Origin: Opitutia bacterium | GTDB taxonomy: Bacteria; Verrucomicrobiota; Verrucomicrobiia; Opitutales; Opitutaceae | Length of the DNA stretch: 64,000 nucleotides | Direction of reading: 5' to 3' | Assembly: GCA_016187925.1 (NCBI GenBank) | Contig: JACPIS010000001.1 | Coordinates: 186,001-250,000, forward strand | In this document: positions 1-64,000 of the stretch, one piece after another | How the letters are laid out: each line of letters starts with the position of its first letter | Position numbering within the stretch: position 1 is the stretch's first letter | Position numbers and translations under genes: made by a program | The notes under the pieces: model-generated | The model's database searches: none | What the model saw: only the letters and a program-made list of their open reading frames with translations | What the model was told of the DNA's origin: nothing

Positions 1-398
1 GCTTCCAGGGCGCCGTGCTCAACATCAAGCTGAAGAGGCTCGCGGTTTGGACCGCGCGCCGCCGCGCCATCGCCGCGCAATATCGCGCCGGCCTCAAGCT
101 CGCCGCCGTGCAGCTGCCCGTCGTGCCCGCTTACGGCGAGAGCGTCTGGCATCAGTTCACGCTGTTGCATCCGCGTCGCGACGATCTGCGCGTCCATCTC
201 GAGAAATGCGGCGTCGGTACCGAGATCATCTATCCCGGCCCGATGCACCGCCAGCCGTGCTACGCCTCGCTCGGCTATGCCGCCGGCAGTCTGCCGGTCG
301 CCGAGCAGACGAGTGCGACCTGCGTGAGCCTGCCGATCTTCCCCGAACTGACCGACGCGCAGGTCGACCATGTGATCAAGTCGGTGAATTCGTTTTAA
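1..398 (+). CDS. DegT/DnrJ/EryC1/StrS family aminotransferase, C-terminal part
   Basis: The window opens inside this gene; the open frame runs from base 3 to a TAA at 396-398, giving about 131 residues of the C-terminal domain. The start FQGAVLNIKLKRL, then WHQFTL, GTEIIYPGP and PCYASLGYAAG match the small domain of PLP-dependent sugar aminotransferases (DegT/StrS family), ending in the typical LPIFPELTDAQVDHVI segment. These enzymes transaminate nucleotide-linked keto-sugars for surface polysaccharide or antibiotic sugars. The PLP lysine lies upstream of the window, so substrate cannot be judged. Nothing downstream looks like a sugar pathway. Confidence 0.9.
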   Translation, partial: FQGAVLNIKLKRLAVWTARRRAIAAQYRAGLKLAAVQLPVVPAYGESVWHQFTLLHPRRDDLRVHLEKCGVGTEIIYPGPMHRQPCYASLGYAAGSLPVAEQTSATCVSLPIFPELTDAQVDHVIKSVNSF

Positions 399-434
399 CC
401 ACTAAAGGATACTGATCCCTCACTAATGAAGACC

Positions 435-490
435 GTAGGAGCCTGCACGCAGGCGGCAGCACAACCGATCGCCTGCCAGCAGGCTCCTAC
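435..490. repeat. GTAGGAGCCTGC palindromic repeat, copy 1
   Basis: GTAGGAGCCTGC at 435-446 is mirrored by GCAGGCTCCTAC ending at 490, with a shorter inner copy (GCAGGCGG / CGCCTGC). A second copy with the same ends lies at 9195-9271. It lies between the aminotransferase and trpF. It has the form of a REP-type interspersed hairpin. Confidence 0.85.
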
Positions 491-547
491 TATTCAGCTC
501 ACGGAATGATGAGGGCGTGTTTTCAAACCCCACCAATCAACTCAACC

Positions 548-635
548 TGTCATTCTGAACGAAGTGAAGAATCCATGCTTCCGCTCGTGATATGGCCTTC
601 GAGGCCGTGGATCCTTCGCTTCGCTCAGGATGACA
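548..635. repeat. TGTCATTCTGA palindromic repeat, copy 1
   Basis: TGTCATTCTGAAC...GAAGAATCCA at 548-575 is answered by TGGATCCTTCG...TCAGGATGACA ending at 635, with an imperfect inner stem. The same unit recurs at 4598-4681 with better matched arms. It sits less than 60 bases upstream of the trpF start. Confidence 0.85.
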
Positions 636-692
636 AACCGGGTTTGAATGCACGCCCTAGTGTCTCATCAGTGTGAATCAGTGGTGCGTCCC

Positions 693-1334
693 ATGATCAA
701 CGGCATCCAGCTCAAGGTCTGTGGCCTCACCCGCGCGGAAGACGCGGTGACCGCCGCGGGCGTCGGCGCCGACTGCCTCGGGTTCATCTTTTACCCGAAA
801 TCGCCGCGTGCCCTGACGTTGGAGCAGTTCAAGGCGCTCGCGTCGCGACTGCCGGCCGGCGTGCGCCGGGTCGCCGTTCTGGTCGAGCCGGGACTGGCGG
901 AACTCTCCGGCGCGCTGCAAGCCGGGTTTGATTTTTTCCAGATTCATTTCAAGCCGACCACGCCGCTCGCGCTGCTGCACGAGTGGAGCGAACAGGTGAC
1001 GCCCGCGCGCCTGTGGCTCGTGCCGAAGCTGCCGCCCGAGGCCGCCGTGCCGCCGGTGCTGCTGCCGCTGGCGGGCACGTTCCTGCTCGATACCTTCCAC
1101 CCGGAGAAGTTCGGCGGCACCGGCGAAACCGGCGACTGGGTCAAGTTCCGCCACCATCAGACGGCGCATCCGGACAAGACCTGGATCCTCTCCGGCGGCC
1201 TGACCCCGGAAAACCTCGCCGCAGCCGTCCGCGCCAGCGGCGCAAAGTTCGTCGACGTGAACAGCGGCGTTGAATCCGCGCCGGGCATCAAGGATCACGC
1301 AAAACTGCAGGCGTTGGCCGTAGCATTGAGGTAG
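693..1334 (+). CDS. trpF: phosphoribosylanthranilate isomerase
   Basis: Isomerises N-(5-phosphoribosyl)anthranilate to CdRP in tryptophan synthesis; cytosolic TIM barrel of 213 residues, the usual length. Visible motifs are KVCGLTRAEDA near the N-terminus with the catalytic Cys, GFIFYPKSPR, the LDTFHPEKFGGTG segment holding the catalytic Asp, and the phosphate-binding LSGGLTPENL and DVNSGVE loops. The ATG at 693 gives MINGIQLKVCGLT; upstream in-frame starts at 648 only add unrelated residues. trpC, the next pathway step, is 61 kb away, so the genes are not in one operon. The TAG stop lies inside a GGTAGGGCG repeat beginning at 1330. Confidence 0.95.
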   Translation: MINGIQLKVCGLTRAEDAVTAAGVGADCLGFIFYPKSPRALTLEQFKALASRLPAGVRRVAVLVEPGLAELSGALQAGFDFFQIHFKPTTPLALLHEWSEQVTPARLWLVPKLPPEAAVPPVLLPLAGTFLLDTFHPEKFGGTGETGDWVKFRHHQTAHPDKTWILSGGLTPENLAAAVRASGAKFVDVNSGVESAPGIKDHAKLQALAVALR

Positions 1335-1437
1335 GGCGAAGCCTCCGGCTGAGCCGCGCGGAATTCGTAGCATCAGCCAGTGGCCTCGGCTCACCGGGAC
1401 GGCGACAAGTGCGTCAGACTTGGCGGTTCGCCCTACC
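1330..1437. repeat. GGTAGGGCG...CGCCCTACC palindromic repeat, copy 1
   Basis: GGTAGGGCGAA at 1330-1340 is the inverse of TTCGCCCTACC ending at 1437; an inner pair GGCTGAGCCGCG / CGGCTCACC shows imperfect stem structure. The left end overlaps the last codons of trpF and provides its TAG. Related copies: 1515-1580, 43882-43946 (inside a gene), 48862-48926 and 51318-51372. Confidence 0.85.
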
Positions 1438-1681
1438 GCAGCGACGTGTCGTTGCGCGGTGGAGGCGTCATCCCAGTCGCCCGAGGGAAATAAGAGATCG
1501 GGTAGATCCGTCGAGGTAGGGCGCGACCGCTGGGCGCGCCGTAAGGACATACGCGGACGGCCCGGCGGTCCGTCCCTACCGACGCTGCTGCGTCGAAGTC
1601 CAAATGCTGCCGGCGATTGGCATTAGGAGTCGGCGCGGTTTCCGGCGGCGCTAACGGATTTAGAAAGTTCGCCGCTCCGCG
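1335..1681. other. gene-free stretch made largely of repeats
   Basis: The 347 bases between the convergent trpF and ffh genes hold two copies of the GGTAGGG palindrome and about 80 bases between them without a recognisable feature. No convincing reading frame or terminator with a T-run is visible. Confidence 0.7.
1515..1580. repeat. GGTAGGG...CCCTACC palindromic repeat, copy 2
   Basis: GGTAGGGCGCGACCGC at 1515-1530 pairs with GGCGGTCCGTCCCTACC ending at 1580. This GACCGC/GCGGTC subtype is shared with the copies at 43882 and 48862, whereas the copies at 1330 and 51318 carry a GCGAA and GAGCCGC/GGCTC interior. Confidence 0.85.
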
Positions 1682-3025
1682 TCAGAACCCCGGCATGCCG
1701 CCGCGGCCTTTCATGGCTTCCATCTGGCGCATGAGCTTCTTCTGGTTGCCGCCCTTCATCATCTTCATGAGCTTCTGCATCTGCTCGAACTGCTTGATGA
1801 GCTGATTGACTTCGACGACCTTCACGCCCGCGCCCTGCGCGATGCGGACGCGGCGGTTGCCGTTCAGGATGCCGGGCTTGCGGCGCTCCTGCACGGTCAT
1901 CGACTGGATGATGGCTTCGGTGCGCTTCATCTGCTTCTCGGCGTCGTCGCCGATCTGCACGCCGCTCATGCCGGGCATCATGCCGACGATGGACTGCATC
2001 GAGCCCATCTTCTTCACCTGCTGCATCTGCGCGAGGAAGTCTTCGAGGTTGAAGTCCGCCTTGCGCATCTTCTCGGCCATGCGCTCGGCCTCCTTCTGGT
2101 CGATGTTCTCCTGCGCCTTCTCGACGAGCGAGACGACGTCGCCCATGCCGAGGATGCGCGAGGCGAGGCGGTCCGGATGAAACACCTCGAAGTCGGCCGT
2201 CTTCTCGCCCACGCCGACGAACTTGATGGGCACGCCGGTGACGGACTTGATGGAGAGCGCCGCGCCGCCGCGGGCGTCGCCGTCGAGCTTGGTGAGGATG
2301 AGGCCGGTGAGGGCGAGGGCGTCGTGGAAGGTCTTGGCGACGTTGACGGCTTCCTGGCCCAGCGCGCCGTCGGCCACGAGGATGACCTCGTCGGGCTGCA
2401 CGGTGGCGTGAAGTTTTTTGACCTCCTCGATCAGGTCCTGATCGATCTGCAGGCGGCCGGCGGTGTCGAAGAGGATGACGTCGGCGTTGGCCGCGGTGGC
2501 GGCCGCGAGGGCTTTTTTGCCGATGGCAGGAACGTCCTTGGACGCGCGGTCGCAGTAGAAGCCGAGTTCCTCCTGCTTGGCCAGGATCTCGAGCTGGTCG
2601 ATGGCGGCGGGGCGGTAGACGTCGCACGCGACGACGAACGGCCGGCTGCCGCGCTTCTTGAGCAGCTTGCCCAGCTTGGCGGTGGAGGTGGTCTTGCCCG
2701 AGCCGTGGAGGCCGACCATCAGGACCTTGAGCGGGCGTTTCGGGGAAAGCTCGGTCGTGCCCTCGCCGAGGAGCTTCACGAGCTCGTCGTGGATGATCTT
2801 GATGACCTGCTGGCCGGGGGTGACGGAGGTGAGGACGGCCTGGCCGGAGCACTGCTGCTGGACGCGGTCGATGAATTCGCGGGCGACCTTGAAATGTACG
2901 TCGGCGGCGAGCAGGGCGGCCCGCACTTCCTTGAGCGCATCGGCCATGTTGGCCTCGGACAGCTGGCCGACGCCGCGCAGGTTGCGCAGGGCCTGGGTCA
3001 GTTTTTCGGTGAGGGATTCGAACAT
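1682..3025 (-). CDS. ffh: signal recognition particle GTPase Ffh
   Basis: Protein part of the bacterial SRP, binding signal sequences and 4.5S RNA and delivering ribosomes to FtsY at the membrane. 447 residues, the normal size. An N domain (about 1-90) is followed by the G domain with P-loop GLHGSGKTT at about 105-113, DTAGRLQID and [10 protein letters not shown], then a methionine-rich M domain ending in MKMMKGG...RGGMPGF. The ATG at 3025 gives MFESLTEKL; an open extension to 3472 is antisense to der. It is divergent from der with only 66 bases between start codons, so the two promoters share that gap. Confidence 0.97.
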
Positions 3026-3051
3026 GGAAGCGGCAACAAGAAGGAAGTATC

Positions 3052-3065
3052 GCTTGCAAGCAAGC
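3052..3065. promoter_or_regulatory. short palindrome in the ffh-der divergent gap
   Basis: GCTTGC-AA-GCAAGC, a perfect 6-base inverted repeat, lies midway between the two divergent start codons (3025 and 3092). It may be an operator or a chance palindrome; no matching site is seen elsewhere. Confidence 0.3.
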
Positions 3066-3091
3066 TCCCAGACGGTGAAGGTCGGGGCGAT

Positions 3092-4579
3092 ATGCAGACC
3101 GTATCGCGCACCGTCGCCATCGTGGGCCGCCCCAATGTGGGCAAGAGCCGCCTGTTCAACCGGCTGGCGCGCCGCCGCATATCCATCGTGCACGACCAGC
3201 CCGGCGTCACCCGCGACGTCGTCTCCGCCGAGGTCGAGGAGGGCGGCTACACGCTGCTCGACACCGGCGGCCTCGGCCTGCAGGACGCCACGACGCCGAC
3301 CAAGCTCATCAAGGCCTCCGAGGCGCAGGTGGAGTTCGCCGTGCGCGCGTCCGACCTGATCGTGTTCGTCGTCGACTCGCGCGAGGGCATCACGGCGCTC
3401 GACGAGCGCGTGACGACACTGCTGCGCCGGAGCAAGAAGCCGGTCATCCTCACGGCCAACAAGGCCGACCACGGCGCCGAGAAGGTCGCTTCACTGGAGG
3501 AGTTCTACCGCCTCGGCTTCGGCGAGCCGGTCTTCATCTCCGCCGAGCACGGCAACGGCGAGGCCGAGCTGCGCACCGCCATCCTCGACAAGCTCGGCCC
3601 GGTGCCGGAGGCCACGGAAGGCGCCCCGGAGCGTCTGACCATCTGCTTCGTCGGTCGGCCCAACGTCGGCAAATCCTCGCTCAGCAACCGCCTGCTCAAA
3701 AGCGACCGCCTCATCGTCAGCGACGTGCCCGGCACCACGCGCGACTCCGTCGAGATCGTCTTCGACTACAAGTCGCGCGACAAGCGCCTCTGGCCGTTCA
3801 AGCTCATCGACACCGCCGGCATCCGCGCGGCGACCAAACTCTCAACCTCTGTCGAATATTTTTCTCGCCTGCGCTCGCTCGACGCGATCCGCAAGTCCGA
3901 CGTGGTCTTCATGGTGCTCGACGCGATGGACGGCGTCACGCAGCAGGACAAGGCCATCGCCGGCGAGATCGTCGAGGCCGCGCGCCCGATCGTCGTCGTC
4001 GTCAACAAGTGGGATTTGGTCTTCGCGGCGCTGCGTCGCGGCGAGCTGACGAAATACAAGAACGAGCGCGATTTTCGCGAAAAATTCGAGAAGGCGCTGC
4101 ACGAGCGGCTGTTCTTCACGCCGGGCGCGCCGGTGATGTTCGTGTCGGCGCTGACCGGCAACGACATCGAGCGCATGCTCAAGGCCGCGCGCGCGCTCAA
4201 CGAGCGGCTCGACCGCAAGATCCCGACCGCGCGGCTCAACCAGACCATCGTCGAGCTCGCCGACCGCATGCCCGCGCCGTCGATCGGCGGCCAGCGCTTC
4301 CGCGTCTACTACGCGACGCAGGTCGGCAACCGGCCGTTCCGCTTCAAGCTGTTTTGCAACCGCGAGGAGAAACTCACCGAGCAATACCGCCGCTACCTAG
4401 AGGCCGGCCTCGTCAAGGAGTTCGACCTCGACGGCTGCCCGATCCACTTCGACCTCGTCGGCAAAAAGAAACGCGACGCCGCCCAGCGCATCGCCGCGCG
4501 GCAGGCCCGGCGCGACACCGGCCCGGAGAAACCCGGCGACGCGTTCGACGACATCCCGCCCGGACTGATGGACGATTGA
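3092..4579 (+). CDS. der: ribosome assembly GTPase Der (EngA)
   Basis: Double GTPase needed for maturation of the 50S subunit. 495 residues. The first G domain starts with [14 protein letters not shown] (about 12-25) and has DTGGLG and TANKADH; the second starts with [14 protein letters not shown] (about 187-200) and has DTAGIR and VNKWDLV; a KH-like domain follows, with the usual [15 protein letters not shown] and [11 protein letters not shown]. The ATG at 3092 starts [15 protein letters not shown], with GTGAAGG and GGGG stretches just upstream. A far longer open frame back to 2177 only reads antisense through ffh. A palindromic repeat follows the stop. Confidence 0.97.
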
Positions 4580-4597
4580 TTCATGATCCAGTCAGCG

Positions 4598-4681
4598 TGT
4601 CATTCTGAGCGGAGCGAAGAATCCATCGGCGTGACCGTGGGCGGACATCGTTTTGGATTCTTCGCTCCGCTCAGAATGACA
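4598..4681. repeat. TGTCATTCTGA palindromic repeat, copy 2
   Basis: TGTCATTCTGAGCGGAGCGA at 4598-4617 and the perfect inverse TCGCTCCGCTCAGAATGACA ending at 4681 form a long stem; GAATCCA / TGGATTC extends it. Fills most of the 125-base gap between der and fmt. Confidence 0.9.
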
Positions 4682-4704
4682 GGACGAAAGGGGCGAGACT
4701 GAGC

Positions 4705-5742
4705 ATGCTGCGCGTAGTTTTCATGGGCTCGGACGCGATTGCGCTGCCTCTGCTGGACTGGCTGGCCCATTCGACCGGCTCAGGGCAGGCGGGCGAGGGG
4801 AGCCGGCACGCGCAACTCGTCGCCGTCTACACCCAGCCCGACCGCGCCGTCGGTCGCGGGCAGAAGGTTCAGCCCAACGCCATCAAACTCTGGGCCCAGG
4901 CGCACGGTCTGCCGGTGCACCAGCCGGTGAAGCTGACGCCTGACGATCTCGCGCAACTGAAGGGCTACGCGCCCGACTTGACGCTCGTGATGGCCTACGG
5001 GCACATCCTGCGGCAAAACTTCATCGATGTCCCGCGGCTCGGCACGCTCAACCTGCACGCCTCGTTGCTGCCGAAATACCGTGGCGCCTCGCCGATCCAG
5101 ACCGCCATCGCCAACGGCGAGTCCGAGACCGGCGTTACGCTGATGCGCATCGTGCTCGCGCTCGACGCCGGCCCGGCAGCCGCCGCGGAGCGCGTGACCA
5201 TCGCGCCGCTCGACACCGCCACCGAAGTCGAGGCCAAGCTCGCGCGCGCCTGCGTACCACTGCTCGCGCGCACGTTGTCCAAGCTCGCGGCGGGAGCGCT
5301 CGCGTTTACCGAGCAGGAGCACGGCGCGGCGACGTACTGCCGCAAACTCGAGAAGTCCGACGGCGCGCTCGATTTCGCCGCGCCGGCCGCCGCGCTGGCC
5401 GCGCGCATCAACGGCCTGATGCCGTGGCCCGCCTGCTCGGTCGAGTTCAACGGCCAGCCGATCAAGCTCGGGTTGGCCGACCCGGCGCCCGCTGAGACTT
5501 GTCACGTATTAAGTGACAAGTCCGCGCTGCCTGGCACGGTGCTTGGAGCCGACGCCGAAGGCCTGCTGGTGGCGACGGGGCAGGGCGTCCTGCGCCTGCG
5601 CCGGCTGCAGCGGCCGGGCGGCAAGATGCTACCCGCCGCCGAATTCCTCCGGGGCCTGCCCATCGCCGCCGGCACCGTGCTGCCGTCGCGCCCGATGTCG
5701 TTGCTGGTCGCGCGTGAACCTTTTCCGCGCCCGGCAGTCTGA
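4705..5742 (+). CDS. fmt: methionyl-tRNA formyltransferase
   Basis: Transfers formyl from 10-formyl-THF to initiator Met-tRNA. 345 residues against about 315 in E. coli. The catalytic motif LNLHASLLP places Asn116 and His118, and LDAGP places Asp154, each ten residues later than in E. coli, consistent with an insertion near residues 23-32 (STGSGQAGEG), encoded by a repeat-like stretch at 4770-4793. TQPDRAVGRG and SLLPKYRGASPI are family motifs. A second oddity is a perfect 10-base palindrome in the C-terminal region (5496-5522). First gene of a plus-strand run fmt-LysM-parB-SulP; no def (deformylase) neighbour is seen. Confidence 0.95.
   Translation: MLRVVFMGSDAIALPLLDWLAHSTGSGQAGEGSRHAQLVAVYTQPDRAVGRGQKVQPNAIKLWAQAHGLPVHQPVKLTPDDLAQLKGYAPDLTLVMAYGHILRQNFIDVPRLGTLNLHASLLPKYRGASPIQTAIANGESETGVTLMRIVLALDAGPAAAAERVTIAPLDTATEVEAKLARACVPLLARTLSKLAAGALAFTEQEHGAATYCRKLEKSDGALDFAAPAAALAARINGLMPWPACSVEFNGQPIKLGLADPAPAETCHVLSDKSALPGTVLGADAEGLLVATGQGVLRLRRLQRPGGKMLPAAEFLRGLPIAAGTVLPSRPMSLLVAREPFPRPAV
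4770..4793. repeat. interspersed-repeat fragment inside fmt
   Basis: TTCGACCGGCTCAGGGCAGG has the form of a widespread bacterial intergenic repeat (TTCGAC...CTCAGGGCAGGC). It is read in frame as STGSGQAG, in a loop where E. coli Fmt has nothing equivalent. The identification as a repeat is from memory of such sequences, not from a second copy in this window. Confidence 0.5.
5496..5522. repeat. perfect 10-base inverted repeat inside fmt
   Basis: GACTTGTCAC at 5496-5505 and GTGACAAGTC at 5513-5522 flank a 7-base AT-rich spacer. It is read in frame as ETCHVLSDKS between two parts of the C-terminal domain. An AT-rich core is unusual in this high-GC gene. Confidence 0.75.
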
Positions 5743-5788
5743 GGGCTTTCGCTTGTTTTTGCCGTCCAATTACCCAAGCTTCCCGTCC

Positions 5789-6364
5789 ATGCGAAACTGG
5801 ATTCTTACCGGGAGTCTCGGCCTGCTGGCCCTGACCGGTCTGGCCCGGGCCCAAACGGGCTACAATCCCGCCCTCGAGCTGGCCAACCTGCGCGAGGACG
5901 TGCGCCTCCTGCAACAGCGCGTGGGCGAGCTCTCGCTCACCGTCGAGCAGCTAGCGCGGGAGAACAACGCCCTGCAGGCCAAGGCCGGGCAGAGCTTCGT
6001 CACCATCGAGCAGCTCAACAAGGCCGTGGCCGACCTGAACCGCACGATGCAGCTCGGACTCGCCGAGCAGAAGCGCGAGACGCTGGCCCAGGTCGGCAGC
6101 CAGTTGGAAAAATTGGCGCGCCAGACGCAGGCGGCCATCGACGCCGTCGCCAAGAACCAGGCCACGCGTCCGGCCGTCCAGACGAGCTTCTCCGAGGAAT
6201 ACCCGAAGGAGGGCATCTCCTATACCGTCCAGTCGGGCGACACGTTGTCCGGGATCGCCAAGAAGACCGGGGCGAAGCTTTCCGACATCCGCAATGCCAA
6301 CAAGATTTCGGACGACACCAAGATCCGGGTCGGGCAAACCCTCTTCATCCCGCAGGGAAAATAA
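5789..6364 (+). CDS. secreted coiled-coil protein with C-terminal LysM domain
   Basis: 191 residues. A signal peptide (MRNWILTGSLGLLALTGLARAQ) is followed by a heptad-like helical region (about 30-130, rich in Leu, Glu and Gln) and a single LysM domain (about 143-190: YTVQSGDTLSGIAKKTG ... VGQTLFIPQGK), the peptidoglycan-binding module. Likely a periplasmic or envelope-associated cell-wall binder. The start follows fmt by 46 bases and the stop precedes parB by 4 bases, so it is probably co-transcribed with both. Function beyond wall binding is unknown. Confidence 0.85.
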   Translation: MRNWILTGSLGLLALTGLARAQTGYNPALELANLREDVRLLQQRVGELSLTVEQLARENNALQAKAGQSFVTIEQLNKAVADLNRTMQLGLAEQKRETLAQVGSQLEKLARQTQAAIDAVAKNQATRPAVQTSFSEEYPKEGISYTVQSGDTLSGIAKKTGAKLSDIRNANKISDDTKIRVGQTLFIPQGK

Positions 6365-6368
6365 TCTC

Positions 6369-7286
6369 ATGGCCACTCCGCAAAAATCTCGTCTCGGCCG
6401 CGGCCTCGGCGCGCTCATCGCCAGCGGCGCCGCCCAGCCCAAGCCGGGCGCTGCCGCTCCCGCACCGGCTCCCGCCGCCGCCGCTCCCGTCACCGACGGT
6501 CTGCCCGGCTATCGCGAGATCCCGATGGACCGCGTCGAACCGAATCCCTACCAGCCGCGCAAGGAGATCAACCCCGAGGTGCTGGCCGAGTTGGTGGAGA
6601 GCATCCGCGCCGAGGGGCTGCTGCAACCGATCGTCGTGCGCCCGGTGGGCGACAAGTTCCAGCTGATCGCGGGCGAGCGCCGCTGGCGCGCCTTCCAGCA
6701 GCTCAAGGCCAAGAGCATCCCGGCGCGCATCATGCCGTCGAGCGACGCATCCTCCGCGACGCTGGCCATGATCGAGAACCTGCAGCGCGCCGACCTGAAT
6801 CCCATCGAGGAGGCACACGGCTATGCCAGCCTCATCCGCGATTTCGACCTCACGCAGGAGGCCGCCGCGCAGCGCGTCGGCAAGGGCCGCGCGACCGTGG
6901 CCAACTCGCTCCGCCTGCTCTCGCTCGAGGGCGAGATCCAAGGCTACCTCGGCAAGGGGCTGCTCAGCACCGGTCATGCGAAGGTGCTGCTCGGCGTCGA
7001 GCATTCGCCCGAGCGCCTGCTGCTCGCGCGCCGCTCCCTCGAGGGCGGCCTGAGCGTGCGCGCGTTGGAGGAACTAGTGGCGCACAAGCGCACCGGCCCG
7101 GGCAAGAGGCGACGGGTGCCGGTGGCGGAGGCGACCGCGCTGACCGACATCGAGAAAAAACTTACGTCACACCTCGGTGCGCGGACGACTTTGCGGCACT
7201 CGCCGAAAAACGGACGCATCATCATCGAGTACCACGGGAACGAGGATTTGCAGCGCGTGCTGGAGCGTCTCGGGGTGACGCTCTGA
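6369..7286 (+). CDS. parB: chromosome partitioning protein ParB
   Basis: CTP-dependent clamp that loads at parS sites and organises the origin. 305 residues. The N-terminus RLGRGLGALIA is the ParA-interacting motif; an Ala/Pro-rich linker leads to the ParB/Srx CTPase domain with GERRWRA and ENLQRADLNPIEEA, then the helix-turn-helix (about 150-200) and a C-terminal dimerisation region. The ATG at 6369 gives MATPQKSRLGRG. No parA is adjacent in the window and no parS-like 16-mer (TGTTTCACGTGAAACA type) is seen nearby; parA would have to be elsewhere. Confidence 0.95.
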   Translation: MATPQKSRLGRGLGALIASGAAQPKPGAAAPAPAPAAAAPVTDGLPGYREIPMDRVEPNPYQPRKEINPEVLAELVESIRAEGLLQPIVVRPVGDKFQLIAGERRWRAFQQLKAKSIPARIMPSSDASSATLAMIENLQRADLNPIEEAHGYASLIRDFDLTQEAAAQRVGKGRATVANSLRLLSLEGEIQGYLGKGLLSTGHAKVLLGVEHSPERLLLARRSLEGGLSVRALEELVAHKRTGPGKRRRVPVAEATALTDIEKKLTSHLGARTTLRHSPKNGRIIIEYHGNEDLQRVLERLGVTL

Positions 7287-7302
7287 CGCGGCTGCGTCGC
7301 GC

Positions 7303-9120
7303 ATGGAAGCCAACGACGCCGTCCGCGAGACACTGGCCGATGCGCAGGCGATGGGCGCGAAGATGATGCGCCTGCGCCTGCCGTTCTTGGGCGAGCTGCG
7401 GCATTACACCGCGGCGAAGTTCCGCGCGGACCTGGTCGCGGGCGCGACGCTCACGCTGGTCTCCATTCCGCAGGCGGTCGGCTTTGCGCTGATCCTGAAC
7501 CTGCCGCCGCAGCACGTGATCGTGTCGGTCATCATCGGCGGATTCGTCGGCGCGCTGTTCTTCAGTTCGCATCACCACGTCTTCGGGCCGACGAGTTCGA
7601 TCAGCCTGATCACGGCGAGCACGATCGGGGCATACGCGGCCTTGGACATTCCGCTGCTGCAGCTGGCCATTCTTCTCGCGTTTCTAATCGGTGCGCTGCA
7701 ACTCGCGGCCGGGGTGCTGAACTTCGGCGAGGTCACCAAATTCATCTCCCGGTCGGTCGTGGTCGCATACAGCACGGGCATCGGCCTGCTGCTCATCGCG
7801 AGCCAGCTGCACAACCTGCTCGGGTTCGACGTGGCGACCGGGCAGTCGTTCGGCCACAACATCTGGCAGGCGGTCGTGTTTCTGTTCGAACGCGAGGTGT
7901 CGCTCTGGGCCTTGGGAGCCGGCGTGCTGACGCTGGGCATTTTCGAAGTGGTGCGCCGGATGAGGCCCAATTGGCCCGAGGCGCTCATCGGCCTCGCGGT
8001 CATGGGCGTGGCCGCCAAGGTGCTCACGGTGTTTTATCCCGGCATCCCGCTGCAGCTCGTGCGCGACGAAGGCGCGCTCGGGGCCGTGCTGCCCATGTGG
8101 TCGGGGTTCCATTGGAGCAGCACGACGTTTGAAACATTCCAAGGTCTGTTCAAAACCGCGGTAGCCATCGCGATCCTCGGCATGCTGGAAGCGGCCGCCA
8201 TCACCAAATCCCTCGCGGCGAAGAGCGGCCAGAAGATCGAGCCGAACCAGGAGCTCGTCGGCATGGGCGCGGCGAACATCGCCTGCGGCCTCTTCGGCGG
8301 TGTGCCGGGTTCATCGTCGTTTGCGCGCTCGGCGGTGAATTTCCAAAGCGGCGCGGCGTCGCAGCTCTCGTCGATGCTGAGCAGCGTCGTCGTGCTGGGC
8401 GTGCTGCTGTTCGTCACGCCGATCTTCAATTTCATCCCGGTGGCGGCGCTCGCGGCGCACCTCATCCGCGTCGGCCTGAAGATGATCAACTGGCACCAGA
8501 TCCGCGTGTGCTCGCGGTCGACGCGGTCGGATGCCGCGGTGTTCGCCATCACGCTCGTGGCGGCGCTGTTCCTCAAGCTCGATACGGCGATCTACGTCGG
8601 CATCGGCGTGGCGCTGGCGTTCTTCCTGCAGAAGACCAGCACGCCGCTGCTCGTCGAATACACCTTCAACGCGAGCGGCAACCTGACCGAGCTCACGCGG
8701 CCCGAGGAGCGCGCGCATCCCTACATCTCCATCATCCACGTCGAGGGCGACCTCTACTTCGGCGCCGCGGATCTGTTCCAGGAACAGGTCCGCCGGCAGG
8801 CGGAGGATCAGAACATCAAGGTGTTCATCCTGCGCATGAAGAACGCCCGCCATCTCGACGCCTCCACGGTCATGGCCATCGAGAACCTGCACGACTATCT
8901 CAAGCAGACCGGCCGCCACCTGCTCATCTCGGGCGTCAGCGACGAGGTCGAGAGCGTCTTGAAAAACAGCGGACTGGCGCAAGTGCTGGGAGAGGGGAAT
9001 ATCTTTCCGGCCGAGGCGAATCCCACGGTCGCCACCAAGCGCGCGCTGGAGCGCGCCACGCAGCTGCTCGACACCCGCGACGCCGAAGTGCGGATTTTCT
9101 ACGACCGGCCGCAGAAGTGA
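7303..9120 (+). CDS. SulP family anion transporter with STAS domain
   Basis: 605-residue inner-membrane transporter of the SLC26/SulP family (sulfate, bicarbonate or other anions). Many hydrophobic segments cover about 35-430, beginning with the family region VAGATLTLVSIPQAVGFALIL; the C-terminal part (about 455-590) is a cytoplasmic STAS domain with ISIIHVEGDLYFGAADLF and RMKNARHLDASTVMAIE. The ATG at 7303 is 16 bases after parB, so it may be co-transcribed. Substrate cannot be told from sequence. Two hairpins directly follow the stop. Confidence 0.93.
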   Translation: MEANDAVRETLADAQAMGAKMMRLRLPFLGELRHYTAAKFRADLVAGATLTLVSIPQAVGFALILNLPPQHVIVSVIIGGFVGALFFSSHHHVFGPTSSISLITASTIGAYAALDIPLLQLAILLAFLIGALQLAAGVLNFGEVTKFISRSVVVAYSTGIGLLLIASQLHNLLGFDVATGQSFGHNIWQAVVFLFEREVSLWALGAGVLTLGIFEVVRRMRPNWPEALIGLAVMGVAAKVLTVFYPGIPLQLVRDEGALGAVLPMWSGFHWSSTTFETFQGLFKTAVAIAILGMLEAAAITKSLAAKSGQKIEPNQELVGMGAANIACGLFGGVPGSSSFARSAVNFQSGAASQLSSMLSSVVVLGVLLFVTPIFNFIPVAALAAHLIRVGLKMINWHQIRVCSRSTRSDAAVFAITLVAALFLKLDTAIYVGIGVALAFFLQKTSTPLLVEYTFNASGNLTELTRPEERAHPYISIIHVEGDLYFGAADLFQEQVRRQAEDQNIKVFILRMKNARHLDASTVMAIENLHDYLKQTGRHLLISGVSDEVESVLKNSGLAQVLGEGNIFPAEANPTVATKRALERATQLLDTRDAEVRIFYDRPQK

Positions 9121-9123
9121 GGA

Positions 9124-9163
9124 CCCTCGGGGGCAAGCCCCGAGGCGTTGGATCAAACCAACG
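9124..9163 (+). terminator. two tandem hairpins after the SulP gene
   Basis: CCTCGGGG-GCAAG-CCCCGAGG at 9125-9145 is followed by CGTTGG-ATCAAA-CCAACG at 9146-9163. There is no immediate T-run, but the position 4 bases after the stop suggests transcription termination or mRNA 3'-end protection. Confidence 0.5.
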
Positions 9164-9194
9164 CTCTCTCAACTTGCCCCTCGTTTTCATATTT

Positions 9195-9271
9195 GTAGGA
9201 GCCTGCTTGCAGGCGACTCACCGCACGATCCGTCGGCGTGCGTTCCCCATCGCCTGCCAGCAGGCTCCTAC
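9195..9271. repeat. GTAGGAGCCTGC palindromic repeat, copy 2
   Basis: GTAGGAGCCTGCTTGCAGGCG at 9195-9215 and CGCCTGCCAGCAGGCTCCTAC ending at 9271 are inverse. The same ends and inner CGCCTGC motif as 435-490, with a longer centre. Confidence 0.88.
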
Positions 9272-9317
9272 AACGTGACCAAGGCGGAGCGGGTTCCGGG
9301 GTAACGGACCCACGGTG

Positions 9318-9346
9318 AATGAAAAGGCACCGTGCGGCGGTGCCTT
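9318..9346 (-). terminator. rho-independent terminator
   Basis: Read on the minus strand: AAGGCACC, 7-base loop, GGTGCCTT followed by TTC. It lies just past the stop of the minus-strand gene ending at 9371. Confidence 0.7.
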
Positions 9347-9370
9347 GAACGCTCGCGCTGTCCGGAGCGC

Positions 9371-9928
9371 CTACTTGGTCGGGGCGGCCGGAGTCGGCAG
9401 CAGATTGTCCTTGGCGAGGCGTTTGTAGAGATCGCGCAGTGCGCCGTCCGCGGCGTTTTCCAGCGCGTCGGCCTGCTCGTAGGCCCGGTGAATGGTCCAG
9501 CGGCCGCTGGATTGCGGCCAGAAGATCGCACTGTTGCTCGTCAGGCCGAGGCTGTGCTCGCCCTTGGCGTCCGCGAGCGTGGTGGAGAAGGTGCACTGGG
9601 CGTTGCCGCTATGGGCGATGCGCCACTCGATGAGGTTGAGCGTCAGCAGCGGCACGCCTGTCACGGGCTCTTCGACGCGGGCAAGGTAGACGATGTTGCC
9701 CTTGTAGCCCTGCCGTTTGAAGGCATTGCTGAGCCGGTACGCGAAGTTCTCGGCGATGTCGTCGTCGAGAAACGGGCGCCAGCTGGGCGGCACGCTGACG
9801 GCGATCTGCAGGTCGGCCGGCTGGGCGGCGTCGGCCTTTTTGTCGGCGGCCGGCGCTGAGACGAGGAAGGCGGAACCGAAGACGGACAGAATAACCGCCG
9901 TCCGAAGAATCTGGCTGATGGCTTTCAT
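9371..9928 (-). CDS. secreted protein of unknown function
   Basis: 185 residues with a signal peptide (MKAISQILRTAVILSVFGSAFLVSAPAAD). The mature part begins DLQIAVSVPPSWRPFLDDDIAENFAYRLSN, resembling periplasmic lipoprotein-like families that bind in complexes, but I do not recognise a named domain. A central TLNLIEWRI and a C-terminal helical part rich in Ala and Leu follow. The ATG at 9928 places the hydrophobic leader at the N-terminus; the open frame upstream to 10432 overlaps secG and is not used. Divergent from secG. It has its own terminator. Confidence 0.75.
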   Translation of the reverse strand: MKAISQILRTAVILSVFGSAFLVSAPAADKKADAAQPADLQIAVSVPPSWRPFLDDDIAENFAYRLSNAFKRQGYKGNIVYLARVEEPVTGVPLLTLNLIEWRIAHSGNAQCTFSTTLADAKGEHSLGLTSNSAIFWPQSSGRWTIHRAYEQADALENAADGALRDLYKRLAKDNLLPTPAAPTK

Positions 9929-10057
9929 GTTTGGGTGGGGGAGAAAGGGGCGATCGCAGGCAAACCATAGCTCTGACCGGGCGCCGCGCAACTGGTTGCA
10001 AGCGGACCAGAACTTTGGTTGACAAACCCGGTCGGAAGACCTTGCTTCGCACCCTTT

Positions 10058-10408
10058 ATGAGCCTGCTTATCGGTATCTTCACTTTCGCCCTGATCCTCG
10101 TGTCGCTGTTCCTGGTCCTGGTCGTTCTCATGCAGAAGGCCAAGTCGGATGGCGGCGTCGCCGCGATGGGCGGCGGCATGGCCGAGTCCACCTTCGGCGC
10201 TGAGACGGGCAATGTGCTCAGCAAGGCCACGATCAACGCGGCCATCGCGTTCTTCGTCCTCAGTTTTGGTCTCTACCTCGCGCACATCTACCAGTCCAAG
10301 CACCGCGAGGGCGCCGACGCCAAGCTGCCGACGGTATCGGCCCCGGCCGTCACCAAACCGGCCGCGCAACCCGTGACCCCGCCACCGAGTGAGCCGAAGA
10401 AGCCCTGA
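10058..10408 (+). CDS. secG: protein translocase subunit SecG
   Basis: 116 residues, small SecYEG subunit. Two membrane segments: LLIGIFTFALILVSLFLVLV (about 3-22) and INAAIAFFVLSFGLYLAHIY (about 53-72), separated by the conserved QKAKSDGGVAAMGGGMAESTFG loop. A Pro/Ala-rich tail follows, longer than in E. coli. The ATG at 10058 removes an unrelated upstream extension. A hairpin with T-run follows 9 bases after the stop. Confidence 0.93.
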   Translation: MSLLIGIFTFALILVSLFLVLVVLMQKAKSDGGVAAMGGGMAESTFGAETGNVLSKATINAAIAFFVLSFGLYLAHIYQSKHREGADAKLPTVSAPAVTKPAAQPVTPPPSEPKKP

Positions 10409-10417
10409 AGACTCTCG

Positions 10418-10447
10418 AAACCCGGTGCGCAACCGGGTTTTATTTTT
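10418..10447 (+). terminator. terminator-like hairpin that contains the next gene's start codon
   Basis: AAACCCGG at 10418-10425, a 7-base loop, CCGGGTTT at 10433-10440, then TATTTTT. This is a textbook intrinsic terminator for secG, yet the most plausible start (GTG, 10425-10427) of the following gene lies at the loop edge. It may act as an attenuator. Confidence 0.75.
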
Positions 10448-11279
10448 GGTGCTGGCCGCCTGCGTGGCGCTGCCATTGGGGACGCCTGCCCAGACGCCAG
10501 CCGCACCTTTCCGGCCGGCGCCGCGTTACCTCTCCGGGCAAAAGGCCGACCAGGAGGAGGGTCGCCGGGCACTCGAGCAATTCCGCGCCGCGGGCATCGC
10601 CGGCGCCTACTGGCTGGAGTTCGAGCTCACGGTCATGCCGCGCCGCGGCGCCGAACACACGCTGCACGGCCAGCTGTACGGCCTGCGCTCGGCGGCAGGA
10701 CCGCTCACCCGGCTCGGCCTCGGGGCCGACGGACGCTGGCTCATCCGCAGCGGACCGGACGCCGCCGCGTGGGATCTCGCCGCCGGGCAGAACACCGTGC
10801 GCCCGCTCTCCGCCGCCGATTCGCTGCAACCGGTCGCCGGCACGGATCTCACGGTGTTCGACCTGCAGATGCCCTTTCTCTACTGGGACGACTTCGCCTA
10901 CGAGGGTCTGGCCAAGATCCGCGGCCGGCCGGCGCACAGCTTTGTGCTTTATCCGCCGGCGGAGCTGTCCGCGCAACGTCCCGATCTGACCGGTGTGCGG
11001 GTGGCGCTCGATGCGCAGTTCCAGGCGCTCGTGCAGGCCGAGTTGCTCGGCCCCAAGGGCGAGCCGACGAAGACCATCACGGTGCTCGACCTGAAGAAGA
11101 CCGGCGATCAATGGATCGTGAAGGCCATCGACCTGCGCAACCACCTCACGCGCGACAAGACCCGTTTCAGTGTCATCGCCGCGGCGCTCGATCTCACGCT
11201 GCCTGCCGCACTTTTCGAGCCGGAGTCCCTGCGCGAGACTCCACCGACGGTGCCGGCCGCCAGCATCCAGCGCTTCTGA
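10425..11279 (+). CDS. secreted LolA-like outer membrane lipoprotein-sorting family protein
   Basis: About 284 residues. The leader VRNRVLFLVLAACVALPLGTPAQT is a signal peptide. The mature part looks like the LolA-like / outer membrane lipoprotein-sorting fold: GRWLIRSGPDAAAWDL, a TDLTVFDLQMPFLYWDDFAYEG segment, and VLDLKKTGDQWIVKAIDLRN near the C-terminus. The start is uncertain: GTG 10389 overlaps secG, GTG 10425 gives the best leader, GTG 10449 shortens it. None has a clear ribosome site. Followed after one base by the RHH gene. Confidence 0.7.
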   Translation: MRNRVLFLVLAACVALPLGTPAQTPAAPFRPAPRYLSGQKADQEEGRRALEQFRAAGIAGAYWLEFELTVMPRRGAEHTLHGQLYGLRSAAGPLTRLGLGADGRWLIRSGPDAAAWDLAAGQNTVRPLSAADSLQPVAGTDLTVFDLQMPFLYWDDFAYEGLAKIRGRPAHSFVLYPPAELSAQRPDLTGVRVALDAQFQALVQAELLGPKGEPTKTITVLDLKKTGDQWIVKAIDLRNHLTRDKTRFSVIAAALDLTLPAALFEPESLRETPPTVPAASIQRF

Positions 11280-11280
11280 C

Positions 11281-11793
11281 ATGGCGGCGGCGATGACCAA
11301 ACCCCTGGCGATCGTGCTGGAGGTCGAGTTTCTCGACCGCCTCGCCGAGCCCGTGCGCGAAGGCCGGGCGAAGTCGGTCAGCGACATCATCCGCACGGCG
11401 CTCGAGCGTTACGATCTTTCCAATGTCATCATCGTGCGGCCGTCCCAGCTGGCCATCTCGGTGCGTTTGCCGGTCGAGGTGCGCCGCAACCTGAAGAAGG
11501 TCGCGCGCGCCAAGCACACCAGCATCGGCCAGCTCGTGCGCGCGGCGGTGGAGGCTTACCTGCCCGCGCTCGAGTCGCAGGCGTCCGGGCAACTGGAGAT
11601 GCCGATCCCGCACGTCGAGCTGCCGCCGCCGGCGGCTTCGGGGCCGGAGTCCGCTGCGGCCAAGGCCGCGGCTCGGCACAAACCTGCCGCGGCAGCGAAG
11701 AAGAAAAAGCCGGCCAAGGCGCGCCCGGCGCGCACCCGCGCGAAGGCGGCGGCAAGGAAGAGGGCTATGACGCGGAAGAGGGCGAAGGGCTGA
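11281..11793 (+). CDS. tandem ribbon-helix-helix protein with histone H1-like tail
   Basis: 170 residues. Two consecutive strand-helix-helix units resemble RHH (CopG/MetJ fold) domains: about 9-45 ([16 protein letters not shown], then [14 protein letters not shown]) and 57-96 ([15 protein letters not shown], then [14 protein letters not shown]). RHH proteins normally dimerise, so two units in one chain would make an internal dimer. Residues about 115-170 are almost only Ala, Lys, Arg and Pro ([16 protein letters not shown]), as in histone H1-like bacterial proteins. Probably a DNA-binding or nucleoid protein. The ATG at 11281 follows the previous stop by one base; a second ATG at 11293 is possible. 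Confidence 0.75.
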
Positions 11794-11833
11794 CTTGCCA
11801 TCGCCGCGCCGCGTCCTTTGTGTCGCATTTCCT

Positions 11834-13024
11834 ATGAACGCTCCGCATCCGCTCTCCACCTGGGCCCGCAATGTCTCGCCGTCACCGACGCTTGCCATCG
11901 ACGCGAAGGCCAAGGCGATGAAGGCCGCGGGCGAGGACGTGTGCGGTTTCGCCGCCGGCGAGCCGGACTTCGACACGCCGCAATTCATCAAGGACGCCGC
12001 CATCGCTGCGCTCCAGGCCGGCCAGACCAAGTATGCGCCGACGCCGGGCATCGAGCCGTTGCGGCAGGCCGTCGCCGAGCGCTACGCGGCCGAATACGGC
12101 TACAAGATCACCCCTGCGCAGGTCGTCGTGTCGCCGGGTGGCAAGTTCTCCTGTTACCTCGGCATCCTCGCCGTGTGCAGCCCGGGCGACGAAGTCATCG
12201 TGCCAGCGCCGTATTGGGTGAGCTACCCGGAGATGGTGAAACTCGCCGGCGCCACGCCGAGATTCGTGCTCTGCGACGACCGCACGGCCTTCAAGCTCAC
12301 GCCGGCCATGCTCGAAGGCGCCATCACGGCGAGGACGCGGATGCTCATCCTCTGCAGCCCGTCGAATCCCACCGGCGCGGTCTACACGCGCGCCGAGCTC
12401 GCCGCGCTGGCCGAGGTCTGCGTGAAGCACAATCTCTACGTCCTCTCCGACGAGATGTACGAGCACCTGATGTACGACGGCGGCACGCCCGTAAATTTCG
12501 CCATGCTCGGCGCCGAAGTGGAGAAGCGCACGATCACCGTCGCGGGTTTCTCCAAGACCTTTGCGATGACCGGCTGGCGGCTCGGCACGCTCGTCGCCCC
12601 GCTGCCCATCACCAAGGCCGTCGCGGAGCTGCAGAGCCAGATGTCGTCCAACGCCACGACCTTCGCGCAATTCGGTGCGCTCGCCGCGCTGAAGGAGAAG
12701 GCCAAGGCCGCCGCCGCGCTCGCGGAAATGAAGATCGCCTTCGACCGCCGCCGGCGGTTCCTGCACGCCGAGCTGAACAAGATCCCCGGCATCACCTGCC
12801 TGCTCGCGGGCGGCGCGTTTTATCTTTTCCCGAACATCTCCAGTTTCGGCCTCAAGGATGTGGATTTCTGCGCCCAGCTCCTCGAGAAGGAAAAGGTCGC
12901 CGCCGTGCCCGGCTCGTCCTTCGGCGCCGAAGGCTATCTGCGCCTCAGCTACGCGACGTCCGACGAAACCCTGCGCAAGGGCGTCGAGCGCCTCACGCGC
13001 TTCTGCGCCGGCTTGAAGAAGTAA
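11834..13024 (+). CDS. aspartate/aromatic aminotransferase, PLP-dependent class I
   Basis: 396 residues. Class I fold type I aminotransferase of the AspC-Iγ kind (as in Thermus and Bacillus). Motifs: [11 protein letters not shown] at the N-terminus, [34 protein letters not shown] with the Asp that holds the pyridine nitrogen, and [14 protein letters not shown] with the PLP lysine, then the C-terminal Arg in [10 protein letters not shown]. Likely converts oxaloacetate and glutamate to aspartate; specificity for prephenate cannot be excluded. ATG at 11834. Confidence 0.93.
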
Positions 13025-13053
13025 GCGGGTGCCCCGGAAAGACCGGATTTAGA

Positions 13054-13065
13054 CGGTTGCAACCG
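13054..13065. promoter_or_regulatory. perfect 12-base palindrome upstream of the esterase
   Basis: CGGTTGCAACCG lies 28 bases before the ATG at 13094. It may be an operator; no second copy was noticed. Confidence 0.3.
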
Positions 13066-13093
13066 CGGCCGGGTCAGATGCGTCTTTGCCGTC

Positions 13094-13882
13094 ATGAAAC
13101 TTCTCCGCTGGCTGACCGTCCTCGTGGCTTTGGTCGCGATACTGGCGCGCGCGGCCGAACCGTTGATTCACCGCGAGTGGACCGTGGAGGGTGTGAAGCG
13201 CGAGGGCTTGTTGCATGTGCCCACCCAGGCCGCGACTGCGGCGACACCGGTGGTGTTCGTTTTTCACGGGCATGGCGGCTCGATGGAGCAGGCGGCCCGC
13301 GCCCAGCCGGTGCATGAATTGTGGCCGGAAGCAATCGTCGTGTACCTGCAGGGCCTGCCGACGCCGGGCCAGTTGACCGATCCCGCCGGACGAAAGAACG
13401 GCTGGCAGGGCGGTCCCGGCGATCAGGGCGACCGTGATCTGAAATTTTTCGATGCCGTGCTCACCGGCCTGCGCGTCGAATACAAAGTCGATGCCCAACG
13501 TATTTACTCCACCGGTCACTCCAACGGCGGCGGCTTCACCTACCTGCTGTGGGCGACGCGTCGGGAGGTGTTCGCGGCATTCGGTCCCTCGGCAGCGGTC
13601 GCCGGACGAGGCTATCCGCCGCTGGCGCCTGCTCCGGTGATCCATGTTGCCGGCGAGAAGGATCCGCTCGTGAAATTCGCCTGGCAGAAGGCGCAGGTCG
13701 AATCGCTGCGGCGCATCAATCAATGTGCCGGTCCTGGACAGCCGGCGGGCGAAAGTTGCGCGCTCTACCCCTCGAAGATTGGTGCACCGGTGATGACCTT
13801 GGTTCACTCCGGCGGGCACCGATATCCGCCGGAAGCAACGGCGGTGATCGTGAAGTTTTTCAAGGCGCACCCGCGCCCTTGA
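13094..13882 (+). CDS. secreted alpha/beta hydrolase, PHB depolymerase/feruloyl esterase-like
   Basis: 262 residues with signal peptide (MKLLRWLTVLVALVAILARAAE). PVVFVFHGHGGSMEQA is the oxyanion region; YSTGHSNGGGFTYLL carries the nucleophile Ser in GHSNGG, the motif of the LpqC/poly(3-hydroxybutyrate) depolymerase-like esterases (Esterase_phb); PVIHVAGEKDPLVKF holds the acid Asp and SGGHRYPPEA the catalytic His. Likely a periplasmic or secreted esterase acting on polyester or plant ferulate esters. It converges with the ECF42 gene 10 bases downstream. Confidence 0.88.
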   Translation: MKLLRWLTVLVALVAILARAAEPLIHREWTVEGVKREGLLHVPTQAATAATPVVFVFHGHGGSMEQAARAQPVHELWPEAIVVYLQGLPTPGQLTDPAGRKNGWQGGPGDQGDRDLKFFDAVLTGLRVEYKVDAQRIYSTGHSNGGGFTYLLWATRREVFAAFGPSAAVAGRGYPPLAPAPVIHVAGEKDPLVKFAWQKAQVESLRRINQCAGPGQPAGESCALYPSKIGAPVMTLVHSGGHRYPPEATAVIVKFFKAHPRP

Positions 13883-13891
13883 AGCGGCGGG

Positions 13892-15184
13892 TCAGGACGC
13901 GACCTCTTCCGCCTGCCCCAGCATGCGCGTGAGATAGAGCTGCTCGGGGCCGACCTGCGCCAGTTGAAGGGCGCGCCGGAAGTTTTCCGCGGCGGCCCGG
14001 TGGTCTTTCATCCGCCAGTGCAGTTCGCCCAGCACGGCGTGGAGCAGGTAATGGGATTCCAGCTTTTCGCGCTGCGGGATGGCGGAGATGGCGAGCAGCC
14101 CGGCTTCGGGACCGTGGAGATTCGCCACGGCAACGGCGCGGTTGAGCGCCACGATGGGCGAGGGCTTGAGTCGGTTGAGCCCGTCGTAATGCCGCAGGAT
14201 GCCGGCCCAGTCCGTCGAGGCATAGTCGGCCGCGGTGCAGTGGATCGCGGCGATGCCGGCTTGGAGATGGTACTCGCTGAGCTCACGGCCTTGCGCGGCG
14301 GCGCCGAGCTGCAGCAAGCCGCGCTCGATGAGGGACTGGTCCCATTTCGACCGGTCCTGATCGTTGAGGCGAAGCAGGACGCCGTTCTCATCCAGCCGGG
14401 AGGGGAAGCGGGCCGCGGTCAACAGCATGAGCGCGAGCAGGGCGTGGCTGCGCGGAGCGCGACCGGCCGGATGCTCGAGCAGCAGCGTCGTGAGCCGGAT
14501 CGCCTCCTGGCAAAGCTCTTCGCGCAGCAGACGGTCGCCCGACGAGGCTTTGTAGCCTTCGTTGAAGAGCAGGTAGAGCGCGCCGAGCACGCCGTCCAGG
14601 CGGAGCGAGAGGTCTTCGCCTTCGGGGAGGTCAAAGCCGATGCCGGCGTCGGCGATGCGCTGTTTGGTGCGCGTGAGCTGCTTTTCGATCGCCGCCTCGC
14701 TGCTGAGAAAGGCGCGGGCGATCTCACCGGTGCTGAAACCGCAGAGCACCTTCAGGGCGAGAACGACCTGCGCGTCGGGCGCGATGGCTGGGTGGCAGCA
14801 GACGAACATCAGGCGCAGCGCGTCGTCGCGGATCCCGTGCACCGCCTCCCACGCCACCGCGGGAGTGCCGAGCATCTGCTCGTGATGCGTGATGATCGAA
14901 GGCTCCTTGGCGGTGGACATGCGGCGATGGCGCAGCGCATCGCGCGCGAGATTCATCGCGACCTGGGTGATCCAGGCGGAAGGATTGGGCGGCACGCGGC
15001 CCATCGACCAGGTACGCAGGGCGCGCAGCAGTGCTTCCTGTGCCATGTCCTCGGCCAGGGACATGTTCTCGACACCGAGCAACCGGATCAGGGCGCCGTG
15101 CAGGCGTCCGGCCTCGTGCCGGAAGAAATGCTCGACCAGCCGGGCGGGCTGGTCGGCAGGTGGCAGTGGTGCGCCGGCGGCCAT
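13892..15184 (-). CDS. ECF42-type RNA polymerase sigma factor with C-terminal TPR-like domain (copy 1)
   Basis: 430 residues, much longer than a plain ECF factor. Sigma-2 region at about 20-85 (LAEDMAQEALLRALRTW, WITQVAMNLARDALRH), sigma-4 at about 125-185 (FVCCHPAIAPDAQVVLALKVLCG, then the recognition helix), then DGVLGALYLLFNEGY and a helical TPR-like extension (PSPIVALNRAVAVANLHGPE, HAVLGELHWRMKDHRAAAENF). This is the ECF42 (SigK-like, DUF6596) architecture, known to be genomically linked to DGPF proteins and to need its C-terminal extension. It follows the DGPF gene by 4 bases in one operon. No anti-sigma factor is seen. Confidence 0.9.
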   Translation of the reverse strand: MAAGAPLPPADQPARLVEHFFRHEAGRLHGALIRLLGVENMSLAEDMAQEALLRALRTWSMGRVPPNPSAWITQVAMNLARDALRHRRMSTAKEPSIITHHEQMLGTPAVAWEAVHGIRDDALRLMFVCCHPAIAPDAQVVLALKVLCGFSTGEIARAFLSSEAAIEKQLTRTKQRIADAGIGFDLPEGEDLSLRLDGVLGALYLLFNEGYKASSGDRLLREELCQEAIRLTTLLLEHPAGRAPRSHALLALMLLTAARFPSRLDENGVLLRLNDQDRSKWDQSLIERGLLQLGAAAQGRELSEYHLQAGIAAIHCTAADYASTDWAGILRHYDGLNRLKPSPIVALNRAVAVANLHGPEAGLLAISAIPQREKLESHYLLHAVLGELHWRMKDHRAAAENFRRALQLAQVGPEQLYLTRMLGQAEEVAS

Positions 15185-15188
15185 GGTT

Positions 15189-15614
15189 TCAGCAGGTCAC
15201 CACGGCCTGAGTCGCGCCGGGCTTGGTCTTGATGCCGTCCATGAAACAGTGGGGGATCATCTCGCGGACCTCGATGAACATGCCGTGTTCGAGTCCGGGG
15301 TGCCGCCGGGCGATCTCCGTCGCTTCCTCGAAGCCGGACACCATGAGTTTGACGTAGCCGGCCACCGCTTCCTTGGCCTCGGGGAAGGGGCCGTCGACAA
15401 CCCGTGAGCCGCCCGCGCCAGCAACAATGCGGGTTTTCAGCTCCAAGGGCTGGCCTTCGACGGCCTTGCCCTCGGCCATCAGGCCTTCGAACCAGGCGTT
15501 CCAACGGACGACGAGTTGCTGGCGCTGTTCAGCCGAGAGATGCTGATAAGTGTCCGGTCCGGAGTTACGAAACAGCAGCATATACGGGGCGGGGGAGGCG
15601 GGAGGATTGGCCAT
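15189..15614 (-). CDS. DGPF/YCII-related domain protein (partner of ECF42 copy 1)
   Basis: 141 residues. YMLLFRNSGPDTYQHLS at the start and the signature VVDGPFPEAKEAVAGY in the middle define the YCII-related DGPF family, which has a ferredoxin-like fold and no settled biochemical role. First gene of the operon with the ECF42 factor. The ATG at 15614 (MANPPASPAPYML) is preferred over upstream extension because a TGTCCG-N17-CGTTGA promoter lies 30-58 bases before it. Confidence 0.88.
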   Translation of the reverse strand: MANPPASPAPYMLLFRNSGPDTYQHLSAEQRQQLVVRWNAWFEGLMAEGKAVEGQPLELKTRIVAGAGGSRVVDGPFPEAKEAVAGYVKLMVSGFEEATEIARRHPGLEHGMFIEVREMIPHCFMDGIKTKPGATQAVVTC

Positions 15615-15643
15615 GGGATGCGGGAATTGAGGTGTCACTATCG

Positions 15644-15672
15644 TCAACGAACGGATGGGTGGAAAGCGGACA
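15644..15672 (-). promoter_or_regulatory. putative ECF42 promoter (class A) for DGPF-ECF42 copy 1
   Basis: On the minus strand TGTCCG (15672-15667), 17 bases ending in GTT, then CGTTGA (15649-15644). The same two blocks with the same spacing stand divergently at 15813 and again at 20179. Published ECF42 promoters, as I recall them, have TGTCGA at -35 and CGA/TC at -10, which is close. Suggests autoregulation. Confidence 0.65.
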
Positions 15673-15812
15673 GGCGCGGACGGACGGGGATCGTGTGTAC
15701 GTGTGGCGTGGCCCGGGGACACAGAGATAAGTCGGCGCCGCGAAACCGCAAGACACGGAATAACCCCAATGCCAGCCGCGCCGCACAGTGCGCCGGCAAA
15801 TATCCGGCCCCG

Positions 15813-15841
15813 TGTCCGGACCCAGGGCGGTCGTTCGTTGA
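15813..15841 (+). promoter_or_regulatory. putative ECF42 promoter (class A) for AHSA1-DoxX
   Basis: TGTCCG at 15813-15818, 17 bases ending in TCGTT, CGTTGA at 15836-15841; 45 bases before the ATG at 15887. Identical blocks and spacing to the divergent promoter at 15672-15644. Confidence 0.65.
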
Positions 15842-15886
15842 GACTTTATCCGACCGCCTCCATTCAATCCCGCACCGTCTGCTTCC

Positions 15887-16369
15887 ATGAGCTCCCTCTC
15901 CCACGCCAATCCGACGCTCGCCGGGCGTGAACTTGTCATTACCCGGATCATCAACGCGCCGTGCCAGCGCGTCTACCAGACCTGGATCAGGCGCCTGCCG
16001 CAGTGGTGGGGACCGCACGGCATGAGCACGCCGGTCTGCGAGATGGATGTGCGTCCCGGCGGGGTATTCCGCACGGTGATGCGCGCACCCGACGGCACTG
16101 AGTACCCCACACGCGGTGTTTTTCTCGAGGTCGTGGAGAACGAGCGGATCGTGTTCACCGATGCCTTCGATCCCGGCTGGATGCCGCACCCGGATATTTT
16201 CTTCACCGCGATCATGACCTTCGAGGCTTTGCCCGGCAATCATACCGCATACACCGCCCGCGCCCTGCACTGGACCGTCGCCAACTGCGAACGGCACGAA
16301 CGCATGGGCTTCCAGCAGGGCTGGGGTGAGAGCTTCGACCGCCTCGTCACGCTCGTCACGCAGGGCTGA
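15887..16369 (+). CDS. SRPBCC/AHSA1 domain protein
   Basis: 160 residues. ELVITRIINAPCQRVYQTWI at the N-terminus, a WWGP motif (QWWGPHGMSTPVCEMDVRPGG), and the long C-terminal helix starting ERHERMGFQQGWGESFDRL mark the AHSA1 (activator of Hsp90 ATPase 1 homologue, START-like) family. In bacteria these are hydrophobic-ligand-binding proteins, often next to ECF sigma and DGPF genes. Ligand unknown. First gene after a promoter shared in form with the ECF42 operon, and followed 18 bases later by the DoxX-like gene. Confidence 0.9.
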   Translation: MSSLSHANPTLAGRELVITRIINAPCQRVYQTWIRRLPQWWGPHGMSTPVCEMDVRPGGVFRTVMRAPDGTEYPTRGVFLEVVENERIVFTDAFDPGWMPHPDIFFTAIMTFEALPGNHTAYTARALHWTVANCERHERMGFQQGWGESFDRLVTLVTQG

Positions 16370-16387
16370 CTCCTTCATCATCGTACC

Positions 16388-16825
16388 ATGAAACCCACGC
16401 AATACACCAACGGTGCCCCCGTCGCACCCTTCTCGCGCCGAATCCCCGCCATTGTCCGGATCCTGATGGGTCTCCCGTTGGTGGTCTTCGGCCTCAATCT
16501 CTTCCTCAACTTCATCCCGCCGCCCCCGACGCCGTTGCCGGCCGGAGCCGCGGCCTTCGCCGGGGCCCTCGCCCAGACCGGCTACATGATGCCGCTCATC
16601 GGTGTGACGCTGCTGATCGTCGGCGTGATGCTGCTCACCAACCGCTTCGTGCCGCTCGCCTTGGCGCTCTTCGCTCCCTTTATCCTCAACAGTGTGGCGT
16701 TCCACCTGTTTCTCGAGCGATCCGGGATGATCATGGCCGGGGTCTTCCTGATCATGGAGCTCTATCTGGCGTGGGTGTATCGGCGCGCGTACGCCTCGAT
16801 GCTCGCCGCCAAAGTCACGCTGTGA
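16388..16825 (+). CDS. DoxX-like integral membrane protein
   Basis: 145 residues with four hydrophobic segments: about 23-43 (IVRILMGLPLVVFGLNLFLNF), 66-84 (TGYMMPLIGVTLLIVGVML), 89-108 and 113-133. The pattern, with IRILMGLPLVVFGLNLFLNFIPPPP and GYMMPLIGVTLLIVGVMLL, is that of DoxX-like family proteins with four transmembrane helices. Function unclear; DoxX relatives are linked to redox or thiosulfate metabolism, which cannot be inferred here. Likely co-transcribed with the AHSA1 gene. Confidence 0.82.
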   Translation: MKPTQYTNGAPVAPFSRRIPAIVRILMGLPLVVFGLNLFLNFIPPPPTPLPAGAAAFAGALAQTGYMMPLIGVTLLIVGVMLLTNRFVPLALALFAPFILNSVAFHLFLERSGMIMAGVFLIMELYLAWVYRRAYASMLAAKVTL

Positions 16826-16899
16826 TCGCGTTCGGTCTCGTGCTCGCGGCCTTGGTCGTCCTCGCCGCGACGGATTCCACCGTCGCGGGATCGGATTGA
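16822..16899 (+). CDS. possible 25-residue membrane peptide
   Basis: A GTG that overlaps the DoxX-like stop codon (GTGA) opens a short frame coding IAFGLVLAALVVLAATDSTV and ending in GSD: one hydrophobic segment. The GTGA overlap is typical of translational coupling, but the frame is short enough to arise by chance. Confidence 0.25.
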   Translation: MIAFGLVLAALVVLAATDSTVAGSD

Positions 16900-16934
16900 G
16901 CCATGCGCCCTTCCTCCGAGCGCCGCGCCGGGTC

Positions 16935-16963
16935 GTCCCGGATTTCACCGGCTTGTTCGACAC
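16935..16963 (+). promoter_or_regulatory. weak ECF42-like promoter before the VOC gene at 17092
   Basis: GTCCCG at 16935-16940, 17 bases ending in TTGTT, then CGACAC at 16958-16963. The -10 resembles class B (GTTCGAC) but the -35 is off by a shift, and the distance to the ATG (128 bases) is long. The rest of the 266-base gap shows nothing else. Confidence 0.3.
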
Positions 16964-17091
16964 GGGCTCGTCATCCAGGACGCCCAGGACAGCGTCTGGC
17001 CGAGCATAAATCACTTACCGAGGCCGCGGCGAAACAATGACCGCGCCTCACCAACCACAACCACGCCAATGGAAGAACGGAGAATGACATC

Positions 17092-17619
17092 ATGACCCAG
17101 AAGACAAAATCGCCCCGAAGCCGCGCCGCGGCCAAGAGCAAATCCGCGTCGAAAACGCGCGCCGTCAAACCCATCCCGGAGGGCATGCATACCGTGTCAC
17201 CGCACTTGGTCTGCGCGGGTGCGGTCGACGCGATCGCCTTCTACAAAAAGGCGTTTGGCGCCGTGGAGTTGCTCCGGGTTCCCGGAGGCGGGCCGGGCAG
17301 GCTTTTGCACGCGGCTTTGCGCATCGGCGATTCGACGGTCATGCTCACCGACGAATTTCCTCAAATGGGCGCGCTCAGCCCGAAGACGCTCAAGGGCACG
17401 CCGGTGACCATTCATCTCTTCTTCGAGGACGTCGACCGGGCTTTCGCCCGCGCCATCAAGGCCGGTGCCGAGGTGGTCATGCCGCTGCAGGACATGTTCT
17501 GGGGTGATCGCTACGGCGTCCTGCGGGATCCGTTCGGTCACAGCTGGTCGTTGGCCACCCATCTCCGCGACCTCAGCCCCGGAGAGATCACCGCGGCGGC
17601 GAAGGCGGTGTGCGGCTGA
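17092..17619 (+). CDS. VOC family (PhnB/glyoxalase-like) protein
   Basis: 175 residues. A basic Lys/Arg/Ala/Ser-rich leader of about 28 residues (KSPRSRAAAKSKSASKTRAV) precedes a vicinal-oxygen-chelate domain of the PhnB type: HTVSPHLVCAGAVDAIAFYKKAFGA, GRLLHAALRIGDSTVMLTDE, FFEDVDRAFARAIKAGAEV and GDRYGVLRDPFGHSWSLATH. PhnB-like VOC proteins often lack clear enzymatic assignments; glyoxalase, dioxygenase or resistance roles are possible. The basic leader is unusual and resembles the tail of the RHH protein at 11281. Confidence 0.88.
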   Translation: MTQKTKSPRSRAAAKSKSASKTRAVKPIPEGMHTVSPHLVCAGAVDAIAFYKKAFGAVELLRVPGGGPGRLLHAALRIGDSTVMLTDEFPQMGALSPKTLKGTPVTIHLFFEDVDRAFARAIKAGAEVVMPLQDMFWGDRYGVLRDPFGHSWSLATHLRDLSPGEITAAAKAVCG

Positions 17620-17694
17620 CCAGCTCGTGCTGGCTGCCGTAATGATCCTCCGGTGGCTCCGACCGCAACCGTGGGCACGGAGGAAGACTGATCA

Positions 17695-17722
17695 CACCGC
17701 AAAGGCGAAGGCCTTTGCGGTG
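17695..17722. terminator. bidirectional terminator hairpin
   Basis: CACCGCAAAGGC at 17695-17706, tetraloop GAAG, GCCTTTGCGGTG at 17711-17722: a perfect 12-base stem between the convergent VOC gene (stop 17619) and the coiled-coil gene (stop 17740). No strong T-run on either side. Confidence 0.55.
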
Positions 17723-17739
17723 AAGCAGCAGGGCGCCGC

Positions 17740-17964
17740 TCACCCGTGGCGACTCTGCGCGGCGGAAAGCTGCTGACGGAAAGAGTTCTCGTCCTGCCGC
17801 GCGCTGCGCCTTAGGCGCTTGTTTCGGGTTTCGGCATCGGCCGTTTGCTTGGTGAGATCGGTGTTGGCGAGCGTAAGCTTGGCCGTGGCTTCGTTGGCGG
17901 TGAGAAGTTGTTGTTCCAATTCCAGGACGCGCTTCTCCAATTCGAGGATTCGTTGTTCGGACAT
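17740..17964 (-). CDS. short coiled-coil protein, SlyX-like
   Basis: 74 residues, almost wholly a heptad-repeat helix: EQRILELEKRVLELEQQLLT, followed by a charged, basic C-terminus. Length and position of the coiled coil resemble SlyX, but the conserved SlyX C-terminal pattern is not clear. Start ATG 17964. Could equally be an unrelated coiled-coil protein. Confidence 0.5.
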   Translation of the reverse strand: MSEQRILELEKRVLELEQQLLTANEATAKLTLANTDLTKQTADAETRNKRLRRSARQDENSFRQQLSAAQSRHG

Positions 17965-18051
17965 GCCTCACCGATATTCGCGAACCAGTGCGATAGCGAA
18001 CCCCAATCCGGCACATGCCCCGCTTCCCCCGGTAGCAACCGGCGACCGAAC

Positions 18052-18420
18052 TTAGCGGCCGAGCGCCTTGGCCCAGGCGTCCCGGCCGAAGCCCACGAGT
18101 CCGAACTCTTCGCCGAGCACAAACGGCCGCTTGACGAGCCGGCCGTCGCTGGCGAGCAGGGCAAGCGCACCCGCCTCGGATAATTTCGGCAGTTTCGCCG
18201 CCAGACCGCGCTCCCGGTACTGGATGCCGGAAGTGTTGAACAGCTTGCGCACGTGGCCGCCTTGGAACGCCAGCATCCGCCGCAATTCGGCGGTGGACGG
18301 CGGCTCGGTGTAGATCGGCTTCTCCGTGAACTTCACGTCGTGTGCGTGCAGCCATTTGACGGCATCGCGGCACGTGCTGCACTTGGCGTAGGTGTAGACG
18401 GTGCTGGGCGCGGAAGACAT
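18052..18420 (-). CDS. ArsC/Spx-family thioredoxin-fold protein
   Basis: 122 residues. VYTYAKCSTCRDAVKWLHAH has the CXXC at the N-terminal redox position of the ArsC/YffB/Spx family; KLFNTSGIQYRERGL and the basic LVKRPFVLGEEFGLVGF motif are typical of this fold. Many such proteins are annotated as arsenate reductase, but without ars neighbours (no arsR or arsB here) a role as a general thiol reductase or YffB-like protein is as likely. Confidence 0.85.
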   Translation of the reverse strand: MSSAPSTVYTYAKCSTCRDAVKWLHAHDVKFTEKPIYTEPPSTAELRRMLAFQGGHVRKLFNTSGIQYRERGLAAKLPKLSEAGALALLASDGRLVKRPFVLGEEFGLVGFGRDAWAKALGR

Positions 18421-18459
18421 GAGGGAAGGTGAGAAGAAAATCGAATTGTGGTGACCCGA

Positions 18460-19725
18460 TCATTCCGTGGCCGTGTAAATGATCTGACCAGCTCGCAATG
18501 TATAGCTCACTTGGGTAAGGATCCGTGTACCATCCGGAGGTGTTCCCTTGAGTACGACGAGGTCGGCGTCGGCGCCGACGGCAATGCACCCGCTGTGCGC
18601 CTCGCGTCCGAATTGTCGGGCGGGTGCGATGGTGAGCGTTTCCAGTAACTGCGGCAATGTCAGGCCTGCTTCGGATAGCAGCACGAATTCCCGTTTGAGA
18701 GCTGAATAGTCTGACAAGAATCCGACATCGGTGCCGAATATGATGCGTCCGCCGGCGGCCGCATAGCTTTTCACCTCCTCGACGATCCGACGGGAATTGT
18801 CCATGGGACCGAAAAGCGCAAGCGTGGGCACGAGCGCAACATGGGCGGCGGCCAGGCGCGAGACGACAGCCGAGGTCCAATTCTCCGGATCTTGAATCGT
18901 GTGCGCGAGAATGTCCACGTGTCCGGTCAGGGCGAGTTCGAGACCCGTGATGGTGGATGGGTGCGCGGCGACGGGTTTCCCGAGTCGATGTGCCTCCGAA
19001 ACGGCGGCGCGTACGATGGCGGGATCCATCGACTTCAGCACTATCCGCCCATCCACTCGCACACCGGTGACAAGGAAAAGCTTGATCAAATCCGCGCCCG
19101 CCGCGACATCGACATCGACCGCACGCACCGCCTCGTCCGCGGTGGCGGGCGTTGGAAGCAATTTGACGACTTCCGGTGGCAGCGTCTCGCTTACATAATA
19201 CGGGACGCCGTCCTTGGGATACAGCGGGAGACCGGCGGTGAGTATGCGGGGACCAGGCACCTCGCCACTCTCGATGCGGCGGCGGAGATCAAGGGTGTTG
19301 GCCAGCAGCGAGCCTGTATCGACGACGGAAGTGAAGCCCTGGCTGGTGAGCATCTGCGCGAGGTTGGCGGCGAGCTGAGCCGAGGGCTGCTGTGCCGCGT
19401 CGCTCCACTTCGGTTCGATGAAGTGGACATGGCAGTTCCAGAAACCGGCCACGACCGTGTGCCCGCGGACGTCGAGTATGTCCGCCCGGGACGGGATGCT
19501 TATCGCACTGCCCGGACCAACGGCGGCGATTTTGCCGTGTTCGACAATGATGACCCCGTCAACGATCGGTGGCGCGCTAGGTGCGGTGAGAATGGTCGCA
19601 CCGATCAAAGCCAGCGGTTTGGACGCGATTGGCTTTTCTTGGCGCGGTTGGGGCTCGCAACGCAGTTCGACGAGCGCCAGCAAAAACATGAGCGCAAGCG
19701 TCAGTCTTGGGTATCCGACAGGCAT
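18460..19725 (-). CDS. secreted amidohydrolase, imidazolonepropionase-like
   Basis: 421 residues with a hydrophobic leader (MPVGYPRLTLALMFLLALVE). GHTVVAGFWNCHVHF gives the HxH metal ligands, LIKLFLVTGVR the bridging Lys region, PVAAHPST and DILAHTIQ the two further His, and IIFGTDVGF the metal Asp. GAAIAVGADADLVVLKG-like C-terminus closes the composite beta domain. Metallo-dependent hydrolase of the imidazolonepropionase-related branch; substrate unknown, probably in the periplasm. The ATG at 19725 is chosen for the leader; upstream extension to 20043 overlaps the divergent gene. Confidence 0.85.
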   Translation of the reverse strand: MPVGYPRLTLALMFLLALVELRCEPQPRQEKPIASKPLALIGATILTAPSAPPIVDGVIIVEHGKIAAVGPGSAISIPSRADILDVRGHTVVAGFWNCHVHFIEPKWSDAAQQPSAQLAANLAQMLTSQGFTSVVDTGSLLANTLDLRRRIESGEVPGPRILTAGLPLYPKDGVPYYVSETLPPEVVKLLPTPATADEAVRAVDVDVAAGADLIKLFLVTGVRVDGRIVLKSMDPAIVRAAVSEAHRLGKPVAAHPSTITGLELALTGHVDILAHTIQDPENWTSAVVSRLAAAHVALVPTLALFGPMDNSRRIVEEVKSYAAAGGRIIFGTDVGFLSDYSALKREFVLLSEAGLTLPQLLETLTIAPARQFGREAHSGCIAVGADADLVVLKGTPPDGTRILTQVSYTLRAGQIIYTATE

Positions 19726-19754
19726 CTGGCTTTCCTGCGCGGCTGCGTCGGATG

Positions 19755-19785
19755 TGTCCAGCCAGTTCGGATATTTACCGACACA
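19755..19785. promoter_or_regulatory. copy of the GCCAGTT-n-GG-n-TATT element
   Basis: TCCAGCCAGTTCGGATATT followed by TACCGACACA. The sequence at 30677 (TCTAGCCAGTTAGGGTATT, then ACGACACA) is the same element with three changes. Here it lies between the divergent amidohydrolase (start 19725) and DUF6172 gene (start 19838). Confidence 0.45.
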
Positions 19786-19837
19786 GGTCCGGCTATTCGG
19801 ATTGTGTTGCCACGCGGCAGGGCAACGCTCACGCGCC

Positions 19838-20143
19838 ATGAAGAAAACCTTTCCTCTCCAGGCTCCCGGCAAGGACGACGCGCGCGTGCGCGACAAGATC
19901 CGGCACGAGGTGAACAAATACGTGCGGCGCTCGCAGCGGAAGACGCCGATGGAGGGATTCCGGGGTTGGGAGTTCGAGTGCAAGGTCGGCGCGAGCGAGT
20001 CGAACGCCGGACCGCGCGCGCTCAAGGAAATTGGCGGAGCCATCGATGCCGTGGCGCAGACCGGCTCGAATCAGGTCTATGTCGAGATCATCGCCAAACC
20101 CGCGCGCCATATCCCGGACCCGTTAGCCGGCGAGACGGATTGA
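19838..20143 (+). CDS. DUF6172 family protein
   Basis: 101 residues. MKKTFPLQAPGKDDARVRDKI, then EVNKYVRRSQRKTPMEGFRGWEFECKVG, matches a small conserved protein family (DUF6172 as I recall it) whose role is unknown. The C-terminal part GGAIDAVAQTGSNQVYVEII looks like a strand-helix-strand unit. ATG at 19838; the open frame upstream is antisense to the amidohydrolase. Confidence 0.75.
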   Translation: MKKTFPLQAPGKDDARVRDKIRHEVNKYVRRSQRKTPMEGFRGWEFECKVGASESNAGPRALKEIGGAIDAVAQTGSNQVYVEIIAKPARHIPDPLAGETD

Positions 20144-20178
20144 ACGGATCGCGGTGCGTGAGGGAAAGTGCGGGGAAC

Positions 20179-20207
20179 TGTCCGGAATGGGCCGGCTCGT
20201 TCGTTGT
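20179..20207 (+). promoter_or_regulatory. putative ECF42 promoter (class A) for VOC gene
   Basis: TGTCCG at 20179-20184, 17 bases ending in TCGTT, CGTTGT at 20202-20207, 43 bases before the ATG at 20251. The -10 half (TCGTTCGTTG) is identical to that at 15831-15840. Confidence 0.65.
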
Positions 20208-20250
20208 ATCTGACGAACATCCTTCATTAACCACGAAATTACTCCCACCC

Positions 20251-20688
20251 ATGTCCAAGATAACCCCGTTCCTCTGGTTCGACGGCCAAGCCCAGGAAGC
20301 CGCCCAATTCTACGCCTCGATCTTTAAAAAATCGCAGATTCTGAGCAGCAATCCCATGTCCGTGACGTTCGAGCTCGAGGGGCAGAGGTTCATGGCCTTG
20401 AACGGCGGGCCGATGTACAAATTCACGGAGGCCGTCTCTTTCTTTGTCAGCTGCAAGACGCAGCAGGAGGTGGATTACTTCTGGGAGAAGCTTTCCGCCG
20501 GCGGAACGGTTCAACGCTGCGGCTGGTTGAAGGATAAATTCGGCCTCTCGTGGCAGATCGTGCCCGAGGTGTTGGGCGAGCTGCTGGGTAGTGAGGATCC
20601 GGCCGTATCGGGTCGCGTGGTGCAGGCCATGCTTAAAATGACCAAGCTCGACATCGCGGGGCTGCAAGCCGCGGCCAAGGCGAAATGA
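20251..20688 (+). CDS. VOC family protein (PhnB/3-demethylubiquinone methyltransferase-like)
   Basis: 145 residues. SKITPFLWFDGQAQEAAQFY, then GQRFMALNGGPMYKFTEAVS, VDYFWEKLSAGGTVQRCGWL and KFGLSWQIVPEVLGELL define the PhnB-type VOC subfamily sometimes labelled 3-demethylubiquinone-9 3-methyltransferase domain. Function uncertain. Preceded by a class A ECF42-type promoter. Paralogue of the next gene, with the same block order and similar length. Confidence 0.9.
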   Translation: MSKITPFLWFDGQAQEAAQFYASIFKKSQILSSNPMSVTFELEGQRFMALNGGPMYKFTEAVSFFVSCKTQQEVDYFWEKLSAGGTVQRCGWLKDKFGLSWQIVPEVLGELLGSEDPAVSGRVVQAMLKMTKLDIAGLQAAAKAK

Positions 20689-20847
20689 CCAACCGCGCCC
20701 AAGGACGATCTCCTCGTACCAAGCCCGGCCGGGTCGACGCTGCGCCTGCAGGTTTTGCCGCTGTTCGGGTTCACTCCGTCGCGGGTGAGGTCGAGTTGCG
20801 CGCGACGATCTTGTCCCGGATAAGCCACGCCGTATGACTCCAGGTCC

Positions 20848-21333
20848 ATGCAAGACATAACCCCATTCCTTTGGTTCGCTACGCAGGCCGAACAGGCGGC
20901 CAAATTCTACGTCTCGGTCTTCAACAAATCGAAAATCCTCGGCGTAGCACGCTACCCGAAAGACGCTCCCGGACCGGCCGGCAGTGTCATGACGGTCAGG
21001 TTCCGGCTGCTGGGACAGGAGTTCACTGCGCTCAACGGCGGTTCGGTCTACAAGATCACGCCGGCCGTCTCGTTCGTCATCAACTGCAAGACGCAGAAGG
21101 AGGTCGACTACTACTGGCGCCGGTTGTCCGCCGGTGGGAAGAAGATCCAGTGCGGCTGGCTCGAGGACAAATTCGGCGTCTCCTGGCAAGTCGTGCCTGT
21201 CCAGCTCATCGAGCTCTGCACCGACCAGGATCCGGCCAAGGCCCAGCGCGTTTTCCAGACCATGCTCAAGATGGTCAAGCTCGACATCGCGAAACTGAAA
21301 AAGGCCGCCGCCGCAACGGAACCCCGGCGATGA
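20848..21333 (+). CDS. VOC family protein, paralogue of the preceding gene
   Basis: 161 residues. QDITPFLWFATQAEQAAKFY, LLGQEFTALNGGSVYKITPA, VDYYWRRLSAGGKKIQCGWL and KFGVSWQVVPVQLIELC repeat the pattern of the gene at 20251 with an extra loop (KDAPGPAGSV). A local duplication is likely, separated by 159 bases. No class A promoter with the exact spacing precedes it. Its stop overlaps the next start (ATGA). Confidence 0.9.
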   Translation: MQDITPFLWFATQAEQAAKFYVSVFNKSKILGVARYPKDAPGPAGSVMTVRFRLLGQEFTALNGGSVYKITPAVSFVINCKTQKEVDYYWRRLSAGGKKIQCGWLEDKFGVSWQVVPVQLIELCTDQDPAKAQRVFQTMLKMVKLDIAKLKKAAAATEPRR

Positions 21334-21749
21334 CCCCGGCTCCCTACAGCAAACGGCGCAGTGTCGGCGCGGTCCTGGCGGGCTTTGTCGTCATTCTGAT
21401 CTTCTCCACTGCGATCGACGTCGGGTTGCACCTGACGGCCGTATTCCCGCCTCCCGGGCAGGCGATGTCCGACGGCCTTTGGCTGCTGGCGATCTCGTAT
21501 CGGCTCGTGCTCGGTGTGGTGGGAAGCTACGTCGCGGCACGTTTGACTCCGGCGCGACCGATGCCCCACGCGCTGGCGCTGGGTTTTCTCGGTCTAGCGA
21601 TCTGCGTCGCCGGTGCCGTCGTGGCGTGGAACCGGGGCCCCGGCTTCGGTCCGCACTGGTTTCACTTCGGGCTCATCGCCAGCACGCTGCCGAGCGCTTG
21701 GCTTGGCGGCCGGCTTCAGTTAACACGGTCGGCCAACCCCGCCGTGTGA
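21330..21749 (+). CDS. integral membrane protein of unknown function
   Basis: 139 residues with about four hydrophobic segments: 11-32 (VGAVLAGFVVILIFSTAID), 47-66 (GLWLLAISYRLVLGVVGSYV), 78-97 (LALGFLGLAICVAGAVVAW) and a weaker 107-122. The start overlaps the VOC stop (ATGA) and the next gene starts 1 base after its stop, so it is part of a coupled run VOC-membrane protein-AlkD-DGPF. No named family recognised. Confidence 0.75.
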   Translation: MTPAPYSKRRSVGAVLAGFVVILIFSTAIDVGLHLTAVFPPPGQAMSDGLWLLAISYRLVLGVVGSYVAARLTPARPMPHALALGFLGLAICVAGAVVAWNRGPGFGPHWFHFGLIASTLPSAWLGGRLQLTRSANPAV

Positions 21750-21750
21750 C

Positions 21751-22452
21751 ATGAGAAAACCTCCCGCCCAACCGCTGCGAACGCCTGCGCAGCTCAAGCA
21801 GGCCGTGCAGACGGCGCTGGCGGAACTGAAACGCCTCAGCAGCCCAAAGGTGCGCGACGGGATGGCGCGCTACGGCATCCCGTCGCACAACGCCTGGGGA
21901 GTGGGGGTCGGCCAGGTGCAGAAACTCGGCAAGCAACTCGGCCGCGATCAGGATCTGGCCGAGGCACTCTGGGACACCGGCATCTACGAGGCGCGCCTGC
22001 TGGCCTCGTTCGTGGGTGATCCGACGCGACTCACCCCTGCGGCGATGGAGCGCTGGTGCCGCGATTTCGACAGCTGGGCGATCGTGGACACCGTCTGCTT
22101 CAAGCTCTACGACCAAAGTCCGCATGCGTGGAAGAAGATCGGCCCGTGGTCCAAAAAAAGGGGGGAGTTTCAAAAACGCGCGGGTTTCGTGCTGCTGGCC
22201 TGCCTGGCGGCGCACTCGGACAATGTGCCCGACGAGGCCTTTCTCCGTTATTTTCCCTTGATCGAGTGGGGCGCCACGGACGAGCGCAACTTCGTGAAGA
22301 AAGGAGTGAGCTGGGCGCTGCGCATGATCGGGCTGCAAAGTCCCCGGCTGCGCGCCGCCGCCACCGTGCTTGCCCGGCGGCTGGCATCGTCGGAGAATCC
22401 CGCGGCCCGCTGGGTGGGCAAGGATGCGCTCCGACAATTTGCCAGACGCTGA
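21751..22452 (+). CDS. DNA alkylation repair protein, AlkD-like HEAT-repeat glycosylase
   Basis: 233 residues. The pattern SSPKVRDGMARYGIPSHNAWGVGVGQ, then AEALWDTGIYEARLLASFVGD, WCRDFDSWAIVDTVCFKLY and WALRMIGLQSPRLRAAATVL is that of the AlkD family of HEAT-like repeat proteins. AlkD excises bulky or cationic alkylpurines. The Trp and Asp in FDSWAIVD correspond to the active-site helix region. In the same run as the VOC and DGPF genes. Confidence 0.88.
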   Translation: MRKPPAQPLRTPAQLKQAVQTALAELKRLSSPKVRDGMARYGIPSHNAWGVGVGQVQKLGKQLGRDQDLAEALWDTGIYEARLLASFVGDPTRLTPAAMERWCRDFDSWAIVDTVCFKLYDQSPHAWKKIGPWSKKRGEFQKRAGFVLLACLAAHSDNVPDEAFLRYFPLIEWGATDERNFVKKGVSWALRMIGLQSPRLRAAATVLARRLASSENPAARWVGKDALRQFARR

Positions 22453-22470
22453 CTCCCCACTGCCACTGCC

Positions 22471-22863
22471 ATGAACTCTTCCTTTCTGCTGATTTTTCGC
22501 GATTCCAATCCCGGAATTTATCGGACACTCACACCGGAGCGACGCCAGCGGCTCGTCCAGGAATGGAACGCCTGGTATGACGACCTCGCGGCACAGGGCA
22601 AAGTGCAGCAGGGCCACCCGCTGGAGCCGGGCGGTCGCGTGGTTTCCGGGCCGCGGGGCGAGGTCGTGACTGATGGTCCTTACGCCGAGGCCAAGGAAGC
22701 GGTGGGTGGATACTTTTTCCTGCAGGTCGCGGATCTCGACGAAGCCACGGCGATCGCCAAGCACTGTCCGAGTCTGCCGCTGGGCCTCAGCGTCGAGGTG
22801 CGTCCAGTCGCCGAATTCAGTCCGACCCTGCGCGAATTGCGCGGGCGCCCGGCCAAGGCCTGA
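22471..22863 (+). CDS. DGPF/YCII-related domain protein (without its own ECF)
   Basis: 130 residues. NSSFLLIFRDSNPGIYRTLT and the signature VTDGPYAEAKEAVGGY mark it as the same family as the genes at 15189 and 25368. It is the last gene of the plus-strand run from 20848 and 18 bases after AlkD. It is most like the 15189 copy in its N-terminal block (RQxLVxxWNAW). No promoter-like motif precedes it. Confidence 0.88.
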   Translation: MNSSFLLIFRDSNPGIYRTLTPERRQRLVQEWNAWYDDLAAQGKVQQGHPLEPGGRVVSGPRGEVVTDGPYAEAKEAVGGYFFLQVADLDEATAIAKHCPSLPLGLSVEVRPVAEFSPTLRELRGRPAKA

Positions 22864-22878
22864 GGCCGCAGGTTGGCC

Positions 22879-22989
22879 GCGGGCTTTCTTCACAAAGCAG
22901 GCATTGAGCGCGATGCCGATGTCGCCGATCGTGCCGTCGGCTTCGTGATCGCGGCCGACGCGGTGGATGTTCTTGGCGTTCGGAACGGC
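22879..22989 (-). pseudogene. remnant of a yjdM/phnA gene (C-terminal end only)
   Basis: Minus-strand translation reads NAKNIHRVGRDHEADGTIGD then IGIALNACFVKKA, matching AKNIRLVDGDHEIDCKIDG / IGIALKACFVKKA of the intact YjdM at 25902. The N-terminal two thirds, including the zinc ribbon, are missing: upstream in the same frame is the stop of the next minus-strand gene. The original stop is lost and the frame runs on. A dead partial duplicate. Confidence 0.7.
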
Positions 22990-23010
22990 ATATTGTGCCG
23001 GCGAGCGCGC

Positions 23011-23271
23011 TCATCGTCGTCGGACGAGGCGCCGTACCGCTCCGAACGCGAGCCAAGCGAGCGCCGCCACGCAAACAACGAGCAGACCGAGGCGCAAAAC
23101 CTGGGCGACGGGCAGCGACACGCCGACGCCGGTAGCGAGCGCGATGTAGCCGGCGAGGCAGAGCGGACATTTCGGAATCAGGGCCAACCCGACGCTTGGC
23201 ACGAGCCAGCGCAGCGCGCGCCGTATCCGGTTGCCCGGTTCCGGTTGCGGACTCTCGACGTCAGGAGGCAT
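23011..23271 (-). CDS. small membrane protein with CPLC motif
   Basis: 86 residues. After a short hydrophilic start it has VPSVGLALIPKCPLCLAGYI and VAQVLRLGLLVVCVAALAWL as two membrane segments and a basic tail (VRRLVRRR). The CPLC motif at the membrane edge suggests metal or redox binding. Its start overlaps the DUF899 stop by 11 bases, so it is translated from the same message. No family name recognised; MerC-like proteins are a remote comparison. Confidence 0.7.
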   Translation of the reverse strand: MPPDVESPQPEPGNRIRRALRWLVPSVGLALIPKCPLCLAGYIALATGVGVSLPVAQVLRLGLLVVCVAALAWLAFGAVRRLVRRR

Positions 23272-24076
23272 GGTCGCCGCTACAGCAGGGGCGGAACAGC
23301 GAACCGCGCGGCGGCTGGTAGGTCGCAGTTGGGTCGAGCTTGTAGGTGTGGTCGTAACGATCGTGATGCCGCACCCAGGCCATGGTGCTGGCGAGACCGT
23401 CCTCATCGCGTCCCTTGGGTGTGAGATCCAGCCACTGGTAAGTGCCGAGCAACGGGTCGCAGCCGCGGGCGTAGGAAGAGTAGGTGTGGAAGACCGCGCC
23501 GGTGGCGTCGCGGGCAAACACACTGAGGCCGGGCAGCTCCTCGACCGGCAGGAGACCGGGCGGAAACGTCTGGTAGTTATAGGTGACGCGCCCGGCCTCC
23601 ATGTCCTCGCGCGTGAAGGACGTGTGGAAATCCGCATTGAAGCCGCTGCCGGCGTCGGAAACCCATTGGGATTTCCAGCCCATGCGGCGTTGGAAGGCCT
23701 CGATCTCCGGCCAGCTCGCCCGGGAGACGGCGGCAAACGCCGTGTCGCGCGCGCCCAGGTGGGGCAGTATGCCGTCGATGTGATCCAGCAGGAACGAGCA
23801 GCTGGGGCAGCCTTCCTCCCAGCCGGGACCGAACATGAAATGGTACACGATAAGCTGGCTGCGTTCCCCGAAAAGCGCGGCCAGCGGCTCCCGGCCGTCG
23901 GGCCCTTCGAAGACGTAGGGTTTGTCGATCTTGACCCAAGGCAACTGACGGCGCTCGGCGGAGAGCGCGTCGCGCTGATGGGCGAGGTCTTTTTCACGGG
24001 CAAGGAGCGCAGTGCGCGCGACCAGCCAGTCGGAACGGGAAACGATGCGGGGAGGAGAGGATGTTGGGGTGTTCAT
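23261..24076 (-). CDS. DUF899 family thioredoxin-like protein
   Basis: 271 residues. LPWVKIDKPYVFEGPDGREP, then FMFGPGWEEGCPSCSFLLDH with the CPSC motif, SWPEIEAFQRRMGWKSQWVS, NYQTFPPGLLPVEELPGLSV and FHTYSSYARGCDPLLGTYQW are the DUF899 family pattern, a thioredoxin-fold group usually next to sigma factors or DGPF genes. Role unknown; a CXXC redox function is plausible. The gene precedes the small CPLC membrane protein and has a class B ECF42-type promoter. Confidence 0.92.
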   Translation of the reverse strand: MNTPTSSPPRIVSRSDWLVARTALLAREKDLAHQRDALSAERRQLPWVKIDKPYVFEGPDGREPLAALFGERSQLIVYHFMFGPGWEEGCPSCSFLLDHIDGILPHLGARDTAFAAVSRASWPEIEAFQRRMGWKSQWVSDAGSGFNADFHTSFTREDMEAGRVTYNYQTFPPGLLPVEELPGLSVFARDATGAVFHTYSSYARGCDPLLGTYQWLDLTPKGRDEDGLASTMAWVRHHDRYDHTYKLDPTATYQPPRGSLFRPCCSGDHAS

Positions 24077-24096
24077 GCGTTGATGATGTCACCCGG

Positions 24097-24125
24097 ATGT
24101 CGAACCACCGGTCGCGATTTCGACG
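24097..24125 (-). promoter_or_regulatory. putative ECF42 promoter (class B) for DUF899
   Basis: On the minus strand CGTCGA (24125-24120), 17 bases ending in GTT, then CGACAT (24102-24097), 20 bases before the start codon. The same form stands before the second DGPF-ECF42 pair (25793-25765). Confidence 0.6.
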
Positions 24126-24180
24126 TTCTATCGCGTTTTTTTTGCCGAACCTTGCCCGATCCCTGGGCCACCCGGCGCGA

Positions 24181-25371
24181 CTACGACTCCACTTCCGCGA
24201 GCCGGCGCTCGAGAAAGCGTCGCTCCGCGCCGGTCTGCACGAGTTCGAGCGCGGCGCGATAGGAGGCCGCTGCTTCCGCCCGCCGGCCGAGCTGGCGCAG
24301 CAGGTCGGCCCGGGCCGCCGGAAGCAGATGGTAGCCGGGTAATGCGATGTGCGCCATCAACTGGAGGCCTTTCTCCGGTCCCTCGACCATGGAGACCGCG
24401 ACGGCGCGGTTGAGCGCGATGATCGGCGAAGGGTGGACGTGCGCCAGCATCGCGTAGAGCACGACGATCTGCCGCCAGTCGGTCTCGCGCGTCGACGGCG
24501 CCTGCGCGTGCACGGCGGCGATGGCGGCTTGCAGGGCGTACGGACCGGGTGGACCGGCGCGCAGCGTGGATTCCACCAGCGCCGCACCTTCGGCGATGCG
24601 GGCGTGATTCCAACGGGAGCGATCCTGTTCTTCCAACCGCAGCAGCGTGCCGTCGGGGGCGGTGCGGGTGGCGCGGCGCGCATCGGTGAGCAGCATGAGG
24701 GCGAGCAGGCCGCGTGCTTCGCGCTGGGCGGGCAGCAGGCCGGTCAGGTCGCGTCCCAGACGGATCGCCTCGTCGCAGAGTTCATCGCGTACAAGTTCCG
24801 GTCCGGCGCTGGTCGAATAGCCCTCGTTGAACACGAGGTAGATCACGGCCAGCACCGCGTGCAACCGCTCCTGCAGTGCGTCGTCGCCGGGCACTTCGTA
24901 GGGAATGCCGGCCAGCTTGATCTTGGCCTTCGCGCGGACGATGCGTTGCGCCAGCGTGGCCACGGGCAGCACGAAGGCCCGTGCGATTTCGTCCGTCGCG
25001 AGTCCGCAGACGGTGCGGAGGGTGAGGGCCACCTGCGCTTCGAGCGCCAGGGCGGGGTGGCAGCACGTGAAGATGAGGCGCAGCGTGTCTTCCGGCACCG
25101 GAGACATTTCCTCGGGCGTGGCGAGCGTGATCATCTGGCGGTGCTGCTCGGCGAGCGAGCGTCGCCGGATCTGGTCGATGGCCTTGTGGCGCGCCGTGGT
25201 GAGCAGCCAGCCGGCGGGGTTCGCCGGCACGCCGTGCACGGGCCATTGCGTGTGCGCCGCGACAAAGGCCTCCTGCAGGGAGTCCTCCGCGAGCGTGAAG
25301 TCCCGCACCGCGCGGATGAGACTCGCGAGGATGCGGCCATATTCGCGGCGGTGGAGCTCGCCCAGGTTCAC
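24181..25371 (-). CDS. ECF42-type RNA polymerase sigma factor with C-terminal TPR-like domain (copy 2)
   Basis: 396 residues. Sigma-2: FTLAEDSLQEAFVAAHTQWP, WLLTTARHKAIDQIRRRSL; sigma-4: LRLIFTCCHPALALEAQVAL, TDEIARAFVLPVATLAQRIV; then the DUF6596-type block LHAVLAVIYLVFNEGYSTSA, and the helical C-terminal part (PSPIIALNRAVAVSMVEGPE, LRQLGRRAEAAASYRAALEL). Same architecture as the gene at 13892 but clearly diverged. Its start overlaps the stop of the DGPF gene by 4 bases (ATGA), so the two are translationally coupled. Confidence 0.92.
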   Translation of the reverse strand: MNLGELHRREYGRILASLIRAVRDFTLAEDSLQEAFVAAHTQWPVHGVPANPAGWLLTTARHKAIDQIRRRSLAEQHRQMITLATPEEMSPVPEDTLRLIFTCCHPALALEAQVALTLRTVCGLATDEIARAFVLPVATLAQRIVRAKAKIKLAGIPYEVPGDDALQERLHAVLAVIYLVFNEGYSTSAGPELVRDELCDEAIRLGRDLTGLLPAQREARGLLALMLLTDARRATRTAPDGTLLRLEEQDRSRWNHARIAEGAALVESTLRAGPPGPYALQAAIAAVHAQAPSTRETDWRQIVVLYAMLAHVHPSPIIALNRAVAVSMVEGPEKGLQLMAHIALPGYHLLPAARADLLRQLGRRAEAAASYRAALELVQTGAERRFLERRLAEVES

Positions 25372-25742
25372 ACCAAGTCGGACCAGCGCCCGCCATCCGG
25401 GATCACGGGCCGCAGTTCCAGGGCAAAACCGGCGGGCAACGACGGGAAGTCCCGCGCCCGGGCAATGGCGGCATCGAGGTCGCGCGCCTCGAGCATGACG
25501 AAGCCGCCGAGGATCTCCTTGGTTTCGGCAAACGGGCCGTCGGTGAGCAGGAGCTTGCCGTCCTTTTCGCGCAGCGTCGTGGCGGTGGCTGTGGGCTGCA
25601 GGCGGGCGCAGTCGGAACAGCCGCCGGCCTGGGCCAGACGGTTATACCAAGCGCTGCACTCGTCGCGCAGCCGGTCCTGCTCGGTCGGGGGCAGGGCACT
25701 GAAGTCCGTCTCGTTGAAATAGACCAGCATCGCGTATTTCAT
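25368..25742 (-). CDS. DGPF/YCII-related domain protein (partner of ECF42 copy 2)
   Basis: 124 residues. MKYAMLVYFNETDFSALPPT and LLTDGPFAETKEILGGFVML mark the family; this is the common short form that starts MKYxxLxY. Overlaps the ECF42 start. The ATG at 25742 is chosen because a class B promoter lies 23-51 bases before it; an extension to 25802 would cross that promoter. Confidence 0.9.
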   Translation of the reverse strand: MKYAMLVYFNETDFSALPPTEQDRLRDECSAWYNRLAQAGGCSDCARLQPTATATTLREKDGKLLLTDGPFAETKEILGGFVMLEARDLDAAIARARDFPSLPAGFALELRPVIPDGGRWSDLV

Positions 25743-25764
25743 GTGTCGGGGAGTGGTTCGGAGT

Positions 25765-25793
25765 AAGTCGAACAGGATCGGGTCAAATCGACA
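25765..25793 (-). promoter_or_regulatory. putative ECF42 promoter (class B) for DGPF-ECF42 copy 2
   Basis: On the minus strand TGTCGA (25793-25788), 17 bases ending in TGTT, CGACTT (25770-25765). Matches the published ECF42 pattern as I recall it (TGTCGA and CGA/TC). Suggests autoregulation. Confidence 0.65.
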
Positions 25794-25830
25794 GTGAATC
25801 ATTCGCGGCGCGTTGTCAGCCCCGGCAAAT

Positions 25831-25857
25831 AAAAATCCCCGGGTGCTTCCCGGGGAT
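25831..25857 (-). terminator. rho-independent terminator after yjdM
   Basis: On the minus strand ATCCCCGGG (25857-25849), 5-base loop, CCCGGGGAT (25843-25835), then TTTTATTTG. It separates yjdM from the DGPF-ECF42 operon downstream. Confidence 0.85.
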
Positions 25858-25901
25858 GCGCGCGTTGCGGCGGATAGGCGGCCAGCCGTCGCCGGTGGGC
25901 C

Positions 25902-26225
25902 TCAGGCCTTCTTCACGAAGCAGGCCTTGAGCGCGATGCCGATGCCGTCGATCTTGCAGTCGATCTCGTGGTCGCCGTCGACAAGGCGGATGTTCTTGGC
26001 CTTCGAGCCGGCCTTCAGCACCTGCGAGCCGCCGAGCTTGAGGTCCTTGATGACGGTGATGCTGTCGCCGTCCACGAGCACGTTGCCGTGCGCATCCTTC
26101 ACGACCCGCACGGCCTCGGGGGCCTCCTCCTTGGGCCATTCGTGGCCGCAGGTGGCGCACTCCCAGTGATCGGAGTGGCTGATAACATCTTCCATGGTGC
26201 AGGCAGGACAGGTGGGTTTGGTCAT
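25902..26225 (-). CDS. yjdM: YjdM/PhnA zinc-ribbon protein
   Basis: 107 residues. A zinc ribbon (CPACTMED...CATCGHEWPKEE) is followed by the PhnA domain VVKDAHGNVLVDGDSITVIKD, GSKAKNIRLVDGDHEIDCKI and ACFVKKA. E. coli YjdM, once called PhnA, has the same layout; phosphonoacetate hydrolase is a different protein and that activity should not be inferred. A partial dead copy is at 22879-22989. Confidence 0.93.
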   Translation of the reverse strand: MTKPTCPACTMEDVISHSDHWECATCGHEWPKEEAPEAVRVVKDAHGNVLVDGDSITVIKDLKLGGSQVLKAGSKAKNIRLVDGDHEIDCKIDGIGIALKACFVKKA

Positions 26226-26323
26226 CGGGATCGTGTGGTTGGGAAAAGAGGCCTGAAACTGCCGTGCCCGCCTCGCCGGGGGCAAGCGAGTATTTGAAAA
26301 ATCCGCGGCCGCGCCGCGCGGCG

Positions 26324-27199
26324 TCAAAAGCGCACCGTCGCCGTCACCGGGAAGTGGTCGCTCGGCGTCTGGCCGTTCTCCTCGTAAGTGACGACGGCGG
26401 CGCGCTCCACGGCCGCCGGCCGGCGCGCGAGAATCCAGTCGATGCGTTCGCGGTGGTGCTTCGGCGGTTCGTAATTCTGGAAGGAGTTGAAGTCTTCGTT
26501 CTCGCGCGCGGGCGCGGCGAACCAGGTGTCGGTGAGGCCGGCCTCCTGCGTGAGGCGCGTGTAGGCCACGCTGGCTCCGCCGAAGCAGTTGAAATCCCCC
26601 ACGAGCAGCAGCGGCACGGTCTGGTCGCCGGCTGCGATGCGGTCGCGTATCAGCGCGGCGGCCTGCTGGCGCGCCGGCTCGGATTGGTGGTCGAGATGGG
26701 TGTTCCAAAAGATGAACTCTCGCCCCGTGGCGCGCTCGCGGAAGCGCACCCACGTGGCCATGCGCGGGATCTGGTTGCCCCAGGATTTCGAAGCGATGAC
26801 CTCCGGCGTGTCGGACAGCCAGAAGTGATCGTAAGCCACGGGTTCGAAGCGGTCGCGGCGGTAGAACACCGCCATGAACTCGCCGCGGCTGCCGCCCTCG
26901 CGCCCGAGGCCGATCCAATCATAGACCGGCAGGTCGGCGGCGAGATCGCGCAGTTGATAGTAGACGCCTTCCTGCGTACCGATGACGTCCGGCGCCTCGC
27001 GTTCGACGAGGTGTTTCATGATCGGCCGGCGTTCCGGCCACGCATGCGGCGGCTGCAGGCTGGCGAAGCGCAGGTTGAACGTCATCACGCGCAGGGTGAG
27101 CGCGGGCGCGGCCGGCGTTTCCGCGGCACGGGTGATTATCAGGCAGACGGCGCAAGCAATCAGCCCGACAGCGAGGCGAAGCGGAGAGGTGTGGCGCAT
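26324..27199 (-). CDS. secreted endonuclease/exonuclease/phosphatase family protein
   Basis: 291 residues with signal peptide (HTSPLRLAVGLIACAVCLII). VMTFNLRFAS (Asn ligand), VIGTQEGVYYQL (catalytic Glu), FIFWNTHLDHQSEPARQQAA, LLLVGDFNCFG (Asp and Asn), RIDWILARR and PSDHFPVTATVRF (Asp-His) are the full EEP motif series. Secreted members cleave nucleic acids or act as phosphodiesterases on lipids; specificity is not clear. ATG at 27199. Confidence 0.9.
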   Translation of the reverse strand: MRHTSPLRLAVGLIACAVCLIITRAAETPAAPALTLRVMTFNLRFASLQPPHAWPERRPIMKHLVEREAPDVIGTQEGVYYQLRDLAADLPVYDWIGLGREGGSRGEFMAVFYRRDRFEPVAYDHFWLSDTPEVIASKSWGNQIPRMATWVRFRERATGREFIFWNTHLDHQSEPARQQAAALIRDRIAAGDQTVPLLLVGDFNCFGGASVAYTRLTQEAGLTDTWFAAPARENEDFNSFQNYEPPKHHRERIDWILARRPAAVERAAVVTYEENGQTPSDHFPVTATVRF

Positions 27200-27274
27200 T
27201 CCAGCGTTTTGCCCCGGGGTGGCGCGGAAATCCATGCAAAAGGAGAGGCCGGGAGAAGAGCGCACTCGTGTCTC

Positions 27275-27292
27275 CTGACATAATGCTGTCAG
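27275..27292. promoter_or_regulatory. CTGACA-N6-TGTCAG palindrome
   Basis: CTGACA-TAATGC-TGTCAG, a perfect 6-base inverted repeat, lies in the divergent gap between the EEP gene (27199) and the SnoaL-like gene (27348). Operator-like. Confidence 0.45.
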
Positions 27293-27347
27293 TGCGGCCT
27301 GCTAGAGTGAAAATATTCCGCGGATATCCGCACAAAAAATCAAAACC

Positions 27348-27707
27348 ATGACTATTCAAGAAATCGCCCAACACCTGGTCGCCCATTGCCGCAAAGCCAA
27401 CTTTGAGGCTGCGCAAAAAGAACTCTACGCCGCCGACGCAATCAGCATCGAGCCCTACGCCACGCCGGCCTTCGACAAGGAGACGAAGGGCCTGGCCGCC
27501 ATCATCGCGAAGGGCCACAAATTCAACGCCATGATCGAGACCATGCACTCGCTCACCGTCTCCGAACCGCTGGTCGCGGGCAGTTCGTTTGCCTGCACCA
27601 TGCAACTGGACGTGACCATGAAAGGGCAGGGGAGAATGAACATGACGGAGCTGTGCGTCTATCAGGTGAAAGACGGGAAGGTCGTCTCCGAGCAGTTTTA
27701 CCAGTGA
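27348..27707 (+). CDS. SnoaL-like/NTF2-fold protein
   Basis: 119 residues. MTIQEIAQHLVAHCRKANFE, AQKELYAADAISIEPYATPA and MNMTELCVYQVKDGKVVSEQ fit the cone-shaped NTF2/SnoaL_4 fold. Such proteins bind small ligands or act as isomerases; no catalytic residues can be assigned. Single gene with its own terminator and a palindrome upstream. Confidence 0.82.
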   Translation: MTIQEIAQHLVAHCRKANFEAAQKELYAADAISIEPYATPAFDKETKGLAAIIAKGHKFNAMIETMHSLTVSEPLVAGSSFACTMQLDVTMKGQGRMNMTELCVYQVKDGKVVSEQFYQ

Positions 27708-27741
27708 GGTAGATTCTCAGACGTTGCCGGACGCTTCGCCG

Positions 27742-27774
27742 GGACCGCTCCGCTCAGGGGCGGTCCGGCTTTTT
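27742..27774 (+). terminator. rho-independent terminator
   Basis: GGACCGCTCC, short loop, GGGGCGGTCC (ending 27766), then GGCTTTTTG. Terminates the SnoaL-like gene and overlaps the last codon of the convergent lipoprotein gene. Confidence 0.8.
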
Positions 27775-28239
27775 GTTAAAAATGCCCTCGTCGCCCAGCA
27801 GCTTGGGGTTGTCGGCATTTTGCCGGACGAATTGCTCCACCCCGGCCTGATCTTTGGCTGCCGCCAGGACGAGCTTTGCGTTCACGGTCCTCAAGGCCAG
27901 CCGGGTCCCCTCGGTGGAGAGTTGGTACTGCACATAGACGTACCGGCCCGGGACGGGGTTCAGATCCTGCACGCTGAGGAGTGCGAACCCGTCCAAATCG
28001 GAGTGCTGCGCCCGGTACAGATCGCCATTGTAGGAAACGATGTAGGTGGAATCATCCAGCTTCCGGACGTTCATCTGCTCGGGTTTCTGATCCTTGTCTT
28101 CCTGGCAAGTCCAGTTGCCCAGGAGCCGTTCATCGACCGGTCGGGTCGGTTTGGCCGTCAGGGGAAAATCAAAATCGCAACCGGACAAGAGCAAGGCAGC
28201 GAGAGCGCCGAGTGCAGGAGCAATCAGTCGGAGGTTCAT
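27754..28239 (-). CDS. lipoprotein of unknown function
   Basis: 161 residues. The lipobox LLLSGC at about residues 16-21 predicts lipid attachment at Cys21. The mature part (DERLLGNWTCQE, DSTYIVSYNGDLYRAQHSDL, GRYVYVQYQLSTEGTRLALR) resembles small lipocalin-like beta proteins with a GxW start, but no family is certain. Convergent with the SnoaL-like gene. Confidence 0.7.
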   Translation of the reverse strand: MNLRLIAPALGALAALLLSGCDFDFPLTAKPTRPVDERLLGNWTCQEDKDQKPEQMNVRKLDDSTYIVSYNGDLYRAQHSDLDGFALLSVQDLNPVPGRYVYVQYQLSTEGTRLALRTVNAKLVLAAAKDQAGVEQFVRQNADNPKLLGDEGIFNKKPDRP

Positions 28240-28370
28240 CGGGATATTCTACACCCGTACGTGCCGGATGCTCGGCATATCTTGCGGTGACTTTCGCCGG
28301 GAACGCTCCGGTTGCGTGCAAGGACACAGTCGGGGCGTGACCTTTGGCTGGGAACCTATTGGGTCGCGGG

Positions 28371-29087
28371 ATGAGCTCCGGATTTACCGCTGACGAAGAA
28401 GACCTGTATTTCGATACGGTCGAGGCGGTGCAGCGGCGGCTGCGCAAGACGCGCAATCCGGCGGACCTGCTCGCGGTGATCCGGGAGGCCTTCAAGGGCT
28501 TCGAGCGCGCCTTTGCCTCGGCGCCCGTGGCGGCGCGGGCCGCGGTCGCCTGCCGCGCCGGCTGCGGCACGTGCTGCCACAACGAGGTGGCCGTGCAGGC
28601 GCACGAGGTGCTCATCGCCGCCGAATACGTGCAGACGCACTTTTCGCCCGCGGATCTCGAGGCGCTCGTCGCCCGCGCAGCGGCGCATCGCACGGCCTAC
28701 GCGGCGCGGCTGGTCGATCCGGCATGGGTCTGGCCGAAGACGCCGTGCGTGCTGCTGCGCGAGGGCAGTTGCTCGATCTACGAGGGACGCCCCGGCATCT
28801 GCCGCGCCTACCACAGCAACAGCCTCGCGGGCTGCATCACGAATCTCGCCGCCGGCCACGAGCAGGTGGACGTAAAGATCCGCGGCCTGCGCGGACGGAT
28901 GTTCGCCGTCATGCTCGGCATCGATCAGGCGGCCGAGGCGGCGGGCTTCGATGAGCACGCGTACGATTTGGGCTCTGCCTTGCACGAGGCCCTCACGAAC
29001 AGCCAATGCGCCATCCGCTGGATGCGGCGCGAGCCGGCCTTCCCGGCGGACTGCCGTGAGGATATGGACGGGCACGCGCCGGCGTGA
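28371..29087 (+). CDS. YkgJ family cysteine-cluster protein
   Basis: 238 residues. CRAGCGTCCHNEVAVQAHEV has the CXXXCXXCC cluster and GSCSIYEGRPGICRAYHSNS the second cysteine pair; together they are the YkgJ (putative zinc or iron cluster) signature. Helices flank them. Function unknown. ATG at 28371 chosen over TTG 28344. Confidence 0.88.
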   Translation: MSSGFTADEEDLYFDTVEAVQRRLRKTRNPADLLAVIREAFKGFERAFASAPVAARAAVACRAGCGTCCHNEVAVQAHEVLIAAEYVQTHFSPADLEALVARAAAHRTAYAARLVDPAWVWPKTPCVLLREGSCSIYEGRPGICRAYHSNSLAGCITNLAAGHEQVDVKIRGLRGRMFAVMLGIDQAAEAAGFDEHAYDLGSALHEALTNSQCAIRWMRREPAFPADCREDMDGHAPA

Positions 29088-29214
29088 GCGAAGGTTCGTT
29101 TGGCCCGTGAATCGGCCACCATTCTCATCGGCATCGTCGAGTGACCCACGACCGCGCAAAGATTCAGCAAGATAACCCGCACGGCGGAGCGCGGCCTGGC
29201 AGCGAGCAAAAGGG

Positions 29215-29240
29215 AAGGGGCGGACCGGAGTCCGCCCCTT
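29215..29240. terminator. bidirectional terminator hairpin
   Basis: AAGGGGCGGAC, tetraloop CGGA, GTCCGCCCCTT: a perfect 11-base stem between the convergent YkgJ gene (stop 29087) and methyltransferase (stop 29296). On the minus strand CCCTTTTG follows. Confidence 0.65.
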
Positions 29241-29295
29241 GCATGCTTTCGTGCCTTTTGCCTCCTCTCCGGAGCAAAAGTCGTCGTCGCCGGGT

Positions 29296-30159
29296 TCAGC
29301 GATAAACCGTCACGCGCAGATAAGTCGCGGTGATGGCGGTGCCGCCGGCGACGGTTTTGCTCTGGGATTTTGCCAAATCGAGCAACTGGCGGTGCAGGTC
29401 ATCGGCTTTCCCGTTCTTCTGCGCGGCCTCGTAGGCGTTCATCGTCGGTCCGTAAAACCGTCGGAACGTCTCGATGAAGTGCTCGGAAGGGCCGTTGACG
29501 ATGAAGGTGAACGTGTCCTTGGCGAAAGTGATCTGTTCCTTGGGCACGCCGGCGAGGGCGAAGCGTTCGACGATGTGCGTCTCCACGCCCCAGGTCATCG
29601 GGCTGATGAAGCCCTCGGGCGGAGGCGGGGTGAACGACGAGCTGATTTTCAGCAACTGGGAGACGAAGGAGGTCGGATCGTTGGGAATCCAATTGCCCAT
29701 CACGATGCGGCCGCCGGGCTTGGTCACGCGGACCATCTCCTTGGCCGCGTCGAAGGGCCGGGGGGCGAACATGGCGCCAAACATCGACAGCGTCAGGTCG
29801 AACGAGTGATCGTCGATTCCCTGCAGGTTGCAGGCGTCGCCCTCCTCGAAACGCAGCCGGCTGAGACCGAGCTCGGCGAGGCGCTGCCGGCCGGCGGCAA
29901 CGAGGTTCCGGGCGATGTCGACGCCGGTGACATCCGCTCCGAGCAGTGCCAGCGGTACGGCCGTAGTGCCGTCACCGCAGCCCAGGTCGAGCGCGCGCAA
30001 CGGCGGCTTCACCCCGAGCGATTGGACGACGGCGTGGCCGGATTCGCGCATCAGGGCGGCGATCGCGGTGAAATCGCCTTTTTCCCAAAGCGCTTGATTC
30101 GGGTTCGTGGTGGTTTGAGGCGTGCTGCTGTCGCGCGCCGTGCGTGGTGATGACAACAT
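29296..30159 (-). CDS. class I SAM-dependent methyltransferase
   Basis: 287 residues. LRALDLGCGDGTTAVPLALL is SAM motif I, VTGVDIARNLVAAGRQRLAE motif II, FDLTLSMFGAMFAPRPFDAA and GGRIVMGNWIPNDPTSF follow. The region ISSSFTPPPPEGFISPMTWG is typical of the SAM methyltransferases annotated near HxlR regulators. Likely acts on a small molecule. ATG at 30159. Shares an upstream element with the tautomerase gene (see 30275 and 30677). Confidence 0.9.
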   Translation of the reverse strand: MLSSPRTARDSSTPQTTTNPNQALWEKGDFTAIAALMRESGHAVVQSLGVKPPLRALDLGCGDGTTAVPLALLGADVTGVDIARNLVAAGRQRLAELGLSRLRFEEGDACNLQGIDDHSFDLTLSMFGAMFAPRPFDAAKEMVRVTKPGGRIVMGNWIPNDPTSFVSQLLKISSSFTPPPPEGFISPMTWGVETHIVERFALAGVPKEQITFAKDTFTFIVNGPSEHFIETFRRFYGPTMNAYEAAQKNGKADDLHRQLLDLAKSQSKTVAGGTAITATYLRVTVYR

Positions 30160-30274
30160 GATTTTCGTGGGTTGGTGGTTAGTGGTGAGGGGCGGGATGC
30201 TGATGAGGCCTCCCGCGCCTGTCCGTTCGTGGAACGTAACAGTTTGGCTGAGGTCCGGTGGCTGGAGGCGGGAG

Positions 30275-30319
30275 TCTAGATATTTCCCGGGCCGACGACT
30301 ACGACATAGAATGTAGCAA
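30275..30319 (-). promoter_or_regulatory. shared upstream element, methyltransferase copy
   Basis: TCTAG at 30275-30279 and ACGACATAGAATGTAGCAA at 30301-30319, with 21 bases between them. The same two blocks with the same spacing are at 30677-30721. Lies 116-160 bases upstream of the methyltransferase start. Probable promoter or operator. Confidence 0.6.
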
Positions 30320-30395
30320 ACGGCGGAGGGGGCGGGGGCTTCGGTTGGAGGACGGCAGGCGGTGCTCCCTGCCATCCTCCGGACTCGAAGCCTGG

Positions 30396-30617
30396 TCAGG
30401 CGCCGCCCTGTTTCATGCGGGCGATGTCCTGAAGGGTGAGCGGGTGGCCGCCGATGCCCCAAAGACCTTCCTTGACTTCGTTGAGCTTCACCCAGGTCAC
30501 GCTGCGAAACGGTTCGCCTTCGATGGCGACCATGACGTTGGTGATGTTGGCGATGATCTGCTTCTTCTGTTCGGGAGTGAATACGTTCTCCAGAACCTCT
30601 ACTTGGACGAGTGGCAT
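30396..30617 (-). CDS. 4-oxalocrotonate tautomerase family protein
   Basis: 73 residues, with the N-terminal Pro after Met (MPLVQVEVLENVFTPEQKKQ) that serves as the catalytic base in this family, and the EGEPFRSVTWVKLNEV strand region. Small isomerase of enol/keto tautomers. Lies between the methyltransferase and the HxlR regulator; shares its upstream element with the methyltransferase. Confidence 0.88.
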   Translation of the reverse strand: MPLVQVEVLENVFTPEQKKQIIANITNVMVAIEGEPFRSVTWVKLNEVKEGLWGIGGHPLTLQDIARMKQGGA

Positions 30618-30676
30618 GGTGGTATTGGCGTTGTGGGTTGTTGATGGTGGGAGCCGCCTCCCGGTTGCCCGCGCAC

Positions 30677-30721
30677 TCTAGCCAGTTAGGGTATTGCCAT
30701 CCACGACACAGAATGTAGCAA
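30677..30721. promoter_or_regulatory. shared upstream element, tautomerase/HxlR copy
   Basis: TCTAG at 30677-30681 and ACGACACAGAATGTAGCAA at 30703-30721 (18 of 19 identical to the 30301 copy). Sits in the divergent gap between the tautomerase (start 30617) and hxlR-like gene (start 30754). Candidate HxlR operator. A TCTAGCCAGTTAGGGTATT part is also similar to 19757-19775. Confidence 0.6.
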
Positions 30722-30753
30722 CCGACCGCTGCCTCCGTTCGGAGCATCCACGC

Positions 30754-31458
30754 ATGAGCCGCTTCAGCTATGGTCAACTCTGCCCGATCGCCAAGGCCGC
30801 CGAGGTCCTCGGCGAGCGTTGGACGATCCTGATCATCCGCGAGCTCCTGCTCGACAACTCACGCTACAGCGGCCTGCAGCGCGCGCTCTCAAAAATCTCG
30901 CCCACGCTGCTGACCAAGCGCCTGAACCAGCTGCAGGCGTGCGGGCTCGTCGTCCGGCAAACTGTGCCCGGTCAGCGCCGGGCGGAGTACCACCTCACGC
31001 CGGCGGGGCGGGAACTCGGACCCGTCGTCATCGGGCTGGGCCAATGGGGCATGAGGTGGGCGCGCGGCCAGATGGGCGACAGCGAGCTCGACGTGCAGAT
31101 GCTGATGGTCGATTTCAGCCGGCGGATCGATCGCGCGCAATTGCCCGGCGGCCGGGTCGTGATCGAGTTCAATTTCACCGGTCTGCCCAAATTCGCCCGT
31201 TGGTGGATCGTGGTCGAGGCGGATGGGGAGCGGGAACTCTGTGTGGACCATCCGGGGCACGCGTCGGATGTCCAGATCCGCGCCGACCTGCGCACGGTCG
31301 CGGAGATTTGGATCGGCGACACCGATATCCAGGCGGCCAGACGGGACGGCCGGCTGCGCCTGAGCGGAGAACCCGCCTTGCTGCGGAGCCTGCCGATCTG
31401 GTTGCGGCCCGGCGCGCTGGCCCATGTGCGGCCGCATCCCGATGCGTTGAAGACCTGA
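30754..31458 (+). CDS. HxlR family transcriptional regulator with C-terminal extension
   Basis: 234 residues. The HxlR winged helix covers about 1-100: CPIAKAAEVLGERWTILIIR, RYSGLQRALSKISPTLLTKR, LNQLQACGLVVRQTV, YHLTPAGREL. The C-terminal 110 residues (VVIEFNFTGLPKFARWWIVV, ELCVDHPGHASDVQIRADLR) look like the SCP2-like sterol-binding fold that is attached to some HxlR regulators. The Cys in LCPIAKA is the redox Cys position in quinone- or aldehyde-sensing members. Probably controls the tautomerase and methyltransferase genes. Confidence 0.88.
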   Translation: MSRFSYGQLCPIAKAAEVLGERWTILIIRELLLDNSRYSGLQRALSKISPTLLTKRLNQLQACGLVVRQTVPGQRRAEYHLTPAGRELGPVVIGLGQWGMRWARGQMGDSELDVQMLMVDFSRRIDRAQLPGGRVVIEFNFTGLPKFARWWIVVEADGERELCVDHPGHASDVQIRADLRTVAEIWIGDTDIQAARRDGRLRLSGEPALLRSLPIWLRPGALAHVRPHPDALKT

Positions 31459-31527
31459 GCGCGGTTCGCGCCGGTGGAGCGGGGCTTTGGCGTTGCGAGC
31501 GGAGGTTCGTCGCGCATCGTCGGGCTC

Positions 31528-33024
31528 ATGCAAAATCGACGACTGCTCGGGTTGTGCTCGGCGCTGGCGGTGGGATTCTTCGGCCAGGCGCTTGCGACGG
31601 AGGAGACGGACATCGCGGCGATCAAGGCGGAGATCGCCAAAAATCACGACCGCGCGGTGAAGCGCCTGCAGGACTGGATCGCCCTGCCATCCATCGCGGC
31701 GGAAAGCCGCGGCTTCCCCGAGGGCGCGGACCACATGATCGCGCTGCTCAAGGAAGTCGGTTTCCAGCACGCCGTGCGGATCGACACCGAGGGTAAGCCG
31801 GGCGTCTTCGCCACGCTCGATGCCGGCGCACCCAAGACGGTCGGTCTCTATTTCATGTACGATGTGAAGCAATTCGACCCGAAGGAGTGGTCGTCGCCTC
31901 CGCTCGAAGCCCAGCTGATCGACCGGCCTGGCATGGGTAAGGTCATCATCGGACGCGGCGCAGTGAACCAAAAGGGACCGGAGTCGGCCTTCCTCGCGGC
32001 GCTCGATGCGTTTCGCACGGCGGGCAAGAAACTCCCGGTCAACCTCGTCCTCATCGCCGAGGGAGAGGAGGAAATCGGTTCGCCGCACATCGGGCAGATC
32101 GTGCGCCGGCCGGAAGTGCTGGCCGCATTGGCCAAGTGCAGCGGCGTCTACATGCCGCATGCGACGCAGGGGCTTGACGGCGCCGTCACTGTGAATCTCG
32201 GCGCGAAAGGCGTCATTGAAGTCGAGCTGACTGCCGACGGCCTGACGTGGGGCCGCGGCCCGGTGCGCGACACACATTCTTCCTTCAAGGCGATGGTCGA
32301 CAGCCCCGTGTGGCGACTCGTGCAGGCGCTCGGCACGCTCGTCACGTCCGACGGCAACACGCCCGCGATCGACGGCTTCATGGACAACGTGCGGCCGCTC
32401 AACGCCGAGGAGAAAGCCCTGCTCGCCTCCGCCGCGAAACGACTTACCGAGCGGCAATTCCAGGTCGCCTCCGGCGCCTCGAAGTGGATCGACGACCTGC
32501 CGTTCCTTGCCGCGCTGGAACGGATGACCTCGCAACCGACGGTCAACATCGAGGGCATTTACGGTGGCTACACCGGCGTGGGCGGCAAGACCGTTCTCCC
32601 GCACAAGGCGTCGGCGAAACTCGACCTGCGGCTCGTGCCGAACATGACTGCCGAGGAGGCGCTCGCGAAACTGAAGGCGCACCTCGCCAAGCGCGGTTAC
32701 GGCGACATCGCGGTCAATTTCACCGGTGGCTACGGCCCGACGGCGACACCCGCCAGCGCGCCACTCATTCAAGCGCAGGTGGCGGTGCTCAAGCGCGCCG
32801 GCGTCGATGCCGTGCTTTGGCCGCGCCTAGCCGGCTCGTATCCGGGCTACGTCTTCACCGACGCTCCCGTCGGGCTGCCGTCCGGGCATTTTGGCCTTGG
32901 CTACGGTTCCGGTGCGCACGCCCCCGACGAATTCTTTGTCATCGAGTCGACCAATCCGAAAATCCAAGGCTACGACGGCGCCGCGCTTTCGCAGGTCGAG
33001 TATCTTTACGAACTCGCGAAATAG
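31528..33024 (+). CDS. M20-family metallopeptidase homologue with altered metal site
   Basis: 498 residues with a signal peptide. The M20 fold is clear (GRGAVNQKGPESAFLAALDA, NLVLIAEGEEEIGSPHIG, dimerisation lid, C-terminal GSGAHAPDEFFVIEST). However, the first ligand motif, normally GHYDVQP, reads LYFMYDVKQFDP (Met110 for His), and the usual ASDDKG with the bridging Asp reads AVNQKG (Asn147, Gln148). The catalytic Glu pair (EGEEE) and the C-terminal His are kept. I recall a subfamily with this same change, so this may be a distinct functional group. Likely periplasmic. ATG at 31528. Confidence 0.88.
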   Translation: MQNRRLLGLCSALAVGFFGQALATEETDIAAIKAEIAKNHDRAVKRLQDWIALPSIAAESRGFPEGADHMIALLKEVGFQHAVRIDTEGKPGVFATLDAGAPKTVGLYFMYDVKQFDPKEWSSPPLEAQLIDRPGMGKVIIGRGAVNQKGPESAFLAALDAFRTAGKKLPVNLVLIAEGEEEIGSPHIGQIVRRPEVLAALAKCSGVYMPHATQGLDGAVTVNLGAKGVIEVELTADGLTWGRGPVRDTHSSFKAMVDSPVWRLVQALGTLVTSDGNTPAIDGFMDNVRPLNAEEKALLASAAKRLTERQFQVASGASKWIDDLPFLAALERMTSQPTVNIEGIYGGYTGVGGKTVLPHKASAKLDLRLVPNMTAEEALAKLKAHLAKRGYGDIAVNFTGGYGPTATPASAPLIQAQVAVLKRAGVDAVLWPRLAGSYPGYVFTDAPVGLPSGHFGLGYGSGAHAPDEFFVIESTNPKIQGYDGAALSQVEYLYELAK

Positions 33025-33043
33025 CGCGGCCGGCCGGTTCCGC

Positions 33044-34624
33044 TCAGATCAGTTGCGCCTTGGCGGAGTCGCCCGGGGTGTCGGCCGGGGCCGGCACCGG
33101 CTCGGCGGGGAAGGGCGAGGTTTCGGGCAGAAGAAGCTCGAAAATCGCGCCCTCGCCGGGCCGGCTGATGACGCGGAGCGCGCCGGAGTGGCGTTGGACC
33201 GTGTCTCGCACCATCGCCAGTCCCAGACCGGAGCCGCGCTGGCCTTTGGTCGTGAAGAACGGCTCGAAGATCCGGTCGGTCAGTTGCGGGTCGATGCCCG
33301 GCCCGTCGTCCTGGACGCAGATTCGCACGCACGCGACGCCGGCGAGGTGCGTGGCCGCGGCGTTCAGCCTGCGGCCGTCGGGCACCAGCTCGCACCGCAG
33401 CGTGATCGTGCCGAGAGGCTTGGTCTCCAGCGCGTCGCGGGCGTTCTGCAGCAGGTTGATGAGGACCTGCTGAAGCGCGGCAGCATCGGCTTGGATCCAG
33501 GCTTCGCGGTGAGGTAGCTCGAGACTGACCCGCAGGCTGGTCGGCAGGAGCAGTCGGAACGTCGGGAAGTGCCGACGGAGCCAGTCTCGTATTTGGAAGG
33601 GTTCGCGCAACGCGATCGTGGAGCCGCGACGGGCGAACGCCCCGAGTTCGAGGACCGTCTTCTTCGCTCCGTCGAGCAGTTGCTCCATCTTGGCGATGTC
33701 CGCGCTCACGTCGGCCGTGCGGGTCTCCAGGTGTTGCGCGGCCAGTTGCAGCTGCAGGCTGAGCAGGGTCAGGGCATTGCCGAAGTCGTGGGCGATGCCC
33801 GCGGCGAAAGTCCCGAGTGTCTTCAAATTCTCGGCATGCCGGACGCGCTCCTCCAGCTCGACCTGGTGGCTCATGTCCCGCTGCACACCGACGAAGTGGG
33901 AGACGTGGCCGCGCTCGTCCAGCACCGGTGCGATGGTCAGCAGCGCCGGGTAGAAACTGCCGTCCTTCCGGCGGTCCACGATGCTGCCCGACCAGACGCG
34001 GCCGGCGGTGATCGTTTCCCAGATCGTGCGGTATTGGCCCGGGCCTTGCGCGCCACTCTTGAGGATCGACGGGCTGTGCCCACGCACTTCGTTCAGCGTG
34101 TAGCCAGTAGCGTATGTGAAGGCCGGGTTGACGAACTCGATGCGTCCAGTGGCGTCGGTGATGAGTACGGCCTCGCCCGCCTGTTCGACCGCACCGGCGA
34201 TGCGCCGCAGGTGCCGTGCCCAGGCGGCGTCCCGGGCGAGGTGCCATTGCGCCGCGCCGCCGATCGCGGCGAAAAGCACCGCCGTGCAACTGCGCATCCA
34301 GAGTTCGTTCCAATCGCCATGAAGCAACTCGTGCGTGAAGGCGCCCGAGTGAAACACGTAAGCGTGCAGACCCGTCTCGACGATCCAATAGCCGGCTCCC
34401 AACAGAGCGCCGGTCGCCATGACGCGCCACCAGGCGTGCTCGCCCGAGGCCGCAATCACATCCCTCACCCGAAGGACGGTCGCCTTCGGGAAACGGTAGT
34501 GCCTGCCTTGTAAGTTCACGATGGGGTGCGGTCCGGAACAGGCGGGGAGCCCGCAGATCCCGAACCTGAGTGGCGGTCGGCCGTCCATCTCGGAGCGACG
34601 CCACAGCGGCAACCTTAGTCCCAT
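33044..34624 (-). CDS. PAS-domain sensor histidine kinase, orphan
   Basis: 526 residues. Two membrane segments (about 68-84 and 111-128), a PAS domain with PAC (about 142-252, AVLITDATGRIEFVNPAFTY ... HFVGVQRDMS), an H box GTFAAGIAHDFGNALTLL with His279, an N box LINLLQNARDALE (Asn394), G1 DDGPGI (439-444) and G2 GSGLGLAM (464-471). The AHDFGN form resembles NtrB-like kinases. No response regulator gene is adjacent. The start is uncertain; ATG 34624 is the longest, and an internal ATG near residue 69 would remove 68 weakly conserved residues. Confidence 0.9.
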   Translation of the reverse strand: MGLRLPLWRRSEMDGRPPLRFGICGLPACSGPHPIVNLQGRHYRFPKATVLRVRDVIAASGEHAWWRVMATGALLGAGYWIVETGLHAYVFHSGAFTHELLHGDWNELWMRSCTAVLFAAIGGAAQWHLARDAAWARHLRRIAGAVEQAGEAVLITDATGRIEFVNPAFTYATGYTLNEVRGHSPSILKSGAQGPGQYRTIWETITAGRVWSGSIVDRRKDGSFYPALLTIAPVLDERGHVSHFVGVQRDMSHQVELEERVRHAENLKTLGTFAAGIAHDFGNALTLLSLQLQLAAQHLETRTADVSADIAKMEQLLDGAKKTVLELGAFARRGSTIALREPFQIRDWLRRHFPTFRLLLPTSLRVSLELPHREAWIQADAAALQQVLINLLQNARDALETKPLGTITLRCELVPDGRRLNAAATHLAGVACVRICVQDDGPGIDPQLTDRIFEPFFTTKGQRGSGLGLAMVRDTVQRHSGALRVISRPGEGAIFELLLPETSPFPAEPVPAPADTPGDSAKAQLI

Positions 34625-35263
34625 CCGGGCCGCCCGGCAAGTCGCATGCCGGGGTTGGGGCAGGTCCGGCGTGACGGCGGACAGTGCGCGAGTGAACTGA
34701 GGCGGCGCATGATACGCGGCGAAAAAAGCCGGCCGTCACTTCCCTGACGACCGGCGGACTGGCAGAGTTGTGCTGCCGAAAACGCAGACGGGGACTATTC
34801 GGCGGTCTTCGGCTCGATGATGGTCGTGACCTTGTTCACGGTGTTCGCCGGGTAGCCGCCCTGCCAAGGGCGTGAGGTTGCCGGAGAATGTGGCACAGGC
34901 ACCTGCCGGTTCCATGGCTGTCCCCGCCCACGACCCTTGTCCGCCCCGGATCACGATTGCCGTCGCCGACGGCTCGCCGGTGATGCGCGAGAGGCTAGGC
35001 CGTTGGTCGCCGACGAGTGCGATCTCGCGGTGCCGGGCAGCGCCGACAACATAAGAAACAAGCGAATGAGCTTCATGAGTGCAGGGGAAAAGAAGCCTCG
35101 ATCCGGAGCGACCCGGCCAGGACACCGGGCATGCCGCCCCGGCGCAAGACTGATGCGGCGGGTGACGCACACCCATCGTCCTCGCTCCCGGAGGAGCAGA
35201 GGCGCAGGTGCGAGGGGTGAATCGGGATTCGCGTTTCGGGTAGAAACATCCCATCGTCGAATC
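34625..35263. other. gene-poor stretch with one decayed gene
   Basis: 639 bases between the histidine kinase and the secreted protein at 35264. The middle holds the pseudogene 34795-35076; on either side I see no convincing frame, hairpin or repeat. Confidence 0.6.
34795..35076 (-). pseudogene. decayed secreted protein gene
   Basis: From an ATG at 35076 the frame reads MKLIRLFLMLSALPGTA, a signal peptide. It then needs a frameshift to continue as REIALVGDQRPSLSRITGEP and SATAIVIRGGQGSWAGTAME, and another near 34870 to end as QGGYPANTVNKVTTIIEPKT, AE, stop at 34795. Two frameshifts within 94 codons would explain why no intact ORF exists. Family unknown; a short exported protein is the guess. 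Confidence 0.4.
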
Positions 35264-35779
35264 ATGAAGGCGGATCTCACGTCGCGTCTGTGCCGGTGCG
35301 GTCTGCTGCTGGCGCTGGCGGGTGCCTTGATCGCGAAAGCGCAGATCGTGCCGGCCGACATGTCCGGCGATTACGACGACGAGGGAGTGCTGCTTTCCGA
35401 GGGGACGGAGAGATTTTCCGGAACGGTCTCGCTGCACGCACTGTTCAGCGCGACCTTCGACCCGGAGCTGGCCCGGCAACTGCATGCGAAGACCTCGCGC
35501 ATCGGCCTGCAGCAGGGCAACGGCGTGTTCGACATCACCGTCTACGATGACGAGGGCAAGGCGGTCGGGGCAGGTCATTGGAAAAAGGGGCCGGATTACG
35601 CTCAGCAGGATGACCGGGTGACGCTGCGCCTGACTGCCAAGGGCGAGATTTATATCTTTACCTGCGAATTGGTGGGGCAGGGCAAGGTGCTGCAACTCAC
35701 CGTTGAGCGGGGGCAACAGACCATCTTCGGCCCCGTGAGGCAGCCGCTGGGCGTTTTCCTGTTTCCCCGACGGACCTGA
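35264..35779 (+). CDS. secreted protein of unknown function
   Basis: 171 residues with signal peptide (KADLTSRLCRCGLLLALAGA, cleaved about residue 26). The mature part (DMSGDYDDEGVLLSEGTERF, GVFDITVYDDEGKAVGAGHW, KGEIYIFTCELVGQGKVLQL) looks like a small beta-rich domain. No family recognised. Start ATG 35264 by leader position. Confidence 0.72.
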   Translation: MKADLTSRLCRCGLLLALAGALIAKAQIVPADMSGDYDDEGVLLSEGTERFSGTVSLHALFSATFDPELARQLHAKTSRIGLQQGNGVFDITVYDDEGKAVGAGHWKKGPDYAQQDDRVTLRLTAKGEIYIFTCELVGQGKVLQLTVERGQQTIFGPVRQPLGVFLFPRRT

Positions 35780-35810
35780 TGCGGATGTGCGCCGGACCGG
35801 CGGCGAGGCG

Positions 35811-36950
35811 TCAAGGCTCCTCGTTGAAGAGGGTGATCGTCATCGTCTGGTTGTGCAGGTCGCAGCTCGACACGAACTCGGACGGACATATCTCGCCGTA
35901 GGAATAGAAGCCCAGCGCCCGCGTGTCCGGCGGCAGGCAGCGCAGCGCGGCCTTTACCTCGTTCACCGTGCGCTTGCCGAGCACGAGCTTGCGACCGACG
36001 CAGCTCACCATCAACGCGAGGTGCTCTCCGTCGGCGGGTGCGAAGATCTGTCCGGCGGCCGCTTCGGCTCCCGCGATGAGCACCTTGCTGCTGGCTTTCA
36101 TCAGGCGGGCGTGCTGGCCGACGGGCATGTCGCCCGCGAAGGTGAGGGACTGCGTCGCCTCGTCCACGCCGAGGATGGTGCGCACGATGCCGTTCTCGGG
36201 GTGCTCGGGCGTGAGCAGCTGCAGGGGAAAGAGGAGGCCGGTGGCCGGCAGGCCGGCGGCGCGCTTGCCGAGGTGCTGCTTGTAGAGGGCGAGTGCGGGC
36301 TGGCCGTCGAGGGTGTAGAGCACGTTGTCCTTGGCGCGCGTAATGCGCAGCTTCGGACCGAAGGGAATCCAGCCGCCGGCCGAGCCCCAGAGCGTGCGAA
36401 GCTTGTCGCCGTAAAAACCGATCGCCACGACCTGTCCGGGGCGGAGCGTGCCGCCGAGACCGGTCACCGTTCGCTGGAACGCGGCGCCGTCGCCGGCCAA
36501 GCCGCCGGTGACGTACACACCGTCGGGCAGGGTCTCGCGCAGGCTGGCGGTGAGGGCGGTGCCGTTGATGCCGAGGCCGTCGCTCAGCACGAGCACGTGG
36601 CGCAGGCCGGGCTTGGCCAGCTCGCGCGCGAGCGCGGTGCCGACGGCCCGGCTTTCGCCGGGCGCCGACACCGTGCGGGCGGCGCCCCGCACATGGGTGG
36701 CGGAGAAGCGCACCAGCACGGCGCAGAGTCCGCCATCGCTCACGGTATTTTGAAAAATCTCGCCGGCGGTGCTGCAGCCTGCGCACACGGCGCCGGGGTG
36801 GGCGGCCTGCAGTTCGCGCCAAGGGGAATCCGGCTGCTCGAGCAGGGCCGTCGGGCCGAAATAAAGAATGAGGTCGACGGGACTCTGGCTGGCTTTCGCC
36901 GACCGGTTCCATCCACCAGAGGATTTCCACCGCAGTGTCTCGATGTGCAT
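35811..36950 (-). CDS. FIST domain sensory protein
   Basis: 379 residues. FIST N-terminal domain (about 20-210: LILYFGPTALLEQPDSPWRE, VCAGCSTAGEIFQNTVSDGG, LVLSDGLGINGTALTASLRE, VYVTGGLAGDGAAFQRTVT) followed by FIST C-terminal domain (about 220-370, VGRKLVLGKRTVNEVKAALR, ALGFYSYGEICPSEF). FIST proteins are thought to sense small ligands, often amino acids, and feed chemotaxis or c-di-GMP systems, but no such partner gene is adjacent. Start at ATG 36950 (MHIETLRW); ATG 36980 is possible. Confidence 0.88.
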   Translation of the reverse strand: MHIETLRWKSSGGWNRSAKASQSPVDLILYFGPTALLEQPDSPWRELQAAHPGAVCAGCSTAGEIFQNTVSDGGLCAVLVRFSATHVRGAARTVSAPGESRAVGTALARELAKPGLRHVLVLSDGLGINGTALTASLRETLPDGVYVTGGLAGDGAAFQRTVTGLGGTLRPGQVVAIGFYGDKLRTLWGSAGGWIPFGPKLRITRAKDNVLYTLDGQPALALYKQHLGKRAAGLPATGLLFPLQLLTPEHPENGIVRTILGVDEATQSLTFAGDMPVGQHARLMKASSKVLIAGAEAAAGQIFAPADGEHLALMVSCVGRKLVLGKRTVNEVKAALRCLPPDTRALGFYSYGEICPSEFVSSCDLHNQTMTITLFNEEP

Positions 36951-37096
36951 TTCAGTTGTGGCCCGCACACAGGCTAGCACCTGAACCGCGCGGGATGAAG
37001 ACTGAAGTGCGGCATCAATGGCCTTGTCCCCGGGCAGACAAAGGCACGGACCGGGAGTGGCGGCCGTCTTTCAAGACCGCCAGCCGTTGGGCGGCT

Positions 37097-37708
37097 CTAG
37101 TTGCGGTAGCGTGGGTCGAGTTGCGCGGCGTGGGCCTTGTCGGCGTCGCCGTCGGCCACGTCGCCCGCCCGGCGCTTGGCGACTCCGCGATTGTACCAGG
37201 CTTCGGCAAAGTTGGGCTTGAGCTCGATCGCCTTGGTGAAGTCGGCGATGGCGGCGGTGAGTTGCCCCTTGTCGACTTCCACGACGCCGCGATTGCTGTA
37301 GGTGTACCAATCGCTCGGGTCGAGCGAGAGGGCGGTCGAATAATCGGCGAGGGCCGCTTCGAGATTCTTCAGATCGCGGTAGACCGTGCCGCGGTTGCTG
37401 TAGGCCGCCGCGTTCTTGGGGTTCAGCTCGATGGCGCGGGACTGGTCGCTGAGCGCACCCGGGAGGTCGCCACTGTTTTGCTTGGCGACGCCGCGGCTGG
37501 TGTAGGCCTTCCAATACTCGGGGTTCATGGCGATGGCGCGATCGAACTCGGCGATGGAGCCCGGCAGGTCGCCCGCTCGGAATTTGCGCACGCCGGCGTT
37601 GAAGTGGCTGATGGCGGTTTCCTGCGCCGAGGCCGGCGCGGTCCAGAGGAAAAACAAGGCGACCGGCAGCAGGGCCAGTCGTCGCAGAGAGAAGGCCGTG
37701 GCTTGCAT
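37097..37708 (-). CDS. secreted tetratricopeptide repeat protein
   Basis: 203 residues with signal peptide (QATAFSLRRLALLPVALFFL...ASAQE). Five TPR units follow, each with the pattern A-Y-x-N-R-G: ISHFNAGVRKFRAGDLPGSI, AYTSRGVAKQNSGDLPGALS, AYSNRGTVYRDLKNLEAALA, TYSNRGVVEVDKGQLTAAIA, AWYNRGVAKRRAGDVADGDA. A periplasmic protein-interaction scaffold; partner unknown. Confidence 0.9.
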   Translation of the reverse strand: MQATAFSLRRLALLPVALFFLWTAPASAQETAISHFNAGVRKFRAGDLPGSIAEFDRAIAMNPEYWKAYTSRGVAKQNSGDLPGALSDQSRAIELNPKNAAAYSNRGTVYRDLKNLEAALADYSTALSLDPSDWYTYSNRGVVEVDKGQLTAAIADFTKAIELKPNFAEAWYNRGVAKRRAGDVADGDADKAHAAQLDPRYRN

Positions 37709-37924
37709 GCCCGGAGCCAAGCACCGGGACGCCCCGAACGAAAGCGGCAAATGGGCGGCCGGGTTCAGCCGCCAGGGGCGGCGGTACGCTTTGCGCCTTG
37801 GTTTGGCGGCGGCTGGGTATTTTCTCCGCGACATGGCTGCTCCAACTTACTCCCCGGCCAGGATGTCTTGGCACGTGTGGGTGGGCCCGACTTCACGACG
37901 GCGCTGACGAGAAACGAACCCGAC

Positions 37925-38050
37925 ATGAAGAATTTCACGTCCGAGCAACTGGTCCGCTTCTACGGCTTCCCGCTTTGGATCCATGCGCTCGCGCGGCGCA
38001 CTGTGAAGAATCGGCCAGTGCAGCGCAGGCCACTATTGTTCGTCGTCTGA
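37925..38050 (+). CDS. possible 41-residue protein
   Basis: ATG at 37925 opens a frame coding MKNFTSEQLVRFYGFPLWIH followed by a basic tail. The N-terminus looks protein-like, but there is no clear family and no obvious ribosome site. It could be a gene remnant upstream of the DinB gene. Confidence 0.25.
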   Translation: MKNFTSEQLVRFYGFPLWIHALARRTVKNRPVQRRPLLFVV

Positions 38051-38112
38051 ATTCATTGTCATCCTCCCGGGCTTGCCGCCCCAGGGTCCCTTAGCATGGT
38101 CGGAAGGCAGCC

Positions 38113-38610
38113 ATGACAGACACATTTGACCGCTCCCTGCTTGAGGCCCTGCTGGATTCCTGGGACCGCAACAACACCATCCTCGTCAATCTGCTGCACG
38201 CGCTCCCACCGGGCGGGTTGGAAGTGCGGGCGATGGCGGGCAGCCCGACCGTAGCGGAGATGCTCACGCACATGCATTTCGTGCGCCTCGTGTTCGTGCA
38301 GGAGGACGCGCCGGAACTCGCGCGCGAGCTGCCGGAGCGGGAGTGGGTGCCCGAGCGCGATTCGAGCCGTATTGCCCGGATGCTGCACGAGAGTTCCCGG
38401 GCGGTGCGTGACGCCGTGCAAGGCCGGCTGGCAGCCGGCCGGAGCATGGACCTGCACTACGACCATCCGGTTCTCCTGCTGCAGCACATGATCTGGCACG
38501 AAGGCTACCATCACGGGCAGATCAAGCTGGCGCTCGAACTCGCGGGGTGTGCGTTGTCCGATGAGACCGCCGGCCCGCTCACCTGGGGCGTGTGGATGCG
38601 CAAAACTTGA
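38113..38610 (+). CDS. DinB family protein
   Basis: 165 residues forming a four-helix bundle. The metal-binding His triad is visible: MLTHMHFVRLVF (His about 55), and MIWHEGYHHGQIKLALELAG (two His). DinB-like proteins include bacillithiol or mycothiol transferases and many of unknown role. No thiol-biosynthesis genes are adjacent. Confidence 0.88.
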   Translation: MTDTFDRSLLEALLDSWDRNNTILVNLLHALPPGGLEVRAMAGSPTVAEMLTHMHFVRLVFVQEDAPELARELPEREWVPERDSSRIARMLHESSRAVRDAVQGRLAAGRSMDLHYDHPVLLLQHMIWHEGYHHGQIKLALELAGCALSDETAGPLTWGVWMRKT

Positions 38611-38742
38611 TCGTTCCCGCCGTTGCTCTGCTGCGATCGGGCGATGGACGGCCGCAGCCAGCGGTGCCGGGAAGGGGCGGCGTGTGCTCTCACCTTTTCG
38701 AAAAAACCGGCCTGCGCGCTCCCGCCACGCGCGACGTGCGCT

Positions 38743-38991
38743 TTACGCGATGCCCTTGGCCTTGAGCAGGGCGGCGAGCTCGACGGGGTCGGCGGAGCCT
38801 TTGACGGTGTTGAGGTGGCTGAGGACCGCCAAGCGGTCGTCGGGGCCGCAGGTGGAAATCTCAAGCATCCAGTCCTCGGGCTTGGCCGCGGTGACGACCA
38901 CCTCGTCGGACCACGCGATGACTTCGGAGGCTTCGACGAAGCCTTGGGTGATGCCTTGGATAAAATACTCCGCCTTGGTCCGGTAGTTCAT
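38743..38991 (-). CDS. hypothetical protein
   Basis: 82 residues from MNYRTKAEYFIQGITQGFVE. VIAWSDEVVVTAAKPEDWML and LSHLNTVKGSADPVELAALL look like an alpha-beta fold; no family recognised. An alternative start at 39054 adds 21 residues (MSSLCSAFRAWHARRLLKSP). A weak TGTCGA-like site on the minus strand near 39039-39055 precedes the shorter start but lacks the GTTCG -10. Confidence 0.55.
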   Translation of the reverse strand: MNYRTKAEYFIQGITQGFVEASEVIAWSDEVVVTAAKPEDWMLEISTCGPDDRLAVLSHLNTVKGSADPVELAALLKAKGIA

Positions 38992-39093
38992 GCCCGGACT
39001 TTTCAGGAGCCGGCGTGCATGCCAAGCGCGAAAGGCGGAACAGAGACTCGACATGATTTGTGAAGGTCGCCTTGCGTGAAAAATCGCGGTGCG

Positions 39094-39121
39094 TGTCCGG
39101 CCAGCGATTTTCGTTCGTTGA
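39094..39121 (+). promoter_or_regulatory. putative class A ECF42 promoter, 16-base spacer, before RibD-like gene
   Basis: TGTCCG at 39094-39099, 16 bases ending in TCGTT, CGTTGA at 39116-39121, 50 bases before the ATG at 39172. Same blocks as 15813 and 20179, one base shorter between them. Confidence 0.5.
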
Positions 39122-39171
39122 GTCAGTGAACCCAGTCGATAAACCCATCCAGATCCACGCGCCTTCCCGCA

Positions 39172-39837
39172 ATGAACGCTTACACCCCCGGTAAACTCCG
39201 TGTCTCCTGTTTCGGTTTGTCGCTCGATGGTTACGGGGCCGGCCCCGACCAGGATCTGGCCAACCCGCTCGGCGTGGGTGGCATGGGATTGCATGAATGG
39301 TTCTTCCCGACCCGCACTTTCCAGCGGATGCAGGGCAGGAACGAAGAGGGAGAGTCCGGAGTGGACGACGCCTTCGCCGTGCGCGGCATGGCCGGTATCG
39401 GCGCCTGGATACTCGGGCGCAACATGTTCGGACCGATCCGGGGCGAGTGGCCCGACGAGCAGTGGAAAGGGTGGTGGGGTGACACGCCGCCTTATCATTG
39501 CCCGGTTTTCGTGCTGACGCACCACGCCCGCGCCTCGATCGAGATGAAAGGAGGCACGACATTTCATTTTGTCACCGCTGGCATCCATGCCGCACTCGCG
39601 CGCGCCCGGGAAGCCGCGCAGGGCAAGGATGTCCGGGTGGGCGGCGGAGTTGCGACGATCCGGCAATACCTGGCCGCCGGGCTGATTGATGAAATGCACC
39701 TGGCGATCGGCAACGTCCTGCTCGGCCGCGGCGAGCATCTGCTGAGCGGGATCGATCTGCCGGCCCTCGGTTTCGAGGTGACCGAACGCATGGCCACGCC
39801 CAAAGCCACGCATGTGGTGCTCGCGAAGCGTCCGTGA
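39172..39837 (+). CDS. dihydrofolate reductase-like/RibD C-terminal domain protein
   Basis: 221 residues. RVSCFGLSLDGYGAGPDQDL, GAWILGRNMFGPIRGEWP, HCPVFVLTHHARASIEMKGG, VTAGIHAALARAREAAQGKD, RVGGGVATIRQYLAAGLIDE and LAIGNVLLGRGEHLL fit the RibD_C / DHFR-like family of NADPH-dependent reductases common beside ECF sigma genes. Substrate unknown. Its class A-type promoter links it to the island at 15-21 kb. Confidence 0.9.
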   Translation: MNAYTPGKLRVSCFGLSLDGYGAGPDQDLANPLGVGGMGLHEWFFPTRTFQRMQGRNEEGESGVDDAFAVRGMAGIGAWILGRNMFGPIRGEWPDEQWKGWWGDTPPYHCPVFVLTHHARASIEMKGGTTFHFVTAGIHAALARAREAAQGKDVRVGGGVATIRQYLAAGLIDEMHLAIGNVLLGRGEHLLSGIDLPALGFEVTERMATPKATHVVLAKRP

Positions 39838-39865
39838 ACCAATCCCAAGGACAGGTTCCAGTGTA

Positions 39866-40795
39866 TCAGAGGCCGAGGGCGGCGCCGCCCAGGCTCTTTT
39901 GCAGGCTGACCACGTCCTGGCGCTTGTCCCAGCCGGTCTCGTGATAGCCGAGCAGGCGCCAGTGCGCGTCGTCGATCAATTCGCGGGTGACGAAACCGGG
40001 GTGGCTGAGGCTGAAGCCGTAGTCGGCCTGCGCATCGTAGGGCACGTAGCTGAAACCGCGCTCGCGATAACCGCGCAGCAGCTCGGCGATCTGCCCGTCA
40101 CCGATGTTGTGACGGTTCCGGCCGGTGGTCAGCTCGCGCGCGCAAAACCGGCCGTGGGTGGTGAACACCACGATGCCCCGGTGGCCGAGCACGCGCTGGA
40201 AGAACCGGAGAAAGTCCCGGCACTTCTGTTCGGAGAGATGCGTGAGGAGCGAGCCGCACCAGATCAGGTCGACCACGCCGTGGTGCGGGATCTCGTCGAC
40301 GTTCACGTGCGAATACTCGGGCACGGCGCCGAAGGTCCGTGCGCAGAAGTCGACGCCGTCGCGGTTGAGGTCGCAGGCCACGAGCTCGGCGTCGGGGAAC
40401 GCCTTTTTCAGGAAGCGCAGGACGCGACCGTGGCCGCACGGCAGGTCGAGGATGCGCCGGACCGTGGACCGGGGGCGGCGGGCGGCCGCGAGTGCGGTCT
40501 CGATGCAGTGCAGCGCCGACTCGCCGGCGTCGAAGTAGTGGGTCTCGTTGCCGTTGAACATCTCGTCGCGCGGGGAAATCTCGCGCGATACGCCCGCGAA
40601 CGGATCGGGGCGCGCCAGCCAGGGGCGGCCTTCGCGGAATCCCGCCTGTGCGAAATGGCTCCAGCCCGACTCGATCTCGCCGTTCGCCACACCCTGGGCG
40701 ATGTCCGGGTAGAGCTGGAGATAGCCCTCCTCATCGAAGACGTGACGCGACGGCAGGGCCGGGGTGGGAGTCGAGTTGGAAGCTGGCTCGGACAT
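39866..40795 (-). CDS. class I SAM-dependent methyltransferase with N-terminal glycan-associated motif
   Basis: 309 residues. The N-terminus VFDEEGYLQLYPDIAQGVAN, then HFAQAGFREGRPWL, is the small repeat found in many polysaccharide-related and glycosyltransferase proteins. The methyltransferase part has ILDLPCGHGRVLRFLKKAFP (motif I), ELVACDLNRDGVDFCARTFG, VDLIWCGSLLTHLSEQKC and GHRGIVVFTTHGRF. Possibly modifies cell-surface sugars. ATG at 40795. Confidence 0.88.
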   Translation of the reverse strand: MSEPASNSTPTPALPSRHVFDEEGYLQLYPDIAQGVANGEIESGWSHFAQAGFREGRPWLARPDPFAGVSREISPRDEMFNGNETHYFDAGESALHCIETALAAARRPRSTVRRILDLPCGHGRVLRFLKKAFPDAELVACDLNRDGVDFCARTFGAVPEYSHVNVDEIPHHGVVDLIWCGSLLTHLSEQKCRDFLRFFQRVLGHRGIVVFTTHGRFCARELTTGRNRHNIGDGQIAELLRGYRERGFSYVPYDAQADYGFSLSHPGFVTRELIDDAHWRLLGYHETGWDKRQDVVSLQKSLGGAALGL

Positions 40796-40841
40796 GAGTT
40801 GGCGGGATATCAGCGCAACGCTTCCGCTCAAGCCAGCTTTA

Positions 40842-41029
40842 AGGCGCCGCCCTTGCTCCGCGTCCCGGGGCCGGTGGTGGCGAACATCGCGCTGTGCTTG
40901 ATTCATCAAGCCAACTACCTGCTCGATCAGCAGCTCCGCCGGCTCGAGCAGGATTTTCTCAAGGAAGGCGGGCTTCGCGAGCAAATGACAAAAGCCCGGC
41001 TCGAAAGCCGGGCTCGGAGAAAGGCATAG
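40842..41029 (+). pseudogene. remnant of a four-helix-bundle suffix protein
   Basis: The plus frame reads LLRVPGPVVANIALCLIHQA, NYLLDQQLRRLEQDFLKEGG, LREQMTKARLESRARRKA and stop at 41027. This matches the C-terminal half of four helix bundle suffix domain proteins, which end with a LDxQLxxLExxFxxEGG-like segment. No start or N-terminal helices are found upstream. The 3' end overlaps the icd terminator. A truncated gene. Confidence 0.5.
40985..41014 (-). terminator. rho-independent terminator of icd
   Basis: On the minus strand AGCCCGGCT (41014-41006), loop TTCG, AGCCGGGCT (41001-40993), then TTTGTCATTT. Lies 37 bases after the icd stop. Confidence 0.85.
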
Positions 41030-41050
41030 GGCCTGTAAGTCCTCTAGGGC

Positions 41051-43580
<2,530 letters not shown>

Positions 43581-46271
43581 TCAGCCTCCAATCGGCCCGA
43601 CGCTCTCGAAGCGCAGCACGGGCGCGGCGGCGGCGCGGGACTCGGCGAGCGAGAGCGTGAAGCGGGCCTCCCAGTCGTTGAGCCCCTCCGGATCGATGAG
43701 CACCTGCGCGATGCGCCAGGCTTTGCCGTCCTCTGTGCTCTGTCCTCCGTCCTCCGTGATGTGCGTGTTGAGCGCCGAGCGGCCCTCGGGATCGAGCCGG
43801 AAGCGGTCGCACGCGTCGAAGTAAGCGTTGAAAGCTTTCTCGAGGCGGCGCGCTTCGGCGAGCCGAGCGGCCTCGGGCGTGGGTAGGGCGGGACCGCTGG
43901 GCCCGCCGTTGGGATCATCGTGGCCGGCCCGGCGGTCCGGCCCTGACTCCATCCGTGCCGCGGCGGCTTCCCAGTCGCGCGCGGCGATGTCCTGCAGGAA
44001 GCCGAGCACGTCGATGCGCACGAGGCGCTTGAAGGCCGTTTGGTCGCGCGTGACATCGAAAGTCGCGGGGCGCGCGGGCTTGTCGGCGGCGTCGGCCGCG
44101 ACGAACTCCGGGTTGCGCAGGCGCTCCCACTCCTCGAGCAGGCTGGAGTCGATGGCACGGATGAGTTCGCGAAAGTAGTCCTCCATTTCGAGCACCGCTT
44201 CGGTCTTGAACGACTCGGGCACGGTCTGGGCGAGCACCTTGTAGGTCTGCATCAGGTGGCGGAGCAGCAGGCCCTCGCTGCGCTCGAGGCCGTATTCGCG
44301 GATGTAGTCGGCGAACGACAGGTAGCGCTCGAACATCTCGCGCGCGATGGACTTCGGGCGGATGTTCTCGCCCTCGACCCACGGGTGCGCGGCGGCGAAG
44401 GCATTGAAGGTCTCGTAGAGGAACTCGCGCTTCGGCTTCGGGTGCTCGGTGATCTCCTCGAGCTTCTCCATGCGCTCGTCGTAGGGGACGCCCGCGGCCT
44501 TCAGCTCGTTGAGCTTCTCGGTCTTCAGTTTGTCCACCTGCCGGCGCAGGATCTGGTCGGGATCCTCGACAATGGACTCGCAGAGCGTGAGCACGTCGAA
44601 CGGGTAGTCGGGGTTCTCGCGGTCCAATTGCGGCAGCGTGTCGATGAGGTAAAGCGACAGCGCCTGGTGCAGGGAGAAATCGTCCTGCAGCTCGACGTTC
44701 ACGCGCAGGCGGCGGCCGGAGGGTTGGCGCGGGATGATCTCGACGATCTTGCGGTCGAGCAGCGCACGAAAGAGCTGCCAGGCGCGCTTGCGCAGGGCGT
44801 TTTTCTTGGCGGGCGTCTCGTGGCAATCGCGGATGAGCCGCTGCATGGCGCGGCAGCCGTCGGCCTCGCGCGCAAGCACGAGCAGCAGCATGCCGTGCGT
44901 GACGGTGAAGCGCGACGAGAGCTCCTCGGCCGGCGCGGTCATGAGCTTCTCAAAGGTCTTGGCGTCCCAACCGACGCTGCCCTCGGGCGCGGACTGCTTG
45001 ACGAGTTTCTTCTTCCTGGCCGGGTCGGCGGCGGCCTTGGCCTCGGCCTGCTTGTTGGCGATGATGTGCTCCGGCGCCTGCACGACGACGTAGCCCTTGT
45101 CGTCGTAGCCGGCGCGCCCGGCGCGTCCGGCGACCTGGCGAAAATCGCGCACGCTGAGGATGGCGGCCTTCTGGCCGTCGTATTTCCAGAGCTGGGTGAA
45201 CACGACGGTGCGGATGGGGACGTTGATGCCGACGCCGAGCGTGTCGGTGCCGCAGATGAGCTTGAGCAGGCCCTTCTGCGCGAGCTGCTCGACGAGGATG
45301 CGGTATTTCGGCAGCAGGCCGGCATGGTGCACGCCGATGCCGTGGCGCAGCCAGCGCTTCATATCGCGGCCGTAGGGGCTGTTGAACTTCACGCGCTCCA
45401 GCTCGGTGGCGAGGGCGGCCTTCTCCTCCTTCGTGCAGACGTTGAGACTCATCAGCGCCTGCGCGGCCTCGGAGGCGGCGCGCTGGGTGAAATGCACGAG
45501 GTAGATCGGCGCGCGTTTCTGCAGGAGCAGCTCGCCCAGTTTTTCCGGCAGCGGTGTCTCGGAGTAGTCGAAGCTCAGGGGCACGGGCCGGCGGTCGCTG
45601 CGCACGGTGAGCGAAGGCGCGCCGGTGAGTTTCGTCATCTCCCGCTCGAAAAATTCCGTCGAACCCAGCGTGGCCGACATGAGCAGGAAGCGCGCCTGCG
45701 GCAGCGTGAGCAACGGCACCTGCCAGGCGTAGCCGCGCTCGGCGTCCGAGTAATAATGAAACTCGTCCATGATGACCGCGGCGACCTCGGCACGGTCGCC
45801 GTGCGCGAGGGCGATGTTGGCCAGGATCTCGGCGGTGCAGCAGAGCACGGGCGCGTGCGGGTTCACCGAGGCGTCGCCGGTCATCATGCCGACGTTCTCC
45901 GGGCCGAAGTCGCGGCAGAGGCTGAGAAATTTCTCGTTCACCAGCGCCTTGATCGGGCAGGTGTAGACGGAGCGCTGGTGCGCGCAGAGCGCCTTGAAAT
46001 GCAGGGCCGCGGCAACGAGGGATTTGCCGGAGCCGGTCGGCGTGTTGAGGATGACGTTCTGCCCCTCGAACAGTGCGAGCACGGCCTCCTCCTGCTCAGG
46101 ATAAAGCGTGATGCCGCGCTCCGCCATGACCGCGAGGAAGCGGTCGAGCACCGCGTCCGCACGCGGAGCGCCGGGCAGCGGGGCGAGGGGAGCGGGAGGC
46201 GGGACGGACACCCGACTACAACGCAGGTTTCCCACGCCCGACACAAGCCCGGAGCGAGAAGCGTCCACCAA
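43581..46271 (-). CDS. DEAD/DEAH box helicase with C-terminal DUF3516
   Basis: 896 residues. Ski2-like helicase: [15 protein letters not shown] (Walker A), [17 protein letters not shown] (DEFH box), [53 protein letters not shown]; then a long helical C-terminal DUF3516 region. Two stretches look inserted: about 776-797 ([20 protein letters not shown]), coded by a GGTAGGG repeat at 43882-43946, and about 833-848 ([13 protein letters not shown]), coded by 43728-43768. RNA helicase role is likely. The start is uncertain; GTG codons just downstream of ATG 46271, near VSVPPPAP, are alternatives. Confidence 0.92.
43728..43768. repeat. purine/pyrimidine-biased insert inside the helicase
   Basis: CTCTGTGCTCTGTCCTCCGT, then CCTCCGTGATG, coding (minus) [14 protein letters not shown]. 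The reverse-complement wording 'cagaggacggag' also occurs just before icd at 43299-43310. Looks like a small interspersed repeat read in frame. Confidence 0.55.
43882..43946. repeat. GGTAGGG palindromic repeat, copy 3, inside the helicase gene
   Basis: GGTAGGGCGGGACCGC at 43882-43897 and GGCGGTCCGGCCCTGA ending 43946 match the GACCGC-type copies at 1515 and 48862. Read on the minus strand it codes [20 protein letters not shown] in frame. Confidence 0.85.
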
Positions 46272-46310
46272 TGCGCGGCCCGGAGCGAGGACGCGAATTA
46301 TCCCGGCGAG

Positions 46311-46964
46311 TTACTGCCGCGCCACCCGATGACAGTCGGCCCACGCGGCCCAGAAATAGAGTCCGACCCCCGCGGCGATATTCACCCAGGCGATCGCTGC
46401 TGCGCCCGGAGGCGGCGAACTGAATCGATCAGCGGCATAGACGCACCCGAGGAAACCGATCAACGACCAAAACGCGTAACGTCCGGTGCGGTCTTGGGCG
46501 GTGGAGCCCGTCGCGTAGAGCATCGTGCCGGCGAGAAACATTCCGCCCTCGACCAGCAGCGTGCTCGGAATGGAATTCCACAACCCGAGCCCATGCCGCG
46601 TGCCGCCCGGCACGAGCGGCATGTCCGGACGGTGGGAAATCCAATCCAGCACCCAATGACTCACTGCCAACAAGACGAGGAGTGCGCCGCCGGGAAAATT
46701 CTTCGCGCGCCACGCGTAGAACGCGCCGGCCACGCTGCCCGTGAGCACGACCATCAGCAGGCTGTGCGACCAGGGATAGGAGACGAAGTCGAGCGGTGTA
46801 AAGGCCGTGATGCCCGGACGGATTTCGACCTGTTCCGCGCCGGTGAGCAGCAGCACAGGCCAGACGAGGTCCGGCAGCTGCGCCGCGGCGAACAGGACGC
46901 CGAGCGAGACGGTCGGCGCGGCGCGCTTGGCCGCCAAGGCGACGGCGATGTGACCGATGAACAT
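46311..46964 (-). CDS. integral membrane protein, YdjM/DUF457-like
   Basis: 217 residues with several hydrophobic segments. MFIGHIAVALAAKRAAP, an LPDLVWPVLL stretch with Asp, SYPWSHSLLMVVL and LAVSHWVLDWISHRPDMP place His and Asp as in the YdjM/LexA-binding inner-membrane putative metal-dependent hydrolases (DUF457). Enzymatic activity is unproven in that family. Lies 39 bases from the helicase start, same strand. Confidence 0.75.
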   Translation of the reverse strand: MFIGHIAVALAAKRAAPTVSLGVLFAAAQLPDLVWPVLLLTGAEQVEIRPGITAFTPLDFVSYPWSHSLLMVVLTGSVAGAFYAWRAKNFPGGALLVLLAVSHWVLDWISHRPDMPLVPGGTRHGLGLWNSIPSTLLVEGGMFLAGTMLYATGSTAQDRTGRYAFWSLIGFLGCVYAADRFSSPPPGAAAIAWVNIAAGVGLYFWAAWADCHRVARQ

Positions 46965-47037
46965 GCGGGCAGTTAAGCGACTCGCGTCGTGGTGCCAAAC
47001 CCGGATTGTGCCGGGGCGGCAGGTAATTCGGGGCGCG

Positions 47038-47064
47038 TGTCACAAAACGCCGGCCTGTTTCGTC
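47038..47064 (+). promoter_or_regulatory. ECF41 target promoter
   Basis: TGTCACA at 47038-47044, 16 bases, CGTC at 47061-47064. This is the published ECF41 consensus (TGTCACA-n16-CGTC) as I recall it, with nothing altered. The AhpD-like ATG is only 12 bases after CGTC, so the mRNA would have almost no leader. Confidence 0.8.
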
Positions 47065-47076
47065 CTAGTGGATGAC

Positions 47077-47571
47077 ATGAAAAACCGATCCACTTCTCCG
47101 CAACCCGTGCCTACGCGCCTGTCTAGCTACGACTCGGCCCCGCACGTCCTGCAGGCCATGCTTGCGCTCCAGGGAGTGGTCAACGCCAGCAAGCTCGAGC
47201 ACTCGCTGCTTGAACTGGTCAAGATGCGCGCGTCGCAGATCAACCACTGCGCGTTCTGCCTCAATATGCACGCGCAAGACGCGCTCAAGCAGGGCGAGAA
47301 GTTTCACCGCCTGTATCTGCTCGACGCCTGGGAGGAGGCGCCGATCTACACTGCCCGGGAGCGCGCGGCGATCCGCTGGACCGAGGCGTTGACGCGGCTG
47401 CCGTCCGACCACGTCGGCGATGAAACCTTTGCCGAAGTGCGCCGGGAATTCACCGAGGTCGAGTTGCTCGAGCTGACGCTTGCCATCATCACGATCAACG
47501 GCTGGAACCGCCTCAACGTCGGCTTCCGTGTGCCGCCGCAACTCGCGGTCACCACGGAGGCCCGCCCATGA
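47077..47571 (+). CDS. carboxymuconolactone decarboxylase/AhpD-like protein
   Basis: 164 residues. KMRASQINHCAFCLNMHAQD has the CXXC-XXXH catalytic motif of AhpD-type alkylhydroperoxidases; AAIRWTEALTRLPSDHVGDE and LELTLAIITINGWNRLNVGF complete the helical CMD fold. ECF41 sigma genes are typically followed or preceded by such CMD, oxidoreductase or epimerase genes (COE), which fits here. Its stop overlaps the next start (ATGA). Likely peroxidase or thiol-redox function. Confidence 0.92.
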   Translation: MKNRSTSPQPVPTRLSSYDSAPHVLQAMLALQGVVNASKLEHSLLELVKMRASQINHCAFCLNMHAQDALKQGEKFHRLYLLDAWEEAPIYTARERAAIRWTEALTRLPSDHVGDETFAEVRREFTEVELLELTLAIITINGWNRLNVGFRVPPQLAVTTEARP

Positions 47572-47909
47572 AACGCATCCGCATCTACCGCCATCCCGAC
47601 TGCGCCAAGTGCGCGCGCTACGCGAAAATGCATCGCGCACTCGACTGGCTGAACCGCATCGTGACCACCACCGGAACGCCGCCGAGCGGCCCGCTGCGCC
47701 TCGGCCAGATCGTAGTGGAGGAGGTGCGCACCGGTGAAATCCACCGCGGGGCCGAAGCCTTTGCGCTCATCTGCCGGCAGGTGCCGCTCTATTGGCCGTT
47801 CCTCCCGCTGCTGGCGGTGCCGGCGCTGCGCCGCGCCATCGCGCGCGAGATCAACGCCGGGGAGGATGAGAGTTGCCAGTCCGGTGCGACCGTTGCTAGC
47901 CCTCGTTGA
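47568..47909 (+). CDS. DCC/thioredoxin-like small protein
   Basis: 113 residues. RIRIYRHPDCAKCARYAKMH carries a DCXXC motif like that of the DCC family, and RGAEAFALICRQVPLYWPFL, PLLAVPALRRAIAREINAGE matches the helical part with the conserved Ala/Leu pattern. Short relative of DCC proteins. Between AhpD-like and ECF41 genes in one operon (4-base overlap, then a 2-base gap). Confidence 0.7.
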   Translation: MKRIRIYRHPDCAKCARYAKMHRALDWLNRIVTTTGTPPSGPLRLGQIVVEEVRTGEIHRGAEAFALICRQVPLYWPFLPLLAVPALRRAIAREINAGEDESCQSGATVASPR

Positions 47910-47911
47910 CC

Positions 47912-48826
47912 ATGACCGGCGTTCTCACGGAACACCGTCCGCTGCTCTTCGGCATCGCCTATCGCATGCTCGGGCGCGTGGCCGAGGCGGAGGATGTCGT
48001 GCAGGAGACTTTCCTGCGCTGGCAGCGGCAGGATCCGGCGGAAATCCGCACGCCGAAGGCCTGGCTGGTAGCGACGGCCACACGGCTTTGCATCGACCAG
48101 CTCCGCTCCGCGCGCCACCAGCGCGAGGAATATTACGGCGTCTGGTTGCCCGAGCCGCTGGTCGAGGCCACCGCGGCGGCGCCCGATGCAGCGGCGGAAC
48201 TGGCCGACTCGCTGACGCTGGCCTTTCTGCGCATGCTGGAAACCTTCACGCCGGTCGAGCGCGCGGTCTTCCTGTTGCACGAGGCCTTCGGCTACGACTA
48301 CGCGGAGATCAGCCGCATCGTAGGCAAGACCGAGGCGAACTGCCGTCAACTGGCCACGCGCGCCCGCAAGCGGCTCGCCGAGGCCCGTCCGGCGACCGAG
48401 CCAGTCAGCCGCGCCCAGGCCGAGAAAGTCGCGCAAAAATTTTTCGCGGCCTCCACGACCGGCGATCTGCAGGGTCTGCTCGCGACGCTGACGGACAACG
48501 TCGTGCTCTACTCGGACGGCGGCGGCAAGGTGCTGGCGGCGGGCCAGCCGATCGTGAGCGCGGACCACGTCAGCCGCTTCTTCATCGGCATCGGCGCCAA
48601 GATGCCCGCGGACGGCAGCGTGGAGCTCACGCGCGTCAACGGCCGCGTTGGCGCGCTGGTGCGGATCGCCGGGAAACTGGAAAGCGTCTTCGCGTTCGAA
48701 CTGGCCGGCGGGCGCATCAGCGCAATCTACGTCGTGCGCAATCCCGACAAACTGCAGCACCTCGGCCTGCCACTGCGGGCCAATCTGCTCCGGACGACCC
48801 TGCACAGACGCACCGGCAACTACTGA
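47912..48826 (+). CDS. ECF41 (SigJ-type) sigma factor with SnoaL-like C-terminal domain
   Basis: 304 residues. Sigma-2 (about 5-70, YRMLGRVAEAEDVVQETFLR, WLVATATRLCIDQLRSARHQ) and sigma-4 (about 105-160), with the linker motif YYGVWLPEPL at 75-84. The SnoaL-like C-terminal domain has DGGGKV (about 202-207) and NPDKL near the end, the three hallmarks of the ECF41 group, whose C-terminus works as a built-in anti-sigma domain. Third gene of its own operon with AhpD-like and DCC-like genes; promoter at 47038 is likely self-recognised. ATG 47912. Confidence 0.93.
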   Translation: MTGVLTEHRPLLFGIAYRMLGRVAEAEDVVQETFLRWQRQDPAEIRTPKAWLVATATRLCIDQLRSARHQREEYYGVWLPEPLVEATAAAPDAAAELADSLTLAFLRMLETFTPVERAVFLLHEAFGYDYAEISRIVGKTEANCRQLATRARKRLAEARPATEPVSRAQAEKVAQKFFAASTTGDLQGLLATLTDNVVLYSDGGGKVLAAGQPIVSADHVSRFFIGIGAKMPADGSVELTRVNGRVGALVRIAGKLESVFAFELAGGRISAIYVVRNPDKLQHLGLPLRANLLRTTLHRRTGNY

Positions 48827-48861
48827 CGCATACCAGAAGAGGTTTCGAAAGCGGCTTCACT

Positions 48862-48926
48862 GGTAGGGCGCGACCGCCGGGCGCGCCGCGAACGGCTTTC
48901 GGCGGTCCCAGCGGTCCCACCCTGCC
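48862..48926. repeat. GGTAGGG palindromic repeat, copy 4
   Basis: GGTAGGGCGCGACCGCCGGG at 48862-48881 with GCGGTCCCACCCTGCC ending 48926. Lies in the convergent gap between ECF41 and the RhlE-like helicase. Confidence 0.78.
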
Positions 48927-48981
48927 TTCCGCGGCGTCATTTCTTCCGGCAATCCTCGAAGGCCTTGCGGTCCTGACCGCT

Positions 48982-50343
48982 CTAGCGCCGCCGTGGACGC
49001 AACGGCAGGCGCGGCAGCAGCGGAAAGAGTTCCTTCGGTTCGCTTCGCGGGACGGAGGCGGCGGGGCGTTTGCCCGGCTGCAGCGGGGCCGGCGCAGGCA
49101 CCGCCGGATTCTGTTCCGCGGCGAGCTTGGCGCGCAGCTTGTCCTTTTTGTTCGGCCGCTTGCCCTTGATGCCGCCGCCGGCGGGAGACGGCGGGGCGTC
49201 GAGTTCGACCGGCTCGAAACCGGGAACCTGCTCGCGCGGCAGGCTGATCCGGTTGCGCTTCTCGATGAGCTGAAAATGCGCGTGCGTGCCGGCGCTGACG
49301 AAACTGATCGCGGTGCCGCTCTCGCCCGCGCGGCCGGTGCGGCCGATGCGGTGGGTGTAGTCGGTGGGCGAGCGCGGCAGGTCGTAGTTTACGACGACGG
49401 GCAGCCGCGCGATGTCGAGGCCGCGCGCGGCGACATCGGTGGCGAGCAGCACGCGCACCTTGCCGGCCTTGAAATCCGCGAGCGCCTGCGTGCGGGCCCC
49501 TTGGCTGAGTTCGCCATGCAGAGCGGTGGCGTTGAGGCCGGCCTTGCGCAATTTTTCCGCGACGTGCTCGGTGGCGTATTTGGTGGCGACGAAGACGAGC
49601 ACGCCGGACCAGTCGTTGGTCTCGATGAGGTGGCGCAGCAGCTGCGTGCGCCGCGGCGGATCGACCTCGATGGCGCGCTGGAGGATGTCGGGCTTCGTGG
49701 CCGGCTCGACCGGCACCTCGACGCGCACGGGATCGCGCAGCAGCGCGGAGGCGAGGCTTTGCACGGCGGGCGGGAAGGTGGCCGAGAAAAGCAGGTTCTG
49801 CCGCCGCGCGGGCAGGAGGGCGAGGATGCGGTTGAGTTCGTCGGCGAAGCCGAGGTCGAACAGCCGGTCGGCCTCGTCGAGCACCAACGTGCCGACGGTC
49901 GAGAGTGAGAGCGCGTTGTGGTCGACCAGATCGAGCAGACGGCCCGGCGTGGCCACCACGATGTCGGCACCGCCGCGCAGCGCCATCATCTGGGGATTGA
50001 TCGAGACGCCGCCGAAGACCGCCGCGACCTTGACGGGCACGGGCAGGAAGCGCGCGTAGGCGCGGAAGGATTCGCCGATCTGTGCGACCAGCTCGCGCGT
50101 CGGGGCGAGCACGAGTGCCGACACGCGCCGCGGGCCGCCCGGGCGGCGGGTGAGCAGCAACTCGAGGAGCGGCAGGGCAAAGGCCGCGGTCTTGCCCGAG
50201 CCGGTCTGGGCCGAGGCCCACACGTCCGCGCCGCGCAGCACGGCCGGGATGGCGGCGGCCTGCACCGGTGTCGGGGCGAGGTAGGCGCGGGCGGCGACGG
50301 CGCGCTGGAGCGGCTCGGAGAGACCGAGATGGGCAAACGGCAT
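48982..50343 (-). CDS. DEAD-box RNA helicase, RhlE-like
   Basis: 453 residues. MPFAHLGLSEPLQRAVAARA with Q motif PTPVQAAAIP, AQTGSGKTAAFALP (motif I), APTRELV, ATPGRLLD, LDEADRLFD (DEAD), LFSATFP, ATDVAARGLDIARLPVVVNY and HRIGRTGRAGE. A basic, Pro/Ala-rich tail (about 360-453) ends in an Arg run. Involved in RNA unwinding for ribosome or mRNA turnover. ATG 50343; the longer frame to 50394 is unlikely. Confidence 0.93.
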   Translation of the reverse strand: MPFAHLGLSEPLQRAVAARAYLAPTPVQAAAIPAVLRGADVWASAQTGSGKTAAFALPLLELLLTRRPGGPRRVSALVLAPTRELVAQIGESFRAYARFLPVPVKVAAVFGGVSINPQMMALRGGADIVVATPGRLLDLVDHNALSLSTVGTLVLDEADRLFDLGFADELNRILALLPARRQNLLFSATFPPAVQSLASALLRDPVRVEVPVEPATKPDILQRAIEVDPPRRTQLLRHLIETNDWSGVLVFVATKYATEHVAEKLRKAGLNATALHGELSQGARTQALADFKAGKVRVLLATDVAARGLDIARLPVVVNYDLPRSPTDYTHRIGRTGRAGESGTAISFVSAGTHAHFQLIEKRNRISLPREQVPGFEPVELDAPPSPAGGGIKGKRPNKKDKLRAKLAAEQNPAVPAPAPLQPGKRPAASVPRSEPKELFPLLPRLPLRPRRR

Positions 50344-50440
50344 GACGACTGGATGAGGCCGGAGCGCGGGCTTGGGAACCACAAAGTGCGCCAAGTTCGG
50401 GCTTCGCTTCGGTGCGGGTTTGTGTGTTCGTTGGCGACCG

Positions 50441-51193
50441 ATGAGTCGCGAGATGTGTTACCGCTGCTTCTGGCCGAAGAATCTCTGCTGGTGTCCGACG
50501 CTCCAACCGATGGAGACGCGGACGCATTTCGTGTTCCTGATGCACCCGAAGGAATTCAAGCAGGAGAAGGCGGGCACCGGCCGCCTGACGCACCTCTGCC
50601 TGCCGAACAGCGCCATCCACATGGGCATGGCCTTCGACGACGATGCGGACGTGCAGGCGCTGATCGCCGACCCGCGGAATTATCCTGTGCTGCTCTATCC
50701 CGGCAAAGAGGCCCTGAATCTCTCCGAGGCGCTCACGCCGACGGGCGCGGCGGTGCCGGCTTTCGCGACCCTGCGGGCGGTGCTGCGCGAGCGGCGGCTG
50801 GTCGTGTTCATCCTCGACGCCACATGGAGTGGCGCGCGCAAAATGCTCCGCCTGAGCCCGGGCCTGCAACGGCTGCCGCGCATCATGTTCACGCCCGCCG
50901 CGCCGAGCCGCTTCGTCATCAAGCAGCAGCCGGCGGAAGGCTGCCTCTCCACACTCGAGGCCACGCACGAGCTGCTGACCGTGCTCGAGCGCACCGGGCT
51001 CGACCGTTATGCGCTGCCCGGGCAGCTGCTCGGGATTTTCCAGAAGATGCAGGACTACCAGATCGCGTGCGCTGCCGATCCGACGCGCCCGGGTTACCGG
51101 CGCAAACCCTACAAGACGCCCGCCGAGCGCACGGCGCCGCAAGGCCGCAGCGGCTCGCGTCGCGAAGGTTACCTGAAGAAACCGGCGAGCTGA
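50441..51193 (+). CDS. DTW-domain tRNA-uridine aminocarboxypropyltransferase
   Basis: 250 residues. CYRCFWPKNLCWCPTLQPME gives the N-terminal zinc-binding Cys set, TRTHFVFLMHPKEFKQEKAG and VVFILDATWSGARKMLRLSP hold the DxTW-type motif; the family (TapT/DTWD) makes acp3U in tRNA using SAM. A basic C-terminus follows. ATG 50441. Divergent from the RhlE-like gene. Confidence 0.88.
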   Translation: MSREMCYRCFWPKNLCWCPTLQPMETRTHFVFLMHPKEFKQEKAGTGRLTHLCLPNSAIHMGMAFDDDADVQALIADPRNYPVLLYPGKEALNLSEALTPTGAAVPAFATLRAVLRERRLVVFILDATWSGARKMLRLSPGLQRLPRIMFTPAAPSRFVIKQQPAEGCLSTLEATHELLTVLERTGLDRYALPGQLLGIFQKMQDYQIACAADPTRPGYRRKPYKTPAERTAPQGRSGSRREGYLKKPAS

Positions 51194-51317
51194 GTCGCGA
51201 CCCGGCCACCGAATGTAGGGCCGTACCTTGTGAGCGGCCTCGTGTTGCCGGAGGCGCGCACGCAAGTCCTGCGAGGAAAGCGGACGCTTGGAGTCCGTCA
51301 GATAACGGCGGCCGATT

Positions 51318-51372
51318 GGTAGGGCGAACCGTTCCCGGTGAGCCGCGGCTCGGCGGGACGCCTCGCCCTACC
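51318..51372. repeat. GGTAGGG palindromic repeat, copy 5
   Basis: GGTAGGGCGAACC at 51318-51330 with CGCCCTACC ending 51372; an inner GTGAGCCGC / GCGGCTCG pair. Interior matches the 1330 copy more than the others. It accounts for about a quarter of the 220 bases between the DTW gene and S4 gene; the rest shows nothing. Confidence 0.83.
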
Positions 51373-51413
51373 CAAGACGCAGCGCCGCGCACGTTGGTTT
51401 TCGGATGGCGCGC

Positions 51414-51653
51414 TCAGGCACCGACCTTCACGAGCAGCGTCTCGCCGTGGTAGGTGATGCGGTCGCCGGACATGATCTTCTTGCGCTTCTGCGTCTCGAC
51501 GGCGCCGTTGAGCTCGACGAGGCCATTGGCGATGACCTGCTTGGCCTCGCCGCCGCTCTCGGTGAGGCCGGCGAACTTCAGCAGTTGGCAAAGCTCGATG
51601 GGCTCCTCGCGCACGAAGACGACCCGCGAGGGTGAGGGAGTGGTTGCGCTCAT
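51414..51653 (-). CDS. S4-like RNA-binding protein
   Basis: 79 residues. PIELCQLLKFAGLTESGGEA, KQVIANGLVELNGAVETQKR, KKIMSGDRITYHGETLLVKV is the S4/YbcJ-type alpha-L RNA-binding fold, small and single-domain. Last gene of a tight operon yqeY-FKBP-S4 (gaps of 3 and 4 bases). Probable role in ribosome or RNA handling. Confidence 0.9.
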   Translation of the reverse strand: MSATTPSPSRVVFVREEPIELCQLLKFAGLTESGGEAKQVIANGLVELNGAVETQKRKKIMSGDRITYHGETLLVKVGA

Positions 51654-51657
51654 GGGC

Positions 51658-51990
51658 TTAACCGATGCCGAGCAGCTCGACTTCGAAGACGAGCGTGGCG
51701 TTCGGCGGGATGGCGCCGGGGAAGCCGCGCTGGCCGTAGGCGAGGTGCGGCGGGATGGTGAGCTTGACCTTGTCGCCGATGACCATCGTCGCGACGCCTT
51801 GGTCCCAGCCGCCGATGACTTGCCCCATGCCGAGCGCGAAGGTGAAGGGCTCGTCGCGGTCGACGGAGCTGTCGAATTTCTGCCCGCTGGTCAGCCAGCC
51901 GGTGTAGTGGACGGTGACCAGGTCGCCCTTGCGCGGGGCGGCGCCTTGGCCGGTGACGAGCTTCTCGATCTGGAGTTCCTGGGCGGACAT
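51658..51990 (-). CDS. FKBP-type peptidyl-prolyl cis-trans isomerase
   Basis: 110 residues, one FKBP domain: [80 protein letters not shown]. All active-site positions ([20 protein letters not shown]) are kept. No signal peptide, so cytosolic. In operon with yqeY. Confidence 0.94.
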
Positions 51991-51993
51991 GGG

Positions 51994-52443
51994 TCAGGGC
52001 AGCTTGGACTGGATGAGTTTGCTGACGGCGCCGAAGTCGATGAGCGCCGCCTCGGGGCGCTGCTTGAGCGCGCCGATGACCTTGCCCATTTCCTTCTTCG
52101 AGGTGGCGCCGGTGGCGGCGATGACCTCGGCGACGAGCGCCTCGAGCTTGGCGGGCTCCAGGCCCTTGGGCAGGTATTTCTCGAGCACGGCGATCTCGGC
52201 GGTGTTGGCGGCGACGAGGTCGGCGCGGCCGCCCTTCTCGAACTCAGTGCGCGCGTCGGAGAGGTTCTTGACGGCCTTGCGCAACGCGGTGATGGCGAGC
52301 GCGTCGTCGATGGGCTTGTTCGTGTCCATGGCGGCGCGCTGGATGGCGGCGTCCATGGTGCGGAGCGCGGTGGCGGTGCCCGAGTCACGGGCCTTCATGG
52401 CGGTGATGATGTCGGCACGGATGGTTTCGTAGAGGGAAGACAT
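51994..52443 (-). CDS. yqeY: GatB/YqeY domain protein
   Basis: 149 residues. MSSLYETIRADIITAMKARD, RKAVKNLSDARTEFEKGGRA, LEKYLPKGLEPAKLEALVAE, SKKEMGKVIGALKQRPEAAL, SKLIQSKLP is the YqeY pattern, a relative of the tail domain of GatB that probably binds tRNA. First gene of the operon with the FKBP and S4 genes. ATG 52443. Confidence 0.92.
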   Translation of the reverse strand: MSSLYETIRADIITAMKARDSGTATALRTMDAAIQRAAMDTNKPIDDALAITALRKAVKNLSDARTEFEKGGRADLVAANTAEIAVLEKYLPKGLEPAKLEALVAEVIAATGATSKKEMGKVIGALKQRPEAALIDFGAVSKLIQSKLP

Positions 52444-52474
52444 GTCAGTCGGAGACAATGCCCGCCGGACGGTG

Positions 52475-52499
52475 TGTGACAAGGGGCGAGTTCGTCACA
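52475..52499. repeat. TGTGAC-N13-GTCACA inverted repeat
   Basis: TGTGAC at 52475-52480 and GTCACA at 52494-52499 lie in the divergent gap between yqeY and the MazE-like antitoxin gene (52568). May be an operator for the toxin-antitoxin pair or a repeat remnant. Confidence 0.35.
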
Positions 52500-52567
52500 G
52501 CGGGAAGACTTGTCGGCCGGACGGAAAAACGGCTTGCCGGGGCCAACGTCATACATAGTTTGACGGC

Positions 52568-52795
52568 ATGATCAAACGCATCACCAAGGTCGGCAACTCG
52601 CAGGGCATCATGCTGGACGCGGCCCTGATGGATCTCGCGCGCCTGAAGGTCGGCGACGAGGTGAACATCACCGTGCACGAGGGCGGCGCGATCTACCTGA
52701 CGCCCGTGCGGCCCGTGGTGACGCCGGAGGAGGTCACACGCGCCATCGGAGTCGTAATGAAAGATTACAAGCGCACCATGCAGAAGCTCGCATGA
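52568..52795 (+). CDS. AbrB/MazE-type antitoxin
   Basis: 75 residues. IKRITKVGNSQGIMLDAALM, DLARLKVGDEVNITVHEGGA is the swapped-hairpin AbrB/MazE fold that binds the operator; the C-terminal part (TPEEVTRAIGVVMKDYKRTM) is the likely toxin-neutralising region. Overlaps the Doc-type toxin start by 4 bases (ATGA). Confidence 0.9.
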   Translation: MIKRITKVGNSQGIMLDAALMDLARLKVGDEVNITVHEGGAIYLTPVRPVVTPEEVTRAIGVVMKDYKRTMQKLA

Positions 52796-53211
52796 ATGCG
52801 ACGCCGGACAACTGCTTCCACCTGACCGTGGACATCGTGGTCGGGACACACGCGGCAGCGATCGAGGGTTTCGGCGGCTCGCTCGGTTTGCGCGACCGGG
52901 CGCTGCTGGAATCGGCGGTGGCCGCGCCGCAGGCGACCTATGGCGGCCTATCCGTCTATGCCGACCTCACCGAAGTGGCGGCGGCCTACCTGTTCTACCT
53001 GTGTCGCAACCATCCGTTCATCGATGGCAACAAGCGCGCCGCGCTCGGCGCGTGTTTGGTTTTTCTGCGACTGAACGGCATAGAGCCCGCCCCCGACGGC
53101 CCCGACTGGGAGGCCCTGACGCTGGATGTCGCCGCCTCGCGGCTCGACCGCGACCAGACGACGGTGCGGCTGCGCGCACTGGTGCCGAAGGCGAAAAAGC
53201 GAAAGCGCTGA
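52792..53211 (+). CDS. Doc/death-on-curing family toxin
   Basis: 139 residues. HPFIDGNKRAALGACLVFLR is the Fic/Doc motif HxFx(D/N)GNKR, here HPFIDGNKR, so the phosphotransfer or AMPylation site is intact. GGSLGLRDRALLESAVAAPQ is the typical Doc N-terminal helix. Doc phosphorylates EF-Tu in P1. Here its partner antitoxin is AbrB/MazE-like rather than Phd. Confidence 0.92.
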   Translation: MNATPDNCFHLTVDIVVGTHAAAIEGFGGSLGLRDRALLESAVAAPQATYGGLSVYADLTEVAAAYLFYLCRNHPFIDGNKRAALGACLVFLRLNGIEPAPDGPDWEALTLDVAASRLDRDQTTVRLRALVPKAKKRKR

Positions 53212-53228
53212 CGCGCCGGCGCCGCGCG

Positions 53229-54122
53229 TCAGCCGAGCAGCGTCAGCACGATGCCGGTGAGCACGCCGATGACGGCGGGCAGCTTTTGCAGGCCGTTCTT
53301 CTCGCCGTAGAGCCAGAGTCCGCCCGCGAAGGCGACCAGAATGCTGCCGCGGCGGAGGCTGGAGACGATCGAGACGAGGGCGTCGGGATGCCGGAGCGCA
53401 TCAAAATACAGGAAATCCGCCACCAGCAGGCCGAAGGAGACGACCAGGATGCTCCAGCGCCAGTGAAAGGTGTGGCGCGGCCAGAGCCGGAATTTCCACG
53501 CGAGCGCGAGCGTGAGGAAGATCAGCGCGAGGTAGATGACGAACCACGCCTGCACGGTCGCGGCGCTGAAGCCCTGGCGGCCCAGCAGAAACTTGTCGTA
53601 GAGGCCGCTGCATGCGCCGAGCAGTGTGCCGGTCAGCAGCCAGCCGATCCACTTGTCGCGGTGGAAATGGATGCCCTCCTTCACGCCGGCGAGCGACAGG
53701 CCGACGAACGACGCGAGCGTGATGACCACGCCGAGCATCTGCAGCCAGGTCGGGCGCTCGGCGAGCACGAGCAGCGCGCCGCATAGCGTCCACATCGGGC
53801 CGGTGGCGCGGATGGGCGAGGCGAGCGACACCGGCAGGTGTTTCACCGCGAAGTAGCTGCAGGTCCACGAGGCGCCGACGAGCAGCGACTTCAGGAAGAG
53901 CTGCAGGTGCTGGAACGGCGTCAACGGTGCGACATGCAGGATCGCCGGCAGCCCGCCGCCGAAATGATCGATGGCGATGAGCAGGCACCAGACGCTCGCG
54001 CTGCAGACATTGGCAAAGAACAACACCGGGAGCACGGCGTTGTCGTGCACGGCGTGCTTCGTTCCGAGGTCGTAGAGACCGAGGAACAGCGCGGAGATCA
54101 GGGCGGCGACGACCCAGGTCAT
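53229..54122 (-). CDS. EamA/DMT superfamily transporter
   Basis: 297 residues with about ten hydrophobic segments in two EamA repeats (1-140 and 150-297), starting MTWVVAALISALFLGLYDLG. GTKHAV, LPVSLASPIRATGPMWTLCG, VVITLASFVGLSLAGV and LVSIVSSLRRGSILVAFAGG are EamA-like. Exporter or importer of small metabolites; substrate unknown. Convergent with the toxin gene 18 bases away. Confidence 0.88.
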   Translation of the reverse strand: MTWVVAALISALFLGLYDLGTKHAVHDNAVLPVLFFANVCSASVWCLLIAIDHFGGGLPAILHVAPLTPFQHLQLFLKSLLVGASWTCSYFAVKHLPVSLASPIRATGPMWTLCGALLVLAERPTWLQMLGVVITLASFVGLSLAGVKEGIHFHRDKWIGWLLTGTLLGACSGLYDKFLLGRQGFSAATVQAWFVIYLALIFLTLALAWKFRLWPRHTFHWRWSILVVSFGLLVADFLYFDALRHPDALVSIVSSLRRGSILVAFAGGLWLYGEKNGLQKLPAVIGVLTGIVLTLLG

Positions 54123-54171
54123 GAAGAGTGTCCGCGTTGCGCGAGCCGGCCGGCTTCACTCCTGACCGTTG

Positions 54172-54246
54172 TCATCGCGCGGTGCGCGCAGCGCGCCGTG
54201 GCGATCCAGCTGGATTGCCTCGTCGCGAAGCTCCTTGCAATGACGG
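54172..54246. repeat. TCATCGCG...GCAATGACGG palindromic repeat
   Basis: GTCATCGCGCGGTGCGCGCA at 54172 is broadly inverse to CGTCGCGAAGCTCCTTGCAATGAC near 54220-54244, with GATCCAGCTGGAT in the centre. It has the form of a common bacterial intergenic repeat (TCATTGCGAGG...CAATGAC). Fills half of the 148-base gap between EamA and tex; single copy here. Confidence 0.65.
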
Positions 54247-54270
54247 GAGGCTGAGTGGATGTGCTCGCGC

Positions 54271-56613
54271 TCACTTCTTCTTGTTCAACGCGGCGGAGAA
54301 CCAGTCGGCGTTGAGCGATTGTGTCGAGCGCGGCAGCGGGGCGGGCGGACGCGGACCGGCGCCCGGACGCGGGCCATTGCGGGCGCGGCCGGACCCCGCA
54401 CCGGCGCCCTGCGGCGTGCGCGGACCGAGTTGCGGGTTGCTGCGCATGGAGAGGGCGATGCGCTGGCGCGGCAGGTCGATCTCGACGACGGTGACGGTGA
54501 CCTTCTGCTGCGGCTTCACGACCTCGGCGGGATCTTTCACGAACGAGTCGGCGAGCTGCGAGACGTGCACAAGGCCGTCCTGGTGCACGCCGATGTCCAC
54601 GAACGCGCCGAACGCCGTCACGTTGGTGACGATGCCGGGCAGCTTCATGCCGGGCTTGAGATCCTCGGGCTTGTTGACGCCTTCCTGGAAGCTGAACGCC
54701 TCGAACTGCTGGCGCGGGTCGCGGCCGGGCTTGGCGAGTTCGGCGAGGATGTCCTTGAGCGTGGGCAGGCCGACGTCGGCCGTGACGTAGCCCTCGGGCT
54801 TGATCCGGGCGCGCAGCTTGGCGTCGCGCACGAGGTCGGCGACGGTGGCGCCGAGGTCGGCGGCCATCTGCTCGACGAGAGCGTAGCGTTCCGGGTGGAC
54901 GGCGCTGCCGTCGAGCGGGTGGGCGGCGTCGCGGATGCGGAGGAAGCCGGCGGCCTGCTCGAAGGCCTTGGGACCGAGGCGCGGCACCTCGCGCAGCTCG
55001 GCGCGCGACTTGAACGGACCCTGTTCGTTGCGGCGCGCGACGATGGCGGCGGCGGTGGCGGAGTTGAGGCCGGAGACGTAGCTCAGCAGCTGTTTCGAGG
55101 CGGTGTTCACCTCGACGCCGACGCCGTTCACGCAGGAGACGACGCGGTCGTCGAGCGTGCGCTTGAGTGCGGGCTGGTCGACATCGTGCTGGTATTGGCC
55201 GACGCCGATGGATTTCGGGTCGAGCTTCACGAGCTCGGCGAGCGGGTCCATGAGGCGGCGGCCGATGGAGACGGCGCCGCGCACGGTGAGGTCGTGCTCG
55301 GGGAACTCTTCGCGGGCGACTTCGCTGGCCGAGTAGATGGAGGCGCCGGACTCGTTGACCATGACGACAGGGATGGACGGCGGCAGGCCGAGCGAGCGGA
55401 CGAAAGCCTCGGTCTCGCGGCCGCCGGTGCCGTTGCCGATGGCGACGGCCTCGACCTTGAAGAACTCGACGAAGCCCTTGAGTTTGTCGCGCGCCTCGGT
55501 GGCGTGGCGGTCGGGGAAGACCACGTCGTTGTGGAGCAGCTTGCCCTGGCGGTCGAGCAGCACGACCTTGCAGCCCGTGCGGAAACCCGGGTCGATGGCG
55601 AGCACGGCCTTCTGCCCGAGCGGCGCGGCGAGCAGGAGTTCGCGGAGATTCTCGGCGAAGACCTTGATGGCGGCCTCGTCGGCGCGCTTCTTCGAGTCGA
55701 GGCGCATCTCCGTCTCCATCGCGGGCGCGAGCAGGCGCTTGAAGGCGTCCAGCGCGGCGAGACGCACCTGATCGGCGGCGGGCGACTTGCCCTTCACGAA
55801 CAGCGACTCGACCACGGCCTGGCCCGCGAGTTCGTCCGGCAGCGTGATGCGCATGATGAGGAACGACTCGCTCTCGCCGCGGCGCATGGCGAGGATGCGG
55901 TGCGAGGGCGCCTTGGCCAGCGGCTCGCTCCAGTCGAAGTAATCCTTGAACTTCGCTCCCTCGGCCTCCTTGCCGTAAAGCACCTTCGACGAGATGACGG
56001 CCTGCTCACGGTAAACGACGCGCAGGCGCTCGCGCGCGAGGGAGTCGTCGCTCATGCGCTCGGCGAGGATATCGCGCGCGCCGGCGAGGGCGTCGTCGGC
56101 CGACTCGATCTTGCCCTTGGTGTTCTTGCCGTCGTCGAGCGTGAACTCGCGGCCGACATAAGCGGCCGCCGCGGCGGCGACGTCGGTGACGGGATCCTGC
56201 GCCCAGAGCAGGTCGGCGAGCGGTTCGAGGCCCTTCTCCTTGGCGATGGTGGCGCGCGTGCGCTTCTTCGGGCGGAATGGCAGGTAGACGTCCTCGAGCT
56301 TCGTGAGCGTCTCGGCGGCGGCAATGGCCTGCTCCAGCGCGGGCGTGAGCAGGTTGCGCTCCTGCAGCGAGGCGAGGATGCTGGCGCGACGTTCGTCCAT
56401 CTGCGCGAGCTGTTCGAGGCGGTCGCGGATGGCGGTGACCTGCACCTCGTCGAGTTCGCCGGTGACCTCCTTGCGGTAGCGGGAAATGAAGGGCACGGTG
56501 GCGCCTTCCTTCAGCAGCTGGGCGGTCGCGGCGACCTGGTGGACCTTGAGTTTCAGCTCCTGCGCGAGCAGCAGCACGTGATCGGGATTGGGCAGTTCCG
56601 GAGTGGCGGACAT
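54271..56613 (-). CDS. tex: Tex-family RNA-binding transcription accessory protein
   Basis: 780 residues. N-terminal Tex/HTH region (about 1-330) with KEGATVPFISRYRKEVTGEL; YqgF-like RNase H domain (about 325-470, LAIDPGFRTGCKVVLLDRQG, AIGNGTGGRETEAFVR, NESGASIYSASEVAREEFPE); helix-hairpin-helix domains (ISIGRRLMDPLAELVKLDPK, SYVSGLNSATAAAIVARRNE); S1 domain near the C-terminus (KLPGIVTNVTAFGAFVDIGV). Nucleic-acid-binding factor tied to transcription and stress. The ATG at 56613 (MSATPELPNPD) is chosen over an extension to 56760. Confidence 0.96.
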   Translation of the reverse strand: MSATPELPNPDHVLLLAQELKLKVHQVAATAQLLKEGATVPFISRYRKEVTGELDEVQVTAIRDRLEQLAQMDERRASILASLQERNLLTPALEQAIAAAETLTKLEDVYLPFRPKKRTRATIAKEKGLEPLADLLWAQDPVTDVAAAAAAYVGREFTLDDGKNTKGKIESADDALAGARDILAERMSDDSLARERLRVVYREQAVISSKVLYGKEAEGAKFKDYFDWSEPLAKAPSHRILAMRRGESESFLIMRITLPDELAGQAVVESLFVKGKSPAADQVRLAALDAFKRLLAPAMETEMRLDSKKRADEAAIKVFAENLRELLLAAPLGQKAVLAIDPGFRTGCKVVLLDRQGKLLHNDVVFPDRHATEARDKLKGFVEFFKVEAVAIGNGTGGRETEAFVRSLGLPPSIPVVMVNESGASIYSASEVAREEFPEHDLTVRGAVSIGRRLMDPLAELVKLDPKSIGVGQYQHDVDQPALKRTLDDRVVSCVNGVGVEVNTASKQLLSYVSGLNSATAAAIVARRNEQGPFKSRAELREVPRLGPKAFEQAAGFLRIRDAAHPLDGSAVHPERYALVEQMAADLGATVADLVRDAKLRARIKPEGYVTADVGLPTLKDILAELAKPGRDPRQQFEAFSFQEGVNKPEDLKPGMKLPGIVTNVTAFGAFVDIGVHQDGLVHVSQLADSFVKDPAEVVKPQQKVTVTVVEIDLPRQRIALSMRSNPQLGPRTPQGAGAGSGRARNGPRPGAGPRPPAPLPRSTQSLNADWFSAALNKKK

Positions 56614-56713
56614 CGAGGGAAACGATGAGTCCAACGCCGGCCCGACCCCGGGCAAGGGCAAAGTCACCGGAATGGCTTCGGCCGGCAGCGGAACCGATCT
56701 ACCATCCCGGATA

Positions 56714-57190
56714 TCAGGCCACCGCGGCGATGCGCGACTCGGTCTTCCGGCCGCCGACATCGAGCAGAAGCGTGTCGCCCTGCTTCTTGCCGACGAGTTG
56801 CCGGCCGAGCGGGGATTGCGGCGTGATCACCATCACGGTGCGCCCGTCGTATTCGATCTCCGTGCCGCCGGCGCGCGGACCCATGAGGTAGTAGGTCGGC
56901 TTGCCCTTCGCCTCGAGGGTAACGAGCGCGCCGAGCGCGATGGGCTCGTCCGGAGCAAGGTCGCGGGCCGCCAGCGCGGCGAACTGGGCGACGGCGAGCG
57001 CGGCCTCCTCGGCGGCCTTGGACTGGCCGTGCGCGAGATAGGAGGCCTCCAGGCCGCGCGTGTCGTACTTGTCCTCGGCCTTGTTCTCGTCGTCGGTTGC
57101 CTCGGCGTGGGTGGCCAGGGCAGCGCGAGTCAGGAAGGTGACCTCGTCTTGCAGCCGGGTGATGATTTTCTCCAACAAAACGCGTTTCAT
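56714..57190 (-). CDS. GreA/GreB-like transcription elongation factor
   Basis: 158 residues. An N-terminal helical part with TDDENKAEDKYDTRGLEASY and a C-terminal Gre FKBP-like domain (IALGALVTLEAKGKPTYYLM, TEIEYDGRTVMVITPQSPLG, LVGKKQGDTLLLDVGGRKTE). In GreA the tip of the coiled coil carries Asp/Glu that reach the polymerase active site; TDDENKAED provides acidic residues but the coiled coil is atypical, so this is the separate GreAB group. Role: transcript cleavage or pausing, by homology. Confidence 0.85.
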   Translation of the reverse strand: MKRVLLEKIITRLQDEVTFLTRAALATHAEATDDENKAEDKYDTRGLEASYLAHGQSKAAEEAALAVAQFAALAARDLAPDEPIALGALVTLEAKGKPTYYLMGPRAGGTEIEYDGRTVMVITPQSPLGRQLVGKKQGDTLLLDVGGRKTESRIAAVA

Positions 57191-57244
57191 CGCGGGGATA
57201 AGCGGGCATTCACGGGGAACGCGCGGCAATGTTCAATCTGTTAA

Positions 57245-57784
57245 TCAGCCCTGGGGCGGACGGGCTGTTTGGGTGGCGCGCACGAACTCGTGCAATGAAG
57301 CGCGGAGACCGGCCACGACGGCCGGGTCGGTCGCGAGTCCGCCCGTCGGCAGCGGCTTGCCGCGCACGGGCAGGGTGAGCGACGCCTCGGGCACCACGCG
57401 GGCCGACATGGTGCGCAGTGTCTCGGCGAGTGATGCATGGGCGTGCGTCGAGTAGGGCGAGGCGTTGAGCAAGGCGACGGGCTTGTCGACGATCTCGACG
57501 CCGCCCACGAGCCAATCGAGTGCGTTCTTCAGCGAGCCCGGGACGCCGTGGGCGTATTCCGGGCTGCAGATGAGCAGACCGTCCGCCGTGCGCACGCGCT
57601 CGCGCCACTCGAGCACGGAGGGGATGGGCTCGGCTTCGCGGTCGGCGTTGAAATGCGGCAGGTCGCCCAGTCCGGCGAACAACTCGACGCTTACGTCCGC
57701 CGGCGCGAGGCGCGCGGCGAGTTCGAGCAACGCGGTGTTGATCGACGCAGCGCGCAGGCTGCCCGAGATGGCGAGGAGTTTCAT
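57245..57784 (-). CDS. NADPH-dependent FMN reductase
   Basis: 179 residues. LAISGSLRAASINTALLELA (FMN phosphate loop), LLICSPEYAHGVPGSLKNAL, DWLVGGVEIVDKPVALLNAS is the NADPH-dependent FMN reductase/azoreductase-like flavodoxin fold. Likely reduces FMN or quinones; specific role unknown. A palindromic repeat follows the start on the upstream side (57799-57826). Confidence 0.9.
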   Translation of the reverse strand: MKLLAISGSLRAASINTALLELAARLAPADVSVELFAGLGDLPHFNADREAEPIPSVLEWRERVRTADGLLICSPEYAHGVPGSLKNALDWLVGGVEIVDKPVALLNASPYSTHAHASLAETLRTMSARVVPEASLTLPVRGKPLPTGGLATDPAVVAGLRASLHEFVRATQTARPPQG

Positions 57785-57798
57785 GGCGCGAACCTCCG

Positions 57799-57826
57799 GC
57801 CCGCCTTCGCCAAGGCTACGGCGGGC
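57799..57826. repeat. GCCCGCC...GGCGGGC repeat
   Basis: GCCCGCC, 14 bases (TTCGCCAAGGCTAC), GGCGGGC. The core wording TTCGCCAAGGCTACGGCGGG is typical of a common intergenic repeat (from memory). Between the FMN reductase start and the oligopeptidase stop. Confidence 0.65.
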
Positions 57827-57866
57827 TTCGCGTGAGAACCGGAAAGAACCCCTCGCAGGACTGGCA

Positions 57867-59987
<2,121 letters not shown>

Positions 59988-60027
59988 GGGGGTGAACGAA
60001 GATCAGGGCGCGAAACGGAGACCGCGC

Positions 60028-60714
60028 TCAGGGTTTGCGGACGGGTTTGGGCGAGGGAAGCTCGATGCGCGCGGTGAAATTCATCAGGCGCTCGCGCAGG
60101 ATTTCGTTTTCCTGTTCGGGCGTCTTCTGGAAGACGCTCTTCTGGGTCACGCGCTCGGCGAGTTCGATGCTCACGACGAAGACCCGGCCGTCGCGCACGA
60201 AGAGCAGGTTGCCGCGCTTGGCGACCGCGGGAGTGTCGCCCGGGGTGTCGAGGATGCTGTTCTTGTTCTCGAAGAACGAGCCGCCGGGCAGGAGCATGTA
60301 CGCCAGCAGCGCGCCGTCGCGCAGGTCGGGCACGTAGAAGCTCGCCTCGACCTTGGCGCCGGGAAAGCGGTTCGAGAAATCCGTCGCGACGTAGTTGGCG
60401 AAGAAGAAGGCGAGAAACTCCTTGGTGCCGCGCGTCTCAAATTCCCATTTGAGCGACACGTCGAGCGGGATGCACGCGAGGCTGATGTGCGTCCCGACGC
60501 CGTCGTCGAAGATGACCACGTTTTCCGTATCCTGAATTTCGCCGCCCAGCTCGGGCAGCACGGGGATGCGCACGCGGTAGAATCCGCCCGGCGGGGCGTA
60601 GTAATCCCCGGTCACCTTGCCGAAGAGTCCGGGTAGGGCCGGCGCTTCCGACTGGCTGAACGCCGTCAGTCCGAGCAGAGCGGCGGCGGCGAGGGTGGCG
60701 AAGCGGACCAGCAT
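60028..60714 (-). CDS. secreted protein of unknown function
   Basis: 228 residues with a signal peptide (LVRFATLAAAALLGLTAFSQ). The mature part PGLFGKVTGDYYAPPGGFYR, VRIPVLPELGGEIQDTENVV, ISLACIPLDVSLKWEFETRG and TKEFLAFFFANYVATDFSNR has no domain I recognise. A C-terminal acidic helix (QKTPEQENEILRERLMNFTA) follows. Start ATG 60714. Lies 56 bases from the rsmA stop on the same strand. Confidence 0.75.
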   Translation of the reverse strand: MLVRFATLAAAALLGLTAFSQSEAPALPGLFGKVTGDYYAPPGGFYRVRIPVLPELGGEIQDTENVVIFDDGVGTHISLACIPLDVSLKWEFETRGTKEFLAFFFANYVATDFSNRFPGAKVEASFYVPDLRDGALLAYMLLPGGSFFENKNSILDTPGDTPAVAKRGNLLFVRDGRVFVVSIELAERVTQKSVFQKTPEQENEILRERLMNFTARIELPSPKPVRKP

Positions 60715-60770
60715 GGGGAAAGCCCTGACTCTGCGAAGGGCGGCGGAAATTTCAAGCGCAGGCACGCGGC

Positions 60771-61595
60771 TTAGACGCGCAACTGCTGCCAAAGTGCCAC
60801 CGGGATGTCCTCGGGACGCGCCCGCGCGTCGAGCCCGGCCGCCGGGAACAGCGCCAGCCACGCCGCGCCGTCATCGGGGAGTTTGCCCCGCAGGAGCGAG
60901 CCGATCTGTTTCCGGCGCTGTTGAAAGCAGGCGCGAATGAGTTGCTTCACCGCCGGCGCGAAGACGAACGGTTGCGGGCGCCGGGCGAGGTTGAGCAGGT
61001 AGGATTCGATGTCGGGGCGGGGAAAGAAGCACGCCGCCGCGACCTTGTGGCCGCGATCCGGCGCGAAGGCGGATTGCACGAAGATGGAGATGGAGCCGAA
61101 TTGCTTCGAGCCGGGCTCCGCGACGTAGCGCTGCGCCGCCTCCTGCTGCAGCATCAGGACCATCCGCTCCGGCAGCGGCCCGCCCAGCACCTCGTCCATC
61201 CACGGCGTCGAGATAGCGTAAGGCAGGTTGGCGACGACCTTGAATCCCGCGGCGGCGCGCTCCGGGGGCAGGCCCGCGAGCGGATGCTCCACGGCGTCGC
61301 CCTCCAGCAGGTGCAGTGTGCGGTGCTCCAGCGCGAGTGTCTCCGTCAGGTGGGCGTGCAGCGCGCGGTCTTTTTCCACGGCCCACACCTCGGCGCCTGC
61401 TTGCAACAGGGCGGAGGTCAGTGTGCCGAGCCCGGGGCCGACCTCGACCACGGCGTCACCGGCCTTCACCCCGGCGAGCTCGAGTGATTTGCGGACGATG
61501 TTGCCGTCGACGAGAAAATTCTGTCCGAGAAAACGCTTCGGCTGATGGCCGAGTTTGGCCAGCAAGTCGCGCGTATGGCTGGGCGAGAGGGGCAT
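60771..61595 (-). CDS. rsmA: 16S rRNA dimethyladenosine transferase RsmA (KsgA)
   Basis: 274 residues. GHQPKRFLGQNFLVDGNIVR at the N-terminus, VVEVGPGLGTLTSALLQAG (SAM motif I), HLLEGDAVEHP, KVVANLPYAISTPWMDEV (NLPY catalytic motif) and VQSAFAPDRGHKVAAACFFP. Dimethylates two adjacent adenosines in the 16S 3' hairpin. ATG 61595; DUF5069 gene follows 3 bases upstream on the minus strand, trpC before that. Confidence 0.96.
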   Translation of the reverse strand: MPLSPSHTRDLLAKLGHQPKRFLGQNFLVDGNIVRKSLELAGVKAGDAVVEVGPGLGTLTSALLQAGAEVWAVEKDRALHAHLTETLALEHRTLHLLEGDAVEHPLAGLPPERAAAGFKVVANLPYAISTPWMDEVLGGPLPERMVLMLQQEAAQRYVAEPGSKQFGSISIFVQSAFAPDRGHKVAAACFFPRPDIESYLLNLARRPQPFVFAPAVKQLIRACFQQRRKQIGSLLRGKLPDDGAAWLALFPAAGLDARARPEDIPVALWQQLRV

Positions 61596-61598
61596 GCC

Positions 61599-62024
61599 TC
61601 AGGGTTTGCGGCCTTCGTCGACCGCCCAGAAATCAAGGAAGGTGCGGATGTTCGTGCGGGCGGCCAAACTGGCCTCGGCCTTGAATTTCTCCAGGGTCGG
61701 TGTGCTGCTGTCGTCCCAACCGCGCTTGGTGATGAAGTCGTTCCAGATGAGGATTTCGTCGGCGTTGAGGCGTCGGGACTGCGCGTAACACCACTCGAGC
61801 GCCTGCTCGTCCGTGGCGCCGGCGAGCACCTGGGTCTTCAGTGCCTCGTAGCCGATATGCAGGAAGTTGCACAGACGGCCGTCCATGCCTTTGCCCAGAT
61901 TGGCGTGGAAGTCCTCGCGCAACTCGCCACGGGCGTGCTTGCGGATCTTGTCGGTCATGCGACCGAAGTAGATGAGGCCGCCGACGAGGATCAACGGATC
62001 GGAAGGGGTCTGTTTTGTGCTCAT
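61599..62024 (-). CDS. DUF5069 domain protein
   Basis: 141 residues. LILVGGLIYFGRMTDKIRKH, GKGMDGRLCNFLHIGYEALK, TDEQALEWCYAQSRRLNADE and EILIWNDFITKRGWDDSSTP fit the DUF5069 family, common in Verrucomicrobiota and relatives, function unknown. Overlaps trpC stop by 4 bases (ATGA); forms a run trpC-DUF5069-rsmA. ATG 62024. Confidence 0.85.
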   Translation of the reverse strand: MSTKQTPSDPLILVGGLIYFGRMTDKIRKHARGELREDFHANLGKGMDGRLCNFLHIGYEALKTQVLAGATDEQALEWCYAQSRRLNADEILIWNDFITKRGWDDSSTPTLEKFKAEASLAARTNIRTFLDFWAVDEGRKP

Positions 62025-62818
62025 GCAGTGTGAAATTCTCGGATGAGTCCGGCCGGGTCGGCGGCCTTCATGAGCGCCTCGCCCACGAGCACGGCGTGCG
62101 CGCCGCAAGCGCGGGCGCGGGCGGCGTCGGCCGCGGTGAAGATGCCGCTCTCGCTGACGGCGGTGACGTTTTTCGGAAATTGCGGAATGAGGTGCTCGGA
62201 CAGGCCGAGGTCGGTCTTGAAGATAGCGAGGTCGCGGTTGTTCACGCCGATGATGCGGGCGCCGTGGCGCATCGCGCGGGCGAGCTCGGCTTCGGTATGG
62301 ATCTCGAACAGCGCGTCGAGTCCGGCGGCGTTGGCGGCGGCGAACAGCGTGGCGATGTCGTCGTCCGTCAGCGCGCGGACGATGATCAGGATGGCGCTGG
62401 CGCCAGCCTCACGGGCCTGGAGCACCTGGATCGGGTGCACCATGAAATCTTTCCGGATGCAGGGCTTCGCGGGCGCGTGGGACGCGAAGTGCGCCGTGAC
62501 TTCGCGCAAGTCGTCGAGGTGGCCGCCAAAATATTTCTCGTCGGTCAACACGGAGAGCGCGTCAGCGCCGGCGGTTTGGTAACGACGGGCTTGTTCGAGG
62601 GCGGAGATGCCTTCCTTGATGGCGCCGGCGGACGGCGAACGGCGCTTGATCTCGGCGATGACGGCCAGGCGGCCGTCGGCCCGGCGCAGCGCAGTGGCGA
62701 AGGAGGGCGGCCGGGGCAGGGCGGTGTTCAGCCGGGCGAGTTCCTCCAAAGGCACGGGCCGGACGAGCGGGGTGATTTCCACCCGCTTGTGCGCCATGAT
62801 CTCGGTGAGCTTGTCCAT
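62021..62818 (-). CDS. trpC: indole-3-glycerol phosphate synthase
   Basis: 265 residues. MDKLTEIMAHKRVEI start, AVIAEIKRRSPSAGAIKEGI, DALSVLTDEKYFGGHLDDLR, PCIRKDFMVHPIQVLQAREA (catalytic Lys), IIGVNNRDLAIFKTDLGLSE and TAVSESGIFTAADAARARAC cover the whole barrel with catalytic Lys, Glu and Asn. Makes indole-3-glycerol phosphate from CdRP. Not with trpF (693-1334) or any other trp gene in the window. ATG 62818. Confidence 0.96.
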   Translation of the reverse strand: MDKLTEIMAHKRVEITPLVRPVPLEELARLNTALPRPPSFATALRRADGRLAVIAEIKRRSPSAGAIKEGISALEQARRYQTAGADALSVLTDEKYFGGHLDDLREVTAHFASHAPAKPCIRKDFMVHPIQVLQAREAGASAILIIVRALTDDDIATLFAAANAAGLDALFEIHTEAELARAMRHGARIIGVNNRDLAIFKTDLGLSEHLIPQFPKNVTAVSESGIFTAADAARARACGAHAVLVGEALMKAADPAGLIREFHTA

Positions 62819-62824
62819 CGGGTC

Positions 62825-62855
62825 ACCACGAAACACACGAAACTCACGAAAGGAA
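62825..62855. repeat. three 9-base-period ACGAAA units
   Basis: CCACGAAACACACGAAACTC, then ACGAAAGG: ACGAAA occurs three times at 9-base steps (62828, 62837, 62846). Of the CACGAAA intergenic repeat type; compare the outer arms at 43454 and 43540. Lies in the trpC-mazG divergent gap. Confidence 0.6.
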
Positions 62856-62914
62856 CAGGAAAATCTCCCGGCTTTTGAGTGGATTTTGGCGGTTTCGCGG
62901 TTACTCACAAACCA

Positions 62915-63586
62915 ATGACCGCCATCGAAGAATTGCGCCAGACGGTGGCCCGGCTCCGCGGGCCGGGCGGCTGCCCCTGGGACATCGAGCAGACCCACCA
63001 GTCGCTCACGCGCTGCCTGATCGACGAGTGCAGCGAGTTGCTCGACACGATCGACCGCCACGACATCCCGCACATGCGCGAGGAGCTCGGCGACGTGCTC
63101 ATTCAGGTGGTCTTTCACGCGCAGCTGGCGGAGGAGCGCGGTGATTTCGACTTCGAGGACGTGGCCCGCGAGATCAACGAGAAGCTCATCCGCCGGCACC
63201 CGCACGTCTTTGGCGACCACGCCAAGCTCGGCACCGCGGCCGACGTGATCGTGAAGTGGGAGGAGATCAAGTCTCAGGAGAAGGTCGCCGCCGGCAAGCA
63301 GGAGTCGCATCTCTTCAAGCCCCAGCCGCCGCGCCTGCCGGCGTTGATGTTCGCCGAGGCCGTCGCCAAACAGATCGAGAAGAAACAACTGCCGGTCGCC
63401 GGCATCGTCGATCAGCAGCACATCGAGAATCTCGCCGCGAGCCTGACCGAGTCCGAGGCCGGGCGGAAACTCTACGAGCTGGCCGCGGCCTGCCGCCGGC
63501 GCGGCATCGATCCCGAGACGGCTCTGCGCCTCGAGTGCGACCGGGTGATGCGCGATGTCGAAAGCCGCGTCCAATCCCGCGCCTGA
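62915..63586 (+). CDS. mazG: nucleoside triphosphate pyrophosphohydrolase MazG
   Basis: 223 residues. LRGPGGCPWDIEQTHQSLTR, LIDECSELLDTIDRHDIPHM, REELGDVLIQVVFHAQLAEE and INEKLIRRHPHVFGDHAKLG give the EExxE-type metal site of the MazG alpha-helical NTPase; the second half is shorter than in E. coli MazG (263). Hydrolyses (d)NTPs, cleaning the pool. ATG 62915. Overlaps the recombinase start by 32 bases. Confidence 0.93.
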   Translation: MTAIEELRQTVARLRGPGGCPWDIEQTHQSLTRCLIDECSELLDTIDRHDIPHMREELGDVLIQVVFHAQLAEERGDFDFEDVAREINEKLIRRHPHVFGDHAKLGTAADVIVKWEEIKSQEKVAAGKQESHLFKPQPPRLPALMFAEAVAKQIEKKQLPVAGIVDQQHIENLAASLTESEAGRKLYELAAACRRRGIDPETALRLECDRVMRDVESRVQSRA

Positions 63587-64000
63587 GCCGCTGCCGGCGG
63601 ACATCGTCCGCGCGTGGCTGCAGCCGTTCCTCGATCATCTGGCGAAGGAGCGCCGCTACTCCGCCTACACGTCGCGCAACTACCGGCAGGCTTTCGCCGA
63701 CTTCTTCGTTTGGCTGCAGCGCAGCCAGCTGGGCGAGGGCGGCTTCGACGCGCTTTCCCCGCGCGACGCCCGGGGTTACATCATCGAGCGCCAGAGCCCG
63801 CGGGCCGGCCTGTCGCGTTTGGACCGGCGCACACTGCACAACCACATCTCCGGTCTGCGCTCCTTCTACCGGTATTGGATGCAGCGCGGACGGCTGGAAC
63901 GGAATCCCTTCGCCGATGTGCCGCTGCCGAAACTGGAAAAGACCCTGCCAAAGTTTCTGACCGAAACCCAGATGACGGCGTTGCTCGGCGGTCCGCAAAA
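63555..64000 (+). CDS. XerC/XerD-type tyrosine recombinase, N-terminal part
   Basis: The frame is open from ATG 63555 (MSKAASNPAPEPLPADIVRA) to the window end, 148 residues. The SAM-like core-binding domain is visible: FLDHLAKERRYSAYTSRNYR, GYIIERQSPRAGLSRLDRRT, LHNHISGLRSFYRYWMQRGR, NPFADVPLPKLEKTLPKFLT and the start of the catalytic domain (LTETQMTALLG). The catalytic Arg, His and Tyr lie beyond the window. Probably XerC for chromosome dimer resolution; the overlap with mazG indicates co-transcription. Confidence 0.92.
   Translation, partial: MSKAASNPAPEPLPADIVRAWLQPFLDHLAKERRYSAYTSRNYRQAFADFFVWLQRSQLGEGGFDALSPRDARGYIIERQSPRAGLSRLDRRTLHNHISGLRSFYRYWMQRGRLERNPFADVPLPKLEKTLPKFLTETQMTALLGGPQ

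Follow-up and report, generated by a model that had tools for sequence, protein, structure and literature searches.

When a palindromic repeat lies inside the reading frame of a conserved gene, the question is how it came there and whether the residues it encodes now serve the protein. This question was raised by a helicase gene in the window, a stretch of 64,000 nucleotides (contig C44, positions 186001-250000) taken from a genome of 4.0 Mb in 48 contigs. The answer favoured here is that positions 43882-43947 are very probably a non-autonomous, BIME-like inverted pair of GTAG-tagged REP units, belonging to a family spread by RAYT and lying in frame in a tolerant linker of the helicase.

An inverted pair of REP units in the helicase frame

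The palindrome recognized in the sequence-only reading was found at positions 43882-43947 (66 bp). It is imperfect and is made of two GTAG-tagged REP units, inverted and with their feet outward (Table 1); one foot is GTAG and the other is mutated (TCAG). The REP family of this element was named F1. Its unit comprises the foot GGTAG, a 6-bp stem, the loop ACCGCYGGG and then the second stem arm, and each unit folds as the 6-bp stem plus 2 bp past an A.G mismatch, closed by a triloop. The folding energy of the whole element was -26.0 kcal/mol, compared with a mean of -16.5 in shuffled sequences (z -4.05), and it was better than that of all 200 shuffles. The same reading had the palindrome coding without breaking the frame, and this was confirmed: the element, read in the GTA GGG phase, encodes residues 776-797 (22 codons) of the ORF at 43581-46271, in which the DEAD, helicase-C and DUF3516 domains were matched by Pfam.

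Table 1. Features of the window, numbered from its first nucleotide
Feature	Coordinates	Strand	Remarks
F2 foot pair	1330..1437		one exact F2 unit at 1331-1355
F1 REP pair, 66 bp	1515..1580		overlapping ORF outside Pfam scan
DUF3516 DEAD/DExH helicase ORF, 896 aa	43581..46271	-	TTG start assumed; PF12029 E 2.1e-153, PF00270 E 4.9e-18
F1 REP unit A	43882..43907	+	foot GGTAG, stem GGCGGG/CCCGCC, loop ACCGCTGGG; hairpin -9.8 kcal/mol
Spacer between REP units A and B, 14 nt	43908..43921
F1 REP unit B, inverted	43922..43947	-	foot mutated to GTCAG, stem GGCCGG/CCGGCC, loop ACCGCCGGG
F1 REP pair, 65 bp, decayed	48862..48926		between sigma-factor-like ORF and DEAD helicase ORF (names by eye)
F2 REP pair	51318..51372		one exact F2 unit at 51347-51371 (-)

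A palindrome could also have arisen by chance in a coding linker rich in G and C. Taken by itself, the short word GGTAGGGCGNG occurred 13 times in the window, little above the 6.7 expected, and 3 of 100 shuffles reached 13; being near chance level, it left the long F1 unit as the feature that counts. The 27-base pattern of the F1 half-unit, with up to 3 mismatches, gave 47 matches in the genome and none when the pattern was reversed. Furthermore, when units were picked by foot and loop only and the stems were ignored, pairing was complete in 41 of 43 stems; shuffling the 3' arms 2000 times gave 12.1 such stems on average and never more than 23. Stem variants of the family include GGCGCG/CGCGCC, GGCGGG/CCCGCC, GGACGG/CCGTCC and GGCCGG/CCGGCC. 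The reversed-pattern control and this covariation led to the rejection of a chance origin, whose probability, given also the folding of the element, we consider negligible.

The examined loci of the window genome contained 54 F1 units, arranged as 19 inverted pairs (61-79 bp) and 16 singles, that is, 35 elements, a set that leaves out the two units at C22:4742 and C40:8556. The foot was GTAG in 46 of the 54 units, GCAG in 4 and another sequence in 4. Four other places in the window had been read as copies of the same palindrome; those at 1515 and 48862 do belong to F1. The other two, at 1330 and 51318, contain units of a different family, named F2 (GTAGGGCGARnnnTCCnnnYGAGCC), which is represented by 66 exact copies in the genome. 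Additionally, two copies, 96% alike, of a GTAGGAGCCTGCTGGCAGGCGA-type sequence were seen at 465-490 and 9246-9271, perhaps another GTAG REP family, with exact matches also in the loci L014 (as an inverted pair) and L154.

The genome-wide count confirmed that F1 is dispersed, with 45 exact units in the window genome, and showed it to be patchy within the genus: 99, 93 and 57 exact units were counted in the congeners G001, G005 and G006, 1-8 in four others and none in the remaining five. The repeat is probably mobile, as had been supposed. Its unit structure, dispersal, stem covariation, absence from most homologous linkers (see below) and open frame together lead to the explanation by a REP pair.

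F1 elements in other genes of the genome

The helicase copy had been presented as exceptional among the copies of the palindrome in being intragenic. This could not be maintained, since at least ten other F1 elements were found in recognizable genes. With the DUF3516 helicase included, at least 11 of the 35 elements lay in nine genes recognized by Pfam: an HrpA-like DUF3418 helicase (three elements), the DUF3516 helicase, an AcrB-type transporter, a DUF255 protein, IspG/GcpE, MnmA, GH31, a B12-binding/MeaB protein and a sulfatase. This number is a minimum, because the scan covered 18 proteins, namely 17 chosen ORFs over F1 elements and the helicase; long ORFs over elements in, for example, L003, L007, L013, L021 and L023 lay outside it. 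ORFs giving no match (L014, L020, L150, L154, L157 and L160, and alternative frames in L006, L151 and L153) were left uncounted. The insertions in AcrB, GH31 and the sulfatase rest on Pfam matches that span them rather than on comparison with orthologues; for IspG and the DUF255 protein, where the domain match does not cover the insert, comparison with orthologues showed the flanks to be coding.

All nine of the forward-facing units listed were read in the GGT AGG phase. With the boundaries used here, the pair length was divisible by three in one of the 8 intragenic pairs and in 8 of the 11 other pairs, so that keeping the frame involves flanking bases too. The lengths of five of the 8 intragenic pairs leave a remainder of 1, and the inserted unit may be longer than these boundaries.

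The helicase linker in homologues

Among 80 named records of helicase homologues, most were labelled Opitutaceae, Opitutia/Opitutae or Verrucomicrobia; the best match was an Opitutia groundwater MAG, and MAGs of Lacunisphaera and Oleiharenicola stood near the top. The linker was readable in 106 of 110 homologous loci (100 once six duplicate rows were removed). F1 was detected by regex in 4 of the 106 linkers, those of the window genome, of G006 twice (L120 and L031) and of L032, an Oleiharenicola MAG, which corresponds to 3 of the 100 non-duplicate linkers and to three genomes. In nearly all homologues the segment was thus a gap or unrelated sequence, as would be expected from the sequence-only reading, and no distant homologue in this comparison showed the same residues without the palindrome. 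The F1 pair of L032 occupied the same linker in the same reading phase.

The median linker length was 39 residues, and the F1-bearing linkers measured 55, 55 and 53. The helicase linker exceeds that of relatives by only about 13-16 codons, against the 22 that the F1 pair encodes, which points to a replacement, or to an insertion with a deletion, and not to a clean insertion. An AlphaFold model (64-row alignment; mean pLDDT 78.3, pTM 0.58) predicted residues 777-797 to be disordered (pLDDT <50), between helices at 767-774 and 799-820.

An unrelated palindrome was found in the DUF3516 linker of G014, a member of another genus (its twin record, L090, is labelled Ereboglobus). A pattern taken from it (AGACATTCCTGTCTGTGC-type, up to 2 mismatches) gave 27 matches in the G014 genome and none in the control; this family, AGACATTCCTGTCTGTGC and its variants, has one inverted pair within the linker, at G014:C5:105483-105555.

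The helicase of the window also has a second low-complexity stretch at residues 838-850 (43722-43760), built from a near-tandem CTCTGTCCTCCGTCCTC-like repeat. This stretch is variable or shorter in relatives, and residues 842-848 are predicted to be disordered. Runs of TEDG or KAEGGRLKAE, similar to it, were seen in the main linker of L065, L148 and L075.

Origin of the helicase insert

A FastTree tree was built from the core protein of the helicase, with 104 loci kept and seven duplicates merged, after exclusion of loci with fewer than 500 core residues or less than 66% identity. The window helicase grouped with L121-L124 (genomes G007, G001, G012 and G003; support 0.99), four sequences without the insert. 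That of G006 paired with L127, also without it (0.987), and L032 was placed elsewhere in the tree. Hence, the window genome and G006, which carry F1 inserts at the same codon, do not form sister lineages, although a node between them has a support of only 0.48.

A single ancestral insertion, inherited by both genomes and lost in the lineages between, would account for their shared codon, frame and length of 66 bp. Nevertheless, it would require at least three losses on this tree in which the two are not sisters, and no extra orthology was visible between the inserts: 49 of 66 positions were identical (50 with a one-base shift), against 51-54 of 66 for the window insert and seven further F1 pairs, also of 66 bp, in the window genome. 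We regard a common insertion as conceivable and somewhat doubtful; as far as these sequences go, the comparison favours separate arrival or replacement.

The sequence-only reading had gone on to suggest that the element was exapted as a protein linker. The open frame in two congeners, and the F1 pair of L032 in the same linker and phase, are what would be expected if the REP-encoded peptide were now selected. Nevertheless, the insert is missing from the sister group (G001, G007, G003 and G012; node 0.99) and is predicted to be disordered, and changes between the window and G006 inserts numbered 4, 6 and 7 at codon positions 1, 2 and 3, showing no codon-position bias, a comparison that is weak if the two arrived separately. 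In the flanks the corresponding changes were 9, 2 and 30 over 100 codons upstream, and 5, 1 and 8 over the 30 codons downstream that are in register. An indel lies beyond these, and the downstream identities over 60 and 100 codons (0.69 and 0.58), which run across it, were not used. Exaptation was set aside as unsupported by the codon-position changes and the predicted disorder, and appears very unlikely; a tolerated passenger explains the helicase insert better.

In the history that we propose, a transposase of the RAYT type (Y1/HUH) would have moved the F1 pair in a strand-transfer reaction at its GTAG foot, and the pair would have arrived in frame between the two helices of the DUF3516 helicase. 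It would persist there since the linker tolerates extra disordered residues; this copy would be neutral, and in-frame copies would be the survivors of selection.

Different REP families at the same linker codons

Nine linker sites, all selected for the presence of a REP in the window genome, were compared with congeners (Table 2). Different REP-like families occupied the site in different species at six of the nine, and at three (HrpA sites 2 and 3, and the DUF255 protein) when F1 and F2 alone were considered. These two are the families counted genome-wide; members of F3, F4, F5 and the GTGG types were recognized with short regexes or by inspection.

Table 2. Occupants of the nine linker sites in the window genome and its congeners
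Site	Window genome	REP-bearing congeners	Rest
HrpA site 1	F1	F5 G006; GTGG-tagged repeat and half F2 G005	empty in five
HrpA site 2	F1	F2 G006, G003, G012, G001; GTGG type G005	G007 unclassified (F1-like by eye); G004 empty
HrpA site 3	F1	F2 G006; F3 G001 (by eye)	empty G005, G003; others unreadable
HrpA site 4	F3	F2 G003, G012	unclassified G006, G001, G007; short G005, G004
IspG	F1 and F4	F4 G006; F1 G005; GTGG type G007	tandem heptamer G001; unclassified G008; no call G003, G004; unreadable G012
DUF255 protein	F1	F1 G005; F2 G001, G006; half F2 G008	empty G007, G003; unreadable G004
B12/MeaB	F1	F1 G001	none in G007, G003, G004; unreadable G006
MnmA	F1		no family call in seven congeners
DUF3516	F1	F1 alone within genus

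In the HrpA orthologues of five genomes, 13 of the 14 outward GTAGGG...CCCTAC pairs (up to one mismatch) lay at the four sites, the other being near residue 791 in G006. No such pair was found in the HrpA of G005, G007 or G004, several HrpA ORFs being cut at locus ends. Within IspG, the linker of L250 (G007) holds a GTGGGAGCGAGCTCGCTCGCGA repeat inside the gene, which we take to resemble the well-known REP of Pseudomonas.

Both the sharing of sites among families and the clustering of the HrpA pairs suggest that REP pairs landed repeatedly and independently, or were replaced in place, at the same tolerated linker codons. We lean slightly towards this explanation, bearing in mind that the nine sites were chosen for their REPs, that several HrpA ORFs are truncated, that the families other than F1 and F2 come without genome-wide counts, and that selection against insertions elsewhere could yield the same clustering without any replacement mechanism. 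A stronger proposal is that certain linkers of Opitutaceae proteins are standing landing pads at which the GTAG-REP pair of one family is exchanged in place for that of another, perhaps because the resident GTAG foot is itself the target of the RAYT. We consider it unlikely on present evidence; were it true, orthologous proteins would differ in the REP-encoded peptide found at a given codon. Target motifs at the empty sites, compared by eye, showed nothing consistent.

Y1_Tnp genes and the probable mobilization of F1

Eight matches to Y1_Tnp, the domain of RAYT-like transposases, were found in the window genome, seven of them above the cut-off, and F1 was within about 600 bp of none of the eight. 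Three of these genes were each flanked on both sides by a GTAG family of their own: L118 by inverted F4 units, L113 by F5 units, and L117 by F2 units at C5:84497 and C5:85007, which the regex of the bracket scan missed and a separate F2 count showed. The GTAG hairpins searched for were not observed at L111, L112, L114, L115 and L116. A looser scan of the flanks gave many weak hairpins, which were treated as chance, the L114 stretch being cut at the region end.

The sample from relatives consisted of 30 loci out of 59 matches in seven genomes, a few of them too short to scan. The bracket scan counted matches at least 900 bases from the locus ends, so that L200 fell wholly outside it and L206, L208, L214 and L218 partly. 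Two of the 30 loci, L227 (G001) and L205 (G021), contained a Y1_Tnp gene bracketed by exact F1 units, with 58% and 59% identity, respectively, to L118 of the window genome. In G005, with its 93 F1 units, no F1-bracketed gene was seen among the 5 of 14 matches examined, some of which were too short for the scan. The linked RAYT-type transposase anticipated for the repeat was thus present in two relatives and absent beside F1 in the window genome. Judged from the genes that it brackets in relatives, F1 resembles a RAYT family. As no Y1_Tnp gene is flanked by F1 in the window genome, and L118, L113 and L117 go with F4, F5 and F2, the mobilizer of F1 may be lost, may act in trans or may be unassembled.

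Regarding the transposases themselves, in both L227 and L118 the Y1_Tnp ORF runs into the repeat at its 3' end, so that the C-terminal residues of the protein are repeat-encoded. L118 ends in GGAGRPALPTF, and the end of L227 has the same GGPSGPALP as the helicase linker.

Significance and comparison with known systems

The helicase insert, placed on a tree, exemplifies a hairpin of mobile type that became coding sequence, and it is no curiosity in this genome. The occurrence of several REP families at one codon opens a neglected question to testing, whether RAYTs target existing REPs or few linker codons are tolerant. It is also a warning that REP-encoded peptides (GRAxPxGx...) may be mistaken for conserved protein sequence.

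Opitutus terrae is a member of the Opitutaceae, and the 2013 paper on GTAG REPs that includes it is reportedly by Di Nocera and colleagues. The available portion of that survey describes GTAG REPs as forming dimers and dispersed copies, with tyrosine transposase partners and with insertions inside ORFs (PMC3733652, 2013). It attributes to O. terrae the most intragenic GTAG REPs, some of them in genes of RNA helicases, describes two recB genes of Xanthomonas that carry unlike REPs at nearly the same position, suggests that insertion in linkers or loops is neutral (PMC3733652), and gives the hairpin of the superfamily a stem of 5-13 bp and a loop of 2-20 nt (PMC3733652, Table 1). F1 agrees with this description in its unpaired GTAG foot (46 of 54 units), in its 6-bp stem, which falls within the range and covaries (41/43), and in being dispersed and forming dimers (19 inverted pairs, 16 singles).

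Intragenic GTAG REPs, including those in RNA helicases, are therefore already published for O. terrae, as the available text of that paper states (PMC3733652). The elements described here are from another genome and have as hosts DUF3516, HrpA, IspG, MnmA, AcrB, DUF255, GH31, sulfatase and B12/MeaB proteins. Compared with the same text, presence and absence are here set against a tree, and several families are found at one codon across congeners. What is new is this pattern of several genes and several families at the same codon, which extends a brief remark in print (PMC3733652). A search by title and abstract for Opitutus REPs and same-site intragenic REPs, with most subscription journals outside its reach, showed no further relevant paper among those listed.

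The RAYT/REP unit, in the part of its description available, is a transposase gene flanked by two inverted REPs (PMC2817692, 2010). A similar arrangement was observed at L227 and L205 (F1), L117 (F2) and L118 (F4). It differs in that no F1-bracketed gene was found among the 8 Y1_Tnp matches of the window genome.

Palindromic elements within genes of Rickettsia are said to have been reported by Ogata et al. in 2000. The available part of one account describes them as palindromes of 105-146 bp that became in-frame parts of conserved protein genes and seem to be tolerated there (PMC2229807). F1 is likewise palindromic, in frame in conserved genes and apparently tolerated; it differs in the length of its pairs (61-79 bp, 66 in the helicase), its GTAG feet and its Y1_Tnp partners in relatives. 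The helicase insert, with 66 bp against 105-146 bp, works like the insertion of a Rickettsia palindromic element but is not one of them.
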